DNA from: an uncultured Carboxylicivirga sp.
GTDB lineage: Bacteria > Bacteroidota > Bacteroidia > Bacteroidales > Marinilabiliaceae
NCBI RefSeq assembly: GCF_963668385.1
Contig: NZ_OY764327.1
Span: 2,976,001 to 3,040,000 of the forward strand
Reading direction: 5' to 3'
Length of the DNA stretch: 64,000 nucleotides
Below the pieces are notes generated by a model. That model saw only the letters and a list, made by a program, of their open reading frames with translations. It was not told where the DNA came from and searched no databases. Shown here one piece after another: positions 1 to 64,000 of this stretch. Positions within the stretch are counted from its first letter, which is position 1, and each line of letters begins with the position of its first letter. The position numbers and the translations under genes were made by a program.

Positions 1-330
1 CATTGCAATAAACAAGAGTCCAAGATATGAAGTGCCATTAATCCCCCAATATGCAAATTCATTGTAATTCAAACGAAATCCAAGCACAAAGAAAACAAGT
101 CCTCCCACTACTCCAAGAACCTTACTCCATTTTGCAGAATTATTAGTTCCTAATTTTATAGCTCTCCCATTATTAAGCTTAATCCTTAACAAAAAGAAAT
201 CATATACAAACATTGATATTATTATTAAGGTAGTTAAAGGAATCATTATATAACTATCAAATCGCCTATATACGATATAAACTAAGAAATAGAGTATAAA
301 TAAAATAGAGAGTCTAACTATTGTCTTCAT
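1..330 (-). CDS. Small multi-pass membrane protein of cassette C14 (partial, C-terminus off window)
   Basis: An open minus frame starts at ATG 328-330 (MKTIVRLSILFILYFL...) and runs at least 110 codons to the window edge without a stop. It shows three hydrophobic stretches: residues 3-19, 25-42, and around 69-80 in a Gly/Val/Phe-rich segment. I do not recognise the family. It lies in the cassette ending at attC-1, about 80 bp from the cassette boundary, in the same orientation as the other cassette genes. Function is unknown. Small inner-membrane proteins are the commonest content of this array. Confidence 0.6.
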   Translation of the reverse strand, partial: MKTIVRLSILFILYFLVYIVYRRFDSYIMIPLTTLIIISMFVYDFFLLRIKLNNGRAIKLGTNNSAKWSKVLGVVGGLVFFVLGFRLNYNEFAYWGINGTSYLGLLFIAM

Positions 331-406
331 TTATTATGGTTTTAGTCAATGCAAGGTTTTTTCATTCCGTTTAAATTTATATGTACTATCTCTGTCATGG
401 CATTGG

Positions 407-538
407 GCACAACGTTTGCTGGATGAAGTCGTGGCGCATTAGTCGTGGTGTCGTGTCACCCGTTAGGGGGACTAAGACAGTAGACTAAGGTGTCAGGACG
501 AGCAAAGCGCGCCATGCTTTATTTCCAGCGTGTTAGCG
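407..538 (-). repeat. attC-like site 1 (major family)
   Basis: The outer box gcacaac (407-413) opens the site and gttagcg (532-538) closes it. Inside, TTTGCTGG and CCAGC form the inner arms, separated from the boxes by unpaired GT-rich spacers. The centre (gtcgtggcgcat... agcgcgccatgc) forms an imperfect stem. It separates cassettes C14 and C13. Confidence 0.9.
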
Positions 539-880
539 GCTGGCCATTTATATTTATTAATGTCTTATAGTTCAAAGTTCAAGAACAGTTATAATTATTA
601 AAAGTCAGGAAATCTTTCAAGTCATATTGATAATTAATAGTCATGAAGTTTGATGTTTATTTAGTCACAATTAAAAATCGGATAAGTTGTCTGTAACTTT
701 AATCTTATAGTATAAGTGTCAAAAAAATTCTTTTAAGATATTTTGTCTTGATGAAATGAAAATTCCTCCTTGATAGAAAAAAATTTCTCCTTGATGAAAA
801 AATATTTTCTTCTTGATGGAAATCTCACCGCGTCTAAATGTTAAAAGCAATGCTTAGTTTTCGATTGCTCAACGGCTTGC
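539..880 (-). other. Cassette C13 body, no convincing gene, 21-22 bp tandem repeats
   Basis: This 350 bp cassette starts GTTAGCGG and ends CCGCTAAC, so its boundaries are intact. No minus-strand frame of useful length exists; the longest ATG frame I could read in part is about 21 codons (from ~642). Four imperfect tandem units with a TTGATG-like core (cores at 748, 770, 791, 813) occupy 742-830. On the cassette-coding strand the unit reads roughly CATCAAGGAGAAA. The rest is very AT-rich. It could be a decayed gene, a regulatory RNA, or a short repeat peptide. Confidence 0.55.
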
Positions 881-1011
881 CGCTAACGGTGGCTGGATGA
901 AGTCGTGGCGCATTAGTCGTGGTGTCGTGTCACCCGTTAGGGGGACTAAGACAGTAGACAAAGGCGTCAGGACGAGCAAAGCGCGCCATGCTTTATGCCA
1001 GCGTGTTGGGT
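881..1011 (-). repeat. attC-like site 2 (major family)
   Basis: Opens with cgctaac (881-887) and closes with gttgggt (1005-1011). The left spacer reads GGTG rather than GTTT and the right arm reads GCCAGC. The central stem matches the other major-family copies. The C12 gene runs into this site before stopping. Confidence 0.9.
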
Positions 1012-1524
1012 AGCGTACATTTTACTATTAATTTCACTTATTATCCTTTTGGCTTGGTCTGTGTTGATTTGTTTTCCAATCATTCTTTTCTTTTTTCTTA
1101 GGTTCACAACAACTTTTATAGTTGATAAACCAAAAAAATCAAGTCCAATTGATCCAAATCCTTTAGATGAATCACCAATTCCAATATTAATTATTTCTTT
1201 TTTTAGATACTTTTTTGATTGTCTAAATAGCCAAACGACTTTTGTGTGTTTTATATAATTTGAATGTATTTCAATATTTTCAGTCCCAATGAGGAGATAA
1301 AAAATGTTGAAAAAATTATAATACGTAGCCCAAAGGAAAATTGCTATTATTGTCAATAAAATAGGATTGACTTCTGCATAAATCAATTCGAATCCTATTC
1401 TAGAAATGATATAAACAAATCCTAAAAATAAAAAAGAAACAAAAGCAACAAGTCCTATTATAACCTTGTCCCTTTTAATATTAATAGTGGTGAATTCTGT
1501 ATTCTTTTTTATTTCGAAATTCAT
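967..1524 (-). CDS. Two-helix membrane protein with basic C-terminal domain (cassette C12)
   Basis: The 185-residue product has two hydrophobic hairpin helices (about residues 22-46 and 54-77) followed by a ~100-residue soluble part rich in Lys and beta-prone stretches (ENIEIHSNYIKHTKVVW, then GLDFFGLSTIKVVVNL). This layout resembles bacterial PH-like/YcxB-type membrane proteins, which is inference from architecture only. The ATG at 1522-1524 lies ~45 bp inside the cassette boundary. The stop codon falls inside attC-2, so the last ~14 residues are encoded by the recombination site. Function is unknown. Confidence 0.7.
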   Translation of the reverse strand: MNFEIKKNTEFTTINIKRDKVIIGLVAFVSFLFLGFVYIISRIGFELIYAEVNPILLTIIAIFLWATYYNFFNIFYLLIGTENIEIHSNYIKHTKVVWLFRQSKKYLKKEIINIGIGDSSKGFGSIGLDFFGLSTIKVVVNLRKKKRMIGKQINTDQAKRIISEINSKMYATQHAGIKHGALCSS

Positions 1525-1560
1525 GTTTTTTACTAGATGTTCTTGTTAGGAAGGTATGCT

Positions 1561-1691
1561 ACCCAACGTTTGCTGGATGAAGTCGTGGCGCGTTAGTCGT
1601 GGTGTCGTGTCACCCGATAGGGGGACAAAGACAGTAGACAAAGGCGTCAGGACGAGGCGAACGAGCCATGCTTTATTCCAGTGTGTTACGC
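1561..1691 (-). repeat. attC-like site 3 (major family; identical to site 10 beyond the left box)
   Basis: Opens with acccaac (1561-1567) and closes with gttacgc (1685-1691). It carries the variant bases cccgataggg, gacaaagac and gaggcgaacgagcc, and a CCAGTG right arm. All of these are shared with site 10 at 5964-6094. It is the attC of duplicated cassette C11. Confidence 0.92.
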
Positions 1692-1841
1692 CCTGTTGGT
1701 TTTTTGTTTCAAGTTAGTTTAATTTCCCAATTGGACATAATTCTCCCACTTAGGTTCCTTGTAATTATTCGATCAAATTATTGTCCGAATATACAAGTTA
1801 GTCCGTGTTTATTGAGCTGGTCTCGCTCTTATATATCAAAT

Positions 1842-2069
1842 CTATTTTATTCGTTTTGCTCTACGATCTAAATTTTGTTTTTCAGAACGTTTTTGTCTGA
1901 AGTCCTCTAATTTGATTTTCGAACAAAGCTTATTAAACTGGATTTCTTTGTCTAATTCAGTCTGTATTATTTTTCGAGTTTTTTCGAGTCCTGCTGGTTG
2001 TCCTGTTGATGTATTAATTTCAATTTTATATGCTGGTTTTCTCCGTCCGTCCGACTTTTGAGAATTCAT
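1842..2069 (-). CDS. Small basic protein of duplicated cassette C11
   Basis: This 75-residue, strongly basic, probably helical protein (starts MNSQKSDGRRKPAYK, ends RRAKRIK) begins 60 bp from the cassette boundary. An identical copy lies at 6245-6472 in cassette C4. The two cassettes agree over about 570 bp, including the attC on their left, so the copies are recent. There is no transmembrane segment or recognised domain. The Lys/Arg-rich C-terminus could bind nucleic acid, but that is only a guess. About 150 bp between its stop and attC-3 hold nothing recognised. Confidence 0.55.
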   Translation of the reverse strand: MNSQKSDGRRKPAYKIEINTSTGQPAGLEKTRKIIQTELDKEIQFNKLCSKIKLEDFRQKRSEKQNLDRRAKRIK

Positions 2070-2122
2070 TCACGTCTGTTTTTATTTGTTAATGATTCTT
2101 ATGCACTGAGTTTTATAATAGG

Positions 2123-2312
2123 GCGTAACGGTGGTTGCATGGCGTCGTAAGGGGATTTAGCCTCACAAACTTTCATAATTGCGCTAAGCCAAAGGGCATA
2201 TTTGTTTTACATTTCTTTTTTAAAGCCAAATTTGCAATTTGGCGCTGGTCGACTTTGCAGAGGCCTACCCAAATTCAGCGAATCCCTTATGCGCTATTGC
2301 AACGTGTTGGGT
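2123..2312 (-). repeat. attC-like site 4 (divergent, long)
   Basis: Opens with gcgtaac (2123-2129) and closes with gttgggt (2306-2312), 190 bp in total. The arms GGTTGCATGGCG and CGCTATTGCAACG pair, and the pairing continues through gtaaggggatt/aatcccttat. The internal sequence is unrelated to the major family, but the box-spacer-arm plan is the same. Confidence 0.88.
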
Positions 2313-2809
2313 GTTGTGCTTTTCTGTTTATTTATTTCTTCCAATATAGTTTTAAAACAGTATAAAAATTGATTTTTAGATCCAATTCTGTTAAAGATCC
2401 GAAATGAGTCGTCTTTCAAAACTACTGTAATTGTGTCTGGTTTAGAATAAGTATTATATCCAGAGTTTCCTATAAATACAAAGTCGTCAATAACTATTGA
2501 TTTTAGAACCGATTTAAATATATCTGTATAACTTTCACTAAACTCAATTTTCTTTATGTCCGAATAGTTAAAAGTTTCTTTGCTATTAAAAATTGGTAAA
2601 ATACTTTTACCATTAAGTTCAAATCTGTCCTTAAATATTTGAATACACCTGTCTTTTATTAAAAAACTCATTAAGATTAAATATAATCCGACTAATATTA
2701 CCAATGTATTAATCCATATAACAGTAATGATTGTCGCGATTCCAAGAAGAATTAAAACTATTCTTAGAATTACTTTAGTCGTATTATTCTCTTTGTATTC
2801 TTTAATCAT
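2294..2809 (-). CDS. Two-helix membrane protein with soluble C-terminal domain (cassette C10)
   Basis: The 171-residue product has hydrophobic segments at about residues 13-30 and 32-48, then a ~115-residue soluble part with alternating beta-like segments (CIQIFKDRFELNGK, then DTITVVLKDDSFRIF). Its architecture resembles the proteins of cassettes C12 and C9, although I see no obvious sequence identity. The gene starts 62 bp inside the cassette. Its last ~6 codons and its stop lie in attC-4. A PH-like membrane protein is plausible; function is unknown. Confidence 0.7.
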   Translation of the reverse strand: MIKEYKENNTTKVILRIVLILLGIATIITVIWINTLVILVGLYLILMSFLIKDRCIQIFKDRFELNGKSILPIFNSKETFNYSDIKKIEFSESYTDIFKSVLKSIVIDDFVFIGNSGYNTYSKPDTITVVLKDDSFRIFNRIGSKNQFLYCFKTILEEINKQKSTTPNTLQ

Positions 2810-2864
2810 GAATTTAAATTATTGAGAGAACGGAATAATTGATTTACGTGCATTCCAGCATTAC

Positions 2865-2996
2865 ACCCAACGTTTGCTGGATGAAGTCGTGGCGCGTTAG
2901 TCGTGGTGTCGTGTCACCCCCTAGGGGGACTAAGACGGTAGACTAAGGTGTCAGGACGAGCCGAACGAGCCATGATTTATTTCCAGCGTGTTAGCT
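2865..2996 (-). repeat. attC-like site 5 (major family)
   Basis: Opens with acccaac (2865-2871) and closes with gttagct (2990-2996). Distinguishing bases are cccctagggggac in the centre and ccgaacgagcc in the right stem. It separates cassettes C10 and C9. Confidence 0.9.
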
Positions 2997-3004
2997 TGCG
3001 TTTT

Positions 3005-3547
3005 TTAAATTTTATATTCGACCTTATATAACTTAATAACATCTTGCCAATGTTTAAAGATAGGTGTAAGATTTTCAAAGTCTTTTAAACTAAAGATTTC
3101 AATTTCAAAATCATATTTTAGATTCTGAATACAAAATATTATTTGAGTAGCAACTTCAGTTTCATATCGCTCATCACCCTCGTAAGGCAAATCTTTAATT
3201 ACTTTCAGTTCTTCAATTAACCGTATTTCAAAAGATTGGTTTATTTTCTTACTAATAACTTCGATTTTTTCTTTGCTTAAATATATTTGGCCATTTCTAA
3301 ATGGCACAAGTCTTGGAATAGAAATAAAAACAACAAAAGAAATTAGAAATCCAATCCAGCCAACAACTCTCCAAATTTCATTTATTCCAAATAGCCATTC
3401 AAAAACAGTTATGTCTTTTTCGCCATATTCTATATAAATCCATTGAAAAAGGAAGAAGAATATAAATGTTAATACAAGCGATGTCACTTGCAACAACCTT
3501 GCTGTCAATCTTCTCTTTCTATCTATATAGTTAAATTTATACTTCAT
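3005..3547 (-). CDS. Two-helix membrane protein with C-terminal soluble domain (cassette C9)
   Basis: The 180-residue product has a basic N-terminus (KYKFNYIDRKRR), hydrophobic segments at about residues 18-38 and 62-78, and a ~100-residue soluble domain (QIYLSKEKIEVISKK, then a long amphipathic C-terminal part). It is the third protein in this array with two N-proximal helices followed by a PH-like length of soluble sequence. The ATG at 3545-3547 is ~105 bp from the cassette boundary, so the cassette could hold its own promoter. The stop lies just before the attC-5 box. Family is unrecognised. Confidence 0.7.
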   Translation of the reverse strand: MKYKFNYIDRKRRLTARLLQVTSLVLTFIFFFLFQWIYIEYGEKDITVFEWLFGINEIWRVVGWIGFLISFVVFISIPRLVPFRNGQIYLSKEKIEVISKKINQSFEIRLIEELKVIKDLPYEGDERYETEVATQIIFCIQNLKYDFEIEIFSLKDFENLTPIFKHWQDVIKLYKVEYKI

Positions 3548-3646
3548 AAAAATAGTACTTTCTCGTATCTTGTTTGCTACTTATATGCTTGACTGGACCT
3601 TTTTTAAGGAATAAAATGGATATTTATGTATTATGTGGTAAATGCA

Positions 3647-3777
3647 AGCTAACGTTTGGCATAAGACCAGTGGTGGATTTTGCGCAGATTTCGTGTCCGC
3701 CAGGACTAAGAAATCAAACAACAATCCGCCCGACCAAAACTATACCGAACCACCATTGGGTTTATGCTTTGTTAGTT
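3647..3777 (-). repeat. attC-like site 6 (divergent)
   Basis: Opens with agctaac (3647-3653) and closes with gttagtt (3771-3777). Arms TTTGGCATAA and TTATGCTTTG pair, then CCAGTGGTGG pairs with CCACCATTGG. The interior is unrelated to the major family. Confidence 0.88.
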
Positions 3778-4236
3778 GCTGTTATTTTTCAACTTATGCC
3801 TTAAAATTTTCGATAATAATTTATAATAAAGTTCCCATAAGACAATTGTCGTCCAAATGCTGTATAAAAAATAATTCCATAGTCTTGAGCTCTCTGCAAT
3901 TTTAGTAAAACAACTACTATGATAATTAATAGTCTCATTCACATAAATTTTGAAAGTCAATAATAAAATTGAAATAATGAATATTGGAGTAAGAAGCTTC
4001 CATCTTAAAATGCCAAAATGACTTGTTAAACTTTTACATATGTCATAATGAAGTTTAACAAATACTACTGGGAGTGTAAAAACTATCAATAGTAATCCAT
4101 AATTCTTTTGTACGATTCCAAATAAGAAACCTATTCCCAATAAAATAAAAACACCAAAAATATAATTGATCACAGATCTGGTATATAACCTAAGTCTACT
4201 TATTAGTTCCATTATTTTCCATACTCTATTTGTCAA
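3772..4236 (-). CDS. Multi-pass membrane protein (cassette C8)
   Basis: The 154-residue, mostly hydrophobic product has likely membrane helices at about residues 22-40, 46-62, 81-98 and 121-137, with no soluble domain. Its stop codon overlaps the closing box of attC-6, so it uses the cassette completely on that side. The ATG at 4234-4236 is ~80 bp from the other cassette boundary. I recognise no family and no catalytic motif. It could be an immunity or toxin-like membrane protein, but there is no direct evidence. Confidence 0.65.
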   Translation of the reverse strand: MTNRVWKIMELISRLRLYTRSVINYIFGVFILLGIGFLFGIVQKNYGLLLIVFTLPVVFVKLHYDICKSLTSHFGILRWKLLTPIFIISILLLTFKIYVNETINYHSSCFTKIAESSRLWNYFLYSIWTTIVLWELYYKLLSKILRHKLKNNSN

Positions 4237-4307
4237 CTGTTAATATTAGTCGTAATCATTCTCAATATACTTCTTGAAAGATTATTCTCAATAACGTCAG
4301 CAATAGC

Positions 4308-4399
4308 AACTAACTTCTAACTAGGCGCTGAAATGGAAACTGCTATTATATGTGAATATAATAGCCGGTTTCTGTTTTTGCGTTTAGTGAGTGTTATGG
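4308..4399 (-). repeat. attC-like site 7 (divergent, short)
   Basis: Opens with aactaac (4308-4314) and closes with gttatgg (4393-4399), 92 bp. Arms ACTAGGCGC and GCGTTTAGT pair, and the centre is a hairpin, GCTATTATAT/ATATAATAGC. It separates cassettes C8 and C7. Confidence 0.85.
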
Positions 4400-4400
4400 G

Positions 4401-4423
4401 CTGTTATTAAAAAAAAATAACAG
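4401..4423. other. Hairpin at the distal end of cassette C7
   Basis: CTGTTATT and AATAACAG (8 bp, perfect) flank a run of seven A. On the minus strand the loop is seven T. It lies between the structured element and attC-7. It could be a transcript-end structure, although no U-tract follows the stem. Confidence 0.4.
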
Positions 4424-4479
4424 CGAACCCGTTGTCGGTATTGTCCTTTGCTAGGCTATTTATCCCGTTTTTTGGTTTC

Positions 4480-4758
4480 ACCCTGTTTCGGCTACACGTA
4501 TTCTCTATTATATTTTATATGGAGTGTCCGTGTGCCAGGTCTAAAAGTAGTCATTCTTAAAAGGTCCGTTTTGTTTGAGAAGGTTTAAATCAAACTTGAC
4601 TTTTTGATTTAAATCGAATAACTTCTCTCTCCAAAGTTGATTGGACGGCTTCTCGTCCGAAAAGGCGACTTTTCAACGGTATCACCGTATCAACTTTGAT
4701 CCTTCTTTCAAATCAAAACTTTCCATATACTATATGACTACTTTTAGTCAAACAGGGT
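4480..4758. ncRNA. Multibranched structured element filling ORF-less cassette C7
   Basis: Nested helices can be read directly. Outer stem: ACCCTGTTT 4480-4488 with AAACAGGGT 4750-4758. Long stem, 14 bp without mismatch: 4541-4554 with 4734-4747. Next, GTTTTG-TTTGA-GAAGG 4568-4583 pairs with 4701-4719, with two small bulges. Inside is a 10 bp hairpin (4584-4593/4604-4613) and a 10 bp stem CAAAGTTGAT 4632-4641/4689-4698. That last stem holds three hairpins: GGACG 4643-4658, GAAAAG with a GCGA loop 4659-4674, and ACGGT/ACCGT 4676-4688. The cassette has no ORF. A non-coding RNA is the simplest reading. The strand is uncertain: cassette direction implies minus, while the GNRA-type GCGA loop appears on plus. 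Confidence 0.6.
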
Positions 4759-4788
4759 AAAGCTTAAGTTTCAATACTCGACTATGGG

Positions 4789-4920
4789 CCATAACGTTTG
4801 CTGGATGAAGTCGTGGCGCGTTAGTCGTGGTGTCGTGTCACCCGATAGGGGGACTAAGACAGTTGACTAAAGTGTCAGGACGAGCCGACCGAGCCATGCT
4901 TTATTTCCAGCGTGTTAGCC
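4789..4920 (-). repeat. attC-like site 8 (major family)
   Basis: Opens with ccataac (4789-4795) and closes with gttagcc (4914-4920). Right-stem bases are ccgaccgagcc. Its opening box matches the start of cassette C7 (GTTATGG) over 7 bp, the weakest boundary match in the array. Confidence 0.9.
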
Positions 4921-4932
4921 CTTGTTGTTTTA

Positions 4933-5373
4933 TTAATAATCTAAAAATGTTGCAACACGAATAATGTCTGCATAATTGTCAAGTAGACTTATTTCTGAAA
5001 TAAATTCAGATTCCGTCATTAATTTCAAATTCGTAATGGGATACAGATGCTTGGTCTTAGAAATAATTTTTCTTTTTAATTCATCCAATGAAATCTGAAT
5101 ACCACTATTTGTCGTACTGAAAATAACTTGTAACCTTGATTGTCCAAAAAATTTAAATAAAGGCCCTGTCTTACTTAAAATTTTATGGGTAATTATTTTG
5201 ATATAATACCCATTGCTGTCAATTAAGATTCTTTTGTAATGCTTGTCAAGATCATTTTCATTAATATGATGAATTGCATCTTTTTCTTCTTCTAAAATCT
5301 CTACAAATCCTTTTTCCCCATTGAAAACCCAATCTGTAAGTTCGATCAATGGATATTTTATTTCACTAGTCAA
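4933..5373 (-). CDS. Soluble protein of unknown function (cassette C6)
   Basis: The 146-residue soluble protein has acidic and aromatic stretches (TDWVFNGEKGFVEILEEEKD at about 13-32) and no transmembrane segment or signal peptide. I recognise no family. The ATG at 5371-5373 is 51 bp from the cassette boundary and the stop lies ~13 bp before the attC-8 box, so the gene fills its cassette. Composition looks like a genuine globular alpha/beta protein. Confidence 0.7.
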   Translation of the reverse strand: MTSEIKYPLIELTDWVFNGEKGFVEILEEEKDAIHHINENDLDKHYKRILIDSNGYYIKIITHKILSKTGPLFKFFGQSRLQVIFSTTNSGIQISLDELKRKIISKTKHLYPITNLKLMTESEFISEISLLDNYADIIRVATFLDY

Positions 5374-5417
5374 TTATTTTCAATATTTATGAAATGAACG
5401 TTTGGTTATTCAATAAG

Positions 5418-5548
5418 GGCTAACGTTTGCTGGATGAAGTCGTGGCGCGTTAGTCGTGGTGTCGTGTCACCCGTTAGGGGGACTAAGACAGTAGACAAAG
5501 GCGTCAGGACGAGCAAAGCGCGCCATGCTTTATTCCAGCGTGTTACAG
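5418..5548 (-). repeat. attC-like site 9 (major family)
   Basis: Opens with ggctaac (5418-5424) and closes with gttacag (5542-5548). The right stem is agcaaagcgcgccatgc, as in sites 1 and 2. It separates cassettes C6 and C5. Confidence 0.9.
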
Positions 5549-5568
5549 GCCGTGTGTTATTCTTGTTT

Positions 5569-5820
5569 TGTTTTTCTGTCATATATTTTTCATTTTCCGA
5601 CACATCTATTTGATTTACTGTCTCAAGAAAATGATTCTCCGTCATATATTTATTGCTTATCATCTACTACAAATCATGTTCAGTCATGTGTTTTTCATTT
5701 TCAGTCACCTATAAATCATTTTCTGCCACTAACTTTTCATAAACCGATGCCAGAAAATCAAATTTTCATGACCGGGAATCATAATTTCATCGTCGTGAAT
5801 GAAAATTTAAATAATTCACA
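5569..5820 (-). repeat. Twelve degenerate 21 bp tandem repeats in cassette C5
   Basis: Units start at 5569 and every 21 bp to 5800. The consensus on plus is about TCATTTTCNGTCANNTATTTT. Units at 5674, 5695 and 5716 match best. Twenty-one bases equal seven codons. On the cassette strand one frame gives heptads such as VTENEKH, MTENHFL and VSENEKY, but with TAG codons between some of them. The only open stretch (ATG at 5663) runs through attC-9 to a stop at 5406. I therefore do not call a gene with confidence; a decayed or programmed repeat peptide is possible. Confidence 0.7.
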
Positions 5821-5963
5821 AAAAAATGTAGAGTTGAAGTCAAAATAAAGTTAATGTCTTTAAAACGTACAACATGGTCACAGAAATTGAAATAATTGTC
5901 AGTCTTAATGTTTGAGTGTTTTACTAAAATACAGATACAAGGACGAGAAGTACCCGACATGGC

Positions 5964-6094
5964 CTGTAACGTTTGCTGGATGAAGTCGTGGCGCGTTAGT
6001 CGTGGTGTCGTGTCACCCGATAGGGGGACAAAGACAGTAGACAAAGGCGTCAGGACGAGGCGAACGAGCCATGCTTTATTCCAGTGTGTTACGC
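5964..6094 (-). repeat. attC-like site 10 (major family; identical to site 3 beyond the left box)
   Basis: Opens with ctgtaac (5964-5970) and closes with gttacgc (6088-6094). It shares every variant base of site 3. It is the attC of cassette C4, the second copy of the duplicated cassette. Confidence 0.92.
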
Positions 6095-6244
6095 CCTGTT
6101 GGTTTTTTGTTTCAAGTTAGTTTAATTTCCCAATTGGACATAATTCTCCCACTTAGGTTCCTTGTAATTATTCGATCAAATTATTGTCCGAATATACAAG
6201 TTAGTCCGTGTTTATTGAGCTGGTCTCGCTCTTATATATCAAAT

Positions 6245-6472
6245 CTATTTTATTCGTTTTGCTCTACGATCTAAATTTTGTTTTTCAGAACGTTTTTGTC
6301 TGAAGTCCTCTAATTTGATTTTCGAACAAAGCTTATTAAACTGGATTTCTTTGTCTAATTCAGTCTGTATTATTTTTCGAGTTTTTTCGAGTCCTGCTGG
6401 TTGTCCTGTTGATGTATTAATTTCAATTTTATATGCTGGTTTTCTCCGTCCGTCCGACTTTTGAGAATTCAT
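6245..6472 (-). CDS. Small basic protein of duplicated cassette C4
   Basis: This 75-residue protein is identical in every residue to the product of 1842-2069. The surrounding DNA is the same from the left attC through the right cassette boundary, at a constant offset of 4403 bp. The right-hand neighbours differ: the copy at 2129 meets attC-4, and this copy meets attC-11. The unit that was copied is therefore exactly one minus-strand cassette, gene plus its downstream attC. Function is unknown. Confidence 0.55.
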   Translation of the reverse strand: MNSQKSDGRRKPAYKIEINTSTGQPAGLEKTRKIIQTELDKEIQFNKLCSKIKLEDFRQKRSEKQNLDRRAKRIK

Positions 6473-6525
6473 TCACGTCTGTTTTTATTTGTTAATGATT
6501 CTTATGCACTGAGTTTTATAATAGG

Positions 6526-6656
6526 GCGTAACGTTTGTTGCAAGAAGCGTAGCAGAATCACGATGATTGCCGTCCGCAGGACGATTAAGCAATCTGGGTG
6601 ATTCTGTGGTGTTTCACGACCATGCACACTGCTATGATTTTTGCAACGTGTTATGC
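6526..6656 (-). repeat. attC-like site 11 (divergent)
   Basis: Opens with gcgtaac (6526-6532) and closes with gttatgc (6650-6656). Arms GTTTGTTGCAAG and TTTTTGCAACG pair, and inner GAATCACGATGATTGC pairs imperfectly with the gattctgtggtg region. It is distinct from the major family but the same length. Confidence 0.85.
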
Positions 6657-7105
6657 GCTGCCGGTTTTGTTATTTAAATTATTAATCGTTCTTAAAATCT
6701 GGTTAAACCTATTGAAACCCCGACACACTTCCCAAAATAGCCAACTATTAAAGCACCTCACCATTTTTGGCCAAATTTATGCAAAAGATCAGAGGCCCAA
6801 CTAAACTTCCAAACTAAGCAATTTGCAAGTCAGAAGGAGCGGGGCGGCCTTTTGTTAAACCGAGTGTGCTGACAATTTATACAACAGCTTAAACAGCCCG
6901 TAAATGTTGATGAGCACACTTTCAAAATTATGCGAAATCCTAACAAAGATGTTTAGCCGAGAGCGTTTCAAAAATAGGAAATGCTTGATAACCTAAATTG
7001 CCAAAATAATTAAGCTTGCGCGATGGCCGTGGGCTGCGCAAATTCATCTTTCGCCCGACTTTCGTAAAAAATCCTCCCAATAGTCATTGCTGTTCGTCGG
7101 TTAGC
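6657..7105 (-). other. Cassette C3 body, no gene recognised
   Basis: The cassette runs from GTTATGCGC to its complement GCGCATAAC. No minus-strand frame of 60 codons or more is present, and the plus frame at 6598-6804 crosses the attC and is unlikely. Short inverted repeats occur, for example GTGTGCT near 6863 with AGCACAC near 6913, and TTGCGC near 7015 with GCGCAA near 7035. They do not build a clear larger fold by eye. Confidence 0.5.
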
Positions 7106-7237
7106 GCATAACGTTTGCTGGATGAAGTCGTGGCCCATTAGTCGTGGTGTCGTGTCACCCGATAGGGGGACTAAGACGGTAGACTAAAGTGTCAGGACGA
7201 GCAACCCGCGCCATGCTTTATTTCCGGCGTGTTAGGC
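7106..7237 (-). repeat. attC-like site 12 (major family)
   Basis: Opens with gcataac (7106-7112) and closes with gttaggc (7231-7237). Variant bases are gtggcccatta, paired with aacccgcgccatgc, and a CCGGC right arm. It separates cassettes C3 and C2. Confidence 0.9.
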
Positions 7238-7246
7238 ACTGGCTGT

Positions 7247-7672
7247 TTATTTTTCATATATAATAATTACATCTAAAGTCGAATCGGTATAGTTCACTTG
7301 CTCTATTTGAGTTATTGGTTCTAATTCATGTGAATACGAAATTTTCAATGTGTCGAATGAAACCCACTCAGTCTTTACAGTTGTTCCTGATATATGTTCT
7401 GTTGAAAACACTATTTTTGTTTTAAGGTCTTCAGTTTTGTTCTTGTTTCCTAAATCAATTGACACATGAATAGAAGAATTTGTTACAGCATTTCCTCCAA
7501 ATTCAAATATAGTTGCTTGTCTTAAACCTTCATTGTCGTAAACAGTTTCTATAATTTGTTTCTCAGGCTCTCCAAACATGTCAAATGAACTAATGAAAAT
7601 TACAAAGCTAATTACTAATCCAACTAATAAAATCAATGTAGTCAGAAGTCCATATTTTACGATTTTATTCAT
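7247..7672 (-). CDS. Membrane-anchored protein, possibly DUF5412-like (cassette C2)
   Basis: The 141-residue product has one N-terminal membrane helix (about residues 8-29) and a ~110-residue exported or extracytoplasmic part. The segment ATIFEFGGNAVTNSSIHVSI (about residues 53-72) resembles my memory of DUF5412-type small membrane-anchored proteins, where a Gly-rich strand precedes a VSI motif; treat the name as tentative. The ATG at 7670-7672 is only ~20 bp from the cassette boundary, so expression probably needs an upstream promoter. Confidence 0.7.
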   Translation of the reverse strand: MNKIVKYGLLTTLILLVGLVISFVIFISSFDMFGEPEKQIIETVYDNEGLRQATIFEFGGNAVTNSSIHVSIDLGNKNKTEDLKTKIVFSTEHISGTTVKTEWVSFDTLKISYSHELEPITQIEQVNYTDSTLDVIIIYEK

Positions 7673-7685
7673 TTTTTCAGCTTGT

Positions 7686-7816
7686 GCCTAACGGCTCGAA
7701 TATGCGTAGTGCGGGATTTCAAGGCAATTCACTATCAAACCGCTCCTTTGTTTATTAAATGCTTTAAAGCTCAAATTTACCACATTGCCCCGCATTACGT
7801 ATATTTATTGTTGTGT
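7686..7816 (-). repeat. attC-like site 13 (divergent, nearest the recombinase)
   Basis: Opens with gcctaac (7686-7692) and closes with gttgtgt (7810-7816). Arms AATATGCGTAGTGCGGG and CCCCGCATTACGTATATT pair almost fully. The interior is unrelated to the major family. It is the attC of cassette C1. Confidence 0.9.
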
Positions 7817-7820
7817 GGCG

Positions 7821-8297
7821 TTATTTCATTTTCAAATCATCTAACTCTTTTTTAATCTGAGATAGGTGATTGTTTATTAAATTATAAATTTTCTTCCCTT
7901 GATTAATGATTTCATCAGCGTCTTTTGCATTAGCTAATTTCTGAACAGGTGTCTTAAGTTTATTACAAAGAGAATCAACTTCATTTTGCTGATTAAAAAT
8001 ACTTTTATGCTCATTCAAAAGTGACGAATACTCTAAAACTCTACTAGCAATTTCATTATTATCAACTCCCTTAATCTTCGTTGCTGTTGCTGTAGGTCCA
8101 ACTTTTCTTAATTCTTTAATAATGTTTTTTGTTTCTGAATATACTTTTGAAATTTCTTCTGTATTTTTTATGTCTAAAATTTCATTCTTTGCAGAAGTCG
8201 CTATCTCAGCACTATTCTTGGCTTTTCTTGCTTCGCTGATTGCTATAATCGCACCTATAATAGAAGCTAAACCTGTTATTATTGTAAAAGCATCCAT
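7821..8297 (-). CDS. Membrane-anchored coiled-coil protein, second gene of cassette C1
   Basis: The 158-residue product has an N-terminal hydrophobic helix (ITGLASIIGAIIAISEAR, about residues 6-23) followed by long Lys/Glu-rich helices likely to form coiled coils (about 25-65 and 85-157). It is the second gene of the only two-gene cassette here and starts 7 bp after the stop of the first. The pair is probably co-transcribed and functionally linked. I recognise no family. A two-gene effector plus membrane-anchor module is a reasonable guess, not shown by sequence. Confidence 0.7.
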   Translation of the reverse strand: MDAFTIITGLASIIGAIIAISEARKAKNSAEIATSAKNEILDIKNTEEISKVYSETKNIIKELRKVGPTATATKIKGVDNNEIASRVLEYSSLLNEHKSIFNQQNEVDSLCNKLKTPVQKLANAKDADEIINQGKKIYNLINNHLSQIKKELDDLKMK

Positions 8298-8304
8298 TTA
8301 TAAG

Positions 8305-8727
8305 TTATTTTTCAAATTCATCAAGGTCGAAATTCTTGCATTCTATTGGAGAATGTTGCGAATTCATTTTATCTATAAGTTCTACAAACTGATGATTTGC
8401 TTTTAAATAAGTAAGAATAGGAATAGCTTTTCCTCTACCAATTCCTCGTTGTTGTAGTTTATGCTCAATATCATAAAATCCTTTAAATTCTTGTCTTTTT
8501 TCCAAATCACGCCAATATTCATCAAGGACGTCCATTACTGCATATAGTTCTTCTCTTGATACAGCACCAATACGTTCAATTTCTTCATCTATAACGTTCT
8601 CGAATCCATTTAACAATCCAAAAATCTGTGAAGGTTCTGCAGGGCATGCCATATCTTCAGAATTGTTTTGTATTCTATATATCTCGCCTAGTATTTTTCC
8701 AAAAAATAATTTTGATTCGTTATCCAT
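8305..8727 (-). CDS. Soluble helical protein of unknown function, first gene of cassette C1
   Basis: The 140-residue acidic, mostly helical protein starts MDNESKLFFGKILGEIYRIQ and contains EEIERIGAVSREELYAVMD near residues 54-72. It has no signal peptide or membrane segment. It is the gene closest to the recombinase and so the likeliest to be transcribed through the head of the array. The ATG is ~60 bp inside the cassette boundary at 8788. Its partner at 7821-8297 follows after 7 bp. Family unrecognised. Confidence 0.7.
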   Translation of the reverse strand: MDNESKLFFGKILGEIYRIQNNSEDMACPAEPSQIFGLLNGFENVIDEEIERIGAVSREELYAVMDVLDEYWRDLEKRQEFKGFYDIEHKLQQRGIGRGKAIPILTYLKANHQFVELIDKMNSQHSPIECKNFDLDEFEK

Positions 8728-8781
8728 ATTTTATTATATCAGTTATTAAAATTATTATCTATTGTTTGAGATGTTAATGCC

Positions 8782-8830
8782 ACACAACTTTTCTGTAACC
8801 GTCGGTGTATGACGGTTACATTGCCTTTAT
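8782..8830 (-). other. Probable attI-like attachment site with hairpin
   Basis: This 49 bp stretch lies between the recombinase stop (8831) and the first cassette. Cassette C1's opening box GTTGTGTGGC (7810) has its complement ending at 8788, so the crossover point is here. A perfect 10 bp inverted repeat TGTAACCGTC/GACGGTTACA (8794-8803/8811-8820, 7 nt loop) fills the site. It contains attC-like GTAAC and GTTAC cores. No T-run follows, so it is not a typical terminator. Confidence 0.6.
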
Positions 8831-10303
8831 CTATTGTCCCGAAGCTAATTTAGCTTCTTTTTTTATGATAATATCATCTAATGGACTCTTAATTCGTTCT
8901 AGATATTTATTACTAACATAGGTGTAAATATCCGTTGTGGTCGATGAACTATGGCCCAATAGCTCTTGTATATACCTTATGTCGGTGCCCGATTCTAATA
9001 AGTGGGTGGCAAAGCTATGACGTAACGAGTGTAAACCCCCTCGTTTGGGTACACCACTTTTTTTAATTGCCTGTGCTAATATTCTTCCGGCACTTGTGCT
9101 CGAATATTTACCTCCAAACTGCCCTTCAAATAAATAGTTAGTTGGTTTGTATTCCTTATAATATACTCTTAAAGCCTCTAAAATCGATTGCCCAATAATG
9201 CTATATCTGTCCTTTCTTCCTTTCCCTGCAAGTATTCTAATGCGCATCCGCTTGGAGTCAATGTCATTAAGTTTAATGTTTAGGGCTTCACCAATTCTTA
9301 ATCCACTACCATATATTAATGCAATTAGTGCCTTATGCTTCGAATTCTCCAGGCTCTGTAGTATCAGACTCATCTCTTCCTTACTCCATACTTTGGGTAG
9401 TTGCTTGCCTACTCTGGGGCGAATCACTTCTTTTACCTCTAACTCTTTTTGCAGATAGCCTTTGTAATAGAGCTTAATGGCATTGATTGACTGATTTAAG
9501 GTGGCAAATGAGTAATCTTTCTCTCCTTGCATCAGTTCATGATATCTGTTTATTATTTCCGAACCAAAATCATTGATCTCATTCAAATTATTTTGTTTGT
9601 AGCAATTAATAAATCGCAAAACAAAATAGTAATAGGTATTAATGGTGTTTGCACTATAGCCTTTTAATTGCATGTATTTTAAAAAATCAAGCGGAACACT
9701 TTTAAAAAAATGGTCTTTTACATACTCTTGTTCAAATAGTTTTTGAATAATGGAATGATCTTTAATTTTTAGTTCGTTATGTAGCCTTATTTTTACATCG
9801 CCCGATACTGTATCAATAAATTTCGATAATATTATAAGCTTTGGCTCTAAAGTGAAATCACTTATGCTACTATTCCAATGTGCATAGGTGTTTTTGACCA
9901 ATATCTGATGTATACTCTTCTTAAATTTATATTTGATAATGATCAATCGTTCGTCATTGTTATGGTAGGGAACCAACATTATTGACCCATACTTCTCTTT
10001 TGCCTCAAGTATGCCATTAAAGTATACTGTGTCACCAATAACAGTTTTTTCGACATTACTTTTTAATTCGGCATGGTAATATTTAGTGCTTATGTCAGCA
10101 ATGTCTTCAAAAATGTCTTTAATTAATCCAATTGTATTTGATTTTAGAGGGGCGGTGTATGCTTTTAATTCAACATTCCATGTTATCCAACTATTCAGTG
10201 CAATACGTTCCAATAAAACAGAATTGTTTTTGAAAAGCAATGCGCATACAGCTCTGCTTTCAAGCGTTCTTTTATTAAGATATATAATTGGCTTTGGTAC
10301 CAT
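8831..10303 (-). CDS. Tyrosine recombinase, candidate cassette integrase with N-terminal extension
   Basis: The 490-residue protein probably moves the cassettes. The recombinase part starts near residue 203 with a SAM-like core-binding domain. The catalytic set is complete: R336 (SGLRIGEA), K361 (AGKGRKDR), H425-x-x-R428 (LHSLRHSFATHLLE), H451 (LLGH) and Y460 (DIYTYV), ending KSPLDD. K361 to H425 is 64 residues. From memory this is ~72 in XerD and ~106 in IntI1, so the IntI-specific insertion is absent. Residues 1-200 are extra and look like two diverged copies of one ~55-residue unit (18-73 and 118-172, each with a conserved Trp and I/L-F pattern). It is codirectional with the cassettes, unlike most intI genes. 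Confidence 0.85.
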   Translation of the reverse strand: MVPKPIIYLNKRTLESRAVCALLFKNNSVLLERIALNSWITWNVELKAYTAPLKSNTIGLIKDIFEDIADISTKYYHAELKSNVEKTVIGDTVYFNGILEAKEKYGSIMLVPYHNNDERLIIIKYKFKKSIHQILVKNTYAHWNSSISDFTLEPKLIILSKFIDTVSGDVKIRLHNELKIKDHSIIQKLFEQEYVKDHFFKSVPLDFLKYMQLKGYSANTINTYYYFVLRFINCYKQNNLNEINDFGSEIINRYHELMQGEKDYSFATLNQSINAIKLYYKGYLQKELEVKEVIRPRVGKQLPKVWSKEEMSLILQSLENSKHKALIALIYGSGLRIGEALNIKLNDIDSKRMRIRILAGKGRKDRYSIIGQSILEALRVYYKEYKPTNYLFEGQFGGKYSSTSAGRILAQAIKKSGVPKRGGLHSLRHSFATHLLESGTDIRYIQELLGHSSSTTTDIYTYVSNKYLERIKSPLDDIIIKKEAKLASGQ

Positions 10304-10354
10304 AGTTTTTTGTTGACCAACATATGGAAAAACCTTACCTTAAAAGATTATTAA

Positions 10355-10379
10355 TCGTATATAAACGAAAATAAACGTC
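10355..10379. promoter_or_regulatory. Direct repeats in the divergent recombinase / zinc-ribbon intergenic region
   Basis: The 89 bp between the two divergent starts contains two ATAAACG repeats 10 bp apart (within 10360-10377) inside an AT-rich stretch. They could be a shared operator or promoter region. This is inferred only from position and repetition. Confidence 0.3.
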
Positions 10380-10392
10380 TAATAATATTGGT

Positions 10393-10767
10393 ATGAGCTC
10401 AGAAATTCAATTAACTTGTTTGTACTGTCATGAACCGATGGTCGGAAGAAGTGATAAAAAATTTTGTAACATTCAGTGCAAAAGTGCCTTTCATAATCAG
10501 TCTCAAAATTCGGTCGAATTATATATTCGATCCGTTAATAAGCAGCTTCGAACAAACAGAAGTGCCATGCGAAAAGCATGTCCTCAGGGTAAAGCTACTG
10601 TTCGGAAAGAGTTTGTTAAAAAACTCGGTATGGATTTCAAACATCTTACACATACCTGGAAAAGTAAAGGAGGTAATTTATATTATTTTTGTTACGATTA
10701 TGGGTATACTCCTTCAACCGATTTAACTAAAATAGTAATCATTCAACAACAGGATTATATGGGATGA
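10393..10767 (+). CDS. Small zinc-ribbon protein divergent from the recombinase
   Basis: The 124-residue protein has an N-terminal zinc-ribbon-like knuckle pair: C9-x2-C12 and C25-x3-C29 (LTCLYCHEP, KKFCNIQC). A basic helical middle (RTNRSAMRKACPQGK) and a C-terminal region rich in aromatics (YYFCYDYGYTP) follow. Similar small Zn proteins occur in Bacteroidota, but I cannot name a family securely. It is transcribed away from the recombinase with an 89 bp shared intergenic region and lies outside the cassette array. It may regulate or assist the recombinase, or be an unrelated neighbour. Confidence 0.75.
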   Translation: MSSEIQLTCLYCHEPMVGRSDKKFCNIQCKSAFHNQSQNSVELYIRSVNKQLRTNRSAMRKACPQGKATVRKEFVKKLGMDFKHLTHTWKSKGGNLYYFCYDYGYTPSTDLTKIVIIQQQDYMG

Positions 10768-11100
10768 TAGTAATGCTTCGCCATCTCACCCACAAATGTT
10801 TTATGAGTAAGGTGCTTGAAATATTAAAAGTATCTATTCTTTATAGGTCTTCATCACTTTTCACGCTACTCAAAAATCAATAATCTAAAAGGTATAGGTA
10901 AAAAATAGATATCATAAAAAAACATATTTATTTTCAATTTAACAAATCATAAGATAGTTGATTTTGTTCTTTGCAAAAAAAGAATGATAAAGGTTAATTG
11001 AAAATCCTTGAATCTTAGTTATGAATGCTGAGAAAGGTATTATTGATGTGGTTTTCTTTAGGTTTTGATATTTCGATACCTGTATGGGTAACTAATTGCA
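10768..11100. other. Intergenic stretch without recognised genes
   Basis: AT-rich DNA between the zinc-ribbon gene and the HU terminator. I see no ORF of useful size, no attC-like box pair and no strong inverted repeat. The array therefore appears to end at the recombinase side. Confidence 0.5.
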
Positions 11101-11101
11101 T

Positions 11102-11145
11102 AAAAAAAGGATACAACTTAAATCTTAAAGATCTTTGTTGTATCC
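11102..11145 (-). terminator. Rho-independent terminator of the HU gene
   Basis: GGATACAAC (11109-11117) pairs with GTTGTATCC (11137-11145). On the minus strand the stem is followed by seven T. It lies ~50 bp beyond the HU stop. Confidence 0.8.
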
Positions 11146-11194
11146 TATATTTTATCCTGTTGCCAGGAAATAAATGCCTTTAGTAGGGCTTAGC

Positions 11195-11467
11195 TTAGTT
11201 AATAGCTTCGTCTAGTGCTTTACCAGGTTTGAATTTAGCTACTTTTTTAGCTGCAATCTGAATTTCTTTTCCAGTTTGTGGGTTTCTACCTGTGCGAGCA
11301 GCGCGTTCACTTACCGAAAATGTTCCAAAACCTATTAATTGGATGCTATCACCACCAGCTAAAGCTTTTTTAATTGTTTCTGTTGTTGCATTTAATGCTT
11401 TTTCAGCATCAGCTTTTGATAAGCCACTTTCAGCAGCTATTGCGCTTACGAATTCTGCTTTATTCAT
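11195..11467 (-). CDS. hup: HU-family DNA-binding protein
   Basis: This is a 90-residue HU/IHF-fold protein of standard length. It starts MNKAEFVSAIAAESGLSK, carries the beta-arm signature GFGTFSVSERAARTGRNPQTGKEI (within residues 47-70, with the intercalating-proline segment RNPQTG), and ends FKPGKALDEAIN. It bends and compacts DNA as a dimer in the nucleoid, and HU-type proteins also assist site-specific recombination. It is monocistronic with its own terminator. The ~1.5 kb upstream is non-coding. Nothing shows that it belongs to the cassette system, although it lies only 0.9 kb from the recombinase. Confidence 0.95.
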   Translation of the reverse strand: MNKAEFVSAIAAESGLSKADAEKALNATTETIKKALAGGDSIQLIGFGTFSVSERAARTGRNPQTGKEIQIAAKKVAKFKPGKALDEAIN

Positions 11468-11483
11468 TCTTCGAATTTTTTAA

Positions 11484-12786
11484 AATTGAGATTTATTATC
11501 AATGCAATTTAAAAATTTTATTCATCTAATTGACAAGTAAAATTCAAATAATACTTTGTTGTTTGGGCTAAGTGGTAGAACGTCAGTATTATGAGTGGTA
11601 AAACATTATTAATACTTTTTATGAAATAGATACTTTTTTAATAAAAATAGACCTAAAAAAACCTGTTTGAAAGTATGAAGCAGGGCTGATAAGTGAGGAT
11701 TTTGGGCTTGTGTGAAGAGTTTTTTGTGAAAGTTAATATCAGTTACTTTGGGTATAATGTAGGTTAAGTGGTGGTGGTGATATTTTAGTAAAAACAAATG
11801 CAAGGTTGATATATGTAACATGAAGTAATGTCAACTTCTTGTTAACTTTTAAACTAAGGTTTGTTGCGTCCGTTTAGTGCCCGTTTTTTAATCACTGTAC
11901 TTTGGTTATCTGAAGCAACTCCAAAATATTCAACTATTCTGGAGTTGTTTTTACTGAAAAAAATCAGATCTACAGATGATTTTTGTCTTTGAGGATAGTC
12001 ATCAGAGAATCTAATCTCAATAGTATAAAAAAGATAAGCCCCTAAATAGAATATCATACGAGAGCTATATGAACAATGGAGGACCATGTAAAAATAATCA
12101 TTAATCGAATGCCAATGTGTTTTAGGTTTTTATATAGTGTTGTCTTATATGTAATCAGATAAGAGAATAGATGTTCTGTGTTCTTATTAACCTGAGTTCG
12201 ACGTAAAATTTTGAACTCAGAACGCTTACAAATAGTTAGTTTCAAGTGTATATTGACGAAAGAATAGCGGGCTATTTTGAGTCGATTGCACGAAGAAAAT
12301 TGCTGTTTGTAAGTGAAAATTAGCAAGCTTTGAATAAATAACTGATTAACTGCTTCAAATTTCATCGCAATAGTTCACTATTACTCTAAAATTATTCATT
12401 GTAAATCACTTCTTTATTTTAATCTGAGTTTTAAAATTTAAATCGAACTCAGGTTACCAGTTTTTTTATGTGTTATATAGTAGTTGTATAGTAGTTATAT
12501 AGTGCTTTAATACAAACTAAATTCATATTAAATTCGAACTAAACTCAATGTTTATTCAATTAATATCGAAAAAAGATTGAGTAATATATAAATGAAAAAA
12601 AAGTTGACTGTGATTGTAAAGCGTATAAATGTACTGTCTGTTCCGTCGGAAGGTTGATGTTTTATTGGTGGTTCTGGCTAAGGTGGAGTTGTATTTAATT
12701 GATTTTTTTTAGAGGTGTTTTTGAATCTATATTTCATCCTTTTTAAGATTGGTTTAATGGATGTTGATAGTGTTGTGGAAAACTTA
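11484..12786. other. Long gene-poor AT-rich region between HU and dcw
   Basis: About 1.3 kb without a convincing gene. Minus frames at 11609-11821, 11854-12087 and 12054-12365 give low-complexity or unrecognisable products and overlap each other or an inverted repeat. A decayed gene around 11854-12087 cannot be excluded. The notable structure is the nested inverted repeat at 12189-12455. Confidence 0.5.
12189..12455. repeat. Nested inverted-repeat element (MITE-like)
   Basis: The 33 bp arm 12189-12221 is the reverse complement of 12423-12455 at about 26 of 33 positions, with perfect outer 13 bp (AACCTGAGTTCGA/TCGAACTCAGGTT). Each arm is itself a hairpin (CTGAGTTC...GAACTCAG), so four copies of the octamer flank a ~200 bp AT-rich core. 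No transposase is present. It could be a miniature inverted-repeat element or paired regulatory hairpins. Confidence 0.5.
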
Positions 12787-12820
12787 TTGTTTAATTCCAC
12801 TTCTAAAATCTTTATATTTG
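12787..12820 (+). promoter_or_regulatory. Probable dcw operon promoter
   Basis: TATATTTG at 12813-12820 matches the Bacteroidota -7 consensus TAnnTTTG, and ATTG at 12786-12789 may serve as the -33 element, with slightly long spacing. Transcription from ~12827 would leave a ~190 nt leader carrying the MraZ boxes. Confidence 0.5.
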
Positions 12821-12938
12821 CGCCCCTTAAAAATTCAAATCTATTGTTTTAAGAATGTCCTGAAATCGGCCTTGGAGAAGGGATGTATTTTGTTTGCAGG
12901 AATGCCCAAAGTAGTAGCTAACTAAAAAGTTATCAACA

Positions 12939-12974
12939 AAGTGGATTAAAGTGGAGTGAAGTGGTTGTAAGTGG
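12939..12974 (+). promoter_or_regulatory. MraZ operator: four AAGTGG boxes at 10 bp spacing
   Basis: AAGTGG occurs at 12939, 12949, 12959 and 12969, exactly one helical turn apart, just upstream of mraZ. MraZ-family repressors bind tandem GTGG-containing boxes with 10 bp periodicity before their own operon (AAAGTG-type boxes in mollicutes, TGGG boxes in E. coli). The pattern predicts autorepression of the dcw operon. An upstream start for mraZ at 12961 would put these boxes in the coding sequence and is rejected. Confidence 0.85.
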
Positions 12975-13017
12975 TTTCTTTTTTATTTACTTTTACCATA
13001 CTAATTTCATTTTGTTA

Positions 13018-13482
13018 ATGATCACATTTATAGGCGATTTTGTTTGTAAGCCCGATGCAAAAGGGCGCATTGTATTGCCCTCGTTGTTTAAAAAAACAAT
13101 GAGTGAGGGGGATCAACAGTGTTTTGTGGTTAGTAAAGATTTGTTTGAGAACTGTTTGGTTTTGGTGCCTTACCAGCAATGGATGAGTGTGGTGGCAGAG
13201 TTGGAGGAGAAGCTTAGTTCTTATCGACAGCAGGATCGAAGGTTGAAACGAGCTTTGTATCGTTCGGCAGCCGAAGTTACACTCGATGGTAATGGGCGTT
13301 TTTTGGTGCCAAAGCGGTTGATGGATATGGTTGGTGTAGAAGGAGAAGTTGTGTTGTTAGGTGTTGGTAGTAGTATCGAATTGTGGAGTAAACAGCGGTT
13401 TGAGGCTGAAGACTTGTCGGGAGATGAGCTGGGTGTATTGGCTGAGGAATTGCTGGGCAAAGATTCTCCTGTAGTTGACTAG
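13018..13482 (+). CDS. mraZ: Transcriptional regulator MraZ
   Basis: This ~154-residue protein of two SpoVT/AbrB-like swapped-hairpin halves starts MITFIGDFVCKPDAKGRI at ATG 13018. The DAKGRIVLP and DGNGRFLVP motifs mark the two halves. MraZ forms ring-shaped oligomers that bind repeated boxes upstream of dcw and repress it. The four AAGTGG boxes end 43 bp before this start. The frame is open further upstream to 12961 but would include the operator, so I use 13018. It is the first gene of the division/cell-wall operon, and rsmH follows after 15 bp. Confidence 0.93.
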   Translation: MITFIGDFVCKPDAKGRIVLPSLFKKTMSEGDQQCFVVSKDLFENCLVLVPYQQWMSVVAELEEKLSSYRQQDRRLKRALYRSAAEVTLDGNGRFLVPKRLMDMVGVEGEVVLLGVGSSIELWSKQRFEAEDLSGDELGVLAEELLGKDSPVVD

Positions 13483-13497
13483 AGTAAACTTTTTAGT

Positions 13498-14403
13498 ATG
13501 GAACAGGAATATCATATACCGGTGTTGTTGAAAGAGTCGGTTGATGGATTGAACATCAAGCCGAATGGAATATATGTTGACTTAACATTTGGAGGTGGTG
13601 GTCATAGCCGTGAAATTTTGAGCCGCTTGGGCGATGGGAAATTGATTGTGTTTGATCAGGATGCCGATGCTTATGAAAATCGCCCCGATGATGATCGATT
13701 GATTTTTGTTCGTCATAACTTTCGCTATTTAGCTCATTTTCTTAAATATATAGGTGTTGATAAAGTGGATGGGATCTTGGGTGACCTGGGAGTTTCGTCG
13801 CATCATTTTAACGAGGCCGAACGAGGCTTTTCTTTTCGTTTTGATGCCAAGCTCGATATGAGAATGAGTCAGCAGTTGCAACGAACAGCGGCCGATGTTG
13901 TAAATACTTATAATGAGCAAGATTTAAAACGCTTGTTTTGGCAATATGGCGAAATAAAGCAATCGGGAAAGTTGGCCGGAAACATTATAAAACACCGCTC
14001 GGGTAAGCCATTCGAAACAACTACAGATTTAAAAGAAGTGGCCGAGAAGTGTGGGCCTAAAAAAGAACAATCAAAATTTTTAGCACAGGTTTTTCAAGCT
14101 CTTCGCATTGAGGTTAATCAAGAGATGGAGGTGTTGAAAGCTGTTTTACATGCCTCTACCGATGCTATTGCGGTTGGTGGTCGATTGAGTGTTATTTCTT
14201 ATCATAGTCTTGAAGATCGGTTGGTTAAGAACTTTATTCGATCAGGTAGTTGTGATAAGGCAAATGCCGAGCAGGATTTGTATGGTCAAACACATGTGCC
14301 GTTCAAAGCAGTAAATCGCAAAATTATTATTCCAAGCGATGAGGAAATAGAGCGTAATGGTCGGGCTCGAAGTGCGAAACTTAGAATAGCAGAACGAGTA
14401 TGA
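13498..14403 (+). CDS. rsmH: 16S rRNA (cytosine-1402-N4)-methyltransferase RsmH
   Basis: The 301-residue SAM-dependent methyltransferase modifies C1402 of 16S rRNA in the decoding centre. The SAM site VDLTFGGGGHS lies at residues 28-38, followed by FDQDADA and the RsmH signatures GDLGVSSHHF and ERGFSFR; a C-terminal ISYHSLEDR motif is also present. Length matches the family. It sits second in dcw, as is usual, and overlaps the next gene by 4 bp (ATGA), indicating translational coupling. Confidence 0.97.
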   Translation: MEQEYHIPVLLKESVDGLNIKPNGIYVDLTFGGGGHSREILSRLGDGKLIVFDQDADAYENRPDDDRLIFVRHNFRYLAHFLKYIGVDKVDGILGDLGVSSHHFNEAERGFSFRFDAKLDMRMSQQLQRTAADVVNTYNEQDLKRLFWQYGEIKQSGKLAGNIIKHRSGKPFETTTDLKEVAEKCGPKKEQSKFLAQVFQALRIEVNQEMEVLKAVLHASTDAIAVGGRLSVISYHSLEDRLVKNFIRSGSCDKANAEQDLYGQTHVPFKAVNRKIIIPSDEEIERNGRARSAKLRIAERV

Positions 14404-14780
14404 ATTGGCGTAAAAATAAATTCACAGATTTTATCCAATCTACAGAAGAGTTTAGTGAGATAAAAAGTATATCGTTTCGCGATATAATAAACGGGCGAAT
14501 TTTTACTCGCGCATTGGTAACCAAGCAAGGGCCATTTTTTGTCTATCTGGCTTTTATGGGATTCCTCTATATTGGTAATCATTATAAAATGGAGGAGTTA
14601 ATGCGTAAGGTTGCCGGATTAAATAAAGAATTAAAGGAGTTGCGTTACGAGGCTATTACTACATCATCAGAATTGATGTTTATGAGTAAGCAAAGCGAAG
14701 TGTTGAAAAAAGTAAGAGCAAATAATTTGGAATTGGAGGAATTAACTGAACCTCCTCGAAAATTAAAAGTGCGAAAATAA
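14400..14780 (+). CDS. ftsL: FtsL-like cell division protein
   Basis: The 126-residue bitopic membrane protein has a ~40-residue cytoplasmic N-terminus, one membrane helix (about 44-61), then a Glu/Lys-rich periplasmic coiled coil (about 65-115). It lies between rsmH and ftsI exactly where ftsL belongs. FtsL proteins link FtsQ/FtsB to the FtsW-FtsI synthase. Sequence similarity in this family is low, so assignment rests on topology and position. It is coupled to rsmH by a 4 bp overlap and ends 3 bp before ftsI. Confidence 0.85.
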   Translation: MNWRKNKFTDFIQSTEEFSEIKSISFRDIINGRIFTRALVTKQGPFFVYLAFMGFLYIGNHYKMEELMRKVAGLNKELKELRYEAITTSSELMFMSKQSEVLKKVRANNLELEELTEPPRKLKVRK

Positions 14781-14783
14781 CAG

Positions 14784-16898
14784 ATGCAGATTAAGAAAGG
14801 TATCATATTACGATTTGGAGTAGTCTACATTGGAGTCGGACTTCTGGCGGTGTGGATTATCTTTACTGCACTATTTTTGCAAGTAGTTGAGGGAGATAAG
14901 TGGGCCGAAGAAGAGAAGAAATTGAGTAATAAAGATATTATTATTGATGCAAATAGAGGTGATATACTGGCTTCAGATCAACGCAAATTAGCCTGTTCGG
15001 TACCTACTTATCGTATTTATATGGATATGAAGGCCAATGGTTTGACTGATGAGGTATTTGATGCCAATATTGATAGTCTGGCTATTTGTTTATCGTCTTT
15101 TTATAATGATCACTCTGTTAATTATTATCGCAATAACCTTAAAAGAGCTCGTGCTAAGGGGAAACGTTATTATCAGGTTCATCCCCGAAGAATATCGTTT
15201 ACCGATTTAAGAATAGTAAAGCAATTTCCTTTATTCAGGTTAGGGCCTAATAAAGGAGGTTATATCGAAAAGAAATACGAAAATCGCAGGTTGCCTTTTG
15301 GAGATTTGGCATCGCGTACTATTGGTAGTTTATATGCCGAAAAGGATTTGGGTGGGCGATTTGGTTTAGAGATGGCTTATAATAATACCTTAAAAGGTGT
15401 AAGTGGTATCAGTAATCGTACCCGGGTATCGGGTAACTGGGTGGTGGAAGAAGAAATTGAGCCAACCGACGGAAACGATGTAATTACAACTATTGATATA
15501 GGTTTGCAGGATGTTGCAGAGCATGCTTTACTGGAACAGTTAAAAGATCACCGGGCCGATCATGGTTGTGCTGTGGTAATGGAAGTGAGTACCGGAAAAA
15601 TAAGGGCAATAGCAAATCTGGGGCTGAATTCGGCGGGCGATTACGATGAACAATATAATTATGCTATTGGCGAGGCCACAGAACCTGGTTCTACCTTTAA
15701 GCTAGCTTCTATGATTGTAGCTCTTGAAGATGGAGTGGTTAAATTGAATGATAGTATTGAAACTGGTAGGGGCGTCTGTAAATTTTACGATCGAAGAATG
15801 ACCGATAGTCATCATGGTGGATTCGGTACAATTACTGTTCGTCAGGCATTTGAGAAATCGTCGAATGTGGGAATTTCAAAAATTATATTTAATAATTATA
15901 AAGATAATCCTCGTCAATATGTCGATCGTATTTATTCAATGGGATTAAAAGATCCATTGGGCATAGAAATAAAAGGAGAGGGAATACCTCGTATAAAATA
16001 TCCCGGTGAAAAAGATTGGTGGGGTACAACTTTGCCTTGGATGTCGATAGGTTACGAAACGCAGCTAACGCCTTTACAGGTGTTAACTTTTTATAATGCT
16101 GTGGCCAATAACGGAAAGATGGTTAAGCCTCAGTTTGTAGAAGCCATTGCTCATCATGGCGATATTATTGAACGCAGAAAAACCGAAGTACTTAATCCAT
16201 CTATCTGTTCATTAAGTACTATTGAAAAGGTGCACGAATTGTTGGTGGGTGTGGTTGAGCATGGTACGGCTCAAAATATAAAAAATAACCGATATAAAAT
16301 AGCCGGTAAAACCGGTACAGCTCAAATAGCAAAGGGTAATAAAGGATATAAGGGGCAAGGTGGGGTTCAATACCAAGCTTCGTTTGCTGGATATTTCCCG
16401 GCAGATCGACCTCTTTATAGCTGTATTGTAGTGGTTAATGGACCATCAAATGAAGTGTCTTATTATGGTAATATTGTGGCAGGTTCGGTTTTTGGCGAAA
16501 TTGCTGACCGGGTTTATGCTCAAAACTATGATCACCCCGATGTAAAAGAAAATTACGAAATACCGGTTGGCGAATATCTTCCTTATGCAAAAGGGGGTAT
16601 GAAAGACGATTTAGTTGAAGTGTTTAATGAGGTTGGTATTAGTGTTAAAGGTCAGGAAATAAGTTCGGAATGGGCATCTACTAAAGCTCGCGAGCACGAT
16701 ATAAGTATGACTTCTAAAAGTTTTCCTGAAGGATTGGTGCCAAATGTATTAGGCATGGGGGCTAAGGATGCGGTTGCTATTCTAGAAAATCACGGGCTTA
16801 AAGTTGTTTTGAAAGGTGTAGGTCGTGTGCGGCAGCAATCACTAACAGCGGGTCAGAACTTTAGAAAAGGATCGGTTATTTATTTACAAATGGGTTAA
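14784..16898 (+). CDS. ftsI: Division-specific transpeptidase (class B PBP, FtsI) with PASTA domain
   Basis: The 704-residue protein has one N-terminal membrane helix (about 10-33), a PBP dimerisation domain, and a transpeptidase domain with S303-TFK306 (EPGSTFK), the SSN motif at 359-361 and KTG at 509-511 (AGKTGTA). It crosslinks septal peptidoglycan with FtsW. A C-terminal PASTA domain (about 640-704, PNVLGMGAKDAVAILENHG) is present, as in many Bacteroidota and Firmicutes division PBPs and unlike E. coli FtsI. All catalytic motifs are intact. It precedes murE by 14 bp. Confidence 0.95.
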   Translation: MQIKKGIILRFGVVYIGVGLLAVWIIFTALFLQVVEGDKWAEEEKKLSNKDIIIDANRGDILASDQRKLACSVPTYRIYMDMKANGLTDEVFDANIDSLAICLSSFYNDHSVNYYRNNLKRARAKGKRYYQVHPRRISFTDLRIVKQFPLFRLGPNKGGYIEKKYENRRLPFGDLASRTIGSLYAEKDLGGRFGLEMAYNNTLKGVSGISNRTRVSGNWVVEEEIEPTDGNDVITTIDIGLQDVAEHALLEQLKDHRADHGCAVVMEVSTGKIRAIANLGLNSAGDYDEQYNYAIGEATEPGSTFKLASMIVALEDGVVKLNDSIETGRGVCKFYDRRMTDSHHGGFGTITVRQAFEKSSNVGISKIIFNNYKDNPRQYVDRIYSMGLKDPLGIEIKGEGIPRIKYPGEKDWWGTTLPWMSIGYETQLTPLQVLTFYNAVANNGKMVKPQFVEAIAHHGDIIERRKTEVLNPSICSLSTIEKVHELLVGVVEHGTAQNIKNNRYKIAGKTGTAQIAKGNKGYKGQGGVQYQASFAGYFPADRPLYSCIVVVNGPSNEVSYYGNIVAGSVFGEIADRVYAQNYDHPDVKENYEIPVGEYLPYAKGGMKDDLVEVFNEVGISVKGQEISSEWASTKAREHDISMTSKSFPEGLVPNVLGMGAKDAVAILENHGLKVVLKGVGRVRQQSLTAGQNFRKGSVIYLQMG

Positions 16899-16912
16899 CC
16901 TAAATCAGTGAA

Positions 16913-18373
16913 GTGAAAAAACTATTTGAAATATTACAGGAAGTTGAGGTTGATCAAATCATCCCCCAAATGGATGTTGAGATTGCTGAAGTTTGTTTCG
17001 ATTCGAGAAAAGCAAAAGAAAACTCCGTATTTGTTGCCGTAAATGGTACTGTGGTTGATGGGCATCAGTTTATTCCCCAAGTAATCGCTAATGGTTGCAA
17101 GTGTGTGGTATGCGAGGAGCTTCCCGAAGTTTGCCCCGACGAAGTAACTTTTGTGCTTGTTAAAAACAGTTCAAAGGCATTAGGAATAATGGCTTCTGCT
17201 TTTTATGATTACCCTTCGCGTAAATTTAAATTAGTTGGTGTTACCGGAACCAATGGAAAGACCACTATTGCTACTTTGTTGTATAAATTGGTGTCGGCAT
17301 TGGGATATAAAACCGGACTGTTTTCAACAGTGGCAAATTATATAGGTACAGAACAAATGGATGCAACACATACCACTCCTGATGCTGTAACCTTAAACAG
17401 ATTGATGGCCGAGATGGTAGAGCAAGGCTGCGATTACTGCTTTATGGAGGTAAGTTCGCATGCACTGGATCAAAATCGAGTTGCTGGTCTTCAGTTTGAT
17501 GGAGCTTTGTTTACTAATATTACTCACGACCATCTCGATTATCATAAAACGTTTAAAGCCTATATCGAAGCTAAGAAATCTTTCTTCGATAATTTAGATA
17601 AAGAAGCCTTTTGTCTTGTCAATGCTGATGATAAAAATGGCATGGTTATGATGCAAAACACCAAGGCCGATAAAAATACCTATTCGATAAAAGGCATGGG
17701 TACTTTCAGAGCAAAAATTATTGAAAGTATGTTTGAGGGTATGCAACTGGAGATTGATGGACATGAAACATGGACTCAGTTTGTAGGTCATTTTAATGCT
17801 CAAAACCTGTTGGCTGTATATGGTGCAGCTGTTTTAATGGGCTTTGATAAAATGGAGGTGCTGGTGGCATTAAGCCAGTTAAAATCGGTTGATGGCCGGT
17901 TTGAAACTATTCGGTCTAAAGATGGCAAAACGGCCATTGTTGATTATGCACATACCCCAGATGCCTTAAAGAATGTAATTGAAACAATTAATATGGTTCG
18001 CCAGGGAAATCAACAACTTATTTCGGTTGTAGGGGCCGGTGGCGATCGCGATCCAATGAAACGTCCCGAGATGGCCAAAGAGGCTGTTCAGGGTAGTTCC
18101 AGAGTTATCTTAACATCAGATAATCCGCGTAGCGAAGATCCATCTGTAATTATTGAGCAAATGATGAAGGGTGTTACTTTTAAAGAAAGAATAAAAGTTT
18201 TATCCATTGTCGATCGTAAAGAGGCCATTCGAACAGCCTGCATGGTTGCTCAGCCTGGTGATATTATTTTGGTTGCCGGTAAAGGTCACGAAACCTATCA
18301 GGAGATCAATGGAGTGAGAAATCACTTTGATGATCGTGAAATATTAAACGAAATTTTTAACGCAGAAGAATAA
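16913..18373 (+). CDS. murE: UDP-MurNAc-tripeptide ligase MurE (meso-DAP type)
   Basis: The 486-residue Mur ligase has P-loop TGTNGKTT at 111-118 and a central EVSSHALDQ segment. The C-terminal signature DNPRSEDP identifies meso-diaminopimelate as the added residue, where lysine-adding enzymes differ. It acts in the cytoplasm, extending UDP-MurNAc-L-Ala-D-Glu. The start is GTG at 16913; no better ATG exists nearby and MKKLFEIL aligns with family starts. This tells us the organism has DAP-type peptidoglycan. Confidence 0.96.
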   Translation: MKKLFEILQEVEVDQIIPQMDVEIAEVCFDSRKAKENSVFVAVNGTVVDGHQFIPQVIANGCKCVVCEELPEVCPDEVTFVLVKNSSKALGIMASAFYDYPSRKFKLVGVTGTNGKTTIATLLYKLVSALGYKTGLFSTVANYIGTEQMDATHTTPDAVTLNRLMAEMVEQGCDYCFMEVSSHALDQNRVAGLQFDGALFTNITHDHLDYHKTFKAYIEAKKSFFDNLDKEAFCLVNADDKNGMVMMQNTKADKNTYSIKGMGTFRAKIIESMFEGMQLEIDGHETWTQFVGHFNAQNLLAVYGAAVLMGFDKMEVLVALSQLKSVDGRFETIRSKDGKTAIVDYAHTPDALKNVIETINMVRQGNQQLISVVGAGGDRDPMKRPEMAKEAVQGSSRVILTSDNPRSEDPSVIIEQMMKGVTFKERIKVLSIVDRKEAIRTACMVAQPGDIILVAGKGHETYQEINGVRNHFDDREILNEIFNAEE

Positions 18374-18379
18374 GAGGAG

Positions 18380-19612
18380 ATGTTGTATTATTTGTTTAAG
18401 TATCTCGAAACTGTGAATTTTCCTGGAGCCGGAGTGTTTCAGTATATTACGTTTCGTGCCGGTTTAGCTGTTATCATAGCTTTATTGTTTGCAGCCATTT
18501 TTGGTAAGTTGGTAATTAAAATGCTACAGCGTCAGCAAATTGGTGAAGTGGTTCGCGATTTGGGACTCGAAGGGCAATATGCGAAAAAAGGTACGCCTAC
18601 TATGGGAGGTGTTATTATTATTTCTGCCATATTAATACCGGTTCTTTTGTTAAGTAAGCTGGATAATGTTTATATTATTCTAATGGTTATATCTACTCTT
18701 TGGTTGGGTGTAATTGGTTTTATTGATGATTATATTAAGGTATTCAAAAAAGATAAAGAAGGATTGGCTGGCAGGTTTAAAATTGCTGGTCAGGTGGGTT
18801 TAGGTCTGATTGTTGGATTAACCTTATTTGCTAGCGATGATGTGTATGTTAGGGAAACTATTCCGGGTGAAACCATAACTATTCAGGCTGAAGACGGAAC
18901 TATGGTTGAACGACCTGCAACAAAGGATACCAAATCAACAGTTACCAACATTCCGTTTTTGAAACATAATCGCTTTAACTACTCAAAGGTGGTTTGGTTT
19001 TTAGGAGATCAGGCCCAAAAATGGGGATGGCTTGTTTTTGTCGTAGCGGTAATTTTTATTATCACAGCCGTTTCAAATGGTGCCAATATAACAGATGGAC
19101 TCGATGGATTGGCCACTGGTACGTCGGCCATAATAGGTACAACTCTCGGGGTGTTTGCTTATCTGTCGAGTAATATCATTTACGCCGATTATTTGAATAT
19201 CATGTATATACCTAACTCCGAAGAGCTGGTAGTGTTTATTGCTGCTTTTATCGGTGCTACTGTTGGGTTTTTATGGTATAACTCGTTTCCAGCCCAGGTT
19301 TTTATGGGCGATACAGGTAGTTTAACCTTGGGTGGAATTATAGCTGTATTTGCCATTCTATTGCGTATCGAATTGCTGATACCAATTTTATGCGGAATCT
19401 TCCTGGTCGAGAATGTTTCGGTTATGATGCAGGTAAGCTGGTTTAAATATACCAAGAAAAAATATGGTGAAGGAAGGCGAATTTTTAAGATGGCTCCTTT
19501 GCATCATCATTATCAAAAAAAGGGATATACCGAGTCTAAAATTGTTACCCGTTTCTGGATTATCGGAATCATTTTAGCAGTATTAACTATCGTAACTTTA
19601 AAAGTAAGATAA
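18380..19612 (+). CDS. mraY: Phospho-MurNAc-pentapeptide transferase MraY
   Basis: The 410-residue polytopic membrane enzyme transfers phospho-MurNAc-pentapeptide to undecaprenyl phosphate to give lipid I. Active-site motifs are [26 protein letters not shown] and [11 protein letters not shown]. It is longer than E. coli MraY (~360). The extra residues form a polar loop around 160-195 ([19 protein letters not shown]), a feature shared by Bacteroidota homologues as I recall. It starts 6 bp after murE and ends 1 bp before murD. Confidence 0.96.
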
Positions 19613-19613
19613 C

Positions 19614-20951
19614 ATGAAGAAGCTGGTTGTTCTGGGTTCTGGCGAAAGTGGTGTGGGTACAGCTTTATTAGCTGTGCAAAGGGGTTGGAGCGTTTTTGTT
19701 TCAGACAAGGCAAGCATCACGCAAAAGAATAAAACGGAATTAAGGAATGCCGGTATCGAATTTGAAGATAATAAGCATACCGAAGAAAGAATTCTGGAAG
19801 CTGACGAAATTATGAAGAGTCCCGGTATACCTGATTCGGCTCCCATAATAGTGAAGGCTAAGGAAAAAGGCATACCTGTTATTTCAGAAATTGAATTTGC
19901 AGGGCGATATATGGAGGCTAAAAGTATTTGTATTACTGGAAGTAATGGCAAAACAACCACAACATTGTTGACCTACGAATTACTCAAGAATGCAGGAGTT
20001 AAGGTTGAGTTGGCAGGTAACGTTGGAACTAGTTTGGCCCGACAAATTGCTGAAGGTAAGAGGCCTGATTGGTATGTGATTGAATTAAGTAGTTTTCAGC
20101 TCGATGGTATGTTTGATTTTAAAGCCGATGTAGCTGTGTTGCTTAATATTACTCCTGATCATCTGGACAGGTATAGCTATAAAATGCAAAATTATATCGA
20201 TAGTAAATTTCGCATTGCTCAGAATCAAACCGAAAAAGATGTTTTTATCTATTGTGAGGATGATGAGAACATAACAACAGAATTAACCAAGCATATTTTT
20301 AAATCAGATATAATACCCTTTACACAAAAGGATTTATTAAAGCGAGGGGCTTACGTCACAAACGACGAAGTCATTATTAACTACAACCAGGACACCATGA
20401 GTATTTTATCACAGGAACTGTCATTGCAGGGGAAACATAATCTTTATAATTCGATGGCTGCCGGAATTGTGGCATCGGTTTTAAAGATTAAAAAGAAATT
20501 TATTCGCGAAAGTCTTACTTCGTTTAAAGGAGTTGAACATCGGCTTGAAAAAGTATGTTCGGTAAGAGGGATAGAGTTTATAAACGACTCGAAGGCTACT
20601 AATGTAAATTCTACATGGTATGCCTTAGAGTGTATGGACAAACCTGTGGTATGGATTGCCGGTGGGGTGGATAAAGGAAATGATTATACCGATCTTTTTC
20701 CGTTGGCTCACGAAAAGGTGAAGGCGTTGGTTTGTCTTGGACTTGATAACAAAAAGCTTTTTAAATCTTTTAATGGCGTAATACCTGTTATTAAAGAAGC
20801 TAAATCGATGAAAGAAGCAGTTGAGGTTGCTTATCATCTGGGTAAAAAGGGTGATGTAGTGCTTTTATCTCCTGCATGTGCAAGTTTTGATTTGTTCAGT
20901 AGCTATATCGATCGAGGTATTCAGTTTAAGGATTGTGTGAGAGAATTGTAA
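19614..20951 (+). CDS. murD: UDP-MurNAc-L-alanine:D-glutamate ligase MurD
   Basis: The 445-residue Mur ligase adds D-Glu in the cytoplasm. Its N-terminal Rossmann-like part begins KKLVVLGSGESGVG. The ATP site GSNGKTTTT lies near residue 110, NITPDHLDRY in the middle, and SKATNVNST in the C-terminal domain. Length and motif order are normal. It sits in the typical place between mraY and ftsW. Confidence 0.96.
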   Translation: MKKLVVLGSGESGVGTALLAVQRGWSVFVSDKASITQKNKTELRNAGIEFEDNKHTEERILEADEIMKSPGIPDSAPIIVKAKEKGIPVISEIEFAGRYMEAKSICITGSNGKTTTTLLTYELLKNAGVKVELAGNVGTSLARQIAEGKRPDWYVIELSSFQLDGMFDFKADVAVLLNITPDHLDRYSYKMQNYIDSKFRIAQNQTEKDVFIYCEDDENITTELTKHIFKSDIIPFTQKDLLKRGAYVTNDEVIINYNQDTMSILSQELSLQGKHNLYNSMAAGIVASVLKIKKKFIRESLTSFKGVEHRLEKVCSVRGIEFINDSKATNVNSTWYALECMDKPVVWIAGGVDKGNDYTDLFPLAHEKVKALVCLGLDNKKLFKSFNGVIPVIKEAKSMKEAVEVAYHLGKKGDVVLLSPACASFDLFSSYIDRGIQFKDCVREL

Positions 20952-20960
20952 AAATTGAAG

Positions 20961-22142
20961 ATGAACGAAACGATACGTAAATATATTCAAGGCGATCGGA
21001 TAATATGGTTTGTGATTATTGCATTGTCAATATTTTCGAGCCTGGTGGTGTATAGTGCTACGGGTAACCTTGCATACAAGCATCATGATGGTAATGCCAT
21101 CTATTATCTGTTCAGGCATGCCAAATTTTTAATGGTGGGTATTGGTATTATAGTGGCTGTTCATCATTTACATTATAAGTGGTTTGCGCGCTTTGCATCC
21201 GTTTTTCTTTATTTTTCTGAAGCATTACTGTTGATAACTCTTTTAACGGGAGTGAGTCTTAATCAGGCTAGTCGTTGGTTAACGGTGCCAGTAGTAGGTA
21301 TTTCGTTTCAGCCTTCGGAGTTGGCAAAGTTGGCTTTGATGATATTTATTGCAAAAGTATTAGCTCAGCATCAACAGGACGATACTAATGCTGATAGTGC
21401 CTTTAAACCCATAATGATTCATGTTGGAATTGTATGTGGGTTAATATTTAAAGAAGACTTTTCAACGGCCGGTTTGATAGGTGCAACTGCTTTATTGGTT
21501 ATGTTTATTGGTCGTGTATCGTTAAAATATATATTGGGAACAGTTGGCGCTGTTCTGATCTTTGTTACGTTTATTATCTTTTCATCGGAGTATGTTCCTT
21601 TTTTGCATAGAGCCAGTACCTGGAAGGCACGTATTATGCGACATATGGAAGAAGATAACGAACCAGGTGGAGGAACTGCCGATTATCAGGCTGAGCGTTC
21701 GAAAATGGCAATCGCCACAGGTGGATTCTTTGGTAAAGGTCCGGGTAACAGTCATCAACGCTATTTTTTACCTCACCCATACAGTGATTTTGTATATGCT
21801 ATTATCACTGAAGAATTTGGAATTTTTGGAGCTTTGCTTGTGATGCTGGCTTATTTGATATTGCTATTTAGGTCAGGTGTGATTGTACGTGCCAGTACGC
21901 GGACCTTTCCGGCTTTTCTAGTGATAGGTCTTGCGACCCTCTTGTCGGTTCAGGCGTTTATTAATATGGGTGTTGCTGTTGGAGTTTTTCCTGTTACTGG
22001 TCAGCCCTTACCGTTGGTTAGTATGGGGGGTACATCAACCCTGTTTACCTGTTTGGCTTTGGGTGCTATATTAAGTGTGAGCAGATATAATATGAAAGAA
22101 CGTTCAGCTTTGGTTGCTGAAGAAAATACTGAAGAAAAATGA
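20961..22142 (+). CDS. ftsW: SEDS glycosyltransferase FtsW
   Basis: The ~393-residue polytopic membrane protein of the SEDS family polymerises lipid II at the septum with FtsI. Signatures are QPSELAKLALMIF, the loop PHPYSDFVYAIITEEFG and GQPLPLVSMGGTS. I choose ATG 20961 (MNETIRKY); a TTG at 20955 is in frame but less likely. The C-terminus overlaps murG by 4 bp. Confidence 0.95.
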   Translation: MNETIRKYIQGDRIIWFVIIALSIFSSLVVYSATGNLAYKHHDGNAIYYLFRHAKFLMVGIGIIVAVHHLHYKWFARFASVFLYFSEALLLITLLTGVSLNQASRWLTVPVVGISFQPSELAKLALMIFIAKVLAQHQQDDTNADSAFKPIMIHVGIVCGLIFKEDFSTAGLIGATALLVMFIGRVSLKYILGTVGAVLIFVTFIIFSSEYVPFLHRASTWKARIMRHMEEDNEPGGGTADYQAERSKMAIATGGFFGKGPGNSHQRYFLPHPYSDFVYAIITEEFGIFGALLVMLAYLILLFRSGVIVRASTRTFPAFLVIGLATLLSVQAFINMGVAVGVFPVTGQPLPLVSMGGTSTLFTCLALGAILSVSRYNMKERSALVAEENTEEK

Positions 22143-23239
22143 GCGAATTAAGAGTTATTATTAGCGGAGGTGGTACTGGTGGTCATATTTTTCCGGCCAT
22201 TTCGATTGCCAATGCAGTAAAAGAACAACTTCCTGATGCCAAAATACTTTTTGTAGGAGCTCAGGGTAAGATGGAAATGGAAAAGGTTCCGGAAGCAGGA
22301 TACGATATTGTAGGTCTGCCGGTAGCTGGTTTACAACGTAAAATTACCTTAAAGAATTTATCGTTTCCATTTAAGTTGATTAATAGCCTTAATAGAGCTC
22401 GCAAAGTTGTTGCTGAATTTAATCCCGATGTAGCGGTTGGCGTAGGAGGCTATGCCAGTGGTCCGGTTTTAAGGGTGTCGTCACAAAAAAAAGTACCTTG
22501 TTTATTGCAAGAGCAAAACTCATTTCCAGGTATCACTAATCGTATTTTGGCTAAAAAAGCAGCTAAAATTTGCGTTGCCTACGACAATATGGATCGTTTT
22601 TTCGATGGAAAAAAAATCATTTTAACAGGTAATCCGGTTCGTAGCAATCTTATAGCCACGGTTGAAAAGAGTGAGGCCGCAAAATTCTGGAAATTAGATC
22701 CGGCTAAGAAAACCATTTTGGTGATTGGTGGAAGCCTAGGCGCGCGCTCGGTTAATAATGGAATATTACATGGAATAAAAGAACTACCAGAAGGATGCCA
22801 GATGATTTGGCAAACGGGTAAATACTATTTCGAAGAGATGAGGGCTGGTTTGCCATTAGAGTTGAAAGATAGAGTGGTGGTTACTGATTTTATCAGTCGT
22901 ATGGATATGGCATTTTCAATGGCCGATGTGGTGGTTTCGAGAGCTGGTGCTGGCACTATTTCAGAATTGGCCATATTAGGTAAACCAACCATTTTTGTGC
23001 CTTCTCCAAATGTGTCAGAAGATCATCAGACCAAAAATGCAATGGCTCTGGTTGAGAAGAATGCAGCCATGTTGGTGAAAGATTCTCAAGTGAACGGCAT
23101 AATAGCCGAAGCTTCGCAATTGGCTTTAGATGAGCATTTGATAAAAACACTTAGTAAAAATATTACAAAACTGGCAAAGCCTGATGCGGCACGCGATATT
23201 GCAAATCAGGTTATTGAACTGGCAAAAAGTAAGAAGTAG
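22139..23239 (+). CDS. murG: UDP-GlcNAc:lipid I transferase MurG
   Basis: This 366-residue GT28 enzyme makes lipid II at the inner face of the membrane. The N-terminal loop SGGGTGGHIFPA (residues 9-20) and the second GGSLGARSVN loop bind the lipid and nucleotide substrates, and the ISRMDMAFSMADVVVSRAGA segment carries the UDP-binding region. Length is standard. It is translationally coupled to ftsW (ATGA overlap) and directly abuts murC. Confidence 0.97.
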   Translation: MSELRVIISGGGTGGHIFPAISIANAVKEQLPDAKILFVGAQGKMEMEKVPEAGYDIVGLPVAGLQRKITLKNLSFPFKLINSLNRARKVVAEFNPDVAVGVGGYASGPVLRVSSQKKVPCLLQEQNSFPGITNRILAKKAAKICVAYDNMDRFFDGKKIILTGNPVRSNLIATVEKSEAAKFWKLDPAKKTILVIGGSLGARSVNNGILHGIKELPEGCQMIWQTGKYYFEEMRAGLPLELKDRVVVTDFISRMDMAFSMADVVVSRAGAGTISELAILGKPTIFVPSPNVSEDHQTKNAMALVEKNAAMLVKDSQVNGIIAEASQLALDEHLIKTLSKNITKLAKPDAARDIANQVIELAKSKK

Positions 23240-24628
23240 ATGTTGAAGTTAAATGAAATAAAAAGTGTTTATTTTATCGGTATCGGTGGAATAGGGATGA
23301 GTGCTCTGGCTCGTTTTTTTAAGCAGCAGGGTAAGATTGTGGCTGGATACGATCGCACTTCAACAGTGCTAACCAATACCTTGGTAAATGAAGGTATTGA
23401 GGTTAGTTTAATAGATGATGTTAACGGTATTTCGCCAGAGTTTAAAGATAAAACATCTTGTTTGGTGGTTTATACACCTGCCATTCCCGCTAATCATACC
23501 GAATTAAAATATTTTAATGAGAATGGTTTTGAGGTTAAAAAGCGCGCCGAAGTTTTAGGATTACTCACTCGCGACATGGAAGGGGTTTGTGTGGCAGGTA
23601 CGCACGGGAAAACAACCATTTCGAGTATGACTGCGCATTTGATGAAACAGTCTAATGTTGGTTGTAATGCTTTTTTAGGTGGAATTACGCGTAACTATGC
23701 AACCAATTATTTGCACAACGATCAGTCTTCTTATGTTGTGATGGAGGCGGATGAATTTGATCGTTCATTTTTACAATTAACACCTTATTTAGCGCTGGTT
23801 TCTGCAATGGATGCCGATCATTTGGATATATATGGCGATGCGTCGAAGGTAACAGAGGCATTTAATCAGTTTGTGCAATTGATAAGCCCAGGAGGAGCAT
23901 TGTTGCATAAAGAAGGGCTTCCGGTTGTATTACCCGATGAAGATGTGGAGGTTTTTACCTATTCAGCTAAAGAAGAGGGCGATTTTTATCCGTATAATCT
24001 CAAGTTGGTTGATGGATTTTATCAATTCAATTTAAAAACTCCTTTTGGCAAGATAATGAAGCTGCAAATGGGTGTGCCTGGATTGGTGAATGTCGAAAAT
24101 GCTGTTGGTGCAATCGGTTTGGCACTCTTGGCGGGTGTTGAAGAAGATGAAATTCGAAATGCCTTGCCTGAATTTCAAGGGATAAAACGACGATTCGAAT
24201 ATCGTATTCGTGAAGATAATCTGGTTTATATTGATGATTATGCACATCATCCCGAAGAGATTAATGCAACAGTTGCTTCTGTTAGAGCTATCTATCCGGA
24301 TAAAAAGTTAACGGTTGTATTTCAGCCTCATCTGTTTACTCGTACCCGCGATTTTGTAATGGGTTTTGCTGAAGCTTTGGATAAATGTGACAGGGTTTAT
24401 TTACTGGATATTTATCCGGCACGCGAAGAGCCTATTGAAGGAGTAACCTCGAACATAATTGCAGATAAAATGAAATCCGAAAGAGTAAAAGTATGTGCAT
24501 TTGAGGATATAGTTGTGGGTCTGAAATTAAATAATCCAGAAGTGATTTTGACTCTTGGAGCAGGTGATATAGATAAGCTGACAGATGAATTAGAAAGTCA
24601 GTTGAAACAGTTCATCCTTCATAAATAG
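23240..24628 (+). CDS. murC: UDP-MurNAc:L-alanine ligase MurC
   Basis: This 462-residue Mur ligase attaches the first amino acid of the stem peptide. Its N-terminal motif is GIGGIGMSALARF, the P-loop is GTHGKTTISS near residue 119, and DDYAHHPEEI lies in the C-terminal domain. It starts immediately after the murG stop. No ddl follows, and a 95 bp gap separates it from ftsQ; in proteobacterial clusters ddl is usually at this place. Confidence 0.96.
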   Translation: MLKLNEIKSVYFIGIGGIGMSALARFFKQQGKIVAGYDRTSTVLTNTLVNEGIEVSLIDDVNGISPEFKDKTSCLVVYTPAIPANHTELKYFNENGFEVKKRAEVLGLLTRDMEGVCVAGTHGKTTISSMTAHLMKQSNVGCNAFLGGITRNYATNYLHNDQSSYVVMEADEFDRSFLQLTPYLALVSAMDADHLDIYGDASKVTEAFNQFVQLISPGGALLHKEGLPVVLPDEDVEVFTYSAKEEGDFYPYNLKLVDGFYQFNLKTPFGKIMKLQMGVPGLVNVENAVGAIGLALLAGVEEDEIRNALPEFQGIKRRFEYRIREDNLVYIDDYAHHPEEINATVASVRAIYPDKKLTVVFQPHLFTRTRDFVMGFAEALDKCDRVYLLDIYPAREEPIEGVTSNIIADKMKSERVKVCAFEDIVVGLKLNNPEVILTLGAGDIDKLTDELESQLKQFILHK

Positions 24629-24723
24629 ATGTTGAACAAATTGTTAATAACTATTGACTCTATTAAGGCAATAGAAATGCTGAAAAAGTTATATTTAAAC
24701 GATTTAATGGGCTTTTTAAGATA

Positions 24724-25452
24724 ATGAAGAAGTGGAAAAACATAGTTTTGGTAGTGATAGTGGTCATTTATTTCCCTGTCATCTTCTCATTTGTATCAGT
24801 TGAGAAAAGTCAGATGGTTTGCGGAAAAATACTGCCAACCATTTCAGATAGTGTAAAAAACAAGTTTATTAATCGTGAAGAAATAACGGATCTTGCCTTG
24901 GCTAAATACCCGGGAATACTGGGTAGAAAGATGTCAGAGGTGAATACCGAAGAGATGGAAGGGTTCTTTACTAAACATCCGGCCATTGAGGCATGTGAAG
25001 TGTATTTTACTTATGGTGGTGTGCTTCATGTTGATATTTCGCAGCGCGAACCTATATTGCGTGTTTTTGATGGTAATTCATCCTACTATTTAGATAGCAA
25101 GGGGGTGAAAATGCCCTTGTTTAAAAGTTATACGGCACACACATTGGTTGCCAATGGAAATATCAGTAAGTTAAAATCAACTGATAACTTACTTTTATTG
25201 GCCAGAACCATTGTTAACGATGAATTTTTTAAAGCGCAGATAGAACAGGTGTATGTTAACGAAAAGGGAGAATTTGTTTTGGTTCCTCGTGTAGGCGATC
25301 ATTTGATCGAGTTTGGTGGCATTGATCGTATGGAGGATAAACTGCGCAACTTAAAAGCACTATATAAAACGGGATGGGATGCCCGGGAATGGAATTTGTA
25401 TAAAAAAGTCAACCTAAAATATAAAGGACAAGTCGTTTGCACAAAAGCATAG
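24724..25452 (+). CDS. ftsQ: Cell division protein FtsQ
   Basis: The 242-residue bitopic protein has an N-terminal helix (about 5-24) and a periplasmic POTRA-like plus beta domain. Segments such as FFTKHPAIEACEVYFTYGGVLHVDISQREPI fit the POTRA/FtsQ region in order: pairing strand, then the conserved REP. It recruits FtsL and FtsW/FtsI to the divisome. Sequence similarity within the family is modest, but its place between murC and ftsA is decisive. ftsA starts 4 bp later. Confidence 0.93.
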   Translation: MKKWKNIVLVVIVVIYFPVIFSFVSVEKSQMVCGKILPTISDSVKNKFINREEITDLALAKYPGILGRKMSEVNTEEMEGFFTKHPAIEACEVYFTYGGVLHVDISQREPILRVFDGNSSYYLDSKGVKMPLFKSYTAHTLVANGNISKLKSTDNLLLLARTIVNDEFFKAQIEQVYVNEKGEFVLVPRVGDHLIEFGGIDRMEDKLRNLKALYKTGWDAREWNLYKKVNLKYKGQVVCTKA

Positions 25453-25456
25453 TTGT

Positions 25457-26797
25457 ATGAATCAAGAACCTAACATTATTGCAGCCATCGATATTGGTAC
25501 CACAAAGATTGTTGCCATTGTTGGACGTAGAACAGCAGAAGGAAAGCTTCGTTTGTTGGGCATGGAGCAAGTGCCATCAATTGGAGTAAAGAGGGGAGTC
25601 GTATTAAATATTGATGAAACCGTTGCGTCGATCAAAAGCGTTATTGCCAAAATTGAACACAAACTAAACATCACTCTAACCGAAGTGTTTGTGGGTATTG
25701 CTGGTCAGCATATCAAGAGCATGCGTAACCGAGCATATCGTTTTATCGAAAATGGTTTTGAGATTAATCAGAGAGATGTAGATCAGCTGTTTGACGATAA
25801 TTTCAAAATTCCTGTTGAAGCAGGAGAAAAAATCATGCATGTAATACCTCAGGATTATATTGTGGATAACGAAACGGGTGTTAAAAACCCGGTTGGTATG
25901 TCCGGACGACGTTTGGAAGGGAATTTCCATATTGTATTGGGGCGCATAGCATCGGTTAAAAATATTGAGAAATGTATTCACAGGGTGGCTTTACAACTTA
26001 ACGACTTGATTCTTGAGCCACTTGCATCTTCAAAAAGTGTTTTAACCGAAGAAGAAAAAGAAGCGGGTGTGGTATTAGTCGATATTGGTGGTGGTACAAC
26101 CGATGTTGCTGTATTTTACGATGGTATCATTCGTCATACTGCAGTTATTCCTTTTGGGGGTAATGTAGTTACATCAGATATTAAAGAAGGATGTTCGGTG
26201 CTTTATAAGCAAGCTGAATCGTTGAAGGTGCAGTTTGGTACAGCCATTGGTGATAATGCACGCGAAGATATGGTGGTTACTATTCCGGGTGTTGCAGGAT
26301 GGGAACCCAAAGAAATTTCGTTTAAAAGTCTGGCTTATATTATTCAGGCTCGTATGGAAGAAATTATCGATTACATCCTTTTCCAGATAGAAAGTTCAGG
26401 TTGTTACGATAAATTAGGTGCTGGTATTGTACTTACTGGTGGAGGATCGTTATTAAAAGATTTACCTCAATTGATGAAATATCGTACCGGTTTGGATGTT
26501 CGTATGGGATTACCAGATCGCTTTATAGTAGGTGATGTACCCGAAATGGCACATCTACCTAACTTTTCTACAAGTATTGGTTTGGTATTAAGTGCTATGG
26601 AGCGACCTAAACGAAAAATTATTGAACCTGAATTATTTGGTGAAGTAGAGCCTAAAGCAGAATCGCAACAGGCAAAAGCTACACAAAAACGTGAAAAACC
26701 TAAAAAGGAAAAGCATAACTATTCAACCGGCAATCTTTTTAGTGGATTTACTAAGCGATTGGAAAATATCTTCGATGAGAAAGATGTTGAAATGTAG
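25457..26797 (+). CDS. ftsA: Cell division protein FtsA
   Basis: The 446-residue actin-fold ATPase tethers FtsZ to the membrane. Nucleotide motifs are DIGTTKIVAIVG (residues 12-23), VDIGGGTTDVAVF and LTGGGSLL. The C-terminal end has a Lys-rich linker and an amphipathic membrane-targeting helix (FSGFTKRLENIFDE). It is longer than E. coli FtsA (420) because of that linker. It is separated from ftsZ by 22 bp. Confidence 0.96.
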   Translation: MNQEPNIIAAIDIGTTKIVAIVGRRTAEGKLRLLGMEQVPSIGVKRGVVLNIDETVASIKSVIAKIEHKLNITLTEVFVGIAGQHIKSMRNRAYRFIENGFEINQRDVDQLFDDNFKIPVEAGEKIMHVIPQDYIVDNETGVKNPVGMSGRRLEGNFHIVLGRIASVKNIEKCIHRVALQLNDLILEPLASSKSVLTEEEKEAGVVLVDIGGGTTDVAVFYDGIIRHTAVIPFGGNVVTSDIKEGCSVLYKQAESLKVQFGTAIGDNAREDMVVTIPGVAGWEPKEISFKSLAYIIQARMEEIIDYILFQIESSGCYDKLGAGIVLTGGGSLLKDLPQLMKYRTGLDVRMGLPDRFIVGDVPEMAHLPNFSTSIGLVLSAMERPKRKIIEPELFGEVEPKAESQQAKATQKREKPKKEKHNYSTGNLFSGFTKRLENIFDEKDVEM

Positions 26798-26819
26798 TGT
26801 TGATTAAAAGCGGACGGAA

Positions 26820-28316
26820 ATGAGTGAAGATTTGATGAATTTCGATATGCCTCAGAATAACTCTTCGATTATTAAAGTAATTGGTGTTGGAGGTGGAGGA
26901 AGCAATGCCGTCAACTACATGTACGGTTTAGGCATTAAAGATGTAAGTTTTGTGGTATGTAATACCGATGAACAGGCTTTGGAAAATAGTCCAGTACCGG
27001 TAAAAATACAATTGGGCGAATCACTTACCGAAGGTCGTGGTGCAGGTAACCGCCCCGATAAAGGACGTGAAGCTGCTATTGAAAACCTTGAAGACGTTGT
27101 AAGTGTATTGGAAAACAATACAAAAATGGTTTTTGTAACAGCCGGAATGGGTGGTGGTACTGGAACGGGAGCCGCTCCTATTATTGCTCAGAAAGCCAAA
27201 GAAATGGGAATTCTTACGGTAGGTATCGTAACGATTCCATTCCGTTTCGAGGGTAAATTACGTATTAATCAAGCCTTAGATGGTATAGCAGAGATGGAGA
27301 AGAATGTCGACTCTTTGTTGATCATCAATAATGAACGATTGCGAGAGATGTTTGGCGATTTAAAACTGTCAAATGCCTTCTCACGTGCCGATGATGTATT
27401 GGCAACTGCTGCCAAAGGAATTGCTGAAATTATTACCGTTCATGGATATATAAATGTTGACTTTGCCGATGTTGAAACGGTAATGAAAAATAGTGGTGTG
27501 GCTATTATGGGCTCGGCCTATGCCGAAGGTGAAAAACGTGCCATTGATGCTATTCAGGCTTCATTAGAGTCACCGTTGTTGAATAACAACGATATTAAAG
27601 GAGCAAAAAATATTCTATTAAATATTACATCAGGTAGCGATGAAGTTACCATGGACGAAGTAGGTGAAATTACCGATTACGTTCAGGATATGGTAGGAGA
27701 AACGGCTTCTATTATATGGGGTACGGGAACCGATGATGCTCTAGCAGGGCAGGTATGTGTAACCATTATTGCTACAGGCTTTGTGTCAGGTCAGCTTATT
27801 GAGCATCAGGCCAAAAAGAAAGAAGATGCAATTACTCGTTTTTCGCTTGATGAAAACGGGGAGGTTGTAAAATCGAGAAATGAGGATGAGCCTGCTTTTG
27901 AAATAGGTGATGACGAGAATGGCCGAGTAGTTGATTTTGAACAGGTGGAACGTAATAAACAAGAAAGGATAGAAAAATACTATAAACCGATTGTTCCTCA
28001 AACTAAAAAAGCTCCTGAAGTTGAGCGTTTTCAGTTAGATGATACTCCATATGATAACGGCACTTCACTTGAGCAAAACAATGCTTACGGATATCAAAGA
28101 GTACAGCTTACTCAGGAGGAAATGGAAGATGAACGGATGATTGAGCAATTAGAGAATGTTCCAGCTTATAAGCGTAAGCAAATGGCCATGGGCAGATCAA
28201 AACCAGTTGCCGGTCAACAACAATCGCAAATAAGTCGTTTTTCATTATCTGATGATTCAAAGAATGGACCTAGAATCAGTCGGGATAATCCATACTTACA
28301 CGATAATGTTGATTAA
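26820..28316 (+). CDS. ftsZ: Cell division GTPase FtsZ
   Basis: This 498-residue tubulin-like GTPase forms the Z ring. GTP-binding motifs are [13 protein letters not shown] (about 23-35) and the tubulin signature [15 protein letters not shown] (about 108-122), with the NNERLR and [11 protein letters not shown] segments intact. The globular core ends near residue 320. A ~175-residue acidic/Gln-rich linker follows, ending NPYLHDNVD, a long tail typical of Bacteroidota. The conserved tail is the likely FtsA docking peptide. Confidence 0.97.
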
Positions 28317-28327
28317 AACAAAATAAA

Positions 28328-28777
28328 ATGAGTTTAGAAGTAACGCTTAATAACGATATTAAAGAAGCCATGAAGGCTAAAGATCGTATTAGATTGGAAG
28401 CTTTGCGTGGTATTAAAAAAGAAGTAATTGAAGCAAAAACAGCTAAAGGAGGAAGTGATTCTTCAGATGATGCTGCTATTGTTAAGATTGTACAAAAAAT
28501 GGTGAAGCAGCGCAAGGATGCTGCTCAGTTATATAAAGAGCAAAATCGCGAAGATTTAGCAGAAAAGGAATTAGCCGAAATTGAAGCTATTTCAGGCTAT
28601 TTGCCGGCCCAAATGAGCAAAGACGAGTTGGTGGTTGCAGTAAAAGCAATTATTGAAAAAGTAGGAGCTACATCCATGAAAGAAATGGGTGCTGTAATGG
28701 GAGTTGCCTCAAAAGAATTAGCCGGTAAAGCTGATGGTAAAGATATTTCGGCTGTGGTAAAAGAATTATTGGGATAA
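28328..28777 (+). CDS. GatB/YqeY domain protein
   Basis: The 149-residue protein is a free-standing homologue of the helical C-terminal domain of GatB (YqeY family). It starts MSLEVTLNNDIKEAMKAKD and contains YKEQNREDLAEKELAEIEAISGYLPAQMS, the conserved stretch of the family. It may bind tRNA, but its role is not established. It is the last gene of the dcw transcript, 11 bp after ftsZ, and is followed by a strong terminator. Confidence 0.92.
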   Translation: MSLEVTLNNDIKEAMKAKDRIRLEALRGIKKEVIEAKTAKGGSDSSDDAAIVKIVQKMVKQRKDAAQLYKEQNREDLAEKELAEIEAISGYLPAQMSKDELVVAVKAIIEKVGATSMKEMGAVMGVASKELAGKADGKDISAVVKELLG

Positions 28778-28796
28778 TCTCAGATATCTTATTGAG

Positions 28797-28830
28797 AAGC
28801 CGGGTTCAGTATTGAATCCGGCTTTTTTTT
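28797..28830 (+). terminator. Terminator of the dcw operon
   Basis: AAGCCGGGTTCA pairs with TGAATCCGGCTT around a short loop and is followed by eight T (28823-28830). It lies 20 bp after the yqeY stop. Confidence 0.9.
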
Positions 28831-28899
28831 GATCACTTTAAAAAGTTGTGGACAATCTGAAAATTAATTTTAAACTTATTTATATTCGAATAATTTTAA

Positions 28900-29190
28900 G
28901 AACCAGAATCACCCCACTCGAAACAAAGTTTCGAACTTCGGATTGTCAGCGATAGTTGCGAACATGGCTTCCACTTTTTGCCTTCAGCTCAAAATGCCTG
29001 CCTGCGGCTGGCAGGTTGACAAAATCCCGAAGCATCGGGACCGATGACAGCACTCACCTACCCACTAGAGCAACGCTTCGGGAAAAATTTAAAGATTTAC
29101 AGGATGTATCTGAAATTTTCCCATCCTCTGCTTTTGCTAGTGGGTCCCTCCCAAGCTGCGTTGCTGAGGTCGGAGTGACGAGATAACAAT
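28900..29190. repeat. GC-richer, hairpin-rich intergenic element
   Basis: This stretch differs in composition from its neighbours and contains several perfect hairpins: CGAAACaaaGTTTCG (28919-28933), TCCCGAagcaTCGGGA (29026-29041) and CCTGCctgcggctGGCAGG. A long imperfect stem links CCCACTAG at 29061-29068 to CTAGTGGG at 29137-29144. The plus frame at 28956-29186 looks non-coding. It resembles a dispersed non-coding repeat, which a genome search would confirm. Confidence 0.45.
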
Positions 29191-29280
29191 ATTTATTGGA
29201 AGTTTTTTACAGCATTCTATATCCCTTTTTTATGCCTTATATTCATAGGATGCACTTGTTTGATGACCAACTTTTGTTGA

Positions 29281-29303
29281 CTTAAATAAGGTGCTTATTT
29301 AAG
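29281..29303. other. Perfect AT-rich hairpin
   Basis: CTTAAATAAG and CTTATTTAAG (10 bp, perfect) flank GTG. It sits between two transcription units, ahead of the bidirectional-looking terminator. Its role is unknown. Confidence 0.5.
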
Positions 29304-29324
29304 TAATTTGATAATTATTGGGCA

Positions 29325-29356
29325 TAAAAAAAGCAGAGCGTTTTGCCCTGCTTTTA
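29325..29356 (-). terminator. Terminator after the SurA/PpiD-like gene
   Basis: AAAGCAGaGC pairs with GCcCTGCTTT around a short loop, with a T-run on the minus strand. It lies 20 bp past the stop of the gene ending at 29377. Confidence 0.75.
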
Positions 29357-29376
29357 ATATATTGGTTAATAAAATT

Positions 29377-31437
29377 CTAGTAGAATTTAATTCTTTCGTC
29401 AACAATGCTGGCTTTGTCTTTAATAACTTGGAAAGCCTGATATGTTTTGTATGAATTCATTTGTTGTAACTGAGCTTTAGCTGCTTCTGTTGAAGCTTCT
29501 TCACTGCTAACATTAGTTACTTTAACAACAAATACCCCATTGTTACCTGCAACAGGAGAGCTTACTTCACCTTGTTTTGAAGAAACAGCCAAACCAACCA
29601 ATGCTGGTTCAACTCCTGCGCCTGGAACCTGGTATGAAGCAAAAGTAATGTTATTAGCTGATTGAACTTCGGTATTTGTGGCAGAAGCCAATGCATTTAG
29701 GTCGTTACCTTGTTTTTTGCTTTTGATGTTAGCAATGATGATGTCAGCTTTTTTCTTGTTGCGTAACTGGCGCTCAATAGCAGCTTTTACAGACGTTAAA
29801 GATTGATATCCTTCTTCTTTAATTCCTGTTAAGAATGCAATTACATATTCATCACCAAATTCGAAAATGTCAGACATGTCTTGAGCTTCTGCTTTAAATG
29901 CCCAACGAACCATTTCTCTTGAATTTTTAAGATTAGAAACGTTGCGATCTGCTTTATGAATGTTACGTCCGTATCTCTTAATTAAATTCTCGCTTTGAAT
30001 GCTTTCGTTGAATTTGTCGTATGACTTGTTTTGTGATGCAAACTTTGCAGCCTTAGCATATACTTGTTGATTCGTTTTTGAGCTGTAAGTAATCTGACGA
30101 TCAAGAGTTGCAATGTTGTATTTTGTAACAGGTTTACCTTTGTCCTGAATGTTGATAATGTGTGTACCAAACTGAGTTTGAACTTTAACAATATCACCTA
30201 CTTTGCCATTGAAACAAGCATCGTTGAATTCAGGAACCATCGTACCTTCGTTGAACCAACCTAAATCACCACCATTAATAGCTGAGCCTGGATCTTGTGA
30301 ATTTTTACGTGCAATTTCAGCAAAATTAGCACCTCCTTTAACCAAGTTGTATAAGCTATCAGCAACGGCAGGATCTTTAACTAATATATGGCGTGCTTTA
30401 ACTGAGTCTGGTAATTGTTTTACATCAACCAAACGAGTTAATTTATAAGTTTCGCCTTCTAAATAGGGTCCGTAAACTTCACCAATTTGTGCAGCACTAA
30501 CAAAATCTTGAATTTTAGCACTTAACTGCTCCATTTTCCAGTTGCGATCAACATATTCAGTTTCTGAATTCATTTTTACGTACTGTATAGGATCAGTTGC
30601 AGGATCAGCAAATTCAGTTCTTGCTTTTTTGATCCAGTCTAAAGTTGCAGCTCTGTCTTCATCAGAAGGTTTTACTTCAAAAGAAACATATTCTACATCC
30701 CGAGAAGCCTCTTGTTTGTAGTTTTCAATGTTTTTATTGTAGTAATCTTTAATCTCGCTTTCAGAAACAGCAACAGTTGAATCTGGTATAGTAGCATAAC
30801 GTTGTACGATGAAATCAAAATCAACAGCTGATTTTTTAGCTTCAGCTTCAACTTTTGCTTGTGCTGTTGTTATAAACATACCTTTCTGCATAAGATCAGT
30901 ATATTTTTTCATCAAACGCTCTTTCTTGATTTGTTTTTCAAGAAATTGCCAGTAGAACTGAGCATTCGGATCTGAATCTTTTTGTCTAAGGAAATTAATT
31001 ACTTGTTGTTTGTCGAACATTCCCGTTTGAGGGTTTGTAAACATTTGACGAATTTGAGGGTGTACATTTTTACCTGTAGCCATTTCAAAAATTTCGTCTG
31101 CAGTTACCTGAATGCCTAGTTGATCGTACTTTTCGTCCATTATAACGTCCTGTACCATTTGATTCCACGCTTGTTCTCTAAGCTGGTATGATGTATTCTC
31201 ATCCATAGCAGACGAACGTGAATTCAATTTGTAATAATCTTCCCATTCAGTTAAATAAGCCTGAAATTCAGGTAATGATACTGAAGTTCCGTTAATTTTA
31301 GCAATTTCCATTTGACTGCTTCTAAACATAGAACCTCCAGAGTTCATTAAGTCTCCCAACAAAAAGGCAGCCATACCGACTCCGATCACAACGATCACTA
31401 AACCGGCTTTGCTCCTAATTTTCTCTAATGTTGCCAT
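29377..31437 (-). CDS. Membrane-anchored parvulin-type foldase (SurA_N/PpiC, PpiD-like)
   Basis: The 686-residue protein has one N-terminal membrane helix (about 11-30, VIVVIGVGMAAFLLGDLM), then a SurA-N-like chaperone region. A parvulin rotamase domain spans about 345-440 (KARHILVKDP, SQDPGSAINGGDLGWF, GDIVKVQTQFGTHII). A long helical C-terminal region follows. PpiD-type proteins act at the periplasmic face, helping outer-membrane proteins fold after Sec export. Length and layout match the Bacteroidota members. Its own terminator lies downstream. Confidence 0.92.
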   Translation of the reverse strand: MATLEKIRSKAGLVIVVIGVGMAAFLLGDLMNSGGSMFRSSQMEIAKINGTSVSLPEFQAYLTEWEDYYKLNSRSSAMDENTSYQLREQAWNQMVQDVIMDEKYDQLGIQVTADEIFEMATGKNVHPQIRQMFTNPQTGMFDKQQVINFLRQKDSDPNAQFYWQFLEKQIKKERLMKKYTDLMQKGMFITTAQAKVEAEAKKSAVDFDFIVQRYATIPDSTVAVSESEIKDYYNKNIENYKQEASRDVEYVSFEVKPSDEDRAATLDWIKKARTEFADPATDPIQYVKMNSETEYVDRNWKMEQLSAKIQDFVSAAQIGEVYGPYLEGETYKLTRLVDVKQLPDSVKARHILVKDPAVADSLYNLVKGGANFAEIARKNSQDPGSAINGGDLGWFNEGTMVPEFNDACFNGKVGDIVKVQTQFGTHIINIQDKGKPVTKYNIATLDRQITYSSKTNQQVYAKAAKFASQNKSYDKFNESIQSENLIKRYGRNIHKADRNVSNLKNSREMVRWAFKAEAQDMSDIFEFGDEYVIAFLTGIKEEGYQSLTSVKAAIERQLRNKKKADIIIANIKSKKQGNDLNALASATNTEVQSANNITFASYQVPGAGVEPALVGLAVSSKQGEVSSPVAGNNGVFVVKVTNVSSEEASTEAAKAQLQQMNSYKTYQAFQVIKDKASIVDERIKFY

Positions 31438-31548
31438 TCCTTATTACTTATAATTATTGTCTTTTTTCAAAATAGGTTACGAATATACAAAAAACATAGT
31501 ATTATGCATTCTTAGTATGAGTCTTTATCCAAGAAAGTTGTAAACAGG

Positions 31549-32814
31549 TTATTGCGATGAAATAGAAATTTTGACCAATTCAATTCTTGCATTGGTAGCC
31601 TCAATGATTTGAAAGGTGAAATTTCCAATGGTTATTATGTCATTAACTTCAGGAATTGATTTATTATGAGTTAATATCAAACCTGCTATGGTTTCGTATT
31701 CTTCCGATTGAGGCAGATGTATATCATATTTCTCGTTTAGATAGTCAATCTCAAGTCGCGCAGAAAAGATATACTCGTTCTCTCTTATTTGTTGTTCAAT
31801 GTGTTCCGATACATCATGTTCATCATCAATTTCTCCAAAAATTTCTTCTAAAATATCTTCTAGGGTCACTACCCCGGCAGTACCGCCAAACTCATCAACC
31901 ACTAATGCAATACTTTTATGCTCTTTGGTAAAAAGTTCTAAAACTTTATTGGCAGTCATTGTTTCGGGTACAATGGATATAGGACTTACGCAATTACGTA
32001 GCTTTTTCGGATTTTTGAATAACGATGATACATGCACATATCCAATAATATTATCGATACTATCTTTGTATACTAAAATTTTGGAAAGTCCAGTTTCGAT
32101 AAATTTTTGGCGTAATGGCATTATCTCTTCCTGTACTTCAATGGCCTGTAAATCGGTACGGGGTACTATACAATCTCTGATTTTTAACTTTGAAAAATCC
32201 AGCGCATTCTTCAATAATTTGATTTCGTGCGATGGTTCATCTTTGTGATCGTTTTTTTCGTTATGTTCGGTAAGTAAGTTATCGAGATCAACCTTTCCAA
32301 GCATCCATTGAGCCTGAGGTTGCATTTGTCTTTTGCGCATTAATACCTTTATCACAATGTCAGAGAGTAGCATAGTTAATCTACTAATTGGATAAAGCAT
32401 TACGTAAAAAAATAAAAGTGGTATTGCAAAAATGTTTAATAACATGGTAGGATGAATCCTAAATACCGTTTTGGGCAGAAATTCGGCAGTTATTAAAATG
32501 ATAAGTGTTGATAATGATGTTTGTAAAAGTAAGATGCCACTATCGGATTGAGTAATAAATTCTCTGATAAATGGATCTAGTATATCGGCCATTTGTAAGC
32601 CATAAATAACTAAAGCTACATTATTACCAACTAAAATAGTTGACAGAAATACTCCTGGATTTCGCACAAAACGATCAATAATCCGGGCGGGGAAGGGGTA
32701 CTTTTTTTTGTTTAACTCAAGTAGTAGTTTGTTTGAACTAAAAAAAGCCATCTCGCAGCCCGAAAAGAAGGCTGAGAAAATTAAGGTAAGTAAAATTATT
32801 GTGTAATGATTCAT
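31549..32814 (-). CDS. CNNM/CorC-family membrane protein with CBS domains
   Basis: The 421-residue protein begins with a CNNM (DUF21) transmembrane domain of about 190 residues (start NHYTIILLTLIFSAFFSGCEMAFF). A CBS pair follows (IVPRTDLQAIEV; VVDEFGGTAGVVTLEDILEEI), then a C-terminal CorC_HlyC domain. Members are linked to Mg2+/Co2+ efflux, and the gliding protein GldE belongs to the same superfamily. The motif order is complete. The gene follows lptC on the same strand with a 39 bp gap. Confidence 0.92.
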   Translation of the reverse strand: MNHYTIILLTLIFSAFFSGCEMAFFSSNKLLLELNKKKYPFPARIIDRFVRNPGVFLSTILVGNNVALVIYGLQMADILDPFIREFITQSDSGILLLQTSLSTLIILITAEFLPKTVFRIHPTMLLNIFAIPLLFFYVMLYPISRLTMLLSDIVIKVLMRKRQMQPQAQWMLGKVDLDNLLTEHNEKNDHKDEPSHEIKLLKNALDFSKLKIRDCIVPRTDLQAIEVQEEIMPLRQKFIETGLSKILVYKDSIDNIIGYVHVSSLFKNPKKLRNCVSPISIVPETMTANKVLELFTKEHKSIALVVDEFGGTAGVVTLEDILEEIFGEIDDEHDVSEHIEQQIRENEYIFSARLEIDYLNEKYDIHLPQSEEYETIAGLILTHNKSIPEVNDIITIGNFTFQIIEATNARIELVKISISSQ

Positions 32815-32853
32815 TTAAGCAATGCAACTAATAGATGAGAAAGATAGGAAAAA

Positions 32854-33447
32854 TTAATTGGATCCATCATCTTCAATTTCCATTTCTCCGCTAAGATCGA
32901 GTATATGCCAGTTTTCCATATTTTGGTCCGATTCAAAACCTGTTCCCATCCACACTTCATCCTCCCTTGTTATCTTAACAAATTTATCGGAGTAGATAAG
33001 TTCTTTTTTTGTATCCCAAAATAGTTGCTCGGTGTTTAAAACTTCGTTTTTCTCACTAACCGCTTCAACATCATTGTTTAGCTCCCAGAGTTCATCTTTT
33101 TCGTAGTATATAGCATGGCGGCATTTAATCTGCCCTCTAATAGTACCGTCTGTATTATAGGTGATTACATTTAACCCTTGAGGAAATTCTATACGGGCCT
33201 CTTCTTTAGAGTAAGTATAGTGTTCCATTTCAGGTGTTATTACTCGTCTTTCAACTCTACCCGAGTCAGTAAAAACACTTTCTAAATCATGAAAGGTTAA
33301 AGAGGGTACCTCTTCTCTATTACTAATAGCTTGAATTTCTTCAGGCTTATTGGGTGCACATGAACTCATAAATACACAAACAGCAAGCAGTATAAAACTG
33401 CTTGCTGAGAATATGTAGTTAATTCTATTTCTTAAATAAGTTGTCAA
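32854..33447 (-). CDS. lptC: LPS export protein LptC-like lipoprotein
   Basis: A ~198-residue lipoprotein starts, by my choice, at TTG 33445-33447, just after the upstream stop. This gives TTYLRNRINYIFSASS, a hydrophobic stretch and the lipobox VFMSSC. In-frame ATGs at 33483 and 33516 would overlap the upstream gene by 32-65 bp and lengthen the leader. The mature part matches the LptC/YrbK beta-jellyroll pattern (LTFHDLESVFTDSGRVE, GLNVITYNTDGTIRG, DLSGEMEIE). LptC bridges the LptBFG transporter to LptA in the periplasm. A lipoprotein anchor instead of a membrane helix is notable but known in Bacteroidota. Confidence 0.85.
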   Translation of the reverse strand: MTTYLRNRINYIFSASSFILLAVCVFMSSCAPNKPEEIQAISNREEVPSLTFHDLESVFTDSGRVERRVITPEMEHYTYSKEEARIEFPQGLNVITYNTDGTIRGQIKCRHAIYYEKDELWELNNDVEAVSEKNEVLNTEQLFWDTKKELIYSDKFVKITREDEVWMGTGFESDQNMENWHILDLSGEMEIEDDGSN

Positions 33448-33451
33448 GTTC

Positions 33452-34807
33452 TTATTTTTTAGCTCTAACTGTTGTTTGAACATTAATCCATCCTCCCAAT
33501 TTATAGGCAGCACCATCTTTTAGGTTACGGAAGAAAATTTCTTCTGTGCCTGGGAAGTATTGTGAGTACATCACAATTAAGTCGTGTGCTTTAGCGGCTG
33601 ATTCAGGATCAACAGATTTTGCTTTTGCGAATTGATCAACAGCAGCCCAATATGCTGTTTTGTGTTCAAATTCATCAGCACCAAAACTGTTAGCTGCAGC
33701 GGCATAAGCTTTACCAATCATCATGTATGGCTCACCCCAGTTTGGTCGTAATGCAATTGCCTTGTTAGCTTCTGCTCGTACAGATGAATATTGCTTTTGT
33801 GACAAATAAATGATAGAAAGGTAATTGTGATATTTAGCTTTTGTATCATTGTCTTCTTCTAATTCAATAGCTTGTTTACCGTATTCAATAGCTTTGTCAA
33901 GATCATTTGTCTTCAAATACATCTGCATTAAACCGAATGCTGAAGATGATGAAGGCTCGATGTTATGTAAGTGCTCCGATGTTTTATAGAATAGATCAGA
34001 ATCGGTACAATCACTTTTTGCTAACAAACGGTTCACTCTTTTTAACCAGTCTAAATCTTCAGAATACTCAGATAATTGTGGACCAAAAATGTTAGCTAAT
34101 GTTTCACAATCAGCTGCACCACTTTGAGCAAAAATTGCTTCAACTCTGTTTTTAAGATCAGTTAAAGTGTTTTTTGCATCAGCTTTGGATGTTGCGTCAA
34201 TTTGCTTTTGAAAAATGTTTGAAACCTCAATGTAGGTATCAACTAAATCTTCAGCTGAAGTTACATCCATTTTATAAGTGGCAACAGTACTTACCATATA
34301 TGATAATAATACAGCAGGTTGAGTACGTGTTTTGCGTTCACTAACAGAAGTTTTTAACAATGCCTGAGCTTCTTTTAATACTTCAGGGTCATCTTTTTTA
34401 AAAGTAAGCATTGAAACAGCTTTCTTACCATTGATGTACGAAGCAGGGTATCTTTTATGATCTCCAAAATATTGAATTCTTTGGTCATAAATTTTCATTA
34501 AAAGCTGATACAACTCTTCCTGTTTAGTAGCGTCTTTTTCTTTCTTCAACATGGTAGAAACCATTATTTCACCATTCGAATAGATGTTCATAGTTGAAGA
34601 AGGACATTCGTTAAATGCAATTTGCCAGTATGGAAAAGCTTCTTTAAAATTCTTTTGCTTGTAATATTCCGAATAAAGCGAAAGGTTTTCTAAGCAGCGT
34701 GTGCTGTCCTCACCGTGTCCATACTTGGACCCATCTTCAACTCCCTTTTGTGCAAATACTGCTGTACTTAAAAGTAAAGCAGTAATTAGTAATGTAGTAA
34801 TTTTCAT
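33452..34807 (-). CDS. Exported TPR-repeat protein
   Basis: The ~451-residue protein has an N-terminal signal peptide (KITTLLITALLLSTAVFA, cleavage after VFAQ). It then has several TPR-like helical pairs, clearest at about 285-400 (SAFGLMQMYLKTNDLDKAIEYGKQAIEL; AKYHNYLSIIYLSQKQYSSVRAEANKAIAL, read as 34-residue units). ATG 34807 (MKITTLL) is as likely as 34813. It sits between an outer-membrane protein and lptC in one leftward unit, which suggests an envelope-assembly role. Specific function unknown. Confidence 0.8.
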   Translation of the reverse strand: MKITTLLITALLLSTAVFAQKGVEDGSKYGHGEDSTRCLENLSLYSEYYKQKNFKEAFPYWQIAFNECPSSTMNIYSNGEIMVSTMLKKEKDATKQEELYQLLMKIYDQRIQYFGDHKRYPASYINGKKAVSMLTFKKDDPEVLKEAQALLKTSVSERKTRTQPAVLLSYMVSTVATYKMDVTSAEDLVDTYIEVSNIFQKQIDATSKADAKNTLTDLKNRVEAIFAQSGAADCETLANIFGPQLSEYSEDLDWLKRVNRLLAKSDCTDSDLFYKTSEHLHNIEPSSSSAFGLMQMYLKTNDLDKAIEYGKQAIELEEDNDTKAKYHNYLSIIYLSQKQYSSVRAEANKAIALRPNWGEPYMMIGKAYAAAANSFGADEFEHKTAYWAAVDQFAKAKSVDPESAAKAHDLIVMYSQYFPGTEEIFFRNLKDGAAYKLGGWINVQTTVRAKK

Positions 34808-34834
34808 TGGCATGGTATTGCGGTTTATCTTAAT

Positions 34835-36133
34835 TTATTCAAATTTACGTTTCATGAACCAGTACTCGTGAAGAGTAAGGTTTAAAGTTACTCTAGAATA
34901 GTTTTCTTTAACTAGATTATAATCTGTTGTTCCTCTTTGACCCCATTCATATGCAATATTGAAAGAGGTTTTACTTCTTTTTAATGGTAAACCTACACCA
35001 AAACTTATGCCAAAGTCGGTTAATTGGTGATCGTTTAAAATTAAATAGTCTTTTTTATAAAATGTACCCATTCTGTATCGGATACGTGCTAAGTATGAAT
35101 TGGCGCTGCGTTCATTAGGAATATACTCACCTCCAAAAGCCCATTTTTGCAAATCGGTAGTTTCAGTAAGATCGTCAGGAAATTTAGCGTCACCCCATTT
35201 TTCTAACGTATATTCTGCAGAAAGTGTTAATGTTTCGCGGATATTATAAGAAATACCAATACCCATAATTTCAGGCATTTCAAAAGCATTGTGATTTAGC
35301 GAATTTTGTTCATAATGAAGTGTGTCGGTTGGAATAACCATTGAACCATCCGATTCTAATGTGGTACCCTGAGCAACCAGTTTGGTTACTTTAGCATTAA
35401 TTCCAACTTTAGGACGATATGTTGCTCCTAATATTACATTGTGCTTTTCGTTAATGTTTATTAGGTACTGTACACCAAAATCTAAATAAATATCATTAAT
35501 ACGTAATACCTCTTGTGACCCAAGATATGAAGCGTATGGGTCGTTTTGAAAACGGCTTACGTTTGAGTTTCGTGTTTTACCAAACAAATAAGTCGCATGT
35601 GCACCTAACGATAGGTTTTTAATGGGGCTAAGTGCTAAACCTACATATGTTCGTGTAGTATTACCACTTCCAACAGAAGATGAAATAGAATGATTTCCTG
35701 TGTTTTCAGAATTAGTATTTTCATCATAAAAATCATAGCCAACAGCGGATGCTGGCTGCAATCCAATTGACATAAATCCCCATTTTGCTATAGGAAATCC
35801 AACCGCAAAATAATCAAAATGCATATCAGAAAAACGGGATGTTAAGTCGTTAGTTGTCAGTTTTTGATTGTAATTCATTAATCCACCCTCGAAATAAAAC
35901 GACATTGAATCTAGCCCCATGTAAGAAGCCGGGTTCATATTGTTAAGGTTGAATGAGTTTTGAAGAGCAATACCGGTTCGCCCCATTGCAGCATTTCGGC
36001 CGAAACCTCCATCTTGCAATTCACCAATGCCATACCTTGAATAAGGTGAATAGGTACGTTTTTGAGCACTGGCCGAAAACGTTAGTAAAGCAATAAAAAT
36101 AAGGGCTAAGCCACTCTTATATGTTTTGTACAT
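34835..36133 (-). CDS. Outer-membrane beta-barrel protein, lineage-conserved
   Basis: The 432-residue protein has a signal peptide (about 1-23, ending SASAQK) and a series of aromatic amphipathic strands ending in KRKFE. Segments such as YGIGELQDGGFGRNAAMG and NNMNPASYMGLD near the N-terminus recall FadL/PorV-like Bacteroidota barrels. Its start overlaps the coaX end by 17 bp, so the two are co-transcribed. Its role (transport or assembly) cannot be told from sequence. Confidence 0.8.
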   Translation of the reverse strand: MYKTYKSGLALIFIALLTFSASAQKRTYSPYSRYGIGELQDGGFGRNAAMGRTGIALQNSFNLNNMNPASYMGLDSMSFYFEGGLMNYNQKLTTNDLTSRFSDMHFDYFAVGFPIAKWGFMSIGLQPASAVGYDFYDENTNSENTGNHSISSSVGSGNTTRTYVGLALSPIKNLSLGAHATYLFGKTRNSNVSRFQNDPYASYLGSQEVLRINDIYLDFGVQYLININEKHNVILGATYRPKVGINAKVTKLVAQGTTLESDGSMVIPTDTLHYEQNSLNHNAFEMPEIMGIGISYNIRETLTLSAEYTLEKWGDAKFPDDLTETTDLQKWAFGGEYIPNERSANSYLARIRYRMGTFYKKDYLILNDHQLTDFGISFGVGLPLKRSKTSFNIAYEWGQRGTTDYNLVKENYSRVTLNLTLHEYWFMKRKFE

Positions 36134-36851
36134 TGTAATCTAGAATTCTATTAAGTCCAATAAGTACCAAGTTAGGAGCTACAAAGATGGGATTTTTTAA
36201 TTTCCTTGCAAAAAATTCTGCATCACCACCGGTAATTATAGGGGTAAGATCTTGGTAACTACCTTTAAAATGTTCTATAAGTCCATCAATTTCTAAACAA
36301 ATACTGTTTTGAACACCTGCTTCAATAGCAGATTGAGTTGAATTGCCCAGAAATGGAGCTGAATTATTTTTTTCAACAAGAGGTAAACGACTTGTGAAAT
36401 TATTTAAGGCCTTGAATCGCATTTGTAAACCTGGTGATATATTTCCTCCCAAAAACTCGTTGAATTTATTTATCAATTCGTAAGTTAAAGCGGTTCCTGC
36501 ATCAAAAACAAGCAGATCTCTGTTTGGATACAATTCAATAGCACCTGCTATAGCAGCAAGTCTATCTTTGCCCATTGAATCTTTTGTTCGATAATTCCAA
36601 CTAAAAGGAAGGTTAGTGGAGTGAGATAATTCAATAAAAGAGTTTACTTCATTTTTTAAATTATTAGCAAGTTCAATATTTCGCTCTTCAACCACTGATG
36701 ATAAGATGACGTTTGAAATTGGATACTTTCTAAGCAGTTTTGCTATTTCACTTTTGTCAAGAAAATTGATTGAATCAGAAGCTATGAACTTCCGCTGGTC
36801 AAAAATACCGTATTTTAGATGGGTATTTCCTCTGTCAATAACTAAATTCAC
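36117..36851 (-). CDS. coaX: Type III pantothenate kinase CoaX
   Basis: This 244-residue ASKHA-fold kinase phosphorylates pantothenate in the first step of coenzyme A synthesis. Motifs: phosphate-1 DRGNTHLKYGIFD (residues 6-18), VFDAGTALTYEL, GGNISPGLQMR, and a C-terminal TGGDAEFF. Canonical CoaX has DxGNT; here DRGNT is normal. Length is typical. It is the first gene of the leftward envelope group and is divergent from the response regulator. Confidence 0.94.
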   Translation of the reverse strand: MNLVIDRGNTHLKYGIFDQRKFIASDSINFLDKSEIAKLLRKYPISNVILSSVVEERNIELANNLKNEVNSFIELSHSTNLPFSWNYRTKDSMGKDRLAAIAGAIELYPNRDLLVFDAGTALTYELINKFNEFLGGNISPGLQMRFKALNNFTSRLPLVEKNNSAPFLGNSTQSAIEAGVQNSICLEIDGLIEHFKGSYQDLTPIITGGDAEFFARKLKNPIFVAPNLVLIGLNRILDYNVQNI

Positions 36852-36950
36852 GCTACGTTTTATGTTGATTATTGATTTGGTTGTTTTTTTAATAGGTACA
36901 AAGATAAGATATATTACTGCGAAACCTGTGCTAACTGAGAAAATTTGTTT

Positions 36951-37988
36951 ATGAGAAAAGTTGTTGTAGTAGAGGACGATAAGTTTATTGCGGCTATCTT
37001 TACCATGTTCCTTCGCGAATTAGGTCATGAACTGGTGGGCAGATGTTCAACTGGGGCTGAAGCTCTAGATTTGTGTCATCGTCTTCGACCTGATGTTGTG
37101 TTAATGGATATTCATCTGGACGGTGAATTGGATGGTATTCAAACATCTGAACAGCTTCGACGTGAATTAGATATTCCAGTTATTTATGTATCATCAGATA
37201 CAAGTAGTCAGGTTATTAAGCGCGCAATAGTCTCTAATTCGTATGGATATCTGGTTAAACCCGTAAATAAAAAGGAACTAGGAATAAGCATTGATTTAGC
37301 GTTTTATAAACATCGGGTGGATCAGGAGCAAAGGGAAAGAGAACGTGGTTATCGTCAGTTTATTAGTGATGCTCCCATGCCATTAATGATTTTACAAGAG
37401 GGTAAAATACAGTATCTTAATCATTTAGCACTTGATTTGTTTAAAACACATTATATGGAAGATGTGATCATGCTTCCGTATCTGAACTTCGTAGAACCTG
37501 AGTTTAAAGAGATGGTACAGTCAATACTATCTGAATTTAAAAATAAAGGACAAGGGTTTCAGAATGAACTTTTGGCTATGCAAGATGTGCATGGCCAGGT
37601 TTTTTATGCAAAAATTTCTGGATCTCCAATTGTTTTTAATAAGAAGAAGTCGTTACAAGTTACTATGGTTGAAGCTTCAGATATGGAATATAGTAATAAG
37701 ACATCTTTGGCTTATAAAACGATGATTGATTCTTTTGGACTTCCGTATTTTATAACTAATAGTAAACTCGAAATAAAAGAGCTAAGCTATAGTACTTTAT
37801 TTAATGGTTTGGAGTTAAACGGAGTTAATCTCGACGAAAAGCCCGAATACTTTGAAAAGGTAGATGATGTTACTAGCATGGTATATAAGTTAAAAGCAGA
37901 AGGCCGTCAGGCAACTTTATTTAAAAGCCATATTATTAAGGATGCCTCTGGGGGAATTTATGAAATCTTCTTTTATCCGGGTAAATAG
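36951..37988 (+). CDS. Orphan response regulator with PAS-like output
   Basis: The 345-residue protein starts at ATG 36951 (MRKVVVVEDD). An N-terminal receiver domain (1-120) has the acidic pocket E8-D9-D10, phosphoacceptor D53 (VVLMDIHL), the T/S position in VIYVSSDTSS, and the GYLVKP lysine. A linker with RERERGYRQF leads to a PAS-like region (about 140-250) and a possible second PAS-like part to the end. There is no DNA-binding, GGDEF or kinase domain, and no histidine kinase nearby. The output is probably protein-protein signalling. It converges with mfd with no intergenic gap. Confidence 0.82.
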   Translation: MRKVVVVEDDKFIAAIFTMFLRELGHELVGRCSTGAEALDLCHRLRPDVVLMDIHLDGELDGIQTSEQLRRELDIPVIYVSSDTSSQVIKRAIVSNSYGYLVKPVNKKELGISIDLAFYKHRVDQEQRERERGYRQFISDAPMPLMILQEGKIQYLNHLALDLFKTHYMEDVIMLPYLNFVEPEFKEMVQSILSEFKNKGQGFQNELLAMQDVHGQVFYAKISGSPIVFNKKKSLQVTMVEASDMEYSNKTSLAYKTMIDSFGLPYFITNSKLEIKELSYSTLFNGLELNGVNLDEKPEYFEKVDDVTSMVYKLKAEGRQATLFKSHIIKDASGGIYEIFFYPGK

Positions 37989-40900
37989 CTAAATAGCTTG
38001 ATGCATTTGCTCTATAATTTTTTTAGCGTCTTCTATTGTCTCAATATTTTTCATCATAAGATAAAGTTTTGTTTTACCTTCTTTCATTGTTGCCTTTTGG
38101 GGATTTTGTTGCAGCCACATTAAAATACCACTAAATACTTGCGACTGAAAGAATATCGATTCTTGATTTGATACAAAATATAAATACAAAAGATTATTTT
38201 TCAACATTATCTTTTCAATTCCCAATTTTTGAGCTGTTCGTCTGATTCTAACAATTTCGAATAAGCGTTTACCTGAATCTGGAATAGGGCCAAAGCGGTC
38301 GATTAGGTTATTTTCGAAAGTAGCTAAATCCTCTTCGTTATCGATGTTATCTAGATCGCGATAAAGCTGCATACGTTCTGCAATGTTTTCAATATACGAT
38401 TCGGGCAGGCGAAGTTCGCTATCGGTTTCAACAATGCAATCTTTAACAAACTCAGCATTCTCGATGTTCTTTTCTTGCTCTTCTTTATACAGATCCTGAT
38501 ATTCTGTTTCTTTTAATTCGAGTAAGGCTTCGTTAAGTATTCGTTGATAGGTTTCGTAACCAATATCAGAAATGAAGCCGCTTTGTTCGCCCCCTAATAA
38601 ATCACCAGCTCCACGAATATCCAAATCTTGCATGGCAATATTAAAGCCACTGCCTAAATCAGAAAATTCTTCAATGATTTTTAGGCGTCTTCGGGCTTCC
38701 TGGGTAAGAGTAGATAAGGGTTGAGCCAATAAATAGCAGAAAGCTTTTTTGTTCGACCGACCAACACGTCCTCTTAATTGATGTAATTCGCTTAAGCCAA
38801 AGTTGTGAGCATTGTTAATAATAATGGTATTGGCATTAGGTATGTCAAGTCCCGATTCAATGATAGTTGTGGCAATTAATACATCATATTCACCGGAAAT
38901 AAAATCAAGCATAATTTTTTCCAAAGTAGGCCCATCCATTTGGCCGTGAGCAACCACTGTTTTTGTATCAGGTAGAATGCGGTTAACCATCTCCTGTACT
39001 TCTAATATATTTTGAACTCTGTTGTGAATAAAGAAAACTTGTCCACCACGTTCTACTTCATAAGAGATGGCTTCTTTGATAATTTCTTCATTCAAAACAT
39101 GTAACTCTGTAATGATGGGGTGACGGTTCGGAGGAGCTGTATTAAGTATAGATAAATCTCGAGCACCCATTAACGAGAATTGCAATGTACGAGGTATTGG
39201 CGTTGCTGTAAGCGTAAGCGTATCAACATTCACTTTAAGCTGTTTTAATTTCTCTTTAACAGATACACCAAAACGCTGTTCTTCATCTATAATTAATAAA
39301 CCTAAATCTTTAAATTCAACATCTTTACCAATTAAACGGTGAGTTCCAATTAATATGTCGAGTTTACCTTCTTTAAGCTTTTTAATGGCTTCGCGTATAT
39401 CTTTGGGTTTACGTAAACGACTGATGTAATCAATTGAAACCGGAAAATCTTTTAATCGATCTTTAAATGTTTGAAAATGCTGTAGTGCTAAAATCGTAGT
39501 GGGTACCAAAACAGCTACTTGTTTATTATCGGTTACTGCTTTGAAAGCTGCTCTAATAGCTAATTCAGTTTTTCCAAATCCAACGTCGCCACAAACCAAG
39601 CGGTCCATGGGAGTTGATGACTCCATATCTTCTTTTATCGATACGGTTGATTTGTATTGATCGGGAGTATCTTCGTAGATAAATGAAGCTTCTAATTCGG
39701 TTTGTAAATAGGTATCAGGAGCAAAAGCAAAACCCGGATTGGCTTTTCGTTTGGCATAGAGCGCAATTAGTTCACGAGCTATGTCTTTAACCTTTTTCTT
39801 GGTCTTGTCTTTTAGTTTTTGCCAGGCCGGAGTTCCTAATTTGTTGATTTTGGGTGGGGTTCCATCTTTGCCTTTGAATTTACTAATGCGGTGTAATGAG
39901 TGAATATTCACCAATAACACATCGTTGTCGCGATAAATAAGGCGGATTGCTTCCTGTGGTTTGCCATTGACTTGAGTGGTTACCAAACCTCCAAAACGTC
40001 CAACACCATGATCGATATGAACAACATAATCACCCGGATTAAGACGGTTGATTTCTTTTAATGAAATAGCCTGTTGCGCTGCTTTTGCTTTTTCGGTACG
40101 AAGCGAAAATTTATGGTAGCGTTCAAAGATCTGATGATCGGTATAAAATGCTAAAAAGTTATCATTGTCGATAAAACCTTCGTGCAGACTATGGTTAATT
40201 TCGTTGTATTTGACTTGAATACCCCTGTCGTTAAAAATAGCTTTAAGGCGTTCGAACTGTTTGGGATTTTCGGAGAGTATATGATTTTCAAATTTTTTTT
40301 GACTTTTTTCCTGTAAATCATTTTCGAGAAGGTCGAAGTTTTTATGAAAAACAGGTTGTGGCGACATGTCAAAATTGACAATGGCTTTACTGTTTAACGT
40401 GTTTTTGCTGCCAAAAACTAACACTGTTTTATTGTTAAAGCCTTCCTGAAAATCAGAATAACTACAAATTTGGTTGCTTTGCAGGTATTGATTAAGATCC
40501 TCTTCCTCATCGTCAATATCAACAGCTGGCATTTCCTGGATTTTCACTTCAATCTCGTTCATTCTGTCCTGAATAAACTGTGGATCATTCATCCAGATTC
40601 GCGTGCTTGCGGGTAAGTAATCGGAGAGCGTGCTAAGTAATTGTTTATCTTGGTTTTCTGTGAGATTTGGTACGATCACTACGTTGTCAATCATCTCTTT
40701 AGATAATTGATTTTCGAGATTGAATTTACGGATGCTATCCACTTCATCACCAAAGAAATCGATTCGGTAAGGATCTTCATCCGAAAATGAATATACATCA
40801 ATAATACTACCTCTAACAGAATATTGTCCGGGTTCAAATACAAAATCAACTCTTTGGAAATTATACTCAGTTAGTACTTCGGTAATAAACGAAATATCGA

Positions 40901-41354
40901 GTTGATCACCTTTTTTTATTAACAAACGATTGTTGTCAAGCTCATCAGACGAAATGACTTTCTCAATTAAAGCTTCGGGATAAGTCAATACAAATAAATT
41001 GTTTTTATCGGAATGAAGATGACTTAAAGCTTCGGTACGGAGCAGTACATTTTGCGAATCTTTTTGACCATATTCCGGCGATCGTTTAAAAGATGAAGGT
41101 AGAAACGAAACCAGTTTTTGAGAAGTTAACTGAACAATATCGCTATAAGCATAGGCAGCTTCCTCTCTGTCATTCATAATAATTAGGTGAGGACCTTCGT
41201 TTAAAAAGCTTGCCATCAAAACCGATTTGGCACTTCCAGCCAAACCATTAAGGTATATTGATGTATTGTTTTCTTTAATTAAGGCTTTTACCTGGTTGAT
41301 TCGTTCGTCGCTTTCGTAGTGTGATAGTATTTGACTTAGCTCCACTTTCTTCAA
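37989..41354 (-). CDS. mfd: Transcription-repair coupling factor Mfd
   Basis: This 1121-residue SF2 translocase removes stalled RNA polymerase and recruits UvrA. The UvrB-homology N-terminal part spans about 1-330. A CarD-like RNA polymerase interaction domain lies around 440-500 (LNPGDYVVHIDHGVGRFGG). The helicase core has Walker A GDVGFGKTELA, DEEQRFG, TATPIPRT and RGRVGRS. A C-terminal TRCF domain is present. Full length and all motifs are normal. The uvrA gene is also in this window (58495-61353). Confidence 0.97.
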   Translation of the reverse strand: MKKVELSQILSHYESDERINQVKALIKENNTSIYLNGLAGSAKSVLMASFLNEGPHLIIMNDREEAAYAYSDIVQLTSQKLVSFLPSSFKRSPEYGQKDSQNVLLRTEALSHLHSDKNNLFVLTYPEALIEKVISSDELDNNRLLIKKGDQLDISFITEVLTEYNFQRVDFVFEPGQYSVRGSIIDVYSFSDEDPYRIDFFGDEVDSIRKFNLENQLSKEMIDNVVIVPNLTENQDKQLLSTLSDYLPASTRIWMNDPQFIQDRMNEIEVKIQEMPAVDIDDEEEDLNQYLQSNQICSYSDFQEGFNNKTVLVFGSKNTLNSKAIVNFDMSPQPVFHKNFDLLENDLQEKSQKKFENHILSENPKQFERLKAIFNDRGIQVKYNEINHSLHEGFIDNDNFLAFYTDHQIFERYHKFSLRTEKAKAAQQAISLKEINRLNPGDYVVHIDHGVGRFGGLVTTQVNGKPQEAIRLIYRDNDVLLVNIHSLHRISKFKGKDGTPPKINKLGTPAWQKLKDKTKKKVKDIARELIALYAKRKANPGFAFAPDTYLQTELEASFIYEDTPDQYKSTVSIKEDMESSTPMDRLVCGDVGFGKTELAIRAAFKAVTDNKQVAVLVPTTILALQHFQTFKDRLKDFPVSIDYISRLRKPKDIREAIKKLKEGKLDILIGTHRLIGKDVEFKDLGLLIIDEEQRFGVSVKEKLKQLKVNVDTLTLTATPIPRTLQFSLMGARDLSILNTAPPNRHPIITELHVLNEEIIKEAISYEVERGGQVFFIHNRVQNILEVQEMVNRILPDTKTVVAHGQMDGPTLEKIMLDFISGEYDVLIATTIIESGLDIPNANTIIINNAHNFGLSELHQLRGRVGRSNKKAFCYLLAQPLSTLTQEARRRLKIIEEFSDLGSGFNIAMQDLDIRGAGDLLGGEQSGFISDIGYETYQRILNEALLELKETEYQDLYKEEQEKNIENAEFVKDCIVETDSELRLPESYIENIAERMQLYRDLDNIDNEEDLATFENNLIDRFGPIPDSGKRLFEIVRIRRTAQKLGIEKIMLKNNLLYLYFVSNQESIFFQSQVFSGILMWLQQNPQKATMKEGKTKLYLMMKNIETIEDAKKIIEQMHQAI

Positions 41355-41570
41355 ATTTTGTGCAAATGTAATTGAAATAATCCATACAGAAGTAAAGCAA
41401 CTAAATTGTTAAAACGTTGAACTAATAAGTATGCAAAGCTATCTCAGGTATTGATTTATTCTTTAATTAATCATTTTAGGTAGTTCAAAGATTAAGTATA
41501 GTTTTTTTTGTTTAGATAAGAGAATAATAAATCTATTCCTTTAATTTTACTTATCAAATTCAAGTTAAAC

Positions 41571-42830
41571 ATGAAGGTTTTTAAGTTTGGAGGAGCATCT
41601 GTAAAAGATGCTGATGGAGTCAGAAATCTGGCATCGATTGTTAATAACTATAACGATAAAATGGTTGTGGTTATTTCGGCTATGGGTAAAATGACCAATG
41701 CTTTTGAAGAGTTGGTTTATGCCTATTTTAATGAAAATGGCGTTGATCAACATTATCAAAAAATAAAGGAATATCATCTTAGTATTATTACTGATTTATT
41801 TGAGACTGAAGAACAAGGTGTAATAGATGAATGGTTGGAAGCCTTGCAGCTTAAGCTGGATACAGAACCGTCGCTTAATTACGATTTTGAGTATGACCAA
41901 ATAGTTCCGTTTGGAGAGTTAATGAGTACTTATATTGTTAGTTGCTACCTAAACAAAACAGGCTGGAAGAATCAATGGATGGATGTACGAAAAGTTTTGC
42001 GAACTGATGATTTATATCGAAGTGCTGGAGTTAACTGGGAGCTCACCACAGAACTGATGAAAGAGGCTTTTATATTTGATGATGCTAATAGATATATTAC
42101 CCAAGGATTTATTGGATCAACTGAAACAAATCTTACAACTACATTAGGGCGCGAAGGTTCAGACTATACAGGTGCTATTATAGCACATGCTCTAGATGCT
42201 GAGAGTTTATCAATATGGAAAGATGTGCCCGGAGTGTTAAATGCCGATCCGCGTTGGTATCCTAAGGCGAAGATGTTAGATGAATTATCATATTGGGAGG
42301 CAATTGAACTAACCTATTATGGAGCGCAAGTTATTCATCCAAAAACAATCAAGCCATTACAAAATAAACAGATTCCTCTTCTGGTAAAATCATTTATTCA
42401 ACCTCAGAATACAGGAACGGCTATACAGGCAACAGAGCAAAACTTGCAATTACCTCCTATATATGTATTGAAACGAAATCAGACTTTGTTGAGTATTTCT
42501 CCAAAGGATTTTTCTTTTATTCTGGAGGAGAATCTGAGTGAGATTTTTCAGGTTGTTAGTAAAAATAGAATCAAAATAAACCTGATGCAGAGTTCGGCTC
42601 TTAACTTTTCGCTTTGTGTCGATCATCATAAAAATATACAGGCTGTTATAAGTGAGTTAAGCGAGCATTATGGTGTTTTATATAACGAAGATATGGAGTT
42701 GGTTACTGTCCGTCATTATAATCAAGTTGCTATTGATGAAATAACCGCAGATAAGGAAGTGGTCGATTCGCAGGTAAGTAGAAAAACAGCTCGTTATGTG
42801 ATGAAAACGAGCGATTGGCATTTTGAATAA
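41571..42830 (+). CDS. Aspartate kinase
   Basis: The 419-residue monofunctional enzyme phosphorylates L-aspartate, the entry to lysine/DAP, threonine and methionine synthesis. It starts KVFKFGGASVKDADG (the conserved KFGGTS-type motif, here with Ala in place of Thr). It has the GREGSDYTGA segment around 198-207 and a C-terminal ACT-like regulatory part (about 290-390). It is not fused to homoserine dehydrogenase. Supplying DAP fits the DAP-type MurE in this window. A terminator follows the gene. Confidence 0.93.
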   Translation: MKVFKFGGASVKDADGVRNLASIVNNYNDKMVVVISAMGKMTNAFEELVYAYFNENGVDQHYQKIKEYHLSIITDLFETEEQGVIDEWLEALQLKLDTEPSLNYDFEYDQIVPFGELMSTYIVSCYLNKTGWKNQWMDVRKVLRTDDLYRSAGVNWELTTELMKEAFIFDDANRYITQGFIGSTETNLTTTLGREGSDYTGAIIAHALDAESLSIWKDVPGVLNADPRWYPKAKMLDELSYWEAIELTYYGAQVIHPKTIKPLQNKQIPLLVKSFIQPQNTGTAIQATEQNLQLPPIYVLKRNQTLLSISPKDFSFILEENLSEIFQVVSKNRIKINLMQSSALNFSLCVDHHKNIQAVISELSEHYGVLYNEDMELVTVRHYNQVAIDEITADKEVVDSQVSRKTARYVMKTSDWHFE

Positions 42831-42843
42831 AATTGATTAGTTG

Positions 42844-42872
42844 GCCTTCTGCAATGCAGAAGGCTTATTTTA
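42844..42872. terminator. Terminator between convergent genes
   Basis: GCCTTCTGC and GCAGAAGGC (9 bp, perfect, 3 nt loop) are followed by TTATTTTAATT on the plus strand. It serves the aspartate kinase gene, and its T-rich tail reaches the stop of the leftward gene at 42870. Confidence 0.85.
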
Positions 42873-44009
42873 ATTACTCAAATTATACTTTTCGGTTTGG
42901 TAAGGTTTGAGCTCTTTATAAGGAAGGATAGACCATGACTCAGTATCCATTTTCGTAGTAATAGATGGAGATTTACATTTAAGATAAAGTCCTTTTGTTG
43001 TTAAGTACCATTCGGGGAATTGCCACAATTTAACATTGTTGTAGTTCAATTTAGCTCCGTTGTGCTCCATTTCTTTCGGATAGAGATTGTTTAATATTTC
43101 CAGAACCTTTGGGCCAAAATCATTGTAACGATACTGAAACCATTTGTATTCCCCCTGGGTTAAGTTTGGCTGAGGTTTATCTCCAAACCAATATAATTCC
43201 TCAAGCTGAATGGGTGCTGCATTGGCCAATTTTAAGGTTAGATACATTTTCTTAGGTGCTTCTTCAACACCATAACATGATGATTGAGTATTGACACTAT
43301 AACTTATTAAGTGTTGATTTAGAAAATGAACATTGAAGGAAGTTGAGTAATTTCCTTTTTTATCTGTGTTCATGCAACTATACTTCATGTTGATCGCATC
43401 CAACTGTTGAGCTTCGAGCCATGTGTTTATGGAATCAACTTGCTGAATTCCCTTGTTGTTTTTCTTAATTCTAAACCAGGTTATATCACTTTGAGGGTCT
43501 TTTAAATAAGCGATGTAAATATGTTTGCTTATTTTCTCAGTTTTAATCTCTTTAAATTGGATATGTCGTGTTTTGTATGCCAGATAAGGAGTAATTCGGT
43601 ATTTTTTAATGGCACTAATACATGGGTGGTTGAGGTCTTCCACCTCAAGACGTTTAAGTTTAAAATCAGATATATTTCCATTCTTATCTTTCCAGCTACC
43701 TTCCCATTGATCGGTTTTAACTTCTTGCAATGAAACAGAATCAGTGACTACTTTTTGCTTACTTTTTGCATCAAAATAAGATGCGGTTAGAACAAAATGA
43801 CCATTCCGGAGTATGGTGCCTTCCATGCTTTTATCATACATATTCTCCTCGGTAATATACCGCGCCATACATACGTCGCCGTACTCTTCTAATTGAATAA
43901 CTATCTCTTTATTGTGCAAGGTTCCAATTATATAATACGTCTCTTCGCGATGAGCAAATGCATTGATTCCACTTATAATAAATAAAACCAAAAGTAGATA
44001 CGACTTCAT
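42870..44009 (-). CDS. Exported protein of unknown function
   Basis: The ~379-residue protein starts at ATG 44009 (MKSYLLLVLFIISGINAFA), giving a clear signal peptide cleaved near AFAHR. An upstream in-frame ATG at 44030 would only lengthen the leader. The mature protein is beta-rich with repeated Lys/Tyr-aromatic segments (EETYYIIGTLHNKEIVIQL; YLKDPQSDITWFRIKKN). I recognise no family. It is divergent from the HupE-like gene, so the two may share regulation. Confidence 0.75.
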   Translation of the reverse strand: MKSYLLLVLFIISGINAFAHREETYYIIGTLHNKEIVIQLEEYGDVCMARYITEENMYDKSMEGTILRNGHFVLTASYFDAKSKQKVVTDSVSLQEVKTDQWEGSWKDKNGNISDFKLKRLEVEDLNHPCISAIKKYRITPYLAYKTRHIQFKEIKTEKISKHIYIAYLKDPQSDITWFRIKKNNKGIQQVDSINTWLEAQQLDAINMKYSCMNTDKKGNYSTSFNVHFLNQHLISYSVNTQSSCYGVEEAPKKMYLTLKLANAAPIQLEELYWFGDKPQPNLTQGEYKWFQYRYNDFGPKVLEILNNLYPKEMEHNGAKLNYNNVKLWQFPEWYLTTKGLYLKCKSPSITTKMDTESWSILPYKELKPYQTEKYNLSN

Positions 44010-44097
44010 ATTATCAAGGTTTATGGACAATTATCCAGTTTAGATATTTCTAAAAATGTTAATTTGGTGCAACTTATTAAAATTACCCGATATTAGA

Positions 44098-44679
44098 ATG
44101 GATCAATTTCTTTTTTATTTAAGACAAGGTGTCGATCATATAACCGATTTGCAGGGTGTCGATCATTTGGTTTTTATTGTGACGCTTTGTGCTGTTTACC
44201 AGTTAAGCCAATGGCGACAGATTTTAATACTAATAACTGCTTTTACCATTGGTCATACGGTTACTCTGGCGTTGGCAGGCTTAAACATTATACCGGTTAA
44301 TCAACAGTTGGTAGAAACTTTAATACCTATTACTATTTTGCTCACCAGTATTTACAATATTGGCAATAAAACAGCACAAAAAAGAAAAGTGCATCTCAAT
44401 TATTTTTTAGCCTTGGCATTTGGATTGATTCATGGGATGGGATTTTCTAATTTTTTTCGTTCGATGATGATGGGTATTTCTGACGAATCAATTGTGTTTC
44501 CATTATTTTCTTTCAATTTAGGTATAGAACTGGGTCAGGTATTTATAGTGAGTATATTTTTGGTGATTAATTGGCTGCTAACACGAATATTCGCAATTCA
44601 ACATCGAGATTGGAATTTGGTATTATCAGGTGCCGGTGGTGGAATTGCATTGACAATGATTATAAATGCACTTTATTAA
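44098..44679 (+). CDS. HupE/UreJ-like membrane protein
   Basis: The ~193-residue, five- to six-helix membrane protein has His-rich motifs GVDHITDLQGVDHLVF at the N-terminus, FTIGHTVTLAL, and GLIHGMGFSNFF. These match the HupE/UreJ_2 family, implicated in metal (nickel-type) transport. The start ATG 44098 (MDQFLFYL) puts the first GVDH motif near residue 11. The stop overlaps the next start (TAATG), so the DUF6702-like partner is translationally coupled. Metal specificity cannot be told. Confidence 0.88.
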   Translation: MDQFLFYLRQGVDHITDLQGVDHLVFIVTLCAVYQLSQWRQILILITAFTIGHTVTLALAGLNIIPVNQQLVETLIPITILLTSIYNIGNKTAQKRKVHLNYFLALAFGLIHGMGFSNFFRSMMMGISDESIVFPLFSFNLGIELGQVFIVSIFLVINWLLTRIFAIQHRDWNLVLSGAGGGIALTMIINALY

Positions 44680-45200
44680 TGTTGAAAGGTATCAATTATA
44701 AAAAGCAGGTTGCTCTTTTAATCGTTTTTGTGTTGCCAATAGTTGGTTATGGTCATCCCATAAAAATTACTACAGGACGTTTGGATATAGATTCGAAAGA
44801 GAAAAAATGTAGGTTAGCTTTAAATTTTTTCGCTGATGATTTTGAATCTGTCTTGATAAAAGTATATCCTCAGCAAGAGTTTGATTACAAACAGCCATCT
44901 GTAGAAATGAAGCAATCAATAGAACATTATGTTTTGAATGCTTTTTATTTAATGATCAATAAGAAGAATGTAGAATTTAGTTTGGATTTCATTACTATCA
45001 TTGAAGATAATGTTTGTCAGGTTAATTTTATTGCAGACTTAAAAAGTATGGATGATTTTGAAAAAATAACCATAAAAAATATTCTTTTATTTGAAGCGTA
45101 TAGTAAGCAATCAAATATTATACATCTTTTTATTGATAAAAAAAGAGTAGGTATTATGCAATTTTACCCAGCTATACCAGTTAGGTCGTTGAGTTTATAA
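44679..45200 (+). CDS. DUF6702-like exported protein, partner of HupE-like gene
   Basis: This 173-residue protein starts at ATG 44679, overlapping the preceding stop. It has a signal peptide (about 1-22, ending VVGYG/HPIK). The mature start HPIKITTGRLDIDSKEKKCRLALNFFADDF follows the DUF6702 pattern of His-Pro, then a strand, then ADDFE (described in order; each piece is short). DUF6702 genes often sit beside HupE/UreJ genes in Bacteroidota, to my knowledge. It is likely a periplasmic accessory of the transporter. Confidence 0.8.
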   Translation: MLKGINYKKQVALLIVFVLPIVGYGHPIKITTGRLDIDSKEKKCRLALNFFADDFESVLIKVYPQQEFDYKQPSVEMKQSIEHYVLNAFYLMINKKNVEFSLDFITIIEDNVCQVNFIADLKSMDDFEKITIKNILLFEAYSKQSNIIHLFIDKKRVGIMQFYPAIPVRSLSL

Positions 45201-45223
45201 TGAATTATGGTATCAGTAAATAT

Positions 45224-46018
45224 TTATTCTTCGATGATTTCCATAACAATTCTGCAGCCAACACGCGGATCTGGTAATTGATAGGATTGGGATTGATTAA
45301 TAACACTTTCATCAATTGTATTATCCCAACTTCCTCCCTTAATAATATTATCAGAAGTTATTTCTGCGGCATTACCAATTATATCATATAATCCAAGTTT
45401 ATTTGCTTTGTAGCTAGCAACCGATGACGTTAAGCTTGCCCCATCAGGTACATAATCATATTTTCGATTGTTATTTGTTTTTGCTTCAAACTTCACGTTT
45501 GCACAAAATTTAGTGCTTTGAGGTTCATAGGCAAAGTTTCCATACCATGGTAGGTTGTGCCCAGGTAAAGCAGCTGCCATCTTCATCCATTCGTCTTCGG
45601 TGGGCAAGCGAAATAGTACCTTTTTATATTTTCTTTCAGGATTATCGTTGTATTTGGTCGTAAGCCATTGGCAATATTGTTCGGCTGCTTCTTTTGTAAT
45701 ATTTACAACCGGATAGTTATTAAAACCCGGATGCCAAAAATAGTTATCAACAAAGGGTTGATTAAAAGCTCTCGGAAATTTCTTTTGCCATAAAGTAGTA
45801 TCTGGATAGTACTTCTCGTAATCTTCGGTGTGATTATTCTTTTTAAGATCTTTCAGAAAAAGACGAAATTCAAGATTGGTTAATTCATGTTGAGCTGCAT
45901 ATAACTCCTTGGAAATGGGCTTAAACTGTTTGTTTGTTTGATCTTTCTTATTTTTTGCAAAACTACTGCTTGCTACAAACAAAATTACAATGAGAATGAA
46001 TCGTATTGGTGTTTTCAA
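45224..46018 (-). CDS. FGE/SUMF1-family exported protein
   Basis: The 264-residue protein has a signal peptide (about 1-21, ending SSSFAK) and a formylglycine-generating-enzyme-like fold. Motifs are LTNLEFRLFLKDL near the start, AAEQYCQWLTTKYN, FRLPTEDEWMKMAA, GLYDIIGNAAEITSD and IKGGSWDN, ending VGCRIVME. Most Bacteroidota members with this layout (GldJ/GldK type and others) are not sulfatase activators; I see no clear active-site Cys pair, so a structural or binding role is more likely. No sulfatase gene is adjacent. Confidence 0.88.
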   Translation of the reverse strand: MKTPIRFILIVILFVASSSFAKNKKDQTNKQFKPISKELYAAQHELTNLEFRLFLKDLKKNNHTEDYEKYYPDTTLWQKKFPRAFNQPFVDNYFWHPGFNNYPVVNITKEAAEQYCQWLTTKYNDNPERKYKKVLFRLPTEDEWMKMAAALPGHNLPWYGNFAYEPQSTKFCANVKFEAKTNNNRKYDYVPDGASLTSSVASYKANKLGLYDIIGNAAEITSDNIIKGGSWDNTIDESVINQSQSYQLPDPRVGCRIVMEIIEE

Positions 46019-46545
46019 TTGATTAGGTTTTTTGAAGACATACGTTGTGTATGTAAAATAGTTCTCTTTAAAGTTATTTTTTTAACATATTAAACAAAAT
46101 TGTCGATTAAAAATATCATGTTTTTCTAAAAAAAAGAGTTGGTAGGAGTATTTAATTCACCATTTATAATGAACGGATGCTCGAAAATAGGGATTAGATT
46201 GGTGTCGATAATAAGTGTTGCGCTATCTTATCCTGTTTGTAATTATGATTGCATTGTAGGAAGATGCTATTCCTTCGTGATTGTTTAATATAGTGGATAT
46301 GTGTAAGTTGTTGCAATAAAGTGTTGGTGTTTTATATTTAGATATACAATACCCCTCCTTTTATTGGGAAGATATATAAGTAAAATACCTATTTGTGGTG
46401 ATTGATTCGAGTTTGATAAGCCTATACTTTTGCTTCAAATAAAATAATTAGCGATTCAGGAAATATTACTGGCTACTCTGTAATTAAGCAGATTAGCCTT
46501 ACTGGCGTAGCTACGTCAAAAAATTACTAATAAGCTTAACATATC
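46019..46545 (+). promoter_or_regulatory. Regulatory region upstream of the siderophore receptor
   Basis: This 527 bp stretch contains no gene. TACTTTTG at 46425-46432 matches the -7 consensus TAnnTTTG. The ~110 nt leader that would follow contains two hairpins: GGCTACTCTG with CAGATTAGCC (46471-46480/46489-46498, one mismatch) and the perfect palindrome CGTAGCTACG (46506-46515). I see no clear Fur box. Iron control is expected but not shown by sequence. Confidence 0.4.
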
Positions 46546-48912
46546 ATGAAAAAAATGACAAAACCCTTCTTTATGAAGAGCACATTTATTTGGTTAATCT
46601 GCATACTATTTCTATTTCCCTTGCAGGTAAATGCCCAAACATTAATAGGAACTTTAACCGGAGTTGTAGTTTCTGATACAGGTGAAAAGCTAATGTATGC
46701 CACTGCAGGTATAAAAGAAACGCAATGGGGTGCAACAACTGATACGAATGGCGAATTTGAACTGGAACTTCCATCTGGCTCATATACGTTACAGGTTTCG
46801 TTTACAGGTTATGATTCAGAGCAGCGTGTTGTGTTGATTGAGGCTGGTAAAACAACAAATGTGGGAGAGGTGGAACTGCAGCCATCCAGCGAAATGATTG
46901 GTGAAGTGGTTGTTGACGGTATGATTAACAAGTTCTCTAAGAAGAAATCGGAGAATGTAGCTCGTATGCCTTTAACAAATCTTGAAAACCCACAAGTGTA
47001 TACTGTTGTACCCAAAGAGTTATTTGAGGAGCAGGTAGCGGTAAACTTCCGAAGTGCATTGATGTCTTCGCCGGGTGTAGCAAATGTTACTTTGGGTGTA
47101 GGTTCCGGTGGAACTGGATTGAATATGTTCTTGCGTGGATTTGCTGTTTCGACAGGTGCAGGTGCAATCCGAAATGGAATGGCAACCAACTGGGTGGCTT
47201 TATCCGATCCGGCTAACCTCGAAAGCCTTGAAGTGATAAAAGGCCCTTCTGCTACTTTGTTTGGTTCAACATTAGTATCGTACGGTGGTTTAGTAAACCG
47301 TGTAACTAAAAAAGCCTATAATGGTACTGGTGGTGAAATTGGTATTTCAACTGGTAGTTATGGACTTGGCCGGGTTACTCTTGATTATAATACTCCCTTG
47401 AACGAAGATAAAACATTACTATTCCGATTGAACACAGCTGTGCATCGCGAGAAGAGTTTTCAGGATTATGGACAGAACAAAACATTGATGTTTGCACCAA
47501 CCTTTACTTATAAGGCTTCTGACCGTTTAACTTTTGATGTGGATATCGAGTATTTTCAGTCGGAGCGAACCACTACTTATGTGCGTTTAACTTCTGATGA
47601 AACGATCAGTAATCTGGAGGATTTGAATTGGGATTTTACAAAATCATATACTTCAAATGAGTTTATGAGTTCATCAAAGATTTTAAATACAATGATGAAG
47701 GCTACTTATGAAATGTCTGATAAATGGGAGTCCCAAACTGCGTTTTCTTATTCTAACTCTGATAACAATGCTAATTATTTGTTTTTGTTGGTGGGGAATA
47801 CTGAAACACTTACTCGTCGTCCAATGAATATTCCTAGTTTGTTTTCAACGCTTCAGTTTCAACAGAACTTTATTGGTAAGTTCAAGCTTGGATCGATGGA
47901 TAATAAGTTGTTGTTAGGTGTTGATTTTACCGAGTTAAAAACCACTGATACTCGGTCGTATACTAATTACGATCAGGTTGATATTAATGGTGATGATACA
48001 GAGTTGGATGCTGAAGCAGTAATGGATGCCTTGGCTGAAGGGGGTGTTAACTTTCGAAATAAACGTTCGCAGCGTACGTATAGCGCCTACGCATCGGATG
48101 TAATTAATTTTACCGATAAATTGATTGCAATGGCAAGTTTGAGAGTTGATCATCATCGAAATATATTGGAAGATTACAACCAAACAGCTTTATCGCCTAA
48201 GCTAGGTTTAGTTTATCAGGAAGTAAAAGACAAGGTTTCGTTGTTTGGTAATTTTATGAACGGATTTACCAATGTTGCACCGGGTTACACCAGCGCTGAG
48301 CAAACCGAGTTGGAAGAGTTTAAACCCGAACATGCAAATCAATTCGAAGTAGGAATAAAATTTGAATTGTTGAAAAATAAGTTGAACGGAACCATCAGTT
48401 ACTATGATATCAAAGTAAAAGATAAAGTGCGATCGGTAATGGACGACAACTTCAATTCATACAGTGTTCAGGATGGAACACAGAAAAGTTCGGGTGTAGA
48501 ATTCGATTTGATTGCGAATCCGATTGAAGGAATGCACATTATATTAGGATTTGGATTTAATGATAGTGAATATACGAATATATCCGAAGCTGTTGACGGT
48601 CATCGTCCATACTCGGTGCCCGAACAAGTGGGTAACTTCTGGATTAGTCACCGGTTAACCGGAGGTAAATTTGATGGATTAGGAGTAGGTTTGGGTGGAA
48701 ATTATTCCAGCGATTATTTCATCAACGATGCCAATACCATTACAGTGCCGGGATATACTAAGTTTGATGGTACTATCTTTTATGATCAACCAGCATTTAG
48801 GCTAGCATTAAAATGGAATAATGTAACCAACGAGCAATACTGGATGTCGGCTTACGATGCTGAATCACAGTTACCTCGCACCTTCATTGCCAACTTTACA
48901 ATGAAATTTTAA
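46546..48912 (+). CDS. TonB-dependent siderophore receptor
   Basis: The 788-residue outer-membrane receptor has a signal peptide (about 1-30, ending NAQT) and a CarboxypepD_reg-like N-terminal domain (about 34-120). The plug domain is about 140-260 (YTVVPKELFEEQVAVN; LRGFAVSTGAG; ATLFGSTLVSYGGLVNRVTKK, in order). The 22-stranded barrel ends FIANFTMKF with terminal Phe. The plug sequence places it with siderophore-type receptors rather than SusC. It heads an operon with an esterase and a PepSY protein. Confidence 0.92.
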   Translation: MKKMTKPFFMKSTFIWLICILFLFPLQVNAQTLIGTLTGVVVSDTGEKLMYATAGIKETQWGATTDTNGEFELELPSGSYTLQVSFTGYDSEQRVVLIEAGKTTNVGEVELQPSSEMIGEVVVDGMINKFSKKKSENVARMPLTNLENPQVYTVVPKELFEEQVAVNFRSALMSSPGVANVTLGVGSGGTGLNMFLRGFAVSTGAGAIRNGMATNWVALSDPANLESLEVIKGPSATLFGSTLVSYGGLVNRVTKKAYNGTGGEIGISTGSYGLGRVTLDYNTPLNEDKTLLFRLNTAVHREKSFQDYGQNKTLMFAPTFTYKASDRLTFDVDIEYFQSERTTTYVRLTSDETISNLEDLNWDFTKSYTSNEFMSSSKILNTMMKATYEMSDKWESQTAFSYSNSDNNANYLFLLVGNTETLTRRPMNIPSLFSTLQFQQNFIGKFKLGSMDNKLLLGVDFTELKTTDTRSYTNYDQVDINGDDTELDAEAVMDALAEGGVNFRNKRSQRTYSAYASDVINFTDKLIAMASLRVDHHRNILEDYNQTALSPKLGLVYQEVKDKVSLFGNFMNGFTNVAPGYTSAEQTELEEFKPEHANQFEVGIKFELLKNKLNGTISYYDIKVKDKVRSVMDDNFNSYSVQDGTQKSSGVEFDLIANPIEGMHIILGFGFNDSEYTNISEAVDGHRPYSVPEQVGNFWISHRLTGGKFDGLGVGLGGNYSSDYFINDANTITVPGYTKFDGTIFYDQPAFRLALKWNNVTNEQYWMSAYDAESQLPRTFIANFTMKF

Positions 48913-48979
48913 TTAACCCTTTTCTTTATTTCAATAACGGACTGTTTGCCTTGGCGGACAGTCCATTCGTTATATATGT

Positions 48980-50161
48980 ATGAAACATCTGTCTGTTATT
49001 GTTCTCTTTTTTTTAACAACTAACCTTAAATCACAAGATATTTGCCTGGGATCGAAGCACCATATCTATTCAAATATCCTTAACGAGGATAGAGAGTATT
49101 GGGTGGCTTTGCCTGATAGCTATTATGACACCACTCTTGTTGAGGTGGATTATCCGGTGCTTTACCTGTTGGATGGAGATCGAAATTATATGGCAGCGTT
49201 GGCTGTGCAGAATGATTTGTCGCGTGGACTGTATAATTATATACCTGAAATGATTATTGTAGGGGTGCTTAATACAGATCGGTCGAGGGATTTAACACCC
49301 AGCAAAAGCCAGGTAATGTATAAGGGAAAAGTTTTGCATACCTCTAGTGGAGGTGCCGAAAACTTTTATTCCTTTATTACCGGCGAGCTTCGCAAAGAAA
49401 TTAACCGTAACTACCGTACCAATGGATATTCAATAATTGAAGGTCATTCCTTTGGTGGTTTATTTGTTATTAATACTTTGCAGAATCATCCACAAGCGTT
49501 TAATGCATACATTGCTCACGATCCTAGTTTGTGGTGGGACGATCGTTATACTTTACGCAAAGCTGCGGATAAATGGGATCAATTGTCATTGCAAGGAAAA
49601 CGGTTGTTTGTTTCGCAAGCGGTAGAAGAATTAACTGATACTTTTTTATTGCCCCATGCCAAGGCAATACAAGGGTTTAGTGAGCTCTACCTGTGCAAAA
49701 ATAGTAATGGATTGGCAAGTAAGGGGCAGCAGTTTAAACAAGATGATCATGGTACCATCTTTTTGCCGGCATCTTACCGAGCTCATCAATATGTGTTCGA
49801 AGGCTATTGCGTTCCGGTAAAAAAGGTTCCGAATCATCCGGAACTTGTAAATACATACTTTCAGCGGTTATCTAACAAACTTGGCTATACTTTTTATCCT
49901 CGGGAACGATGGGGTGTTGAAATAAGCAAGTATTGTCTTTCAATAAATCAGCCGGAGTCGGCTTTACAATTAATCAATAACAATTTAATTCAATATCCTA
50001 AAAGTGGACAAAGTATGCTGGTATTAGGTGATGTATATACCGCTCTAAACCAAAAGCAAGAAGCATTGCATTGGTATCAGAAGGCGTTATTAACAGGTAA
50101 AGTCATTCGCCAACTGATTACCGATAAAATAGACAAATTACAAATCAATCAAAACAAATAA
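48980..50161 (+). CDS. Exported alpha/beta-hydrolase (Fes/IroE-like esterase) with C-terminal TPR
   Basis: The 393-residue protein has a signal peptide (about 1-18) and an alpha/beta-hydrolase fold of the esterase-D/IroE type. The nucleophile is S157 in EGHSFGG, the strand VDYPVLYLLDGDRNYM lies near 56-71, and a catalytic His is likely in QDDHGTIFL. The last ~90 residues look like TPR helices (SALQLINNNLIQYPKSGQ, SMLVLGDVYTALNQKQEALHWYQKAL). Next to a siderophore receptor, hydrolysis of ester-linked ferric siderophores is likely. A hairpin (48939-48964) precedes the gene and may modulate expression. Confidence 0.87.
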   Translation: MKHLSVIVLFFLTTNLKSQDICLGSKHHIYSNILNEDREYWVALPDSYYDTTLVEVDYPVLYLLDGDRNYMAALAVQNDLSRGLYNYIPEMIIVGVLNTDRSRDLTPSKSQVMYKGKVLHTSSGGAENFYSFITGELRKEINRNYRTNGYSIIEGHSFGGLFVINTLQNHPQAFNAYIAHDPSLWWDDRYTLRKAADKWDQLSLQGKRLFVSQAVEELTDTFLLPHAKAIQGFSELYLCKNSNGLASKGQQFKQDDHGTIFLPASYRAHQYVFEGYCVPVKKVPNHPELVNTYFQRLSNKLGYTFYPRERWGVEISKYCLSINQPESALQLINNNLIQYPKSGQSMLVLGDVYTALNQKQEALHWYQKALLTGKVIRQLITDKIDKLQINQNK

Positions 50162-50163
50162 AG

Positions 50164-51300
50164 ATGGCAGGTAAATTCAAAATAATAAACGATAAGCTTC
50201 ACTTATGGCTGGGATTAATTTCGGCGCCTATTGTGTTTTTTGTATGCATCACCGGAACCATTATTGTGTTTAGTGATGAGGTAATGGAATGGTCGGCAGG
50301 AGATGCGCTCTATGTCGATGAGGTTAAGCCAACACGTTTGCCTTCCGAGAAATTGCTAACCATTCTTCAGAAACGCTATCCACACAAACATAGTCCTAGT
50401 TATATGGTTACTTATCGCGATCCTAAGCGATCGGTTCGCTTTAATAGTTATAGCACCCAAGAAGGGCTTCAGATGATTTACATGGATCCTTACACGGGAA
50501 CGATACTAAAAGAGGATGCCACCATACACTTCTTTTATATTACAGCTCATATACATAACTCGTTTTTGTTACATAAACCTGGAGCCTGGATTATTGATAT
50601 TGCTGTGCTCATATTTTTGTTCGAGTTATTATCAGGATTAGTAATGTGGTGGCCAAAAAAATGGAACAAGAAACACCGAAAAGCAGCCTTTACTGTTAAG
50701 GTGAATGCATCGGGTTCGCGCATTAATAGCGACATACATAAGGTGTTTGGTTTTTACGGATTAGCTATTGCTTTTGTATTAACCACAACCGGATTGCTCA
50801 TTGCTTTTCAGCCATTCTCCAATATAACTCAAAATGCATTTGGGGGAGATGCTAGTATTAGATTCGATCAGGTATTTACTCAAAATGTGGACAGCCTAAA
50901 AGAGGTAAGTCCAATTGATGCTGCCATTCAAAAAACGTGGAATTCTCATCCTGATAAAACAGAGATACAGTTGTATACTTATTGGTTGAACGATTGGGGC
51001 TACTATGTAATGAATGTTGCTAATAATATTGGATTAAAAAGTGCAATGAATAACGATTTTATTGCCTTTGATAAATATACGGGTGATAAAGTTGAATTGC
51101 AGCCTGAATTAATTGTGAACGAAAAGGTGAAAAATGCTTTTTGGACATTGCATATGGGCAATTACATCGGCATTTGGGGGAAGATCCTCACTTTTATAGG
51201 AGGATTGATTTGTAGTATGTTGCCCATTACCGGCTTTTACATCTGGTGGAATAAAAAGAAGAAAAGTAAACAAAATAAACGGGCCTTTGAAGCAATATAA
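50164..51300 (+). CDS. PepSY-associated membrane protein (iron-uptake type)
   Basis: The 378-residue membrane protein has four helices: about 15-35 (LGLISAPIVFFVCITGTIIVF), 140-165, 194-215 and 340-362. Periplasmic PepSY-like segments lie between them. The PepSY_TM family commonly accompanies siderophore receptors and is thought to reduce or release ferric siderophores; some members are haem-dependent reductases. Conserved histidines are visible in HLWLGL, TAHIHNSFLLH, SDIHKVFGFY and WTLHMGNY. It starts 2 bp after the esterase stop, so the two are one operon. Confidence 0.9.
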   Translation: MAGKFKIINDKLHLWLGLISAPIVFFVCITGTIIVFSDEVMEWSAGDALYVDEVKPTRLPSEKLLTILQKRYPHKHSPSYMVTYRDPKRSVRFNSYSTQEGLQMIYMDPYTGTILKEDATIHFFYITAHIHNSFLLHKPGAWIIDIAVLIFLFELLSGLVMWWPKKWNKKHRKAAFTVKVNASGSRINSDIHKVFGFYGLAIAFVLTTTGLLIAFQPFSNITQNAFGGDASIRFDQVFTQNVDSLKEVSPIDAAIQKTWNSHPDKTEIQLYTYWLNDWGYYVMNVANNIGLKSAMNNDFIAFDKYTGDKVELQPELIVNEKVKNAFWTLHMGNYIGIWGKILTFIGGLICSMLPITGFYIWWNKKKKSKQNKRAFEAI

Positions 51301-51338
51301 AATGTGTATTCGTTTATTTCTAACAGTCTAAAAAAACA

Positions 51339-51377
51339 AGAGATCCGGTACTGTTGATTTATGGTACCGGATCTTTT
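51339..51377. terminator. Terminator between convergent units
   Basis: AGATCCGGTAC (51341-51351) pairs with GTACCGGATCT (51364-51374), followed by TTTTG on plus and preceded by an A-run, so it can act in both directions. Confidence 0.85.
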
Positions 51378-51395
51378 GTATATGAGTATAATTAA

Positions 51396-51905
51396 TTAGT
51401 TGGTTTTAATATAAAACGCGGCTTTGTGTCCCAGAAAATCGCCATCTTGTGTGGTGGCTTCGTACGATACCAGAATAGCTAATACTTTTTTGGTCATTAT
51501 CTGCTTATTTTCGTCGTAGTACCACGATTCCCAGAATTGCAGCTTTCCAACTTGATCTCTTGAGAAACCCTCTTGCTCTTCAATAGCTTTTACTTCAGAA
51601 ACACTCATAGGTGCTTCGGTCATATAGTTATAGGCTTGAGCTTTATGGTTGTATACCGATTCAAAAAGTTGATCCACCATTTTGTTACGATCGAAATTCT
51701 TCAAACATTCTTCTTTCCAATGATCGTTCGGGTCGTAGTTTTTTATTTCAACCGAGTAAATAATAGTATCGGCCAGTAATTCCCCTTGTATGGATTGATT
51801 AGCTCGTGTTGAGGTACTTTCTGTACCCTTATTGCATGCTTGCAATAATGCAACAAAGCACATCGTTGCATATAAGATGTGCTTTGAGTAATGAGTTATC
51901 TTCAT
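51396..51905 (-). CDS. Lipoprotein of unknown function
   Basis: The 169-residue protein has a type-II signal peptide: hydrophobic segment HILYATMCFVALLQAC, lipid-attached Cys at about residue 24 (LLQAC). The mature part is acidic, with YNYMTEAPMSVSEVKAIEEQ and a C-terminal beta-rich end (VLAILVSYEATTQDGDFLGHKAAFYI). Family unrecognised. It is 17 bp downstream of the dihydroorotase gene on the same strand, so co-transcription is likely but a metabolic link is not evident. Confidence 0.8.
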   Translation of the reverse strand: MKITHYSKHILYATMCFVALLQACNKGTESTSTRANQSIQGELLADTIIYSVEIKNYDPNDHWKEECLKNFDRNKMVDQLFESVYNHKAQAYNYMTEAPMSVSEVKAIEEQEGFSRDQVGKLQFWESWYYDENKQIMTKKVLAILVSYEATTQDGDFLGHKAAFYIKTN

Positions 51906-51922
51906 TTATTTTAATTGATGAA

Positions 51923-53260
51923 TTAACGATCAAATGACAGGCGTTCGCCTCTTACTTCTTCATTAACTTTTCCATCGGCATAGGCCAACTGACCATTCAC
52001 GAAAGTGTGTGTTACTTTATGCGAAAAAGTAGTTCCTTCAAATGGCGACCATCCACATTTGTATAGGATATTATCAGTTTTTACTTCCCATGCATTATTA
52101 GGATCAACCAAAACTAAGTCGGCTTTGTATCCTTCTTTAATATATCCGCGTTTCTCAATTTGGAATAAAATGGCTGGATTATGGCTCATCTTTTCAACCA
52201 CCATTTCGTAGGTAAAATGACCTTGTTTTGCCATTTCAAGCATGGCTACTAAGGCATGTTGAACCAACGGTCCGCCCGATGGAGCCTGAAAATATTTGTT
52301 ATCTTTTTCTTCTTTGGTATGAGGGGCATGATCGGTTGCTACAATATCCAAAATATCAGAAGCCAAGCCTTTGCGCAAAGCATCTCTGTCGTTTTCTGAT
52401 TTTACCGCCGGGTTCCACTTAATACGCGATCCGTATTGGTCGTAATCTTCATCGGAAAACCAAAGATGATGCACACATACTTCACCCGTAACCCGTTTGT
52501 CTTTCAATGGCATTCCTTGATCAAGTAATTCCAACTCGCCAGCCGAGCTTAAATGCAGAATGTGCAGGCGTGCATTGTGTTTACGAGCCAGGGTAGAAGC
52601 CTTAAGCGACGATTTATAACATGCTTCAGCTGATCGGATCACCGGATGATATTTAAAAGGCATATCGTCGCCAAATTTATTCTTGTATATGGTAGTGTTT
52701 TCTTTGATGGTATCTTCGTCTTCGCAGTGTGTAGCAATTAATACTTTACTTTCGGCAAAGATTTTATCTAAAATCGATTCGTTATCAACCAACATATTAC
52801 CAGTTGAAGAACCCATGAAAATTTTAATACCACAAACTGTTTTAGGATTGGTTTTTAAAAGTTCATCCACATTATCGTTGGTAGCACCAATGTAAAACGA
52901 GTAGTTGGCTGCCGATGAATTGGCTGCAATCTTGTATTTTTCTTCTAATATCTCGTGCGTGGTTGCTTGAGGTTTTGTGTTGGGCATTTCCATAAACGAT
53001 GTAATACCCCCCGCAACAGCTGCTTTCGATTCGCTTCTGATATCGGCTTTTTGCGTTAATCCCGGCTCGCGAAAGTGAACCTGGTCATCTATAGCACCCG
53101 GTAGTAATAATAAACCTTCGGCATCAATCGTCGTATCTACTTTAGGTAGTTTATTATCAAGGATAACCGTTTTGATCAGATCGTTTTCAACTAAAACACT
53201 GCCTTTTTGCTGAGTTCCTTCGTTGATAATCGTTGCGTTTTTTATAAGTATGGTAGACAT
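51923..53260 (-). CDS. pyrC: Dihydroorotase
   Basis: The 445-residue amidohydrolase catalyses ring closure of carbamoyl-aspartate in pyrimidine synthesis. Metal ligands are visible: DQVHFREPG (HxR), THCEDED, LHILHLSSAGE and ATDHAPHTKEEK, the latter with the catalytic Asp. The carbamylated lysine is likely the one in GIKIFMGSSTGNM. It is the longer, class-I type (as in multifunctional CAD), not the ~350-residue E. coli type. The call as dihydroorotase rather than allantoinase rests on the HFREPG and GIKIFMGSS motifs. Confidence 0.92.
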   Translation of the reverse strand: MSTILIKNATIINEGTQQKGSVLVENDLIKTVILDNKLPKVDTTIDAEGLLLLPGAIDDQVHFREPGLTQKADIRSESKAAVAGGITSFMEMPNTKPQATTHEILEEKYKIAANSSAANYSFYIGATNDNVDELLKTNPKTVCGIKIFMGSSTGNMLVDNESILDKIFAESKVLIATHCEDEDTIKENTTIYKNKFGDDMPFKYHPVIRSAEACYKSSLKASTLARKHNARLHILHLSSAGELELLDQGMPLKDKRVTGEVCVHHLWFSDEDYDQYGSRIKWNPAVKSENDRDALRKGLASDILDIVATDHAPHTKEEKDNKYFQAPSGGPLVQHALVAMLEMAKQGHFTYEMVVEKMSHNPAILFQIEKRGYIKEGYKADLVLVDPNNAWEVKTDNILYKCGWSPFEGTTFSHKVTHTFVNGQLAYADGKVNEEVRGERLSFDR

Positions 53261-53311
53261 ATGATTGTTTTACGGATTTATAGATAAATTTACCAAGAGT
53301 AGGACGCAAAG

Positions 53312-54043
53312 TCAAACTTTATAGGTTTTGAAAAAGCTGGCAATCTTCATTTTAATTACCCCCCAAACAGCTTCGTTAAAGATACCTCCACTCATCTTCG
53401 AAGTTCCTTCGGTGCGATCGGTAAAAATAATGGGTACTTCCACAATCTTAAAGCCGAACTTCCAGGTAGTAAACTTCATCTCTATCTGAAAAGCATAACC
53501 CTTTAATCGTATTTTATCCAGATTGATGGTTTCTAATACTCTTCGTCGATAGCATTTAAAGCCAGCAGTGGTATCCATTATCTTCATGCGGGTAATAAAG
53601 CGTACGTATACCGAGGCGAAGTACGACATGAGTACACGGCCCATTGGCCAGTTTACTACATTTACACCCGATATATAACGCGAGCCAATGGCTAAATCGG
53701 CATTTTGGCTCACACAGGCATCATGCAAACTAATTAAATCTTTTGGAGGATGAGAGAAATCGGCGTCCATCTCAAATATGAAATCGTATTTACGTTCAAC
53801 TGCCCATTTGAAACCGGCAATGTAAGCAGTTCCCAGTCCGAGTTTACCTTTGCGCTCCACCATATGCAGTTTGTCAGGGAATTCTTTCTGAAGCTTTCTG
53901 ATGATGTCAGCGGTTCCGTCAGGTGAACTGTCTTCAATAATCAGAATTTCAAACTCGCGTGGTAATTCAAAAACTACCCTTATAATGTTTTCAATATTTT
54001 CTTTCTCGTTATAAGTAGGTATAATAACCAGGTTGCTACTCAT
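53312..54043 (-). CDS. Polyprenol monophosphomannose synthase (Dpm1-like GT2)
   Basis: The 243-residue GT-A glycosyltransferase begins NLVIIPTYNEKENIENI, with IIEDSSPDGTADIIRKL and the DxD motif FEMDADFSHPP near residue 95. RTEGTSKMS lies in the acceptor region near the C-terminus. It transfers mannose (or another hexose) from GDP/UDP-sugar to polyprenyl phosphate at the cytoplasmic face. It lacks the C-terminal membrane helices found in longer relatives. It is separated from its neighbours by short gaps only. Confidence 0.9.
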   Translation of the reverse strand: MSSNLVIIPTYNEKENIENIIRVVFELPREFEILIIEDSSPDGTADIIRKLQKEFPDKLHMVERKGKLGLGTAYIAGFKWAVERKYDFIFEMDADFSHPPKDLISLHDACVSQNADLAIGSRYISGVNVVNWPMGRVLMSYFASVYVRFITRMKIMDTTAGFKCYRRRVLETINLDKIRLKGYAFQIEMKFTTWKFGFKIVEVPIIFTDRTEGTSKMSGGIFNEAVWGVIKMKIASFFKTYKV

Positions 54044-54161
54044 CTGAACTTTTTAAAGTGAATGGCCAAAGGTAATAAAATGATAAAAGTTGTAAGGCCG
54101 AATCCCTATTAATTCAACCTAACAACTCAAATACAAATCGGTTTTATGCAATGCTGATTAA

Positions 54162-55826
54162 TTAATAATCAAAACTGCTGCCTCCAACAAATTCGCGCAG
54201 AATGGATGTTGGAGGAATGTCGGTGCTTAATAAAGGTTTAAAGTAGCTGAAGAAACGAAGTAAGCGCCTGGCTTCAGAGTACTCTTTTTGATTGGGCTGA
54301 ACCTCCAATAAAATAGATTCGGCCAATGGTTTTAGTACCGATAATTCGTATAGCAAGGCTGTGTTGAACATTACATCAGCTTCTTCCTGATAAGGGAATA
54401 TATGTAAGTCTTCACCTCTACGTACACTTGGCCAGCGCGAAATAGTATCTTGTGCTGAATATTTACGGTATTTGTAATCGCGCACAATTCGTCTGATCAA
54501 ACGGTTGTCGGTAGTGTGAATCAAGTTCTGATTATCAATGTTGATACTTGTTAATGCCGATACGTATATCTTAAATTTTGATTCGTTGGGGATAAGATGA
54601 GTCAGCTCCGGATTTAAGCCATGTATACCTTCAACAATCAGAATATTGTCTTCATTCATTTTTAGCTTTTCACCATCGTAATAGCGTTCTCCTTTTTCGA
54701 ACGAGAATTTAGGTATTTCAACTTCTTTGCCAGCCAATAAATCAACCAATTGTTGATTAAATAGTTCCACATCCAACGCATTAAGTGCTTCAAAGTCGAA
54801 ATCCCCGTTTTCATCCCGAGGTGTTTGATCGCGATTCACAAAGTAATTATCTAACGATAGATTAAGTGGTTTCATACCGGCCACCATCAACTGAATGGCC
54901 AATCGCTTACCAAAGGTTGTCTTTCCACTGGATGATGGCCCGCTAATAAGTACCAACTTAATATGGTGATTTTTAGAATCAATCATATCTGCTATGTGTC
55001 CGATTTTCTTTTCGTGCAATGCTTCCGAAACCTTCACCAGGGTATCAGCTTTCCCATTTGAACAGGCAGCATTGATATCTGCCAGGTTGCTTACTTTTAA
55101 TACTCGGTTCCATTCTGCAAATTCCTGAAAGATATCGAACATCTTATTTTGAATAACAATATCTTCCAACTCATCAGGTTGAGTGCGTTTGGGTATCTGC
55201 AGAAGCATACCATTGTAGTATTTGATGAGGTCAAAAACCTTTAAGTATCCGGATGACGGCACCAAATATCCGTAATACATCCCAGCATGATCGCCTAACG
55301 TATAATAGGTTGTATATACTTGTCCTCGGTGTTTGATTAAAGCGGTTTTATCATCCTGGTTTTCGCTTTCGAAAAGCTTAATTACTTCATCCGACTCTGC
55401 TTCATGTTGAATAAATGGCAAGTCAGCATTGATTAGTTCTCTCATCTTATCACCAATCTCTAATACCTCTGTCATTTGAAGTTCTTCAATATTTTCCAAT
55501 GAACAATAAGTCCCTTTTGATACTGAATGTTCGATGCGTAAAGTGGCATTAGGGTATAGTTGCTTAACAGCTACTGAGAGTACAAACGATAAACTTCGAA
55601 TATACATTCGCATTCCATCAGGCGAAGTAATATCTATAAAACCAATATTTTTAGGATGATAAAGTTCGTACGATAAATCGGTAAGGGTATTATTAACGTA
55701 TGCCCCAAGTATAGGCGTTTGTAGCTCTATATTCAAGTCTTCAGCTACTTGCTGAAGACTTGTTCCGAGGGGGTATTCTTTCTGAATCTTATTATTAAGG
55801 CATTTAATTTTTATGCTGCGTTTCAT
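54162..55826 (-). CDS. TGS-domain uridine-kinase-like nucleoside kinase
   Basis: The ~554-residue protein has three parts. An N-terminal TGS-like domain is about 1-65 (IKCLNNKIQKEYPLGTSLQQVAEDL). A ThrRS second-additional-domain-like segment is about 65-220 (LRIEHSVSKGTYCSLE). The C-terminal P-loop kinase is related to uridine kinase (ISGPSSSGKTTFGKRL near residue 280, then LSLDNYFVNRDQTP). Bacteroidota and Firmicutes encode this fusion, usually annotated nucleoside kinase or uridine kinase-like; the substrate is not certain. I use ATG 55826 (MKRSIKIK); the frame extends to 55868 but adds a poor leader. Confidence 0.9.
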   Translation of the reverse strand: MKRSIKIKCLNNKIQKEYPLGTSLQQVAEDLNIELQTPILGAYVNNTLTDLSYELYHPKNIGFIDITSPDGMRMYIRSLSFVLSVAVKQLYPNATLRIEHSVSKGTYCSLENIEELQMTEVLEIGDKMRELINADLPFIQHEAESDEVIKLFESENQDDKTALIKHRGQVYTTYYTLGDHAGMYYGYLVPSSGYLKVFDLIKYYNGMLLQIPKRTQPDELEDIVIQNKMFDIFQEFAEWNRVLKVSNLADINAACSNGKADTLVKVSEALHEKKIGHIADMIDSKNHHIKLVLISGPSSSGKTTFGKRLAIQLMVAGMKPLNLSLDNYFVNRDQTPRDENGDFDFEALNALDVELFNQQLVDLLAGKEVEIPKFSFEKGERYYDGEKLKMNEDNILIVEGIHGLNPELTHLIPNESKFKIYVSALTSINIDNQNLIHTTDNRLIRRIVRDYKYRKYSAQDTISRWPSVRRGEDLHIFPYQEEADVMFNTALLYELSVLKPLAESILLEVQPNQKEYSEARRLLRFFSYFKPLLSTDIPPTSILREFVGGSSFDY

Positions 55827-56003
55827 AATCGTAAGGTTTTGTGCAATTAAAAGTATATAATATTTCAATATGCAATATTAGAAAGTGGAAACGAATATAC
55901 GAGTGTGAACTAATTTTTCAATCAACGATCAAATGTTTTTGTGAAGAACCAGAATTCTCAATATGTTTCATTATTTATTATGTTTGTACAAAATCATTAA
56001 AAA

Positions 56004-56960
56004 ATGCAGGGAAGAGTAAAATGGATAGATGCCATGAAAGGTTTTGGGATTATTATGGTAGTATACAGTCATGTTCATATTGACTTTGGCCATGCCTTTC
56101 TGAATAGTTTCAAGATGCCATTATTTTTCTTTTGTTCAGGTTATGTTGCAAACTATTCAAAGTATCAAAGAACAAGTGAATTTGTTAAACGAAGGTTTAT
56201 TTCATTATTATATCCATATTTTATTTGGAGCTTGATGCTTTTTTTGTTTTGGATGTTTTTTGATAGAGATGGTGGGGATATTTTTAAAAATTTGTTTGGA
56301 ATATTTTATTCATCAGGAGGAACTGAATATATGGGGTGGGGAGTGATACTGTGGTTTCTACCGGCCTTATTTATTGTTGAAGTATTACATGCATATATTC
56401 AAAAGGTTAATAAAGTAGATTGGGTAATTCTTGGAGTGAGTACAATTGGCTATTTATACACTTCATACATAAATAAATCACTTCCATGGAGTTTTAACAT
56501 TTCATTGATAATGCTAATATTTTATCATTTCGGGTATGTGTGGAAGCAAAAGAGTGTAAAGTTTTCTAATACCCTCTATCTTCCTTTTGTTTTAGTTCTT
56601 TGGTTTGTAATAAGCTATTACAATGGAAAAGTACTAGTGTATCAAGGACAAATAAATAACCCATTTTTATTTTTAATGGGAGGCTTATTTGGGATATTGT
56701 CAATAAAGTTACTTGTGCATTTGTTTGAGAAAATAGAGAGCCTGTTAGCCTTTGTTGGAGTAAGAGTTATTTTAATTTTCTTGGTGCACTTAAGATTAAT
56801 CACGGTGTTGAAAGCTATACAATTGTATGTGTTTCATGTACCCATTCACGAAAATTACATGTCAGCTATAATTTATACAGTTATTTCAGTAAGTATCCTG
56901 GCACTTGCGTTCGATACAATTAATAAGAAACTAACATGGTTGTTAAGGTATGATAAATAA
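56004..56960 (+). CDS. Acyltransferase-3 family membrane protein
   Basis: The 318-residue, about ten-helix membrane protein of the acyltransferase-3/OafA type has N-terminal WIDAMKGFGIIMVVYSHVH carrying the conserved His, and KMPLFFFCSGYV with the Arg/Phe-rich loop after it. It has no SGNH domain. Such enzymes O-acetylate cell-surface sugars or lipids. It overlaps the following transferase gene by 11 bp. Base composition is more AT-rich than the surrounding core genes, suggesting the pair was acquired. Confidence 0.88.
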   Translation: MQGRVKWIDAMKGFGIIMVVYSHVHIDFGHAFLNSFKMPLFFFCSGYVANYSKYQRTSEFVKRRFISLLYPYFIWSLMLFLFWMFFDRDGGDIFKNLFGIFYSSGGTEYMGWGVILWFLPALFIVEVLHAYIQKVNKVDWVILGVSTIGYLYTSYINKSLPWSFNISLIMLIFYHFGYVWKQKSVKFSNTLYLPFVLVLWFVISYYNGKVLVYQGQINNPFLFLMGGLFGILSIKLLVHLFEKIESLLAFVGVRVILIFLVHLRLITVLKAIQLYVFHVPIHENYMSAIIYTVISVSILALAFDTINKKLTWLLRYDK

Positions 56961-58494
56961 ATTATTTAATAAGTCGACAATTATCTATGTCGGTATACTT
57001 CTGTTATCATCAGTCTTCATTAGCTTGTCAAATTATATCAGAATTCCAATAGATAATGTGAAGGATGGAGTTGCTTTTTTAGCGCATGCTTTTATACTGA
57101 TTTTGGGGGTATTCGGATTCATGTACTTTTTGAGTATTAATCGAATCGTATTTAGTCTTTTTTTAGGACCTGTACTGCTTTTATTTTTGATATCTGCATA
57201 TCTGCTGTATTTTCAAAATGTTTTGTTGACAAGTGCCATCTTAGATGTTTCATTGAATACAGAGTGGAAAGTTTCAAGAGAATACTTAAATACTTATATG
57301 ATTGTGGGACTTTTAATTTTAATGGTTCCAGTTGTGTTTATTTATATTTATCGCTGGAAGAATAAAAAGATATTTAATCAAAAGAAGTTTATTCATTTTG
57401 CTTTTGCCATTTTGTTGATGATACCAGTGTATTTAATTAATAATATACGGATTAATACTTATTTTTATAGAGTACCATTGAATATTTATAGTTCCATTGA
57501 TGAATATGTTAAGATAAAAAATGTTCGTTTAGAGAAGAAATCAGAGATTGGATTAGATGTAGAAACAGAGGCTTGTGATTCATTGAAAGTAATTTTGATA
57601 ATAGGTGAATCTGTACGTAATGATCATTTAACTATTAATGGGTATTCAAAAAACACAACTCCGTGTTTAATACAAGATAATGTGATTCCATTGCCAAGAA
57701 TGAGATCACTTTATTCTTATACTGCAGCATCTTTACCTCAATTACTTACAAGAGCAGATTCTATAAATGATAAAAGAGAATATACAGAGAGATCATTTAT
57801 TTCAGTTTTTAAGCGGTGTAATTATAACACCTATTGGATAGCAAATCAAACACCTGATTATACTTATTATGATTTAGCTAAGGAAGCTAATTACTATACA
57901 AATGTGAGTGTAGAAAATTCAGCATACTCAGATAAATTATGGACTGATCAGAATATTTTAGATGAGTTACAAAGAATTAGTTTTCATGATGACCAAAAGG
58001 AGTTGATTGTTTTACATTCAATTGGTTCACATTGGTATTATCAATATCGTTACCCAGCTAATTTTTCTAAGTTTAAACCAACTTTAAAATCGCGATCAAT
58101 ATATCATAATACGCCTGAGGAGATTATTAATTCATATGACAATACAATATTGTTTATGGATTATTTTGTAAGTAAAGTAATAAAGAGCTATGAAGATAAA
58201 ACTGCCATAGTAATCTTCCTTTCAGATCATGGAGAATTATTGGGTGAAGATGGTAATTGGTTACATGCAATTGACCACGATCAGTTATATAATTCAGCTT
58301 GCTTTATATGGATGTCAGAAAAATATAAAACAAGCTATAAGCATAAGTATGAAGCGTTATTGCATAATTCAAATACAAATTGGACAACTGCATTTTTATT
58401 TCATTCAATATTATCTGCCGGGGATATAAAAACTGAGGTTATAAATAAAGATTTAGATGTTTTTTCAGATCTAAATAAAGGTTTAGAGGAGTAA
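56950..58494 (+). CDS. Phosphoethanolamine-transferase-like sulfatase-fold protein
   Basis: The 514-residue protein has five N-terminal membrane helices (within 1-160) and a periplasmic sulfatase-fold domain. Its nucleophile motif is IGESVRNDHLTINGYSKNTTP (around 217-236, given in order), LSDHGELLGED around 420 and AIDHDQLYNSACFIW carry metal ligands. EptA-type enzymes add phosphoethanolamine to lipid A, and the nucleophile Thr of GET is a Ser here (GES). Lipid A, another glycan, or LtaS-type glycerophosphate transfer are all possible. It is coupled to the acyltransferase gene and ends at the uvrA stop with no gap. Confidence 0.87.
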   Translation: MINKLFNKSTIIYVGILLLSSVFISLSNYIRIPIDNVKDGVAFLAHAFILILGVFGFMYFLSINRIVFSLFLGPVLLLFLISAYLLYFQNVLLTSAILDVSLNTEWKVSREYLNTYMIVGLLILMVPVVFIYIYRWKNKKIFNQKKFIHFAFAILLMIPVYLINNIRINTYFYRVPLNIYSSIDEYVKIKNVRLEKKSEIGLDVETEACDSLKVILIIGESVRNDHLTINGYSKNTTPCLIQDNVIPLPRMRSLYSYTAASLPQLLTRADSINDKREYTERSFISVFKRCNYNTYWIANQTPDYTYYDLAKEANYYTNVSVENSAYSDKLWTDQNILDELQRISFHDDQKELIVLHSIGSHWYYQYRYPANFSKFKPTLKSRSIYHNTPEEIINSYDNTILFMDYFVSKVIKSYEDKTAIVIFLSDHGELLGEDGNWLHAIDHDQLYNSACFIWMSEKYKTSYKHKYEALLHNSNTNWTTAFLFHSILSAGDIKTEVINKDLDVFSDLNKGLEE

Positions 58495-61353
58495 CTATTT
58501 CAACTCCTCTTTCAAAAATTTAGCTGTGTAACTTTTTTTGTTTTTGGCTACTTGTTCCGGTGTTCCAGAACAAACTAATTCACCGCCAAATCGTCCTCCA
58601 TCTGGACCGATGTCAATAATATGGTCGGCCACTTTGATCACATCCAGATTGTGTTCAATAACCAAAACTGTATTTCCTTTATCAACCAGTCGATGTAACA
58701 CGTCCATAAGAACTCTGATGTCTTCGAAATGCAGGCCTGTAGTTGGTTCGTCCAATATATAAATAGTTTTACCTGTATCTCGTTTGGCTAATTCGGTTGC
58801 CAATTTAACCCTTTGACTTTCTCCACCAGATAAGGTGGTTGATGGTTGTCCTAGAGTGATATAGCCTAATCCTACATCCTGTAGGGTTTTTAGTATCTTA
58901 ATGAGTTTGGGTATATGAGCAAAGAAATCAACTGCTTGGTTGATGGTCATATCCAAAACATCACCAATAGATTTTCCTTTGTAGCGAACTTCTAGTGTTT
59001 CTCTGTTATAACGACGTCCACCACAATCGGGGCATTCAACCATAACATCTGGTAGAAAATTCATTTCAATCACCTGAACACCCGCACCTTTACATGTTTC
59101 GCATCTACCACCAGCTACGTTAAAAGAGAATCGTCCTGGTTTATAGGCTCTTATTTTTGATTCAGGTAACTCGGCAAATAGCTTTCTTATTTCATCAAAT
59201 AGTTTAGTGTATGTTGCTGGATTTGAGCGAGGAGTTCTCCCTAAAGGAGTCTGGTCGACATCAACCACTTTATCCAAATGATCTATTCCTTCAACCGATT
59301 TAAAAGGAAGAGGATCTTTAACAGCATGGTAAAAATGTTGATTTAAGATAGGGTAGAGGGTTTCGTTTACTAATGAAGATTTACCACTGCCAGATACACC
59401 AGTAACACAAATTAATTTACCCAAAGGAAAATCAACATTGACACCTTTTAAGTTATGGCCTGTTGCACCTTTTATTGAAATAATATTGCCATTTCCTTTG
59501 CGTCTTTTTTTAGGAATTTCAATCTTTCTTTTCCCTGTCAGATAGTCAGATGTTAAGGAGTTTGTCTGCATTATTTCCAATGCTGTTCCTGCTGCAACAA
59601 CTTTACCACCATGACGACCGGCATGAGGACCAATATCGATTACATAATCGGCAGCCATCATCATATCCTTATCATGTTCAACAACCAATACAGAATTGCC
59701 AGTATCGCGAAGCTGAGTCAGTGATTTTATCAAACGATGATTGTCTCGCTGATGAAGTCCAATACTTGGTTCGTCTAAAATATATAGCACATTTACTAAC
59801 TGAGAGCCAATTTGAGTTGCCAGGCGAATACGCTGACTTTCGCCACCAGAAAGAGTCATGGCACCTCTGTTTAAAGAGAGATAATCCAATCCTACATCGA
59901 TCAAAAAGCCCAAACGACTTCTTATCTCCTTCAATATCTCGTGACCAATTGTTTTTTGCTTGTCTGTTAAACGATCTTCAAGATTTTGAAACCAATCGTG
60001 GAGTAAACCCAGATCCATCTCAGCTAATTCTGCAATATTTTTATCATCAATCTTAAAATGTAAAGCCTCGCGGTTTAATCTTTGTCCATTACATTCATCA
60101 CAATTGTTATGTTTGATGAATTGACGAGCCCATTTCCTGGCTTTCATCGAGGTGTCGTTATCCTGCTGGTCGAGAATATATTTAATAACACCTTCAAAAC
60201 TCAAATAATAATTAGAAGCACCTCCTAAAGAAGCATTTTTAACCGTTACAGGTTCGCTTGATCCATGTAAAATGATATCAAGAGCTTCTTCCGGTATTTT
60301 CTTTATGGGAGTATCTAATGTAAAACCATGCTTTTCGCCAATGGCTTCAATTTGCCAGAAAATGAGGTTGTTCTTATATTTTCCAAGTGGTGCAATCCCA
60401 CCTTTTTTGATGGTAGAGTTAGCATCTGGTACAATTTTATCAAAATCAACTACGTCGAGTGTTCCTAATCCTTTACATTTAGGACATGCACCTAGAGGAG
60501 AGTTAAAGGAAAAAGAGTGAGGAGCTGGTTCGTTGTATGAGATTCCACTAGTTGGGCACATCAACTGACGGCTATAATAACGTTGATTTCCTGTTTCTGC
60601 ATCCACCAACATCATAATACCTTTACCATGTTGCATGGCCAACTGAATGCTTTCCTTCAGACGTTTAGTGTCATCGTCGGTTATTTTAACGCGATCGACT
60701 ACCATTTCGATAAAGTGGTTTTTATATCGATCAACTTTCATGCCCTGTACAACCTCGTGAATTTCGCCATCAACTCTGACATGTAAAAATCCTTTTTTAC
60801 GTATCTGATCAAATAGCTCTTTATAATGACCTTTTCGTCCTTTTACTAACGGGGCCGCTATATATGCTTTTTTACCTTTGAACTGGTCCTGGATGAGGTT
60901 TAAAATTTGCTCATCGGTATATTTTACCATTAATTCGCCTGTTTGATAGGAGTAGGCTTGACCGGCACGTGCATATAACAAACGAAGAAAATCATATATC
61001 TCGGTGGTTGTACCAACGGTTGAACGAGGGTTTTTGCCTGTAGTTTTTTGTTCGATGGAAATAACCGGACTTAATCCTGTTATTTTATCTACATCCGGAC
61101 GTTCCATGTTACCTAAAAACTGACGCGCGTAAGCTGAAAAAGTTTCGATGTAGCGTCTTTGACCTTCAGCATAAATGGTATCAAAAGCAAGCGATGATTT
61201 TCCACTTCCGCTTAAACCTGTAACTACAACCAATTTGTCGCGTGGAATGGTAACATCAATGTTTTGAAGATTATGAACTCGTGCTCCATAAACATCTATC
61301 TGCCCTGCGTCTTCAACAAAAGTATTTTGATCTGTTGCTTTTTTCTCTGCCAT
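58495..61353 (-). CDS. uvrA: UvrABC excinuclease subunit A
   Basis: The ~952-residue tandem ABC ATPase recognises DNA damage with UvrB. The first Walker A is [15 protein letters not shown] and the second [15 protein letters not shown]. Each half has LSGGESQR and an [14 protein letters not shown] Walker B. Zinc modules include [15 protein letters not shown]-type and CETCKGAG...CPDCGGRR. I use ATG 61351-61353 ([11 protein letters not shown]), which fits family starts better than the open extension to 61431. Mfd, which recruits UvrA to stalled polymerases, is also in this window. Confidence 0.96.
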
Positions 61354-61431
61354 AAGTCCATTTTTAGGATGCCCAAAGATAACAATTTGTTGGGCTAAAG
61401 ATAAACGGATTGACAGCTTACTTGTTCTCAA

Positions 61432-61470
61432 TTAAAAAGCGCATGGAAAACTAAAATTGATCCATGCGCT
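61432..61470 (-). terminator. Terminator of the BlaI/M56-M23 operon
   Basis: AGCGCATGGA (61438-61447) pairs perfectly with TCCATGCGCT (61461-61470). On the minus strand the stem is followed by TTTTTAATT. It lies 16 bp past the stop at 61486 and ahead of uvrA. Confidence 0.85.
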
Positions 61471-61485
61471 AATTTTTAAATCGTT

Positions 61486-62844
61486 CTATTCCTTAATAAT
61501 TTTCATTGGATCTATATTTTCTCCGTCTTTTTTAATTTCAAAATGGAGGTGAGGACCTGTTGACATTCCACTCGATCCTGATAGTCCAATAACATCTCCT
61601 TGCTTAACTTTATCGCCTTCTTTTACTTTATAATCATTTAATTGTGCATAAAGTGATGAATAGCCATCCGCATGATCAACTATTATATACTTACCATAAC
61701 CTTTATCTTCCTGATAGTTTAATTCAACTTTGCGAATTGTTCCATCTGCAATGGCAACAACAGGAGTATTCAATTTAACTTTGAAATCAGTCCCTTTGTG
61801 CATTCTTTTTTCTTTTGTAATTGGATGAATGCGCATGCCGTAATCAGATGTTATTTTATAATTATCAGTCGTTTTAAATGGTAATACAAAAGTTTGTTTT
61901 TTTGCTTTAGGTTCAGTAATAGCTGTTGAAAAAGATTCAGTGCTGTCATTATCAATTGCTGAGGATTTGATTGTTGCTGAAGTTAAAATGATAAAAGCTG
62001 CTATTAAAACAGGTATTATAAGAGCTAATTTTTTTATTGGTTTTGATTTATAATTCGACATAGTAATTCGTTTTTTGATGAGTTGATAACTGAAAGGACT
62101 CATCAGAGGCGTGTATGCCTCTTCAGCCGAATGCTGCAGAACCAATCTAAAATAATTACTGATGGATTCGTTAGTGCTAATAGCATCATTATCGGCCTGA
62201 AATTCATGAACCTCTTCAAGTGCCTTTCGATACAAATAAATAAACGGATTCATCCAAAAAAGAATGGTCATCAATTCAATGAATAGTCGATCAAAAGTAT
62301 GTTTGTTTTTGATATGACTGCGTTCATGATTGAGTATTACATCCCCATTGGTTGACTCCAAATGGTTTTGGGAAATGAAAATATAACGAAAGAAAGAAAA
62401 GGTGTTGTGCTGTTTTAATAGCACTAAAGTGTATTTAATTTGCTTTATTTTATCATTTACTCGAATGGTTTTTATTATTTGAAATAAATGTTTGAAAAAT
62501 CGGAATAGTAGAACAGCCGAAACACCTATTAATAATACTGATCCAACGTTATTAACAAGGTTGACAGGTTGTATTGAATGAACTTCATTCAAAAGTATTT
62601 CTTCCGAAAAAGAAAACTGGTTGATTGAGCTCTGGATGTTGCTAATTATTGGTAATTGTGAATTAGTTTCGGTGTAGATATTCAGCTTGACAAATGGGAA
62701 TAGATAAGAAAAAAGCAGGCTTACTAACAAATAAAAGCGGTTCATTTGAAAGAAAGACTCTTTCCGTAGTAATGCCTGATATATCAAAAAGAAAATACCG
62801 GAAACAATACTTGTTTTTAGTAAATAATATCCAATATATATCAT
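61486..62844 (-). CDS. M56 (BlaR1-like) membrane protease fused to an M23 endopeptidase domain
   Basis: The 452-residue membrane protein has N-terminal helices and a BlaR1-type M56 zinc protease domain, with H173-E174-R-S-H177 and E214 in EVHEFQAD. One more helix (about 272-291) leads to a periplasmic LytM/M23 domain with ligands H349 and D353 (MHKGTDF) and H432-L-H434 (PHLHFE). BlaR1 proteins cleave their BlaI repressor on sensing a signal. Here the usual penicillin-binding sensor is replaced by a domain of the peptidoglycan-endopeptidase family with all metal ligands kept. The start overlaps the blaI-like stop by 4 bp, so they form one operon. Confidence 0.92.
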   Translation of the reverse strand: MIYIGYYLLKTSIVSGIFFLIYQALLRKESFFQMNRFYLLVSLLFSYLFPFVKLNIYTETNSQLPIISNIQSSINQFSFSEEILLNEVHSIQPVNLVNNVGSVLLIGVSAVLLFRFFKHLFQIIKTIRVNDKIKQIKYTLVLLKQHNTFSFFRYIFISQNHLESTNGDVILNHERSHIKNKHTFDRLFIELMTILFWMNPFIYLYRKALEEVHEFQADNDAISTNESISNYFRLVLQHSAEEAYTPLMSPFSYQLIKKRITMSNYKSKPIKKLALIIPVLIAAFIILTSATIKSSAIDNDSTESFSTAITEPKAKKQTFVLPFKTTDNYKITSDYGMRIHPITKEKRMHKGTDFKVKLNTPVVAIADGTIRKVELNYQEDKGYGKYIIVDHADGYSSLYAQLNDYKVKEGDKVKQGDVIGLSGSSGMSTGPHLHFEIKKDGENIDPMKIIKE

Positions 62845-63215
62845 TTTTTCTTGTGCTCTATCTGTTTGTCAATTAGTTCTTTTAGTTCTTCAAGTTCCGA
62901 GATTGAGAGGTCGCTTTCTTTTGCAAAGAAAGAGGCAAATTGCTTTTGTGAATTATTAAAAAAGTTGTTAACCAATGTGTTTACATACTTTTTAGAGTAG
63001 TCTTCTTTTTTTACCAGAGGAAAATATTCATTTACTTTTCCATAAGTATTGTATCCAATAGCTTTCTTCTTTACCAAAACTCTCACCACTGTTGAAACAG
63101 TTGTATAAGCTGGTTTAGGTTCAGGGTATTGCTCTACAATATCTTTTAAGAAGCCTTTTTCAATATTCCACAAATATTGCATTACCTGTTCTTCTGCTTT
63201 CGTTAATTCAATCAT
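62841..63215 (-). CDS. BlaI/MecI/CopY-family transcriptional repressor
   Basis: The ~124-residue winged-helix repressor starts at ATG 63215 (MIELTKAEEQVMQYLW), where the family normally starts; the open extension to 63263 overlaps its operator. PAYTTVSTVVRVLVKKKAIGY holds the recognition helix region, and the C-terminal part (SISELEELKELIDKQIEHKKK) is the dimerisation helix. It should bind the palindrome at 63249-63270 and be cleaved or inactivated by the M56 protease encoded next. Confidence 0.93.
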   Translation of the reverse strand: MIELTKAEEQVMQYLWNIEKGFLKDIVEQYPEPKPAYTTVSTVVRVLVKKKAIGYNTYGKVNEYFPLVKKEDYSKKYVNTLVNNFFNNSQKQFASFFAKESDLSISELEELKELIDKQIEHKKK

Positions 63216-63248
63216 TTCCCAAATGTTTGCATCAAATATATGACTATA

Positions 63249-63270
63249 AAAATAGTTGTACAACTATTTT
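63249..63270. promoter_or_regulatory. Operator for the BlaI-like repressor
   Basis: AAAATAGTTGTACAACTATTTT is a perfect 22 bp palindrome centred 34 bp upstream of the blaI-like start, described here as two 11-base arms. Its TGTACA centre fits the TACA/TGTA core of BlaI-type operators. A weaker match, ACTATAAAATTAGT, lies just upstream (63283-63296). Confidence 0.75.
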
Positions 63271-63329
63271 ATTAATTATATTACTATAAAATTAGTCGTG
63301 AAAAATTGTACTCAACTTTGTTGCAATAA

Positions 63330-63356
63330 AAAAGCAACTGCGGTGGCAATTGCTTT
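63330..63356 (-). terminator. Terminator of the lytic transglycosylase gene
   Basis: AAAGCAAcTGC pairs with GCAaTTGCTTT around GGT; on the minus strand the stem is followed by TTTTTTATT. It lies about 25 bp past the stop at 63381. Confidence 0.8.
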
Positions 63357-63380
63357 TCGTTAAATATGATATTTTAATTA

Positions 63381-64000
63381 CTAACTATTAGCTTTAGTGG
63401 AATCCTGAGGAGCAACTTTTTTTTCAGAGGTTGCGGTAATAGGTACTTTTATTAAATACGTTTTTTTAGAAGGATTGTTTAAATAGGTATCCCTCAGCCA
63501 AGGGTTCAGATCTTTTAATTCCTTATATGTGATATTGTGCTCAATGGCAAAATCAGGGAAACTTGATATTTTATTCTTTATTTCAATGTTTTTTGTATTC
63601 AAAGGTTGATAAAGGTCTTCTTTCTTAACATGGAAGCCATATGCATCTGGTTTAGAAAGAATTTCTTTAATTGCTAAAATTCGATATACATATCTTCCTG
63701 TTTCTTCGTTCAGTAATAAATCGAAGTAACTATCAACCTTTTGGCGTGATAACTGACGATTAATTCCAGTACGTCCTGCATTATAGGCGGCTGCAGCTAA
63801 AGTCCAGCTTCCGTAATGATCATGCATCTTTTTAAGGTATTTACACGCAGCTTCTGTTGCCTTTTCAATGTGATAGCGCTCATCAACTTCGTTGGAAATC
63901 TCCAAACCATACTCTTTTCCTGTGGCTGTTAAAAATTGCCAGAAACCTACTGCACCAGCTGGCGACTGAGCTCGTTGCATTAATCCACTTTCAATAAGTG
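63381..64000 (-). CDS. Membrane-bound lytic murein transglycosylase, MltD/Slt-like (partial, N-terminus off window)
   Basis: The minus frame is open to the window edge. The visible C-terminal ~206 residues begin LIESGLMQRAQSPAGAVGFW, where the Glu of ESG (codon 63990-63992) is the catalytic acid of the GH23 SLT fold. QFLTATGKEYGL, AAAAYNAGRTGI and YVYRILAIKEI follow in the family order. The last ~75 residues (PDFAIEHNITYKELKDLN, YLIKVPI) look like a LysM-type unit. The enzyme cuts glycan strands of peptidoglycan to anhydro-muropeptides. Its closeness to the BlaI/M56-M23 pair suggests shared cell-wall context. The start is outside the window. Confidence 0.92.
   Translation of the reverse strand, partial: LIESGLMQRAQSPAGAVGFWQFLTATGKEYGLEISNEVDERYHIEKATEAACKYLKKMHDHYGSWTLAAAAYNAGRTGINRQLSRQKVDSYFDLLLNEETGRYVYRILAIKEILSKPDAYGFHVKKEDLYQPLNTKNIEIKNKISSFPDFAIEHNITYKELKDLNPWLRDTYLNNPSKKTYLIKVPITATSEKKVAPQDSTKANS

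Follow-up and report, generated by a model that had tools for sequence, protein, structure and literature searches.

An integron-like cassette array beside an Xer-like tyrosine recombinase without the IntI insert in a Carboxylicivirga chromosome, and its relatives in Bacteroidia and phage contigs

RESULTS

Cassette array

The window, a stretch of 64,000 nucleotides from an uncultured Carboxylicivirga sp., carries an array of cassettes next to an intact gene for a tyrosine recombinase (Table 1). Between positions 411 and 8830 it holds 13 attC-like sites, the number originally predicted, which lie from 411 to 7812; the complete cassettes also number 13, and their ends are complementary. Each cassette runs from GTT to AAC, with a hairpin site at its 3′ end, and its ORFs are oriented like the recombinase gene; over 94 cassettes, 71 had a sense ORF, one an antisense ORF and 22 no ORF. 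R-box complementarity had been claimed for every complete cassette. The GTT and AAC boxes were indeed complementary within the cassette at ≥7 nt in 13 of 13, as in canonical integrons. Complementarity covered 9–10 nt in 12 of these and 7 nt in one, and position 11 of the cassette ends was a mismatch in each. Among the 1933 GTT/AAC pairs lying 300–1000 nt apart in this stretch, 13 showed complementarity of at least 9 nt, and 12 of them were the cassettes; when the first 12 kb were block-shuffled three times, no linked cassettes appeared.

Table 1. Features of the array and recombinase locus (window coordinates).
Feature	Position	Strand	Basis or remark
attC-like site 1 (AAC...GTT)	411..534	+	sequence, end complementarity
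attC-like site 2	885..1007	+	end complementarity
attC-like site 3	1565..1687	+	end complementarity
attC-like site 4, long-loop type	2127..2308	+	end complementarity
attC-like site 5	2869..2992	+	end complementarity
attC-like site 6, different loop type	3651..3773	+	end complementarity
attC-like site 7, short type	4312..4395	+	direct reading; cassette ends checked
attC-like site 8	4793..4916	+	end complementarity
attC-like site 9	5422..5544	+	end complementarity
attC-like site 10	5968..6090	+	end complementarity
attC-like site 11, GTTGCAAG type	6530..6652	+	end complementarity
attC-like site 12	7110..7233	+	end complementarity
attC-like site 13	7690..7812	+	end complementarity
Duplicated cassette, copy A, 445 nt with its own 3′ site	1685..2129	-	identical to 6088-6532, surroundings differ
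Duplicated cassette, copy B	6088..6532	-	identical to 1685-2129
Recombinase-proximal cassette, two ORFs (8305-8727, 7821-8297)	7810..8788	-	
Cassette ORF, 185 aa	967..1524	-	no Pfam match at E ≤ 0.01
Cassette ORF, 171 aa	2294..2809	-	no Pfam match at E ≤ 0.01
Cassette ORF, 180 aa	3005..3547	-	no Pfam match at E ≤ 0.01
Cassette ORF, 154 aa	3772..4236	-	no Pfam match at E ≤ 0.01
Cassette ORF, 146 aa	4933..5373	-	no Pfam match at E ≤ 0.01
Cassette ORF, 141 aa	7247..7672	-	DUF5412, below the DUF5412 cut-off
attI-like junction between recombinase stop and first cassette	8786..8830	-	direct reading
Tyrosine recombinase, intact gene, 490 aa	8831..10303	-	Phage_integrase E 8.6e-36

Recombinase and adjoining junction

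The recombinase consists of an N-terminal extension, a core-binding domain and a catalytic domain without the IntI insert. The catalytic residues are conserved: R336, K361, H425, R428, H451, and Y460 were invariant across 52 homologues. The original prediction gave a Lys-to-His spacing of 64 residues, against about 106 for IntI1, and both values stood: K361 and H425 are 64 residues apart, and the spacing was 106 in all 17 canonical controls with a readable motif (of 20). The predicted absence of the IntI segment is borne out by this spacing and by the alignment with the Vibrio cholerae integrase (2A3V), which places a gap in the recombinase where the insert sits. The same prediction had called the enzyme a non-IntI, Xer-type recombinase, which was right as to the missing insert, with the qualification that it is not a plain XerC or XerD. 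The best-scoring model was that of the integron integrase (TIGR02249; 195.6 bits, below the cut-off of 265), and the XerC and XerD models (TIGR02224 and TIGR02225) gave 181 and 175 bits against cut-offs of 335 and 330, which rules out either identity. The closest solved structures were 4A8E and 5HXY.

The N-terminal extension was not mentioned in the original prediction. It is predicted to form two repeats of about 65 aa with a beta-beta-alpha-beta-beta-alpha fold, at about residues 5–77 and 106–176; the AlphaFold2 model of the recombinase has a mean pLDDT of 88. No HARP domain (PF07443) was found by Pfam in the window recombinase at E ≤ 0.01, and the best score among relatives was 21.0 bits, below the gathering score of 25. 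A profile of the extension gave two matches to solved structures, at E 0.71 and 1; Foldseek with the predicted N-terminal model returned nothing below E 0.001, the HARP domain of SMARCAL1 (4O66) standing at E 0.41. HARP and XPB domains bind DNA structures.

The recombinase had been placed 43 bp from the first junction; the adjacency is real, and the distance from its stop to the first GTT is 42 nt. The junction contains a 9-bp dyad, GTAACCGTC/GACGGTTAC, then 6 nt and GTT. A motif ahead of the first GTT, with T/A at −9/−8 (92 and 97%) and A at −4 (90%), was present in 39 of 89 locus rows, one record being entered twice. This conserved junction 3′ of the recombinase gene is attI-like in the sense of likeness.

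Arrays and recombinases in the rest of the genome

The array is far larger than the window shows. It extends past window position 1, the commonest site type occurring from about 2744 kb to 2983 kb of the contig (C1), and four array clusters are spread over about 240 kb of the chromosome. The idea that the clusters are one array interrupted by 50-kb insertions was dropped, as the boxes at the listed cluster edges did not match. Three of the four clusters have no adjoining homologous recombinase except IS-linked copies. These copies encode a 301-aa recombinase in three IS elements, identical over 1382 nt and sited within arrays; they were rejected as array integrases because they adjoin a second gene, which, judged from its sequence, is probably an IS91-type Y2 transposase. 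Two further Xer-like genes (L016 and L017) had no arrays in the surrounding 19–20 kb. TIGR02249 had no match over its cut-off anywhere in the one-contig genome, so that a canonical IntI elsewhere in it was rejected; the original prediction had allowed that such an enzyme could lie there.

Duplicated cassettes

Thirty-eight near-identical cassette pairs were found, mostly sharing the body and the 3′ site, with similarity stopping at GTT. The 3′ sites were 91–100% identical in the 34 of 38 pairs whose sites are of equal known length, and identity downstream was 23–47% in all 37 comparable pairs. The exact match ends 3–7 nt from the G of GTT. These duplicates are an indirect sign of integrase-dependent excision and insertion of cassettes.

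Distribution in Bacteroidia and phage contigs

Arrays paired with an insert-less integrase also occur elsewhere in the Bacteroidia and in a number of phage contigs. As the original prediction implied, homologues of the recombinase adjoin cassette arrays: a linked array lay downstream (3′) in 20 of the 36 named loci whose downstream DNA reaches 3 kb or more, and upstream in 1 of 69. Array adjacency and the attI-like motif recur across many genera. Matches to the recombinase family (counted as recombinases, not arrays) were found in 164 of 295 Bacteroidia genomes, and a canonical IntI over the cut-off in 1 of the 295; canonical integrases passed it in 105 of 395 sampled genomes of the phylum. 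Shorter relatives with similar arrays occur in IMG/VR contigs, some of which also have a terminase gene. They were read at first as canonical integrons, which was ruled out by a Lys-to-His spacing of 58–68 in the 75 of 80 recombinases with a readable motif. Separate canonical control loci were therefore taken, 20 from 19 genomes, hand-picked among phylum matches over the cut-off. The array was upstream in nine of these and downstream in two (L264 and L270), counting runs of at least 9; the nine upstream loci were used for the site comparison, and L264 and L270 were left out. In a midpoint-rooted tree, drawn without host XerC/D, XerA and the Xer-like L005 and L006 of the Carboxylicivirga genome, IntI formed a separate clade (support 100/100).

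Folding and strand coding of the sites

The predicted fold was more stable for the bottom strand in 82 of 82 integrated sites and 18 of 18 loop types, against 46 of 150 random segments. Loops vary and arms are conserved. In modelled circular cassettes the bottom strand was favoured in 71/71 cases in this genome, 72/74 in relatives, 73/74 in IMG/VR and 39/48 in canonical controls. Bulges (extrahelical bases) in the 3′ arm were counted in 43 of 70 sites of this genome, 9 of 57 of Bacteroidota relatives, 0 of 72 of IMG/VR and 44 of 45 canonical sites; the count omits sites without a terminal L stem (1/71, 17/74, 2/74, and 3/48, respectively). Recognition of the sites in another way than by IntI, as first proposed, agrees with the relatives, most of whose sites lack extrahelical bases, though many sites of the genome itself are bulged. 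G-T pairs per stem averaged 1.70 in relatives and 1.29 in IMG/VR, against 0.13 in canonical sites. Canonical extrahelical bases are mostly absent from relatives, and strand asymmetry there is attributed to the G-T wobbles. Cassette position 11 was A in all 92 cassettes of relatives and all 108 of IMG/VR, forming an A/C pair in 78 and 83 of them; such a pair occurred in 0 of 60 canonical cassettes.

DISCUSSION

Judged from sequence, the locus is very probably a chromosomal integron-like platform in which an insert-less, Xer-like integrase recombines wobble-coded hairpins. The recombinase would excise and insert cassettes by recombining the 3′ site, in its folded bottom-strand form, with a partner that is either the attI-like junction or a different site. 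The choice of strand would be coded mainly by G-T wobble pairs, which on the bottom strand would hold the stem paired and on the top strand become A-C mismatches at the same positions. The N-terminal repeats, for which the HARP domain of SMARCAL1 and the N-terminal domain of XPB are the nearest known counterparts proposed, might perhaps aid the recognition of folded or junction DNA.

It could be argued that an Xer-like reaction acts on the sites in double-stranded form, the hairpins being incidental inverted repeats. The enzyme lacks the insert, as XerA does, the attI-like junction contains an Xer-like dyad, and the bulge-free stems of many relatives resemble duplex DNA. However, stability is strand-specific in nearly all sites, arms are kept while loops vary, and the two ends of a cassette agree over about 10 nt even though the sequence itself varies, an agreement that is relevant only if the hairpin forms; we regard a double-stranded reaction as unlikely. 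Slightly less credit is given to an ordinary or degenerate integron, in which a canonical IntI, since lost or encoded elsewhere, assembled the array and the recombinase beside it is a passenger. Canonical integrons do occur in the phylum, most clusters here lack an adjoining homologous recombinase once IS-linked copies are set aside, and the sites of this genome often have a bulge at the canonical place. Against this, IntI over the cut-off is missing from the genome and nearly so from the class; recombinase, array, and attI-like motif are found together in many genera, the site grammar is unlike that of canonical sites, and IntI form a separate clade. It is most improbable that the cassettes are moved by the other Xer-like recombinases of the host or by the IS91-type tyrosine recombinase: such genes are present, and IS91-type copies lie inside the arrays, but the surroundings of L016 and L017 are free of arrays and the identical IS copies give the IS91-linked recombinase the look of a visitor.

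The platform proposed here shares with sedentary chromosomal integrons the GTT-bounded cassettes, the 3′ hairpin site, an attI-like first junction, ORFs mostly in one orientation, the bottom-strand fold, and the scale of what is termed a superintegron. Spacers are short on the 5′ side and long on the 3′ side in both, mostly 2/6 in canonical sites and mostly 2/4 here. It differs in its integrase, which has an N-terminal extension and a spacing of 64 instead of 106; in the array, which lies 3′ of the gene here and upstream in 9 of 20 controls (downstream in 2 of 20); in the A at position 11, mostly an A/C mismatch; and in the wobbles, which replace extrahelical bases in most relatives. In canonical integrons, strand choice is coded by extrahelical bases that are read by the IntI insert. 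With archaeal XerA and bacterial XerC/D the recombinase shares an insert-less catalytic core, and 4A8E and 5HXY are its best structural matches; unlike them it is array-linked, has 490 aa and N-terminal repeats, and faces hairpin-type cassette sites instead of dif, the site of Xer recombinases. In the integration of CTX-phi by host XerCD, too, an insert-less recombinase acts on single-stranded DNA folded into a site that lacks extrahelical bases (PMC4792948). The present system would resemble it in this respect; here, however, the recombinase gene adjoins the array, and its product would act on many cassettes.

The IntI insert is counted among the features that define an integron (PMC9668308), and a single complete integron, that of Salinibacter ruber, is named for Bacteroidetes proper (PMC9024848). 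The array-linked integrases without the insert suggest that integron surveys which search for IntI have missed cassette platforms in Bacteroidia. In the open-access literature searched on integrons and on HARP, bioRxiv excepted, we recognized no description of such integrases. The joint origin of the IntI insert and attC has been described as a chicken-and-egg problem, with CTX-phi given as the only reaction of a similar kind and a viral origin raised as speculation (PMC4792948). With insert-less integrases linked to arrays of wobble-coded sites, on chromosomes and on contigs with terminase genes, the question of origin becomes directly testable. We tentatively suggest, as a reading with somewhat less than an even chance, that Bacteroidia chromosomes and large tailed phages harbour a second, separate integron-like lineage, with insert-less integrases and bottom-strand hairpins whose strand code is the G-T wobble, not extrahelical bases, and which is possibly a relic of an ancestral, perhaps viral, state. 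If true, such a lineage would be a living answer to the question of how there could have been folded cassette sites ahead of the IntI insert.

Cassette arrays of the genome

The genome of the uncultured Carboxylicivirga sp. (G000; 6.27 Mb, one contig, completeness 100) carries 13 attC-like sites and 13 complete cassettes between positions 411 and 8830 of the window, which spans C1:2976001-3040000. Every one of these cassettes starts with GTT and ends with AAC; complementarity between the two ends extends over 9-10 nt in 12 of the 13 and over 7 nt in the other, and position 11 is mismatched in all 13. In a genome search allowing up to three mismatches, the 18-nt core of the commonest site fell mainly into four clusters at about 2744-2983 kb, with 81 forward and 7 reverse matches in the whole genome. 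Successive clusters are separated by about 50 kb of other DNA, and the 490-aa recombinase gene is present only in the last. Chains of at least three cassettes hold 94 cassettes in G000; the longest ORF (at least 80 aa) runs along the recombinase direction in 71 of them and opposite to it in 1, and 22 have none. The median distance from GTT to the ORF start in the G000 chains is 44 nt. Among 63 distinct products scanned from C1:2736-2985 kb, candidate phage-defence models (PDC-S14, PDC-S31, PDC-M40A, and others) were matched by single cassette ORFs, and WD40-type models by one. The insertion point of an IS91-type element lies, in all three copies, immediately behind an attC-like sequence ending in GTGTTG/TTGTTG, which makes this element a possible attC-targeting IS.

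Features of the genome and of IMG/VR contigs (loci of ~275-aa recombinase homologues) encoding a terminase large subunit
Feature	Location	Description
490-aa tyrosine recombinase gene	window 8831-10303 (-)	
attI-like junction	window 8786-8830 (-)	between recombinase stop and first cassette
124-aa ORF	window 10393-10767 (+)	divergent from recombinase, ~90 nt between starts; CxxC and CxxxC motifs
Array clusters	C1:2744-2785, 2835-2845, 2897-2922, 2969-2985 kb	all in the same orientation
IS91-type element, three copies	C1:2973402, 2910983, L015 (~C1:3730 kb)	tyrosine recombinase; second gene, presumed Y2 transposase
L188	97 kb contig	terminase large subunit gene; three-cassette chain near recombinase
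L220	256 kb contig	terminase large subunit gene; five-cassette chain near recombinase
L226, L235, L246		terminase large subunit gene; chains of two cassettes only
L183		terminase large subunit gene; no chain found near recombinase
L229		terminase large subunit gene; upstream DNA too short for chain count

The recombinase

The catalytic residues of the 490-aa recombinase are invariant among 52 homologues. Its top curated model is TIGR02249 (integron integrase; 195.6 bits, below the cut-off of 265), followed by archaeal XerA (193), XerC (181), and XerD (175 bits). Among solved structures it aligns through XerA, and its alignment to the V. cholerae integrase breaks at the insert of the latter (29 query versus 72 target positions). 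The Lys-His spacing is 64, lies at 64-69 in all 78 readable of 80 named homologues, and is 106 in all 17 readable of 20 control loci with a canonical IntI. In an 88-row tree, built without host XerC/D and with a long branch as its sole IS-linked row, canonical IntI proteins (n=15) fall into a single clade, with 100/100 support, that is separate from the proteins lacking the insert. The original prediction had allowed for a true IntI elsewhere in the genome; none over cut-off was found in G000. Relatives of the recombinase (L082, L109, L135, L139, and others) vary from ~345 to 580 aa, apparently with the number of N-terminal HARP-like repeats, and some matches lie in open frames of more than 700 aa. 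The neighboring 124-aa ORF had no Pfam match at E<=0.01.

Co-occurrence of recombinase and arrays

Linked cassettes were found in 13 of 33 regions fetched from the window recombinase family. The 80 named loci were ranked by protein match alone, with a query in which 10 of 17 rows came from array-bearing loci (L094 repeats one of those). Where at least 3 kb of downstream sequence was available, a linked array followed the recombinase in 20 of 36 named loci (13 with at least three cassettes) and was absent from 16. On the upstream side the count is 1 of 69. Two-cassette chains arose in about 5 of 160 shuffles. Record titles among the 13 named loci with at least three cassettes downstream include Rufibacter, Pontibacter, Seonamhaeicola, Flaviramulus, Winogradskyella, Arcticiflavibacter, Aquimarina, Runella, Aequorivita, and Flavobacterium. 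Of the 36 named loci, 25 show a single cassette no more than 300 nt from the stop, but this criterion is loose: applied downstream of the recombinase at IMG/VR loci, it gave 18 of 70. The contig breaks off within 1.5 kb on the downstream side at 37 of 80 named loci and on the upstream side at 4 of 80; repetitive DNA on the 3' side would produce such an excess. Of 89 locus rows, two of which (L062 and L094) are a single record, 39 have a cassette of correct grammar beginning within 160 nt of the stop; before the first GTT these rows keep T at -9, A at -8, and A at -4, often after a dyad.

A 52-row profile matched 164 of 295 sampled Bacteroidia genomes at E<=1e-60, some matches being IS-linked relatives, and 144 with a best E<=1e-100 (counted from the table); both figures are recombinase matches irrespective of arrays. 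IntI over cut-off was detected in 1 of the 295, and in 105 of 395 genomes of a phylum-wide sample; among the genomes matched in that sample, one belongs to Bacteroidia. Four relatives are titled outside Bacteroidota (L117 and L121, Nitrospirae; L136, Deltaproteobacteria; L156, Halonatronum), titles that may reflect mis-binned MAGs; they group with two IMG/VR proteins, and none of the four has a linked array, L117 having one 16-nt near-stop match.

Evidence of cassette movement

Judged from sequence comparison, cassettes in the G000 arrays have moved. Among 38 near-identical cassette pairs, the 3' sites agree at 91-100% in the 34 with sites of equal, known length, and identity beyond the next junction is only 23-47% in the 37 where that junction is known; in these same 37 pairs, exact matching stops at a distance of 3-7 nt from the first base of GTT. 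At 1685-2129 and 6088-6532, 445 nt and a 117-nt site are identical, with flanks at 23-25%. Upstream of the first GTT about half of the pairs differ and the rest share the same common site type. Since duplicates share body and 3' site and diverge past the junction, the mobile unit is, as for integrons, usually a cassette together with its own 3' site. One exception (C1:2899626 and 2764841) shares body and upstream site, with 3' sites of 117 versus 178 nt. The nearest relative, L062, has nearly the same attI-like junction as the window and a different first cassette.

Predicted folding of the sites and probable strand choice

With DNA parameters, the predicted fold is more stable for the bottom strand at each of the 82 sites of G000, which cover 18 loop types (18 of 18), at 93 of 103 sites of relatives, and in 46 of 150 control segments. 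Modelled circular cassettes favored the bottom strand in 71 of 71 own, 72 of 74 relatives', 73 of 74 IMG/VR, and 39 of 48 canonical cases. The apparent cause is bottom-strand G-T pairs that are A-C mismatches on the top strand. Cassette position 11 is A without exception, both in relatives (92 of 92) and in IMG/VR cassettes (108 of 108), and an A/C pair stands there in 78 of 92, 83 of 108, and 0 of 60 canonical ones. Excluding sites lacking a terminal stem, 3'-arm bulges occur at 44 of 45 canonical, 9 of 57 relatives', and 0 of 72 IMG/VR sites. With 43 of 70, the sites of G000 stand in between; in 35 the bulge follows pair 6, where canonical sites also show one. As bulges are rare in relatives with insert-less enzymes, insert and extrahelical bases are mostly missing together there, and strand choice appears to be wobble-coded. 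The 490-aa recombinase would act on the folded bottom strand, recombining it with the attI-like junction. The asymmetry of the spacers is retained, mostly as 2 versus 4.

Phage-borne platforms and relation to integrons

Insert-less homologues of ~275 aa were observed on IMG/VR contigs (L174-L253; foremost L188, L200, L209, L220, L221). At 37 of the 80 IMG/VR loci, chains that follow the same grammar lie 5' of the gene, and 15 of these loci reach three or more cassettes (L214, L219, and L220 are near-copies of each other), and in several the first cassette is 12-25 nt from the open frame. Short chains arise in 9 of 65 shuffles of comparable AT-rich DNA, so two-cassette IMG/VR chains weigh little. 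A phrog_2 search of 26 such records gave 8 matches, 7 at E<=1e-16; PHROGs assigned terminase large subunit to seven of seven proteins, all over the Pfam cut-off of Terminase_6N. L188 and L220 each combine the terminase gene with a chain of at least three cassettes, so such arrays are present on two phage contigs at least; these are phage-borne integron-like platforms.

No published description of arrays with an insert-less integrase was found by searches on integrons in an open-access collection, bioRxiv lying outside that scope, which is limited evidence of novelty. In PMC9668308, the definition of the integron includes the additional domain of the integrase; as the G000 system fails this defining feature, it is not called an integron here, though it is integron-like in its predicted function.
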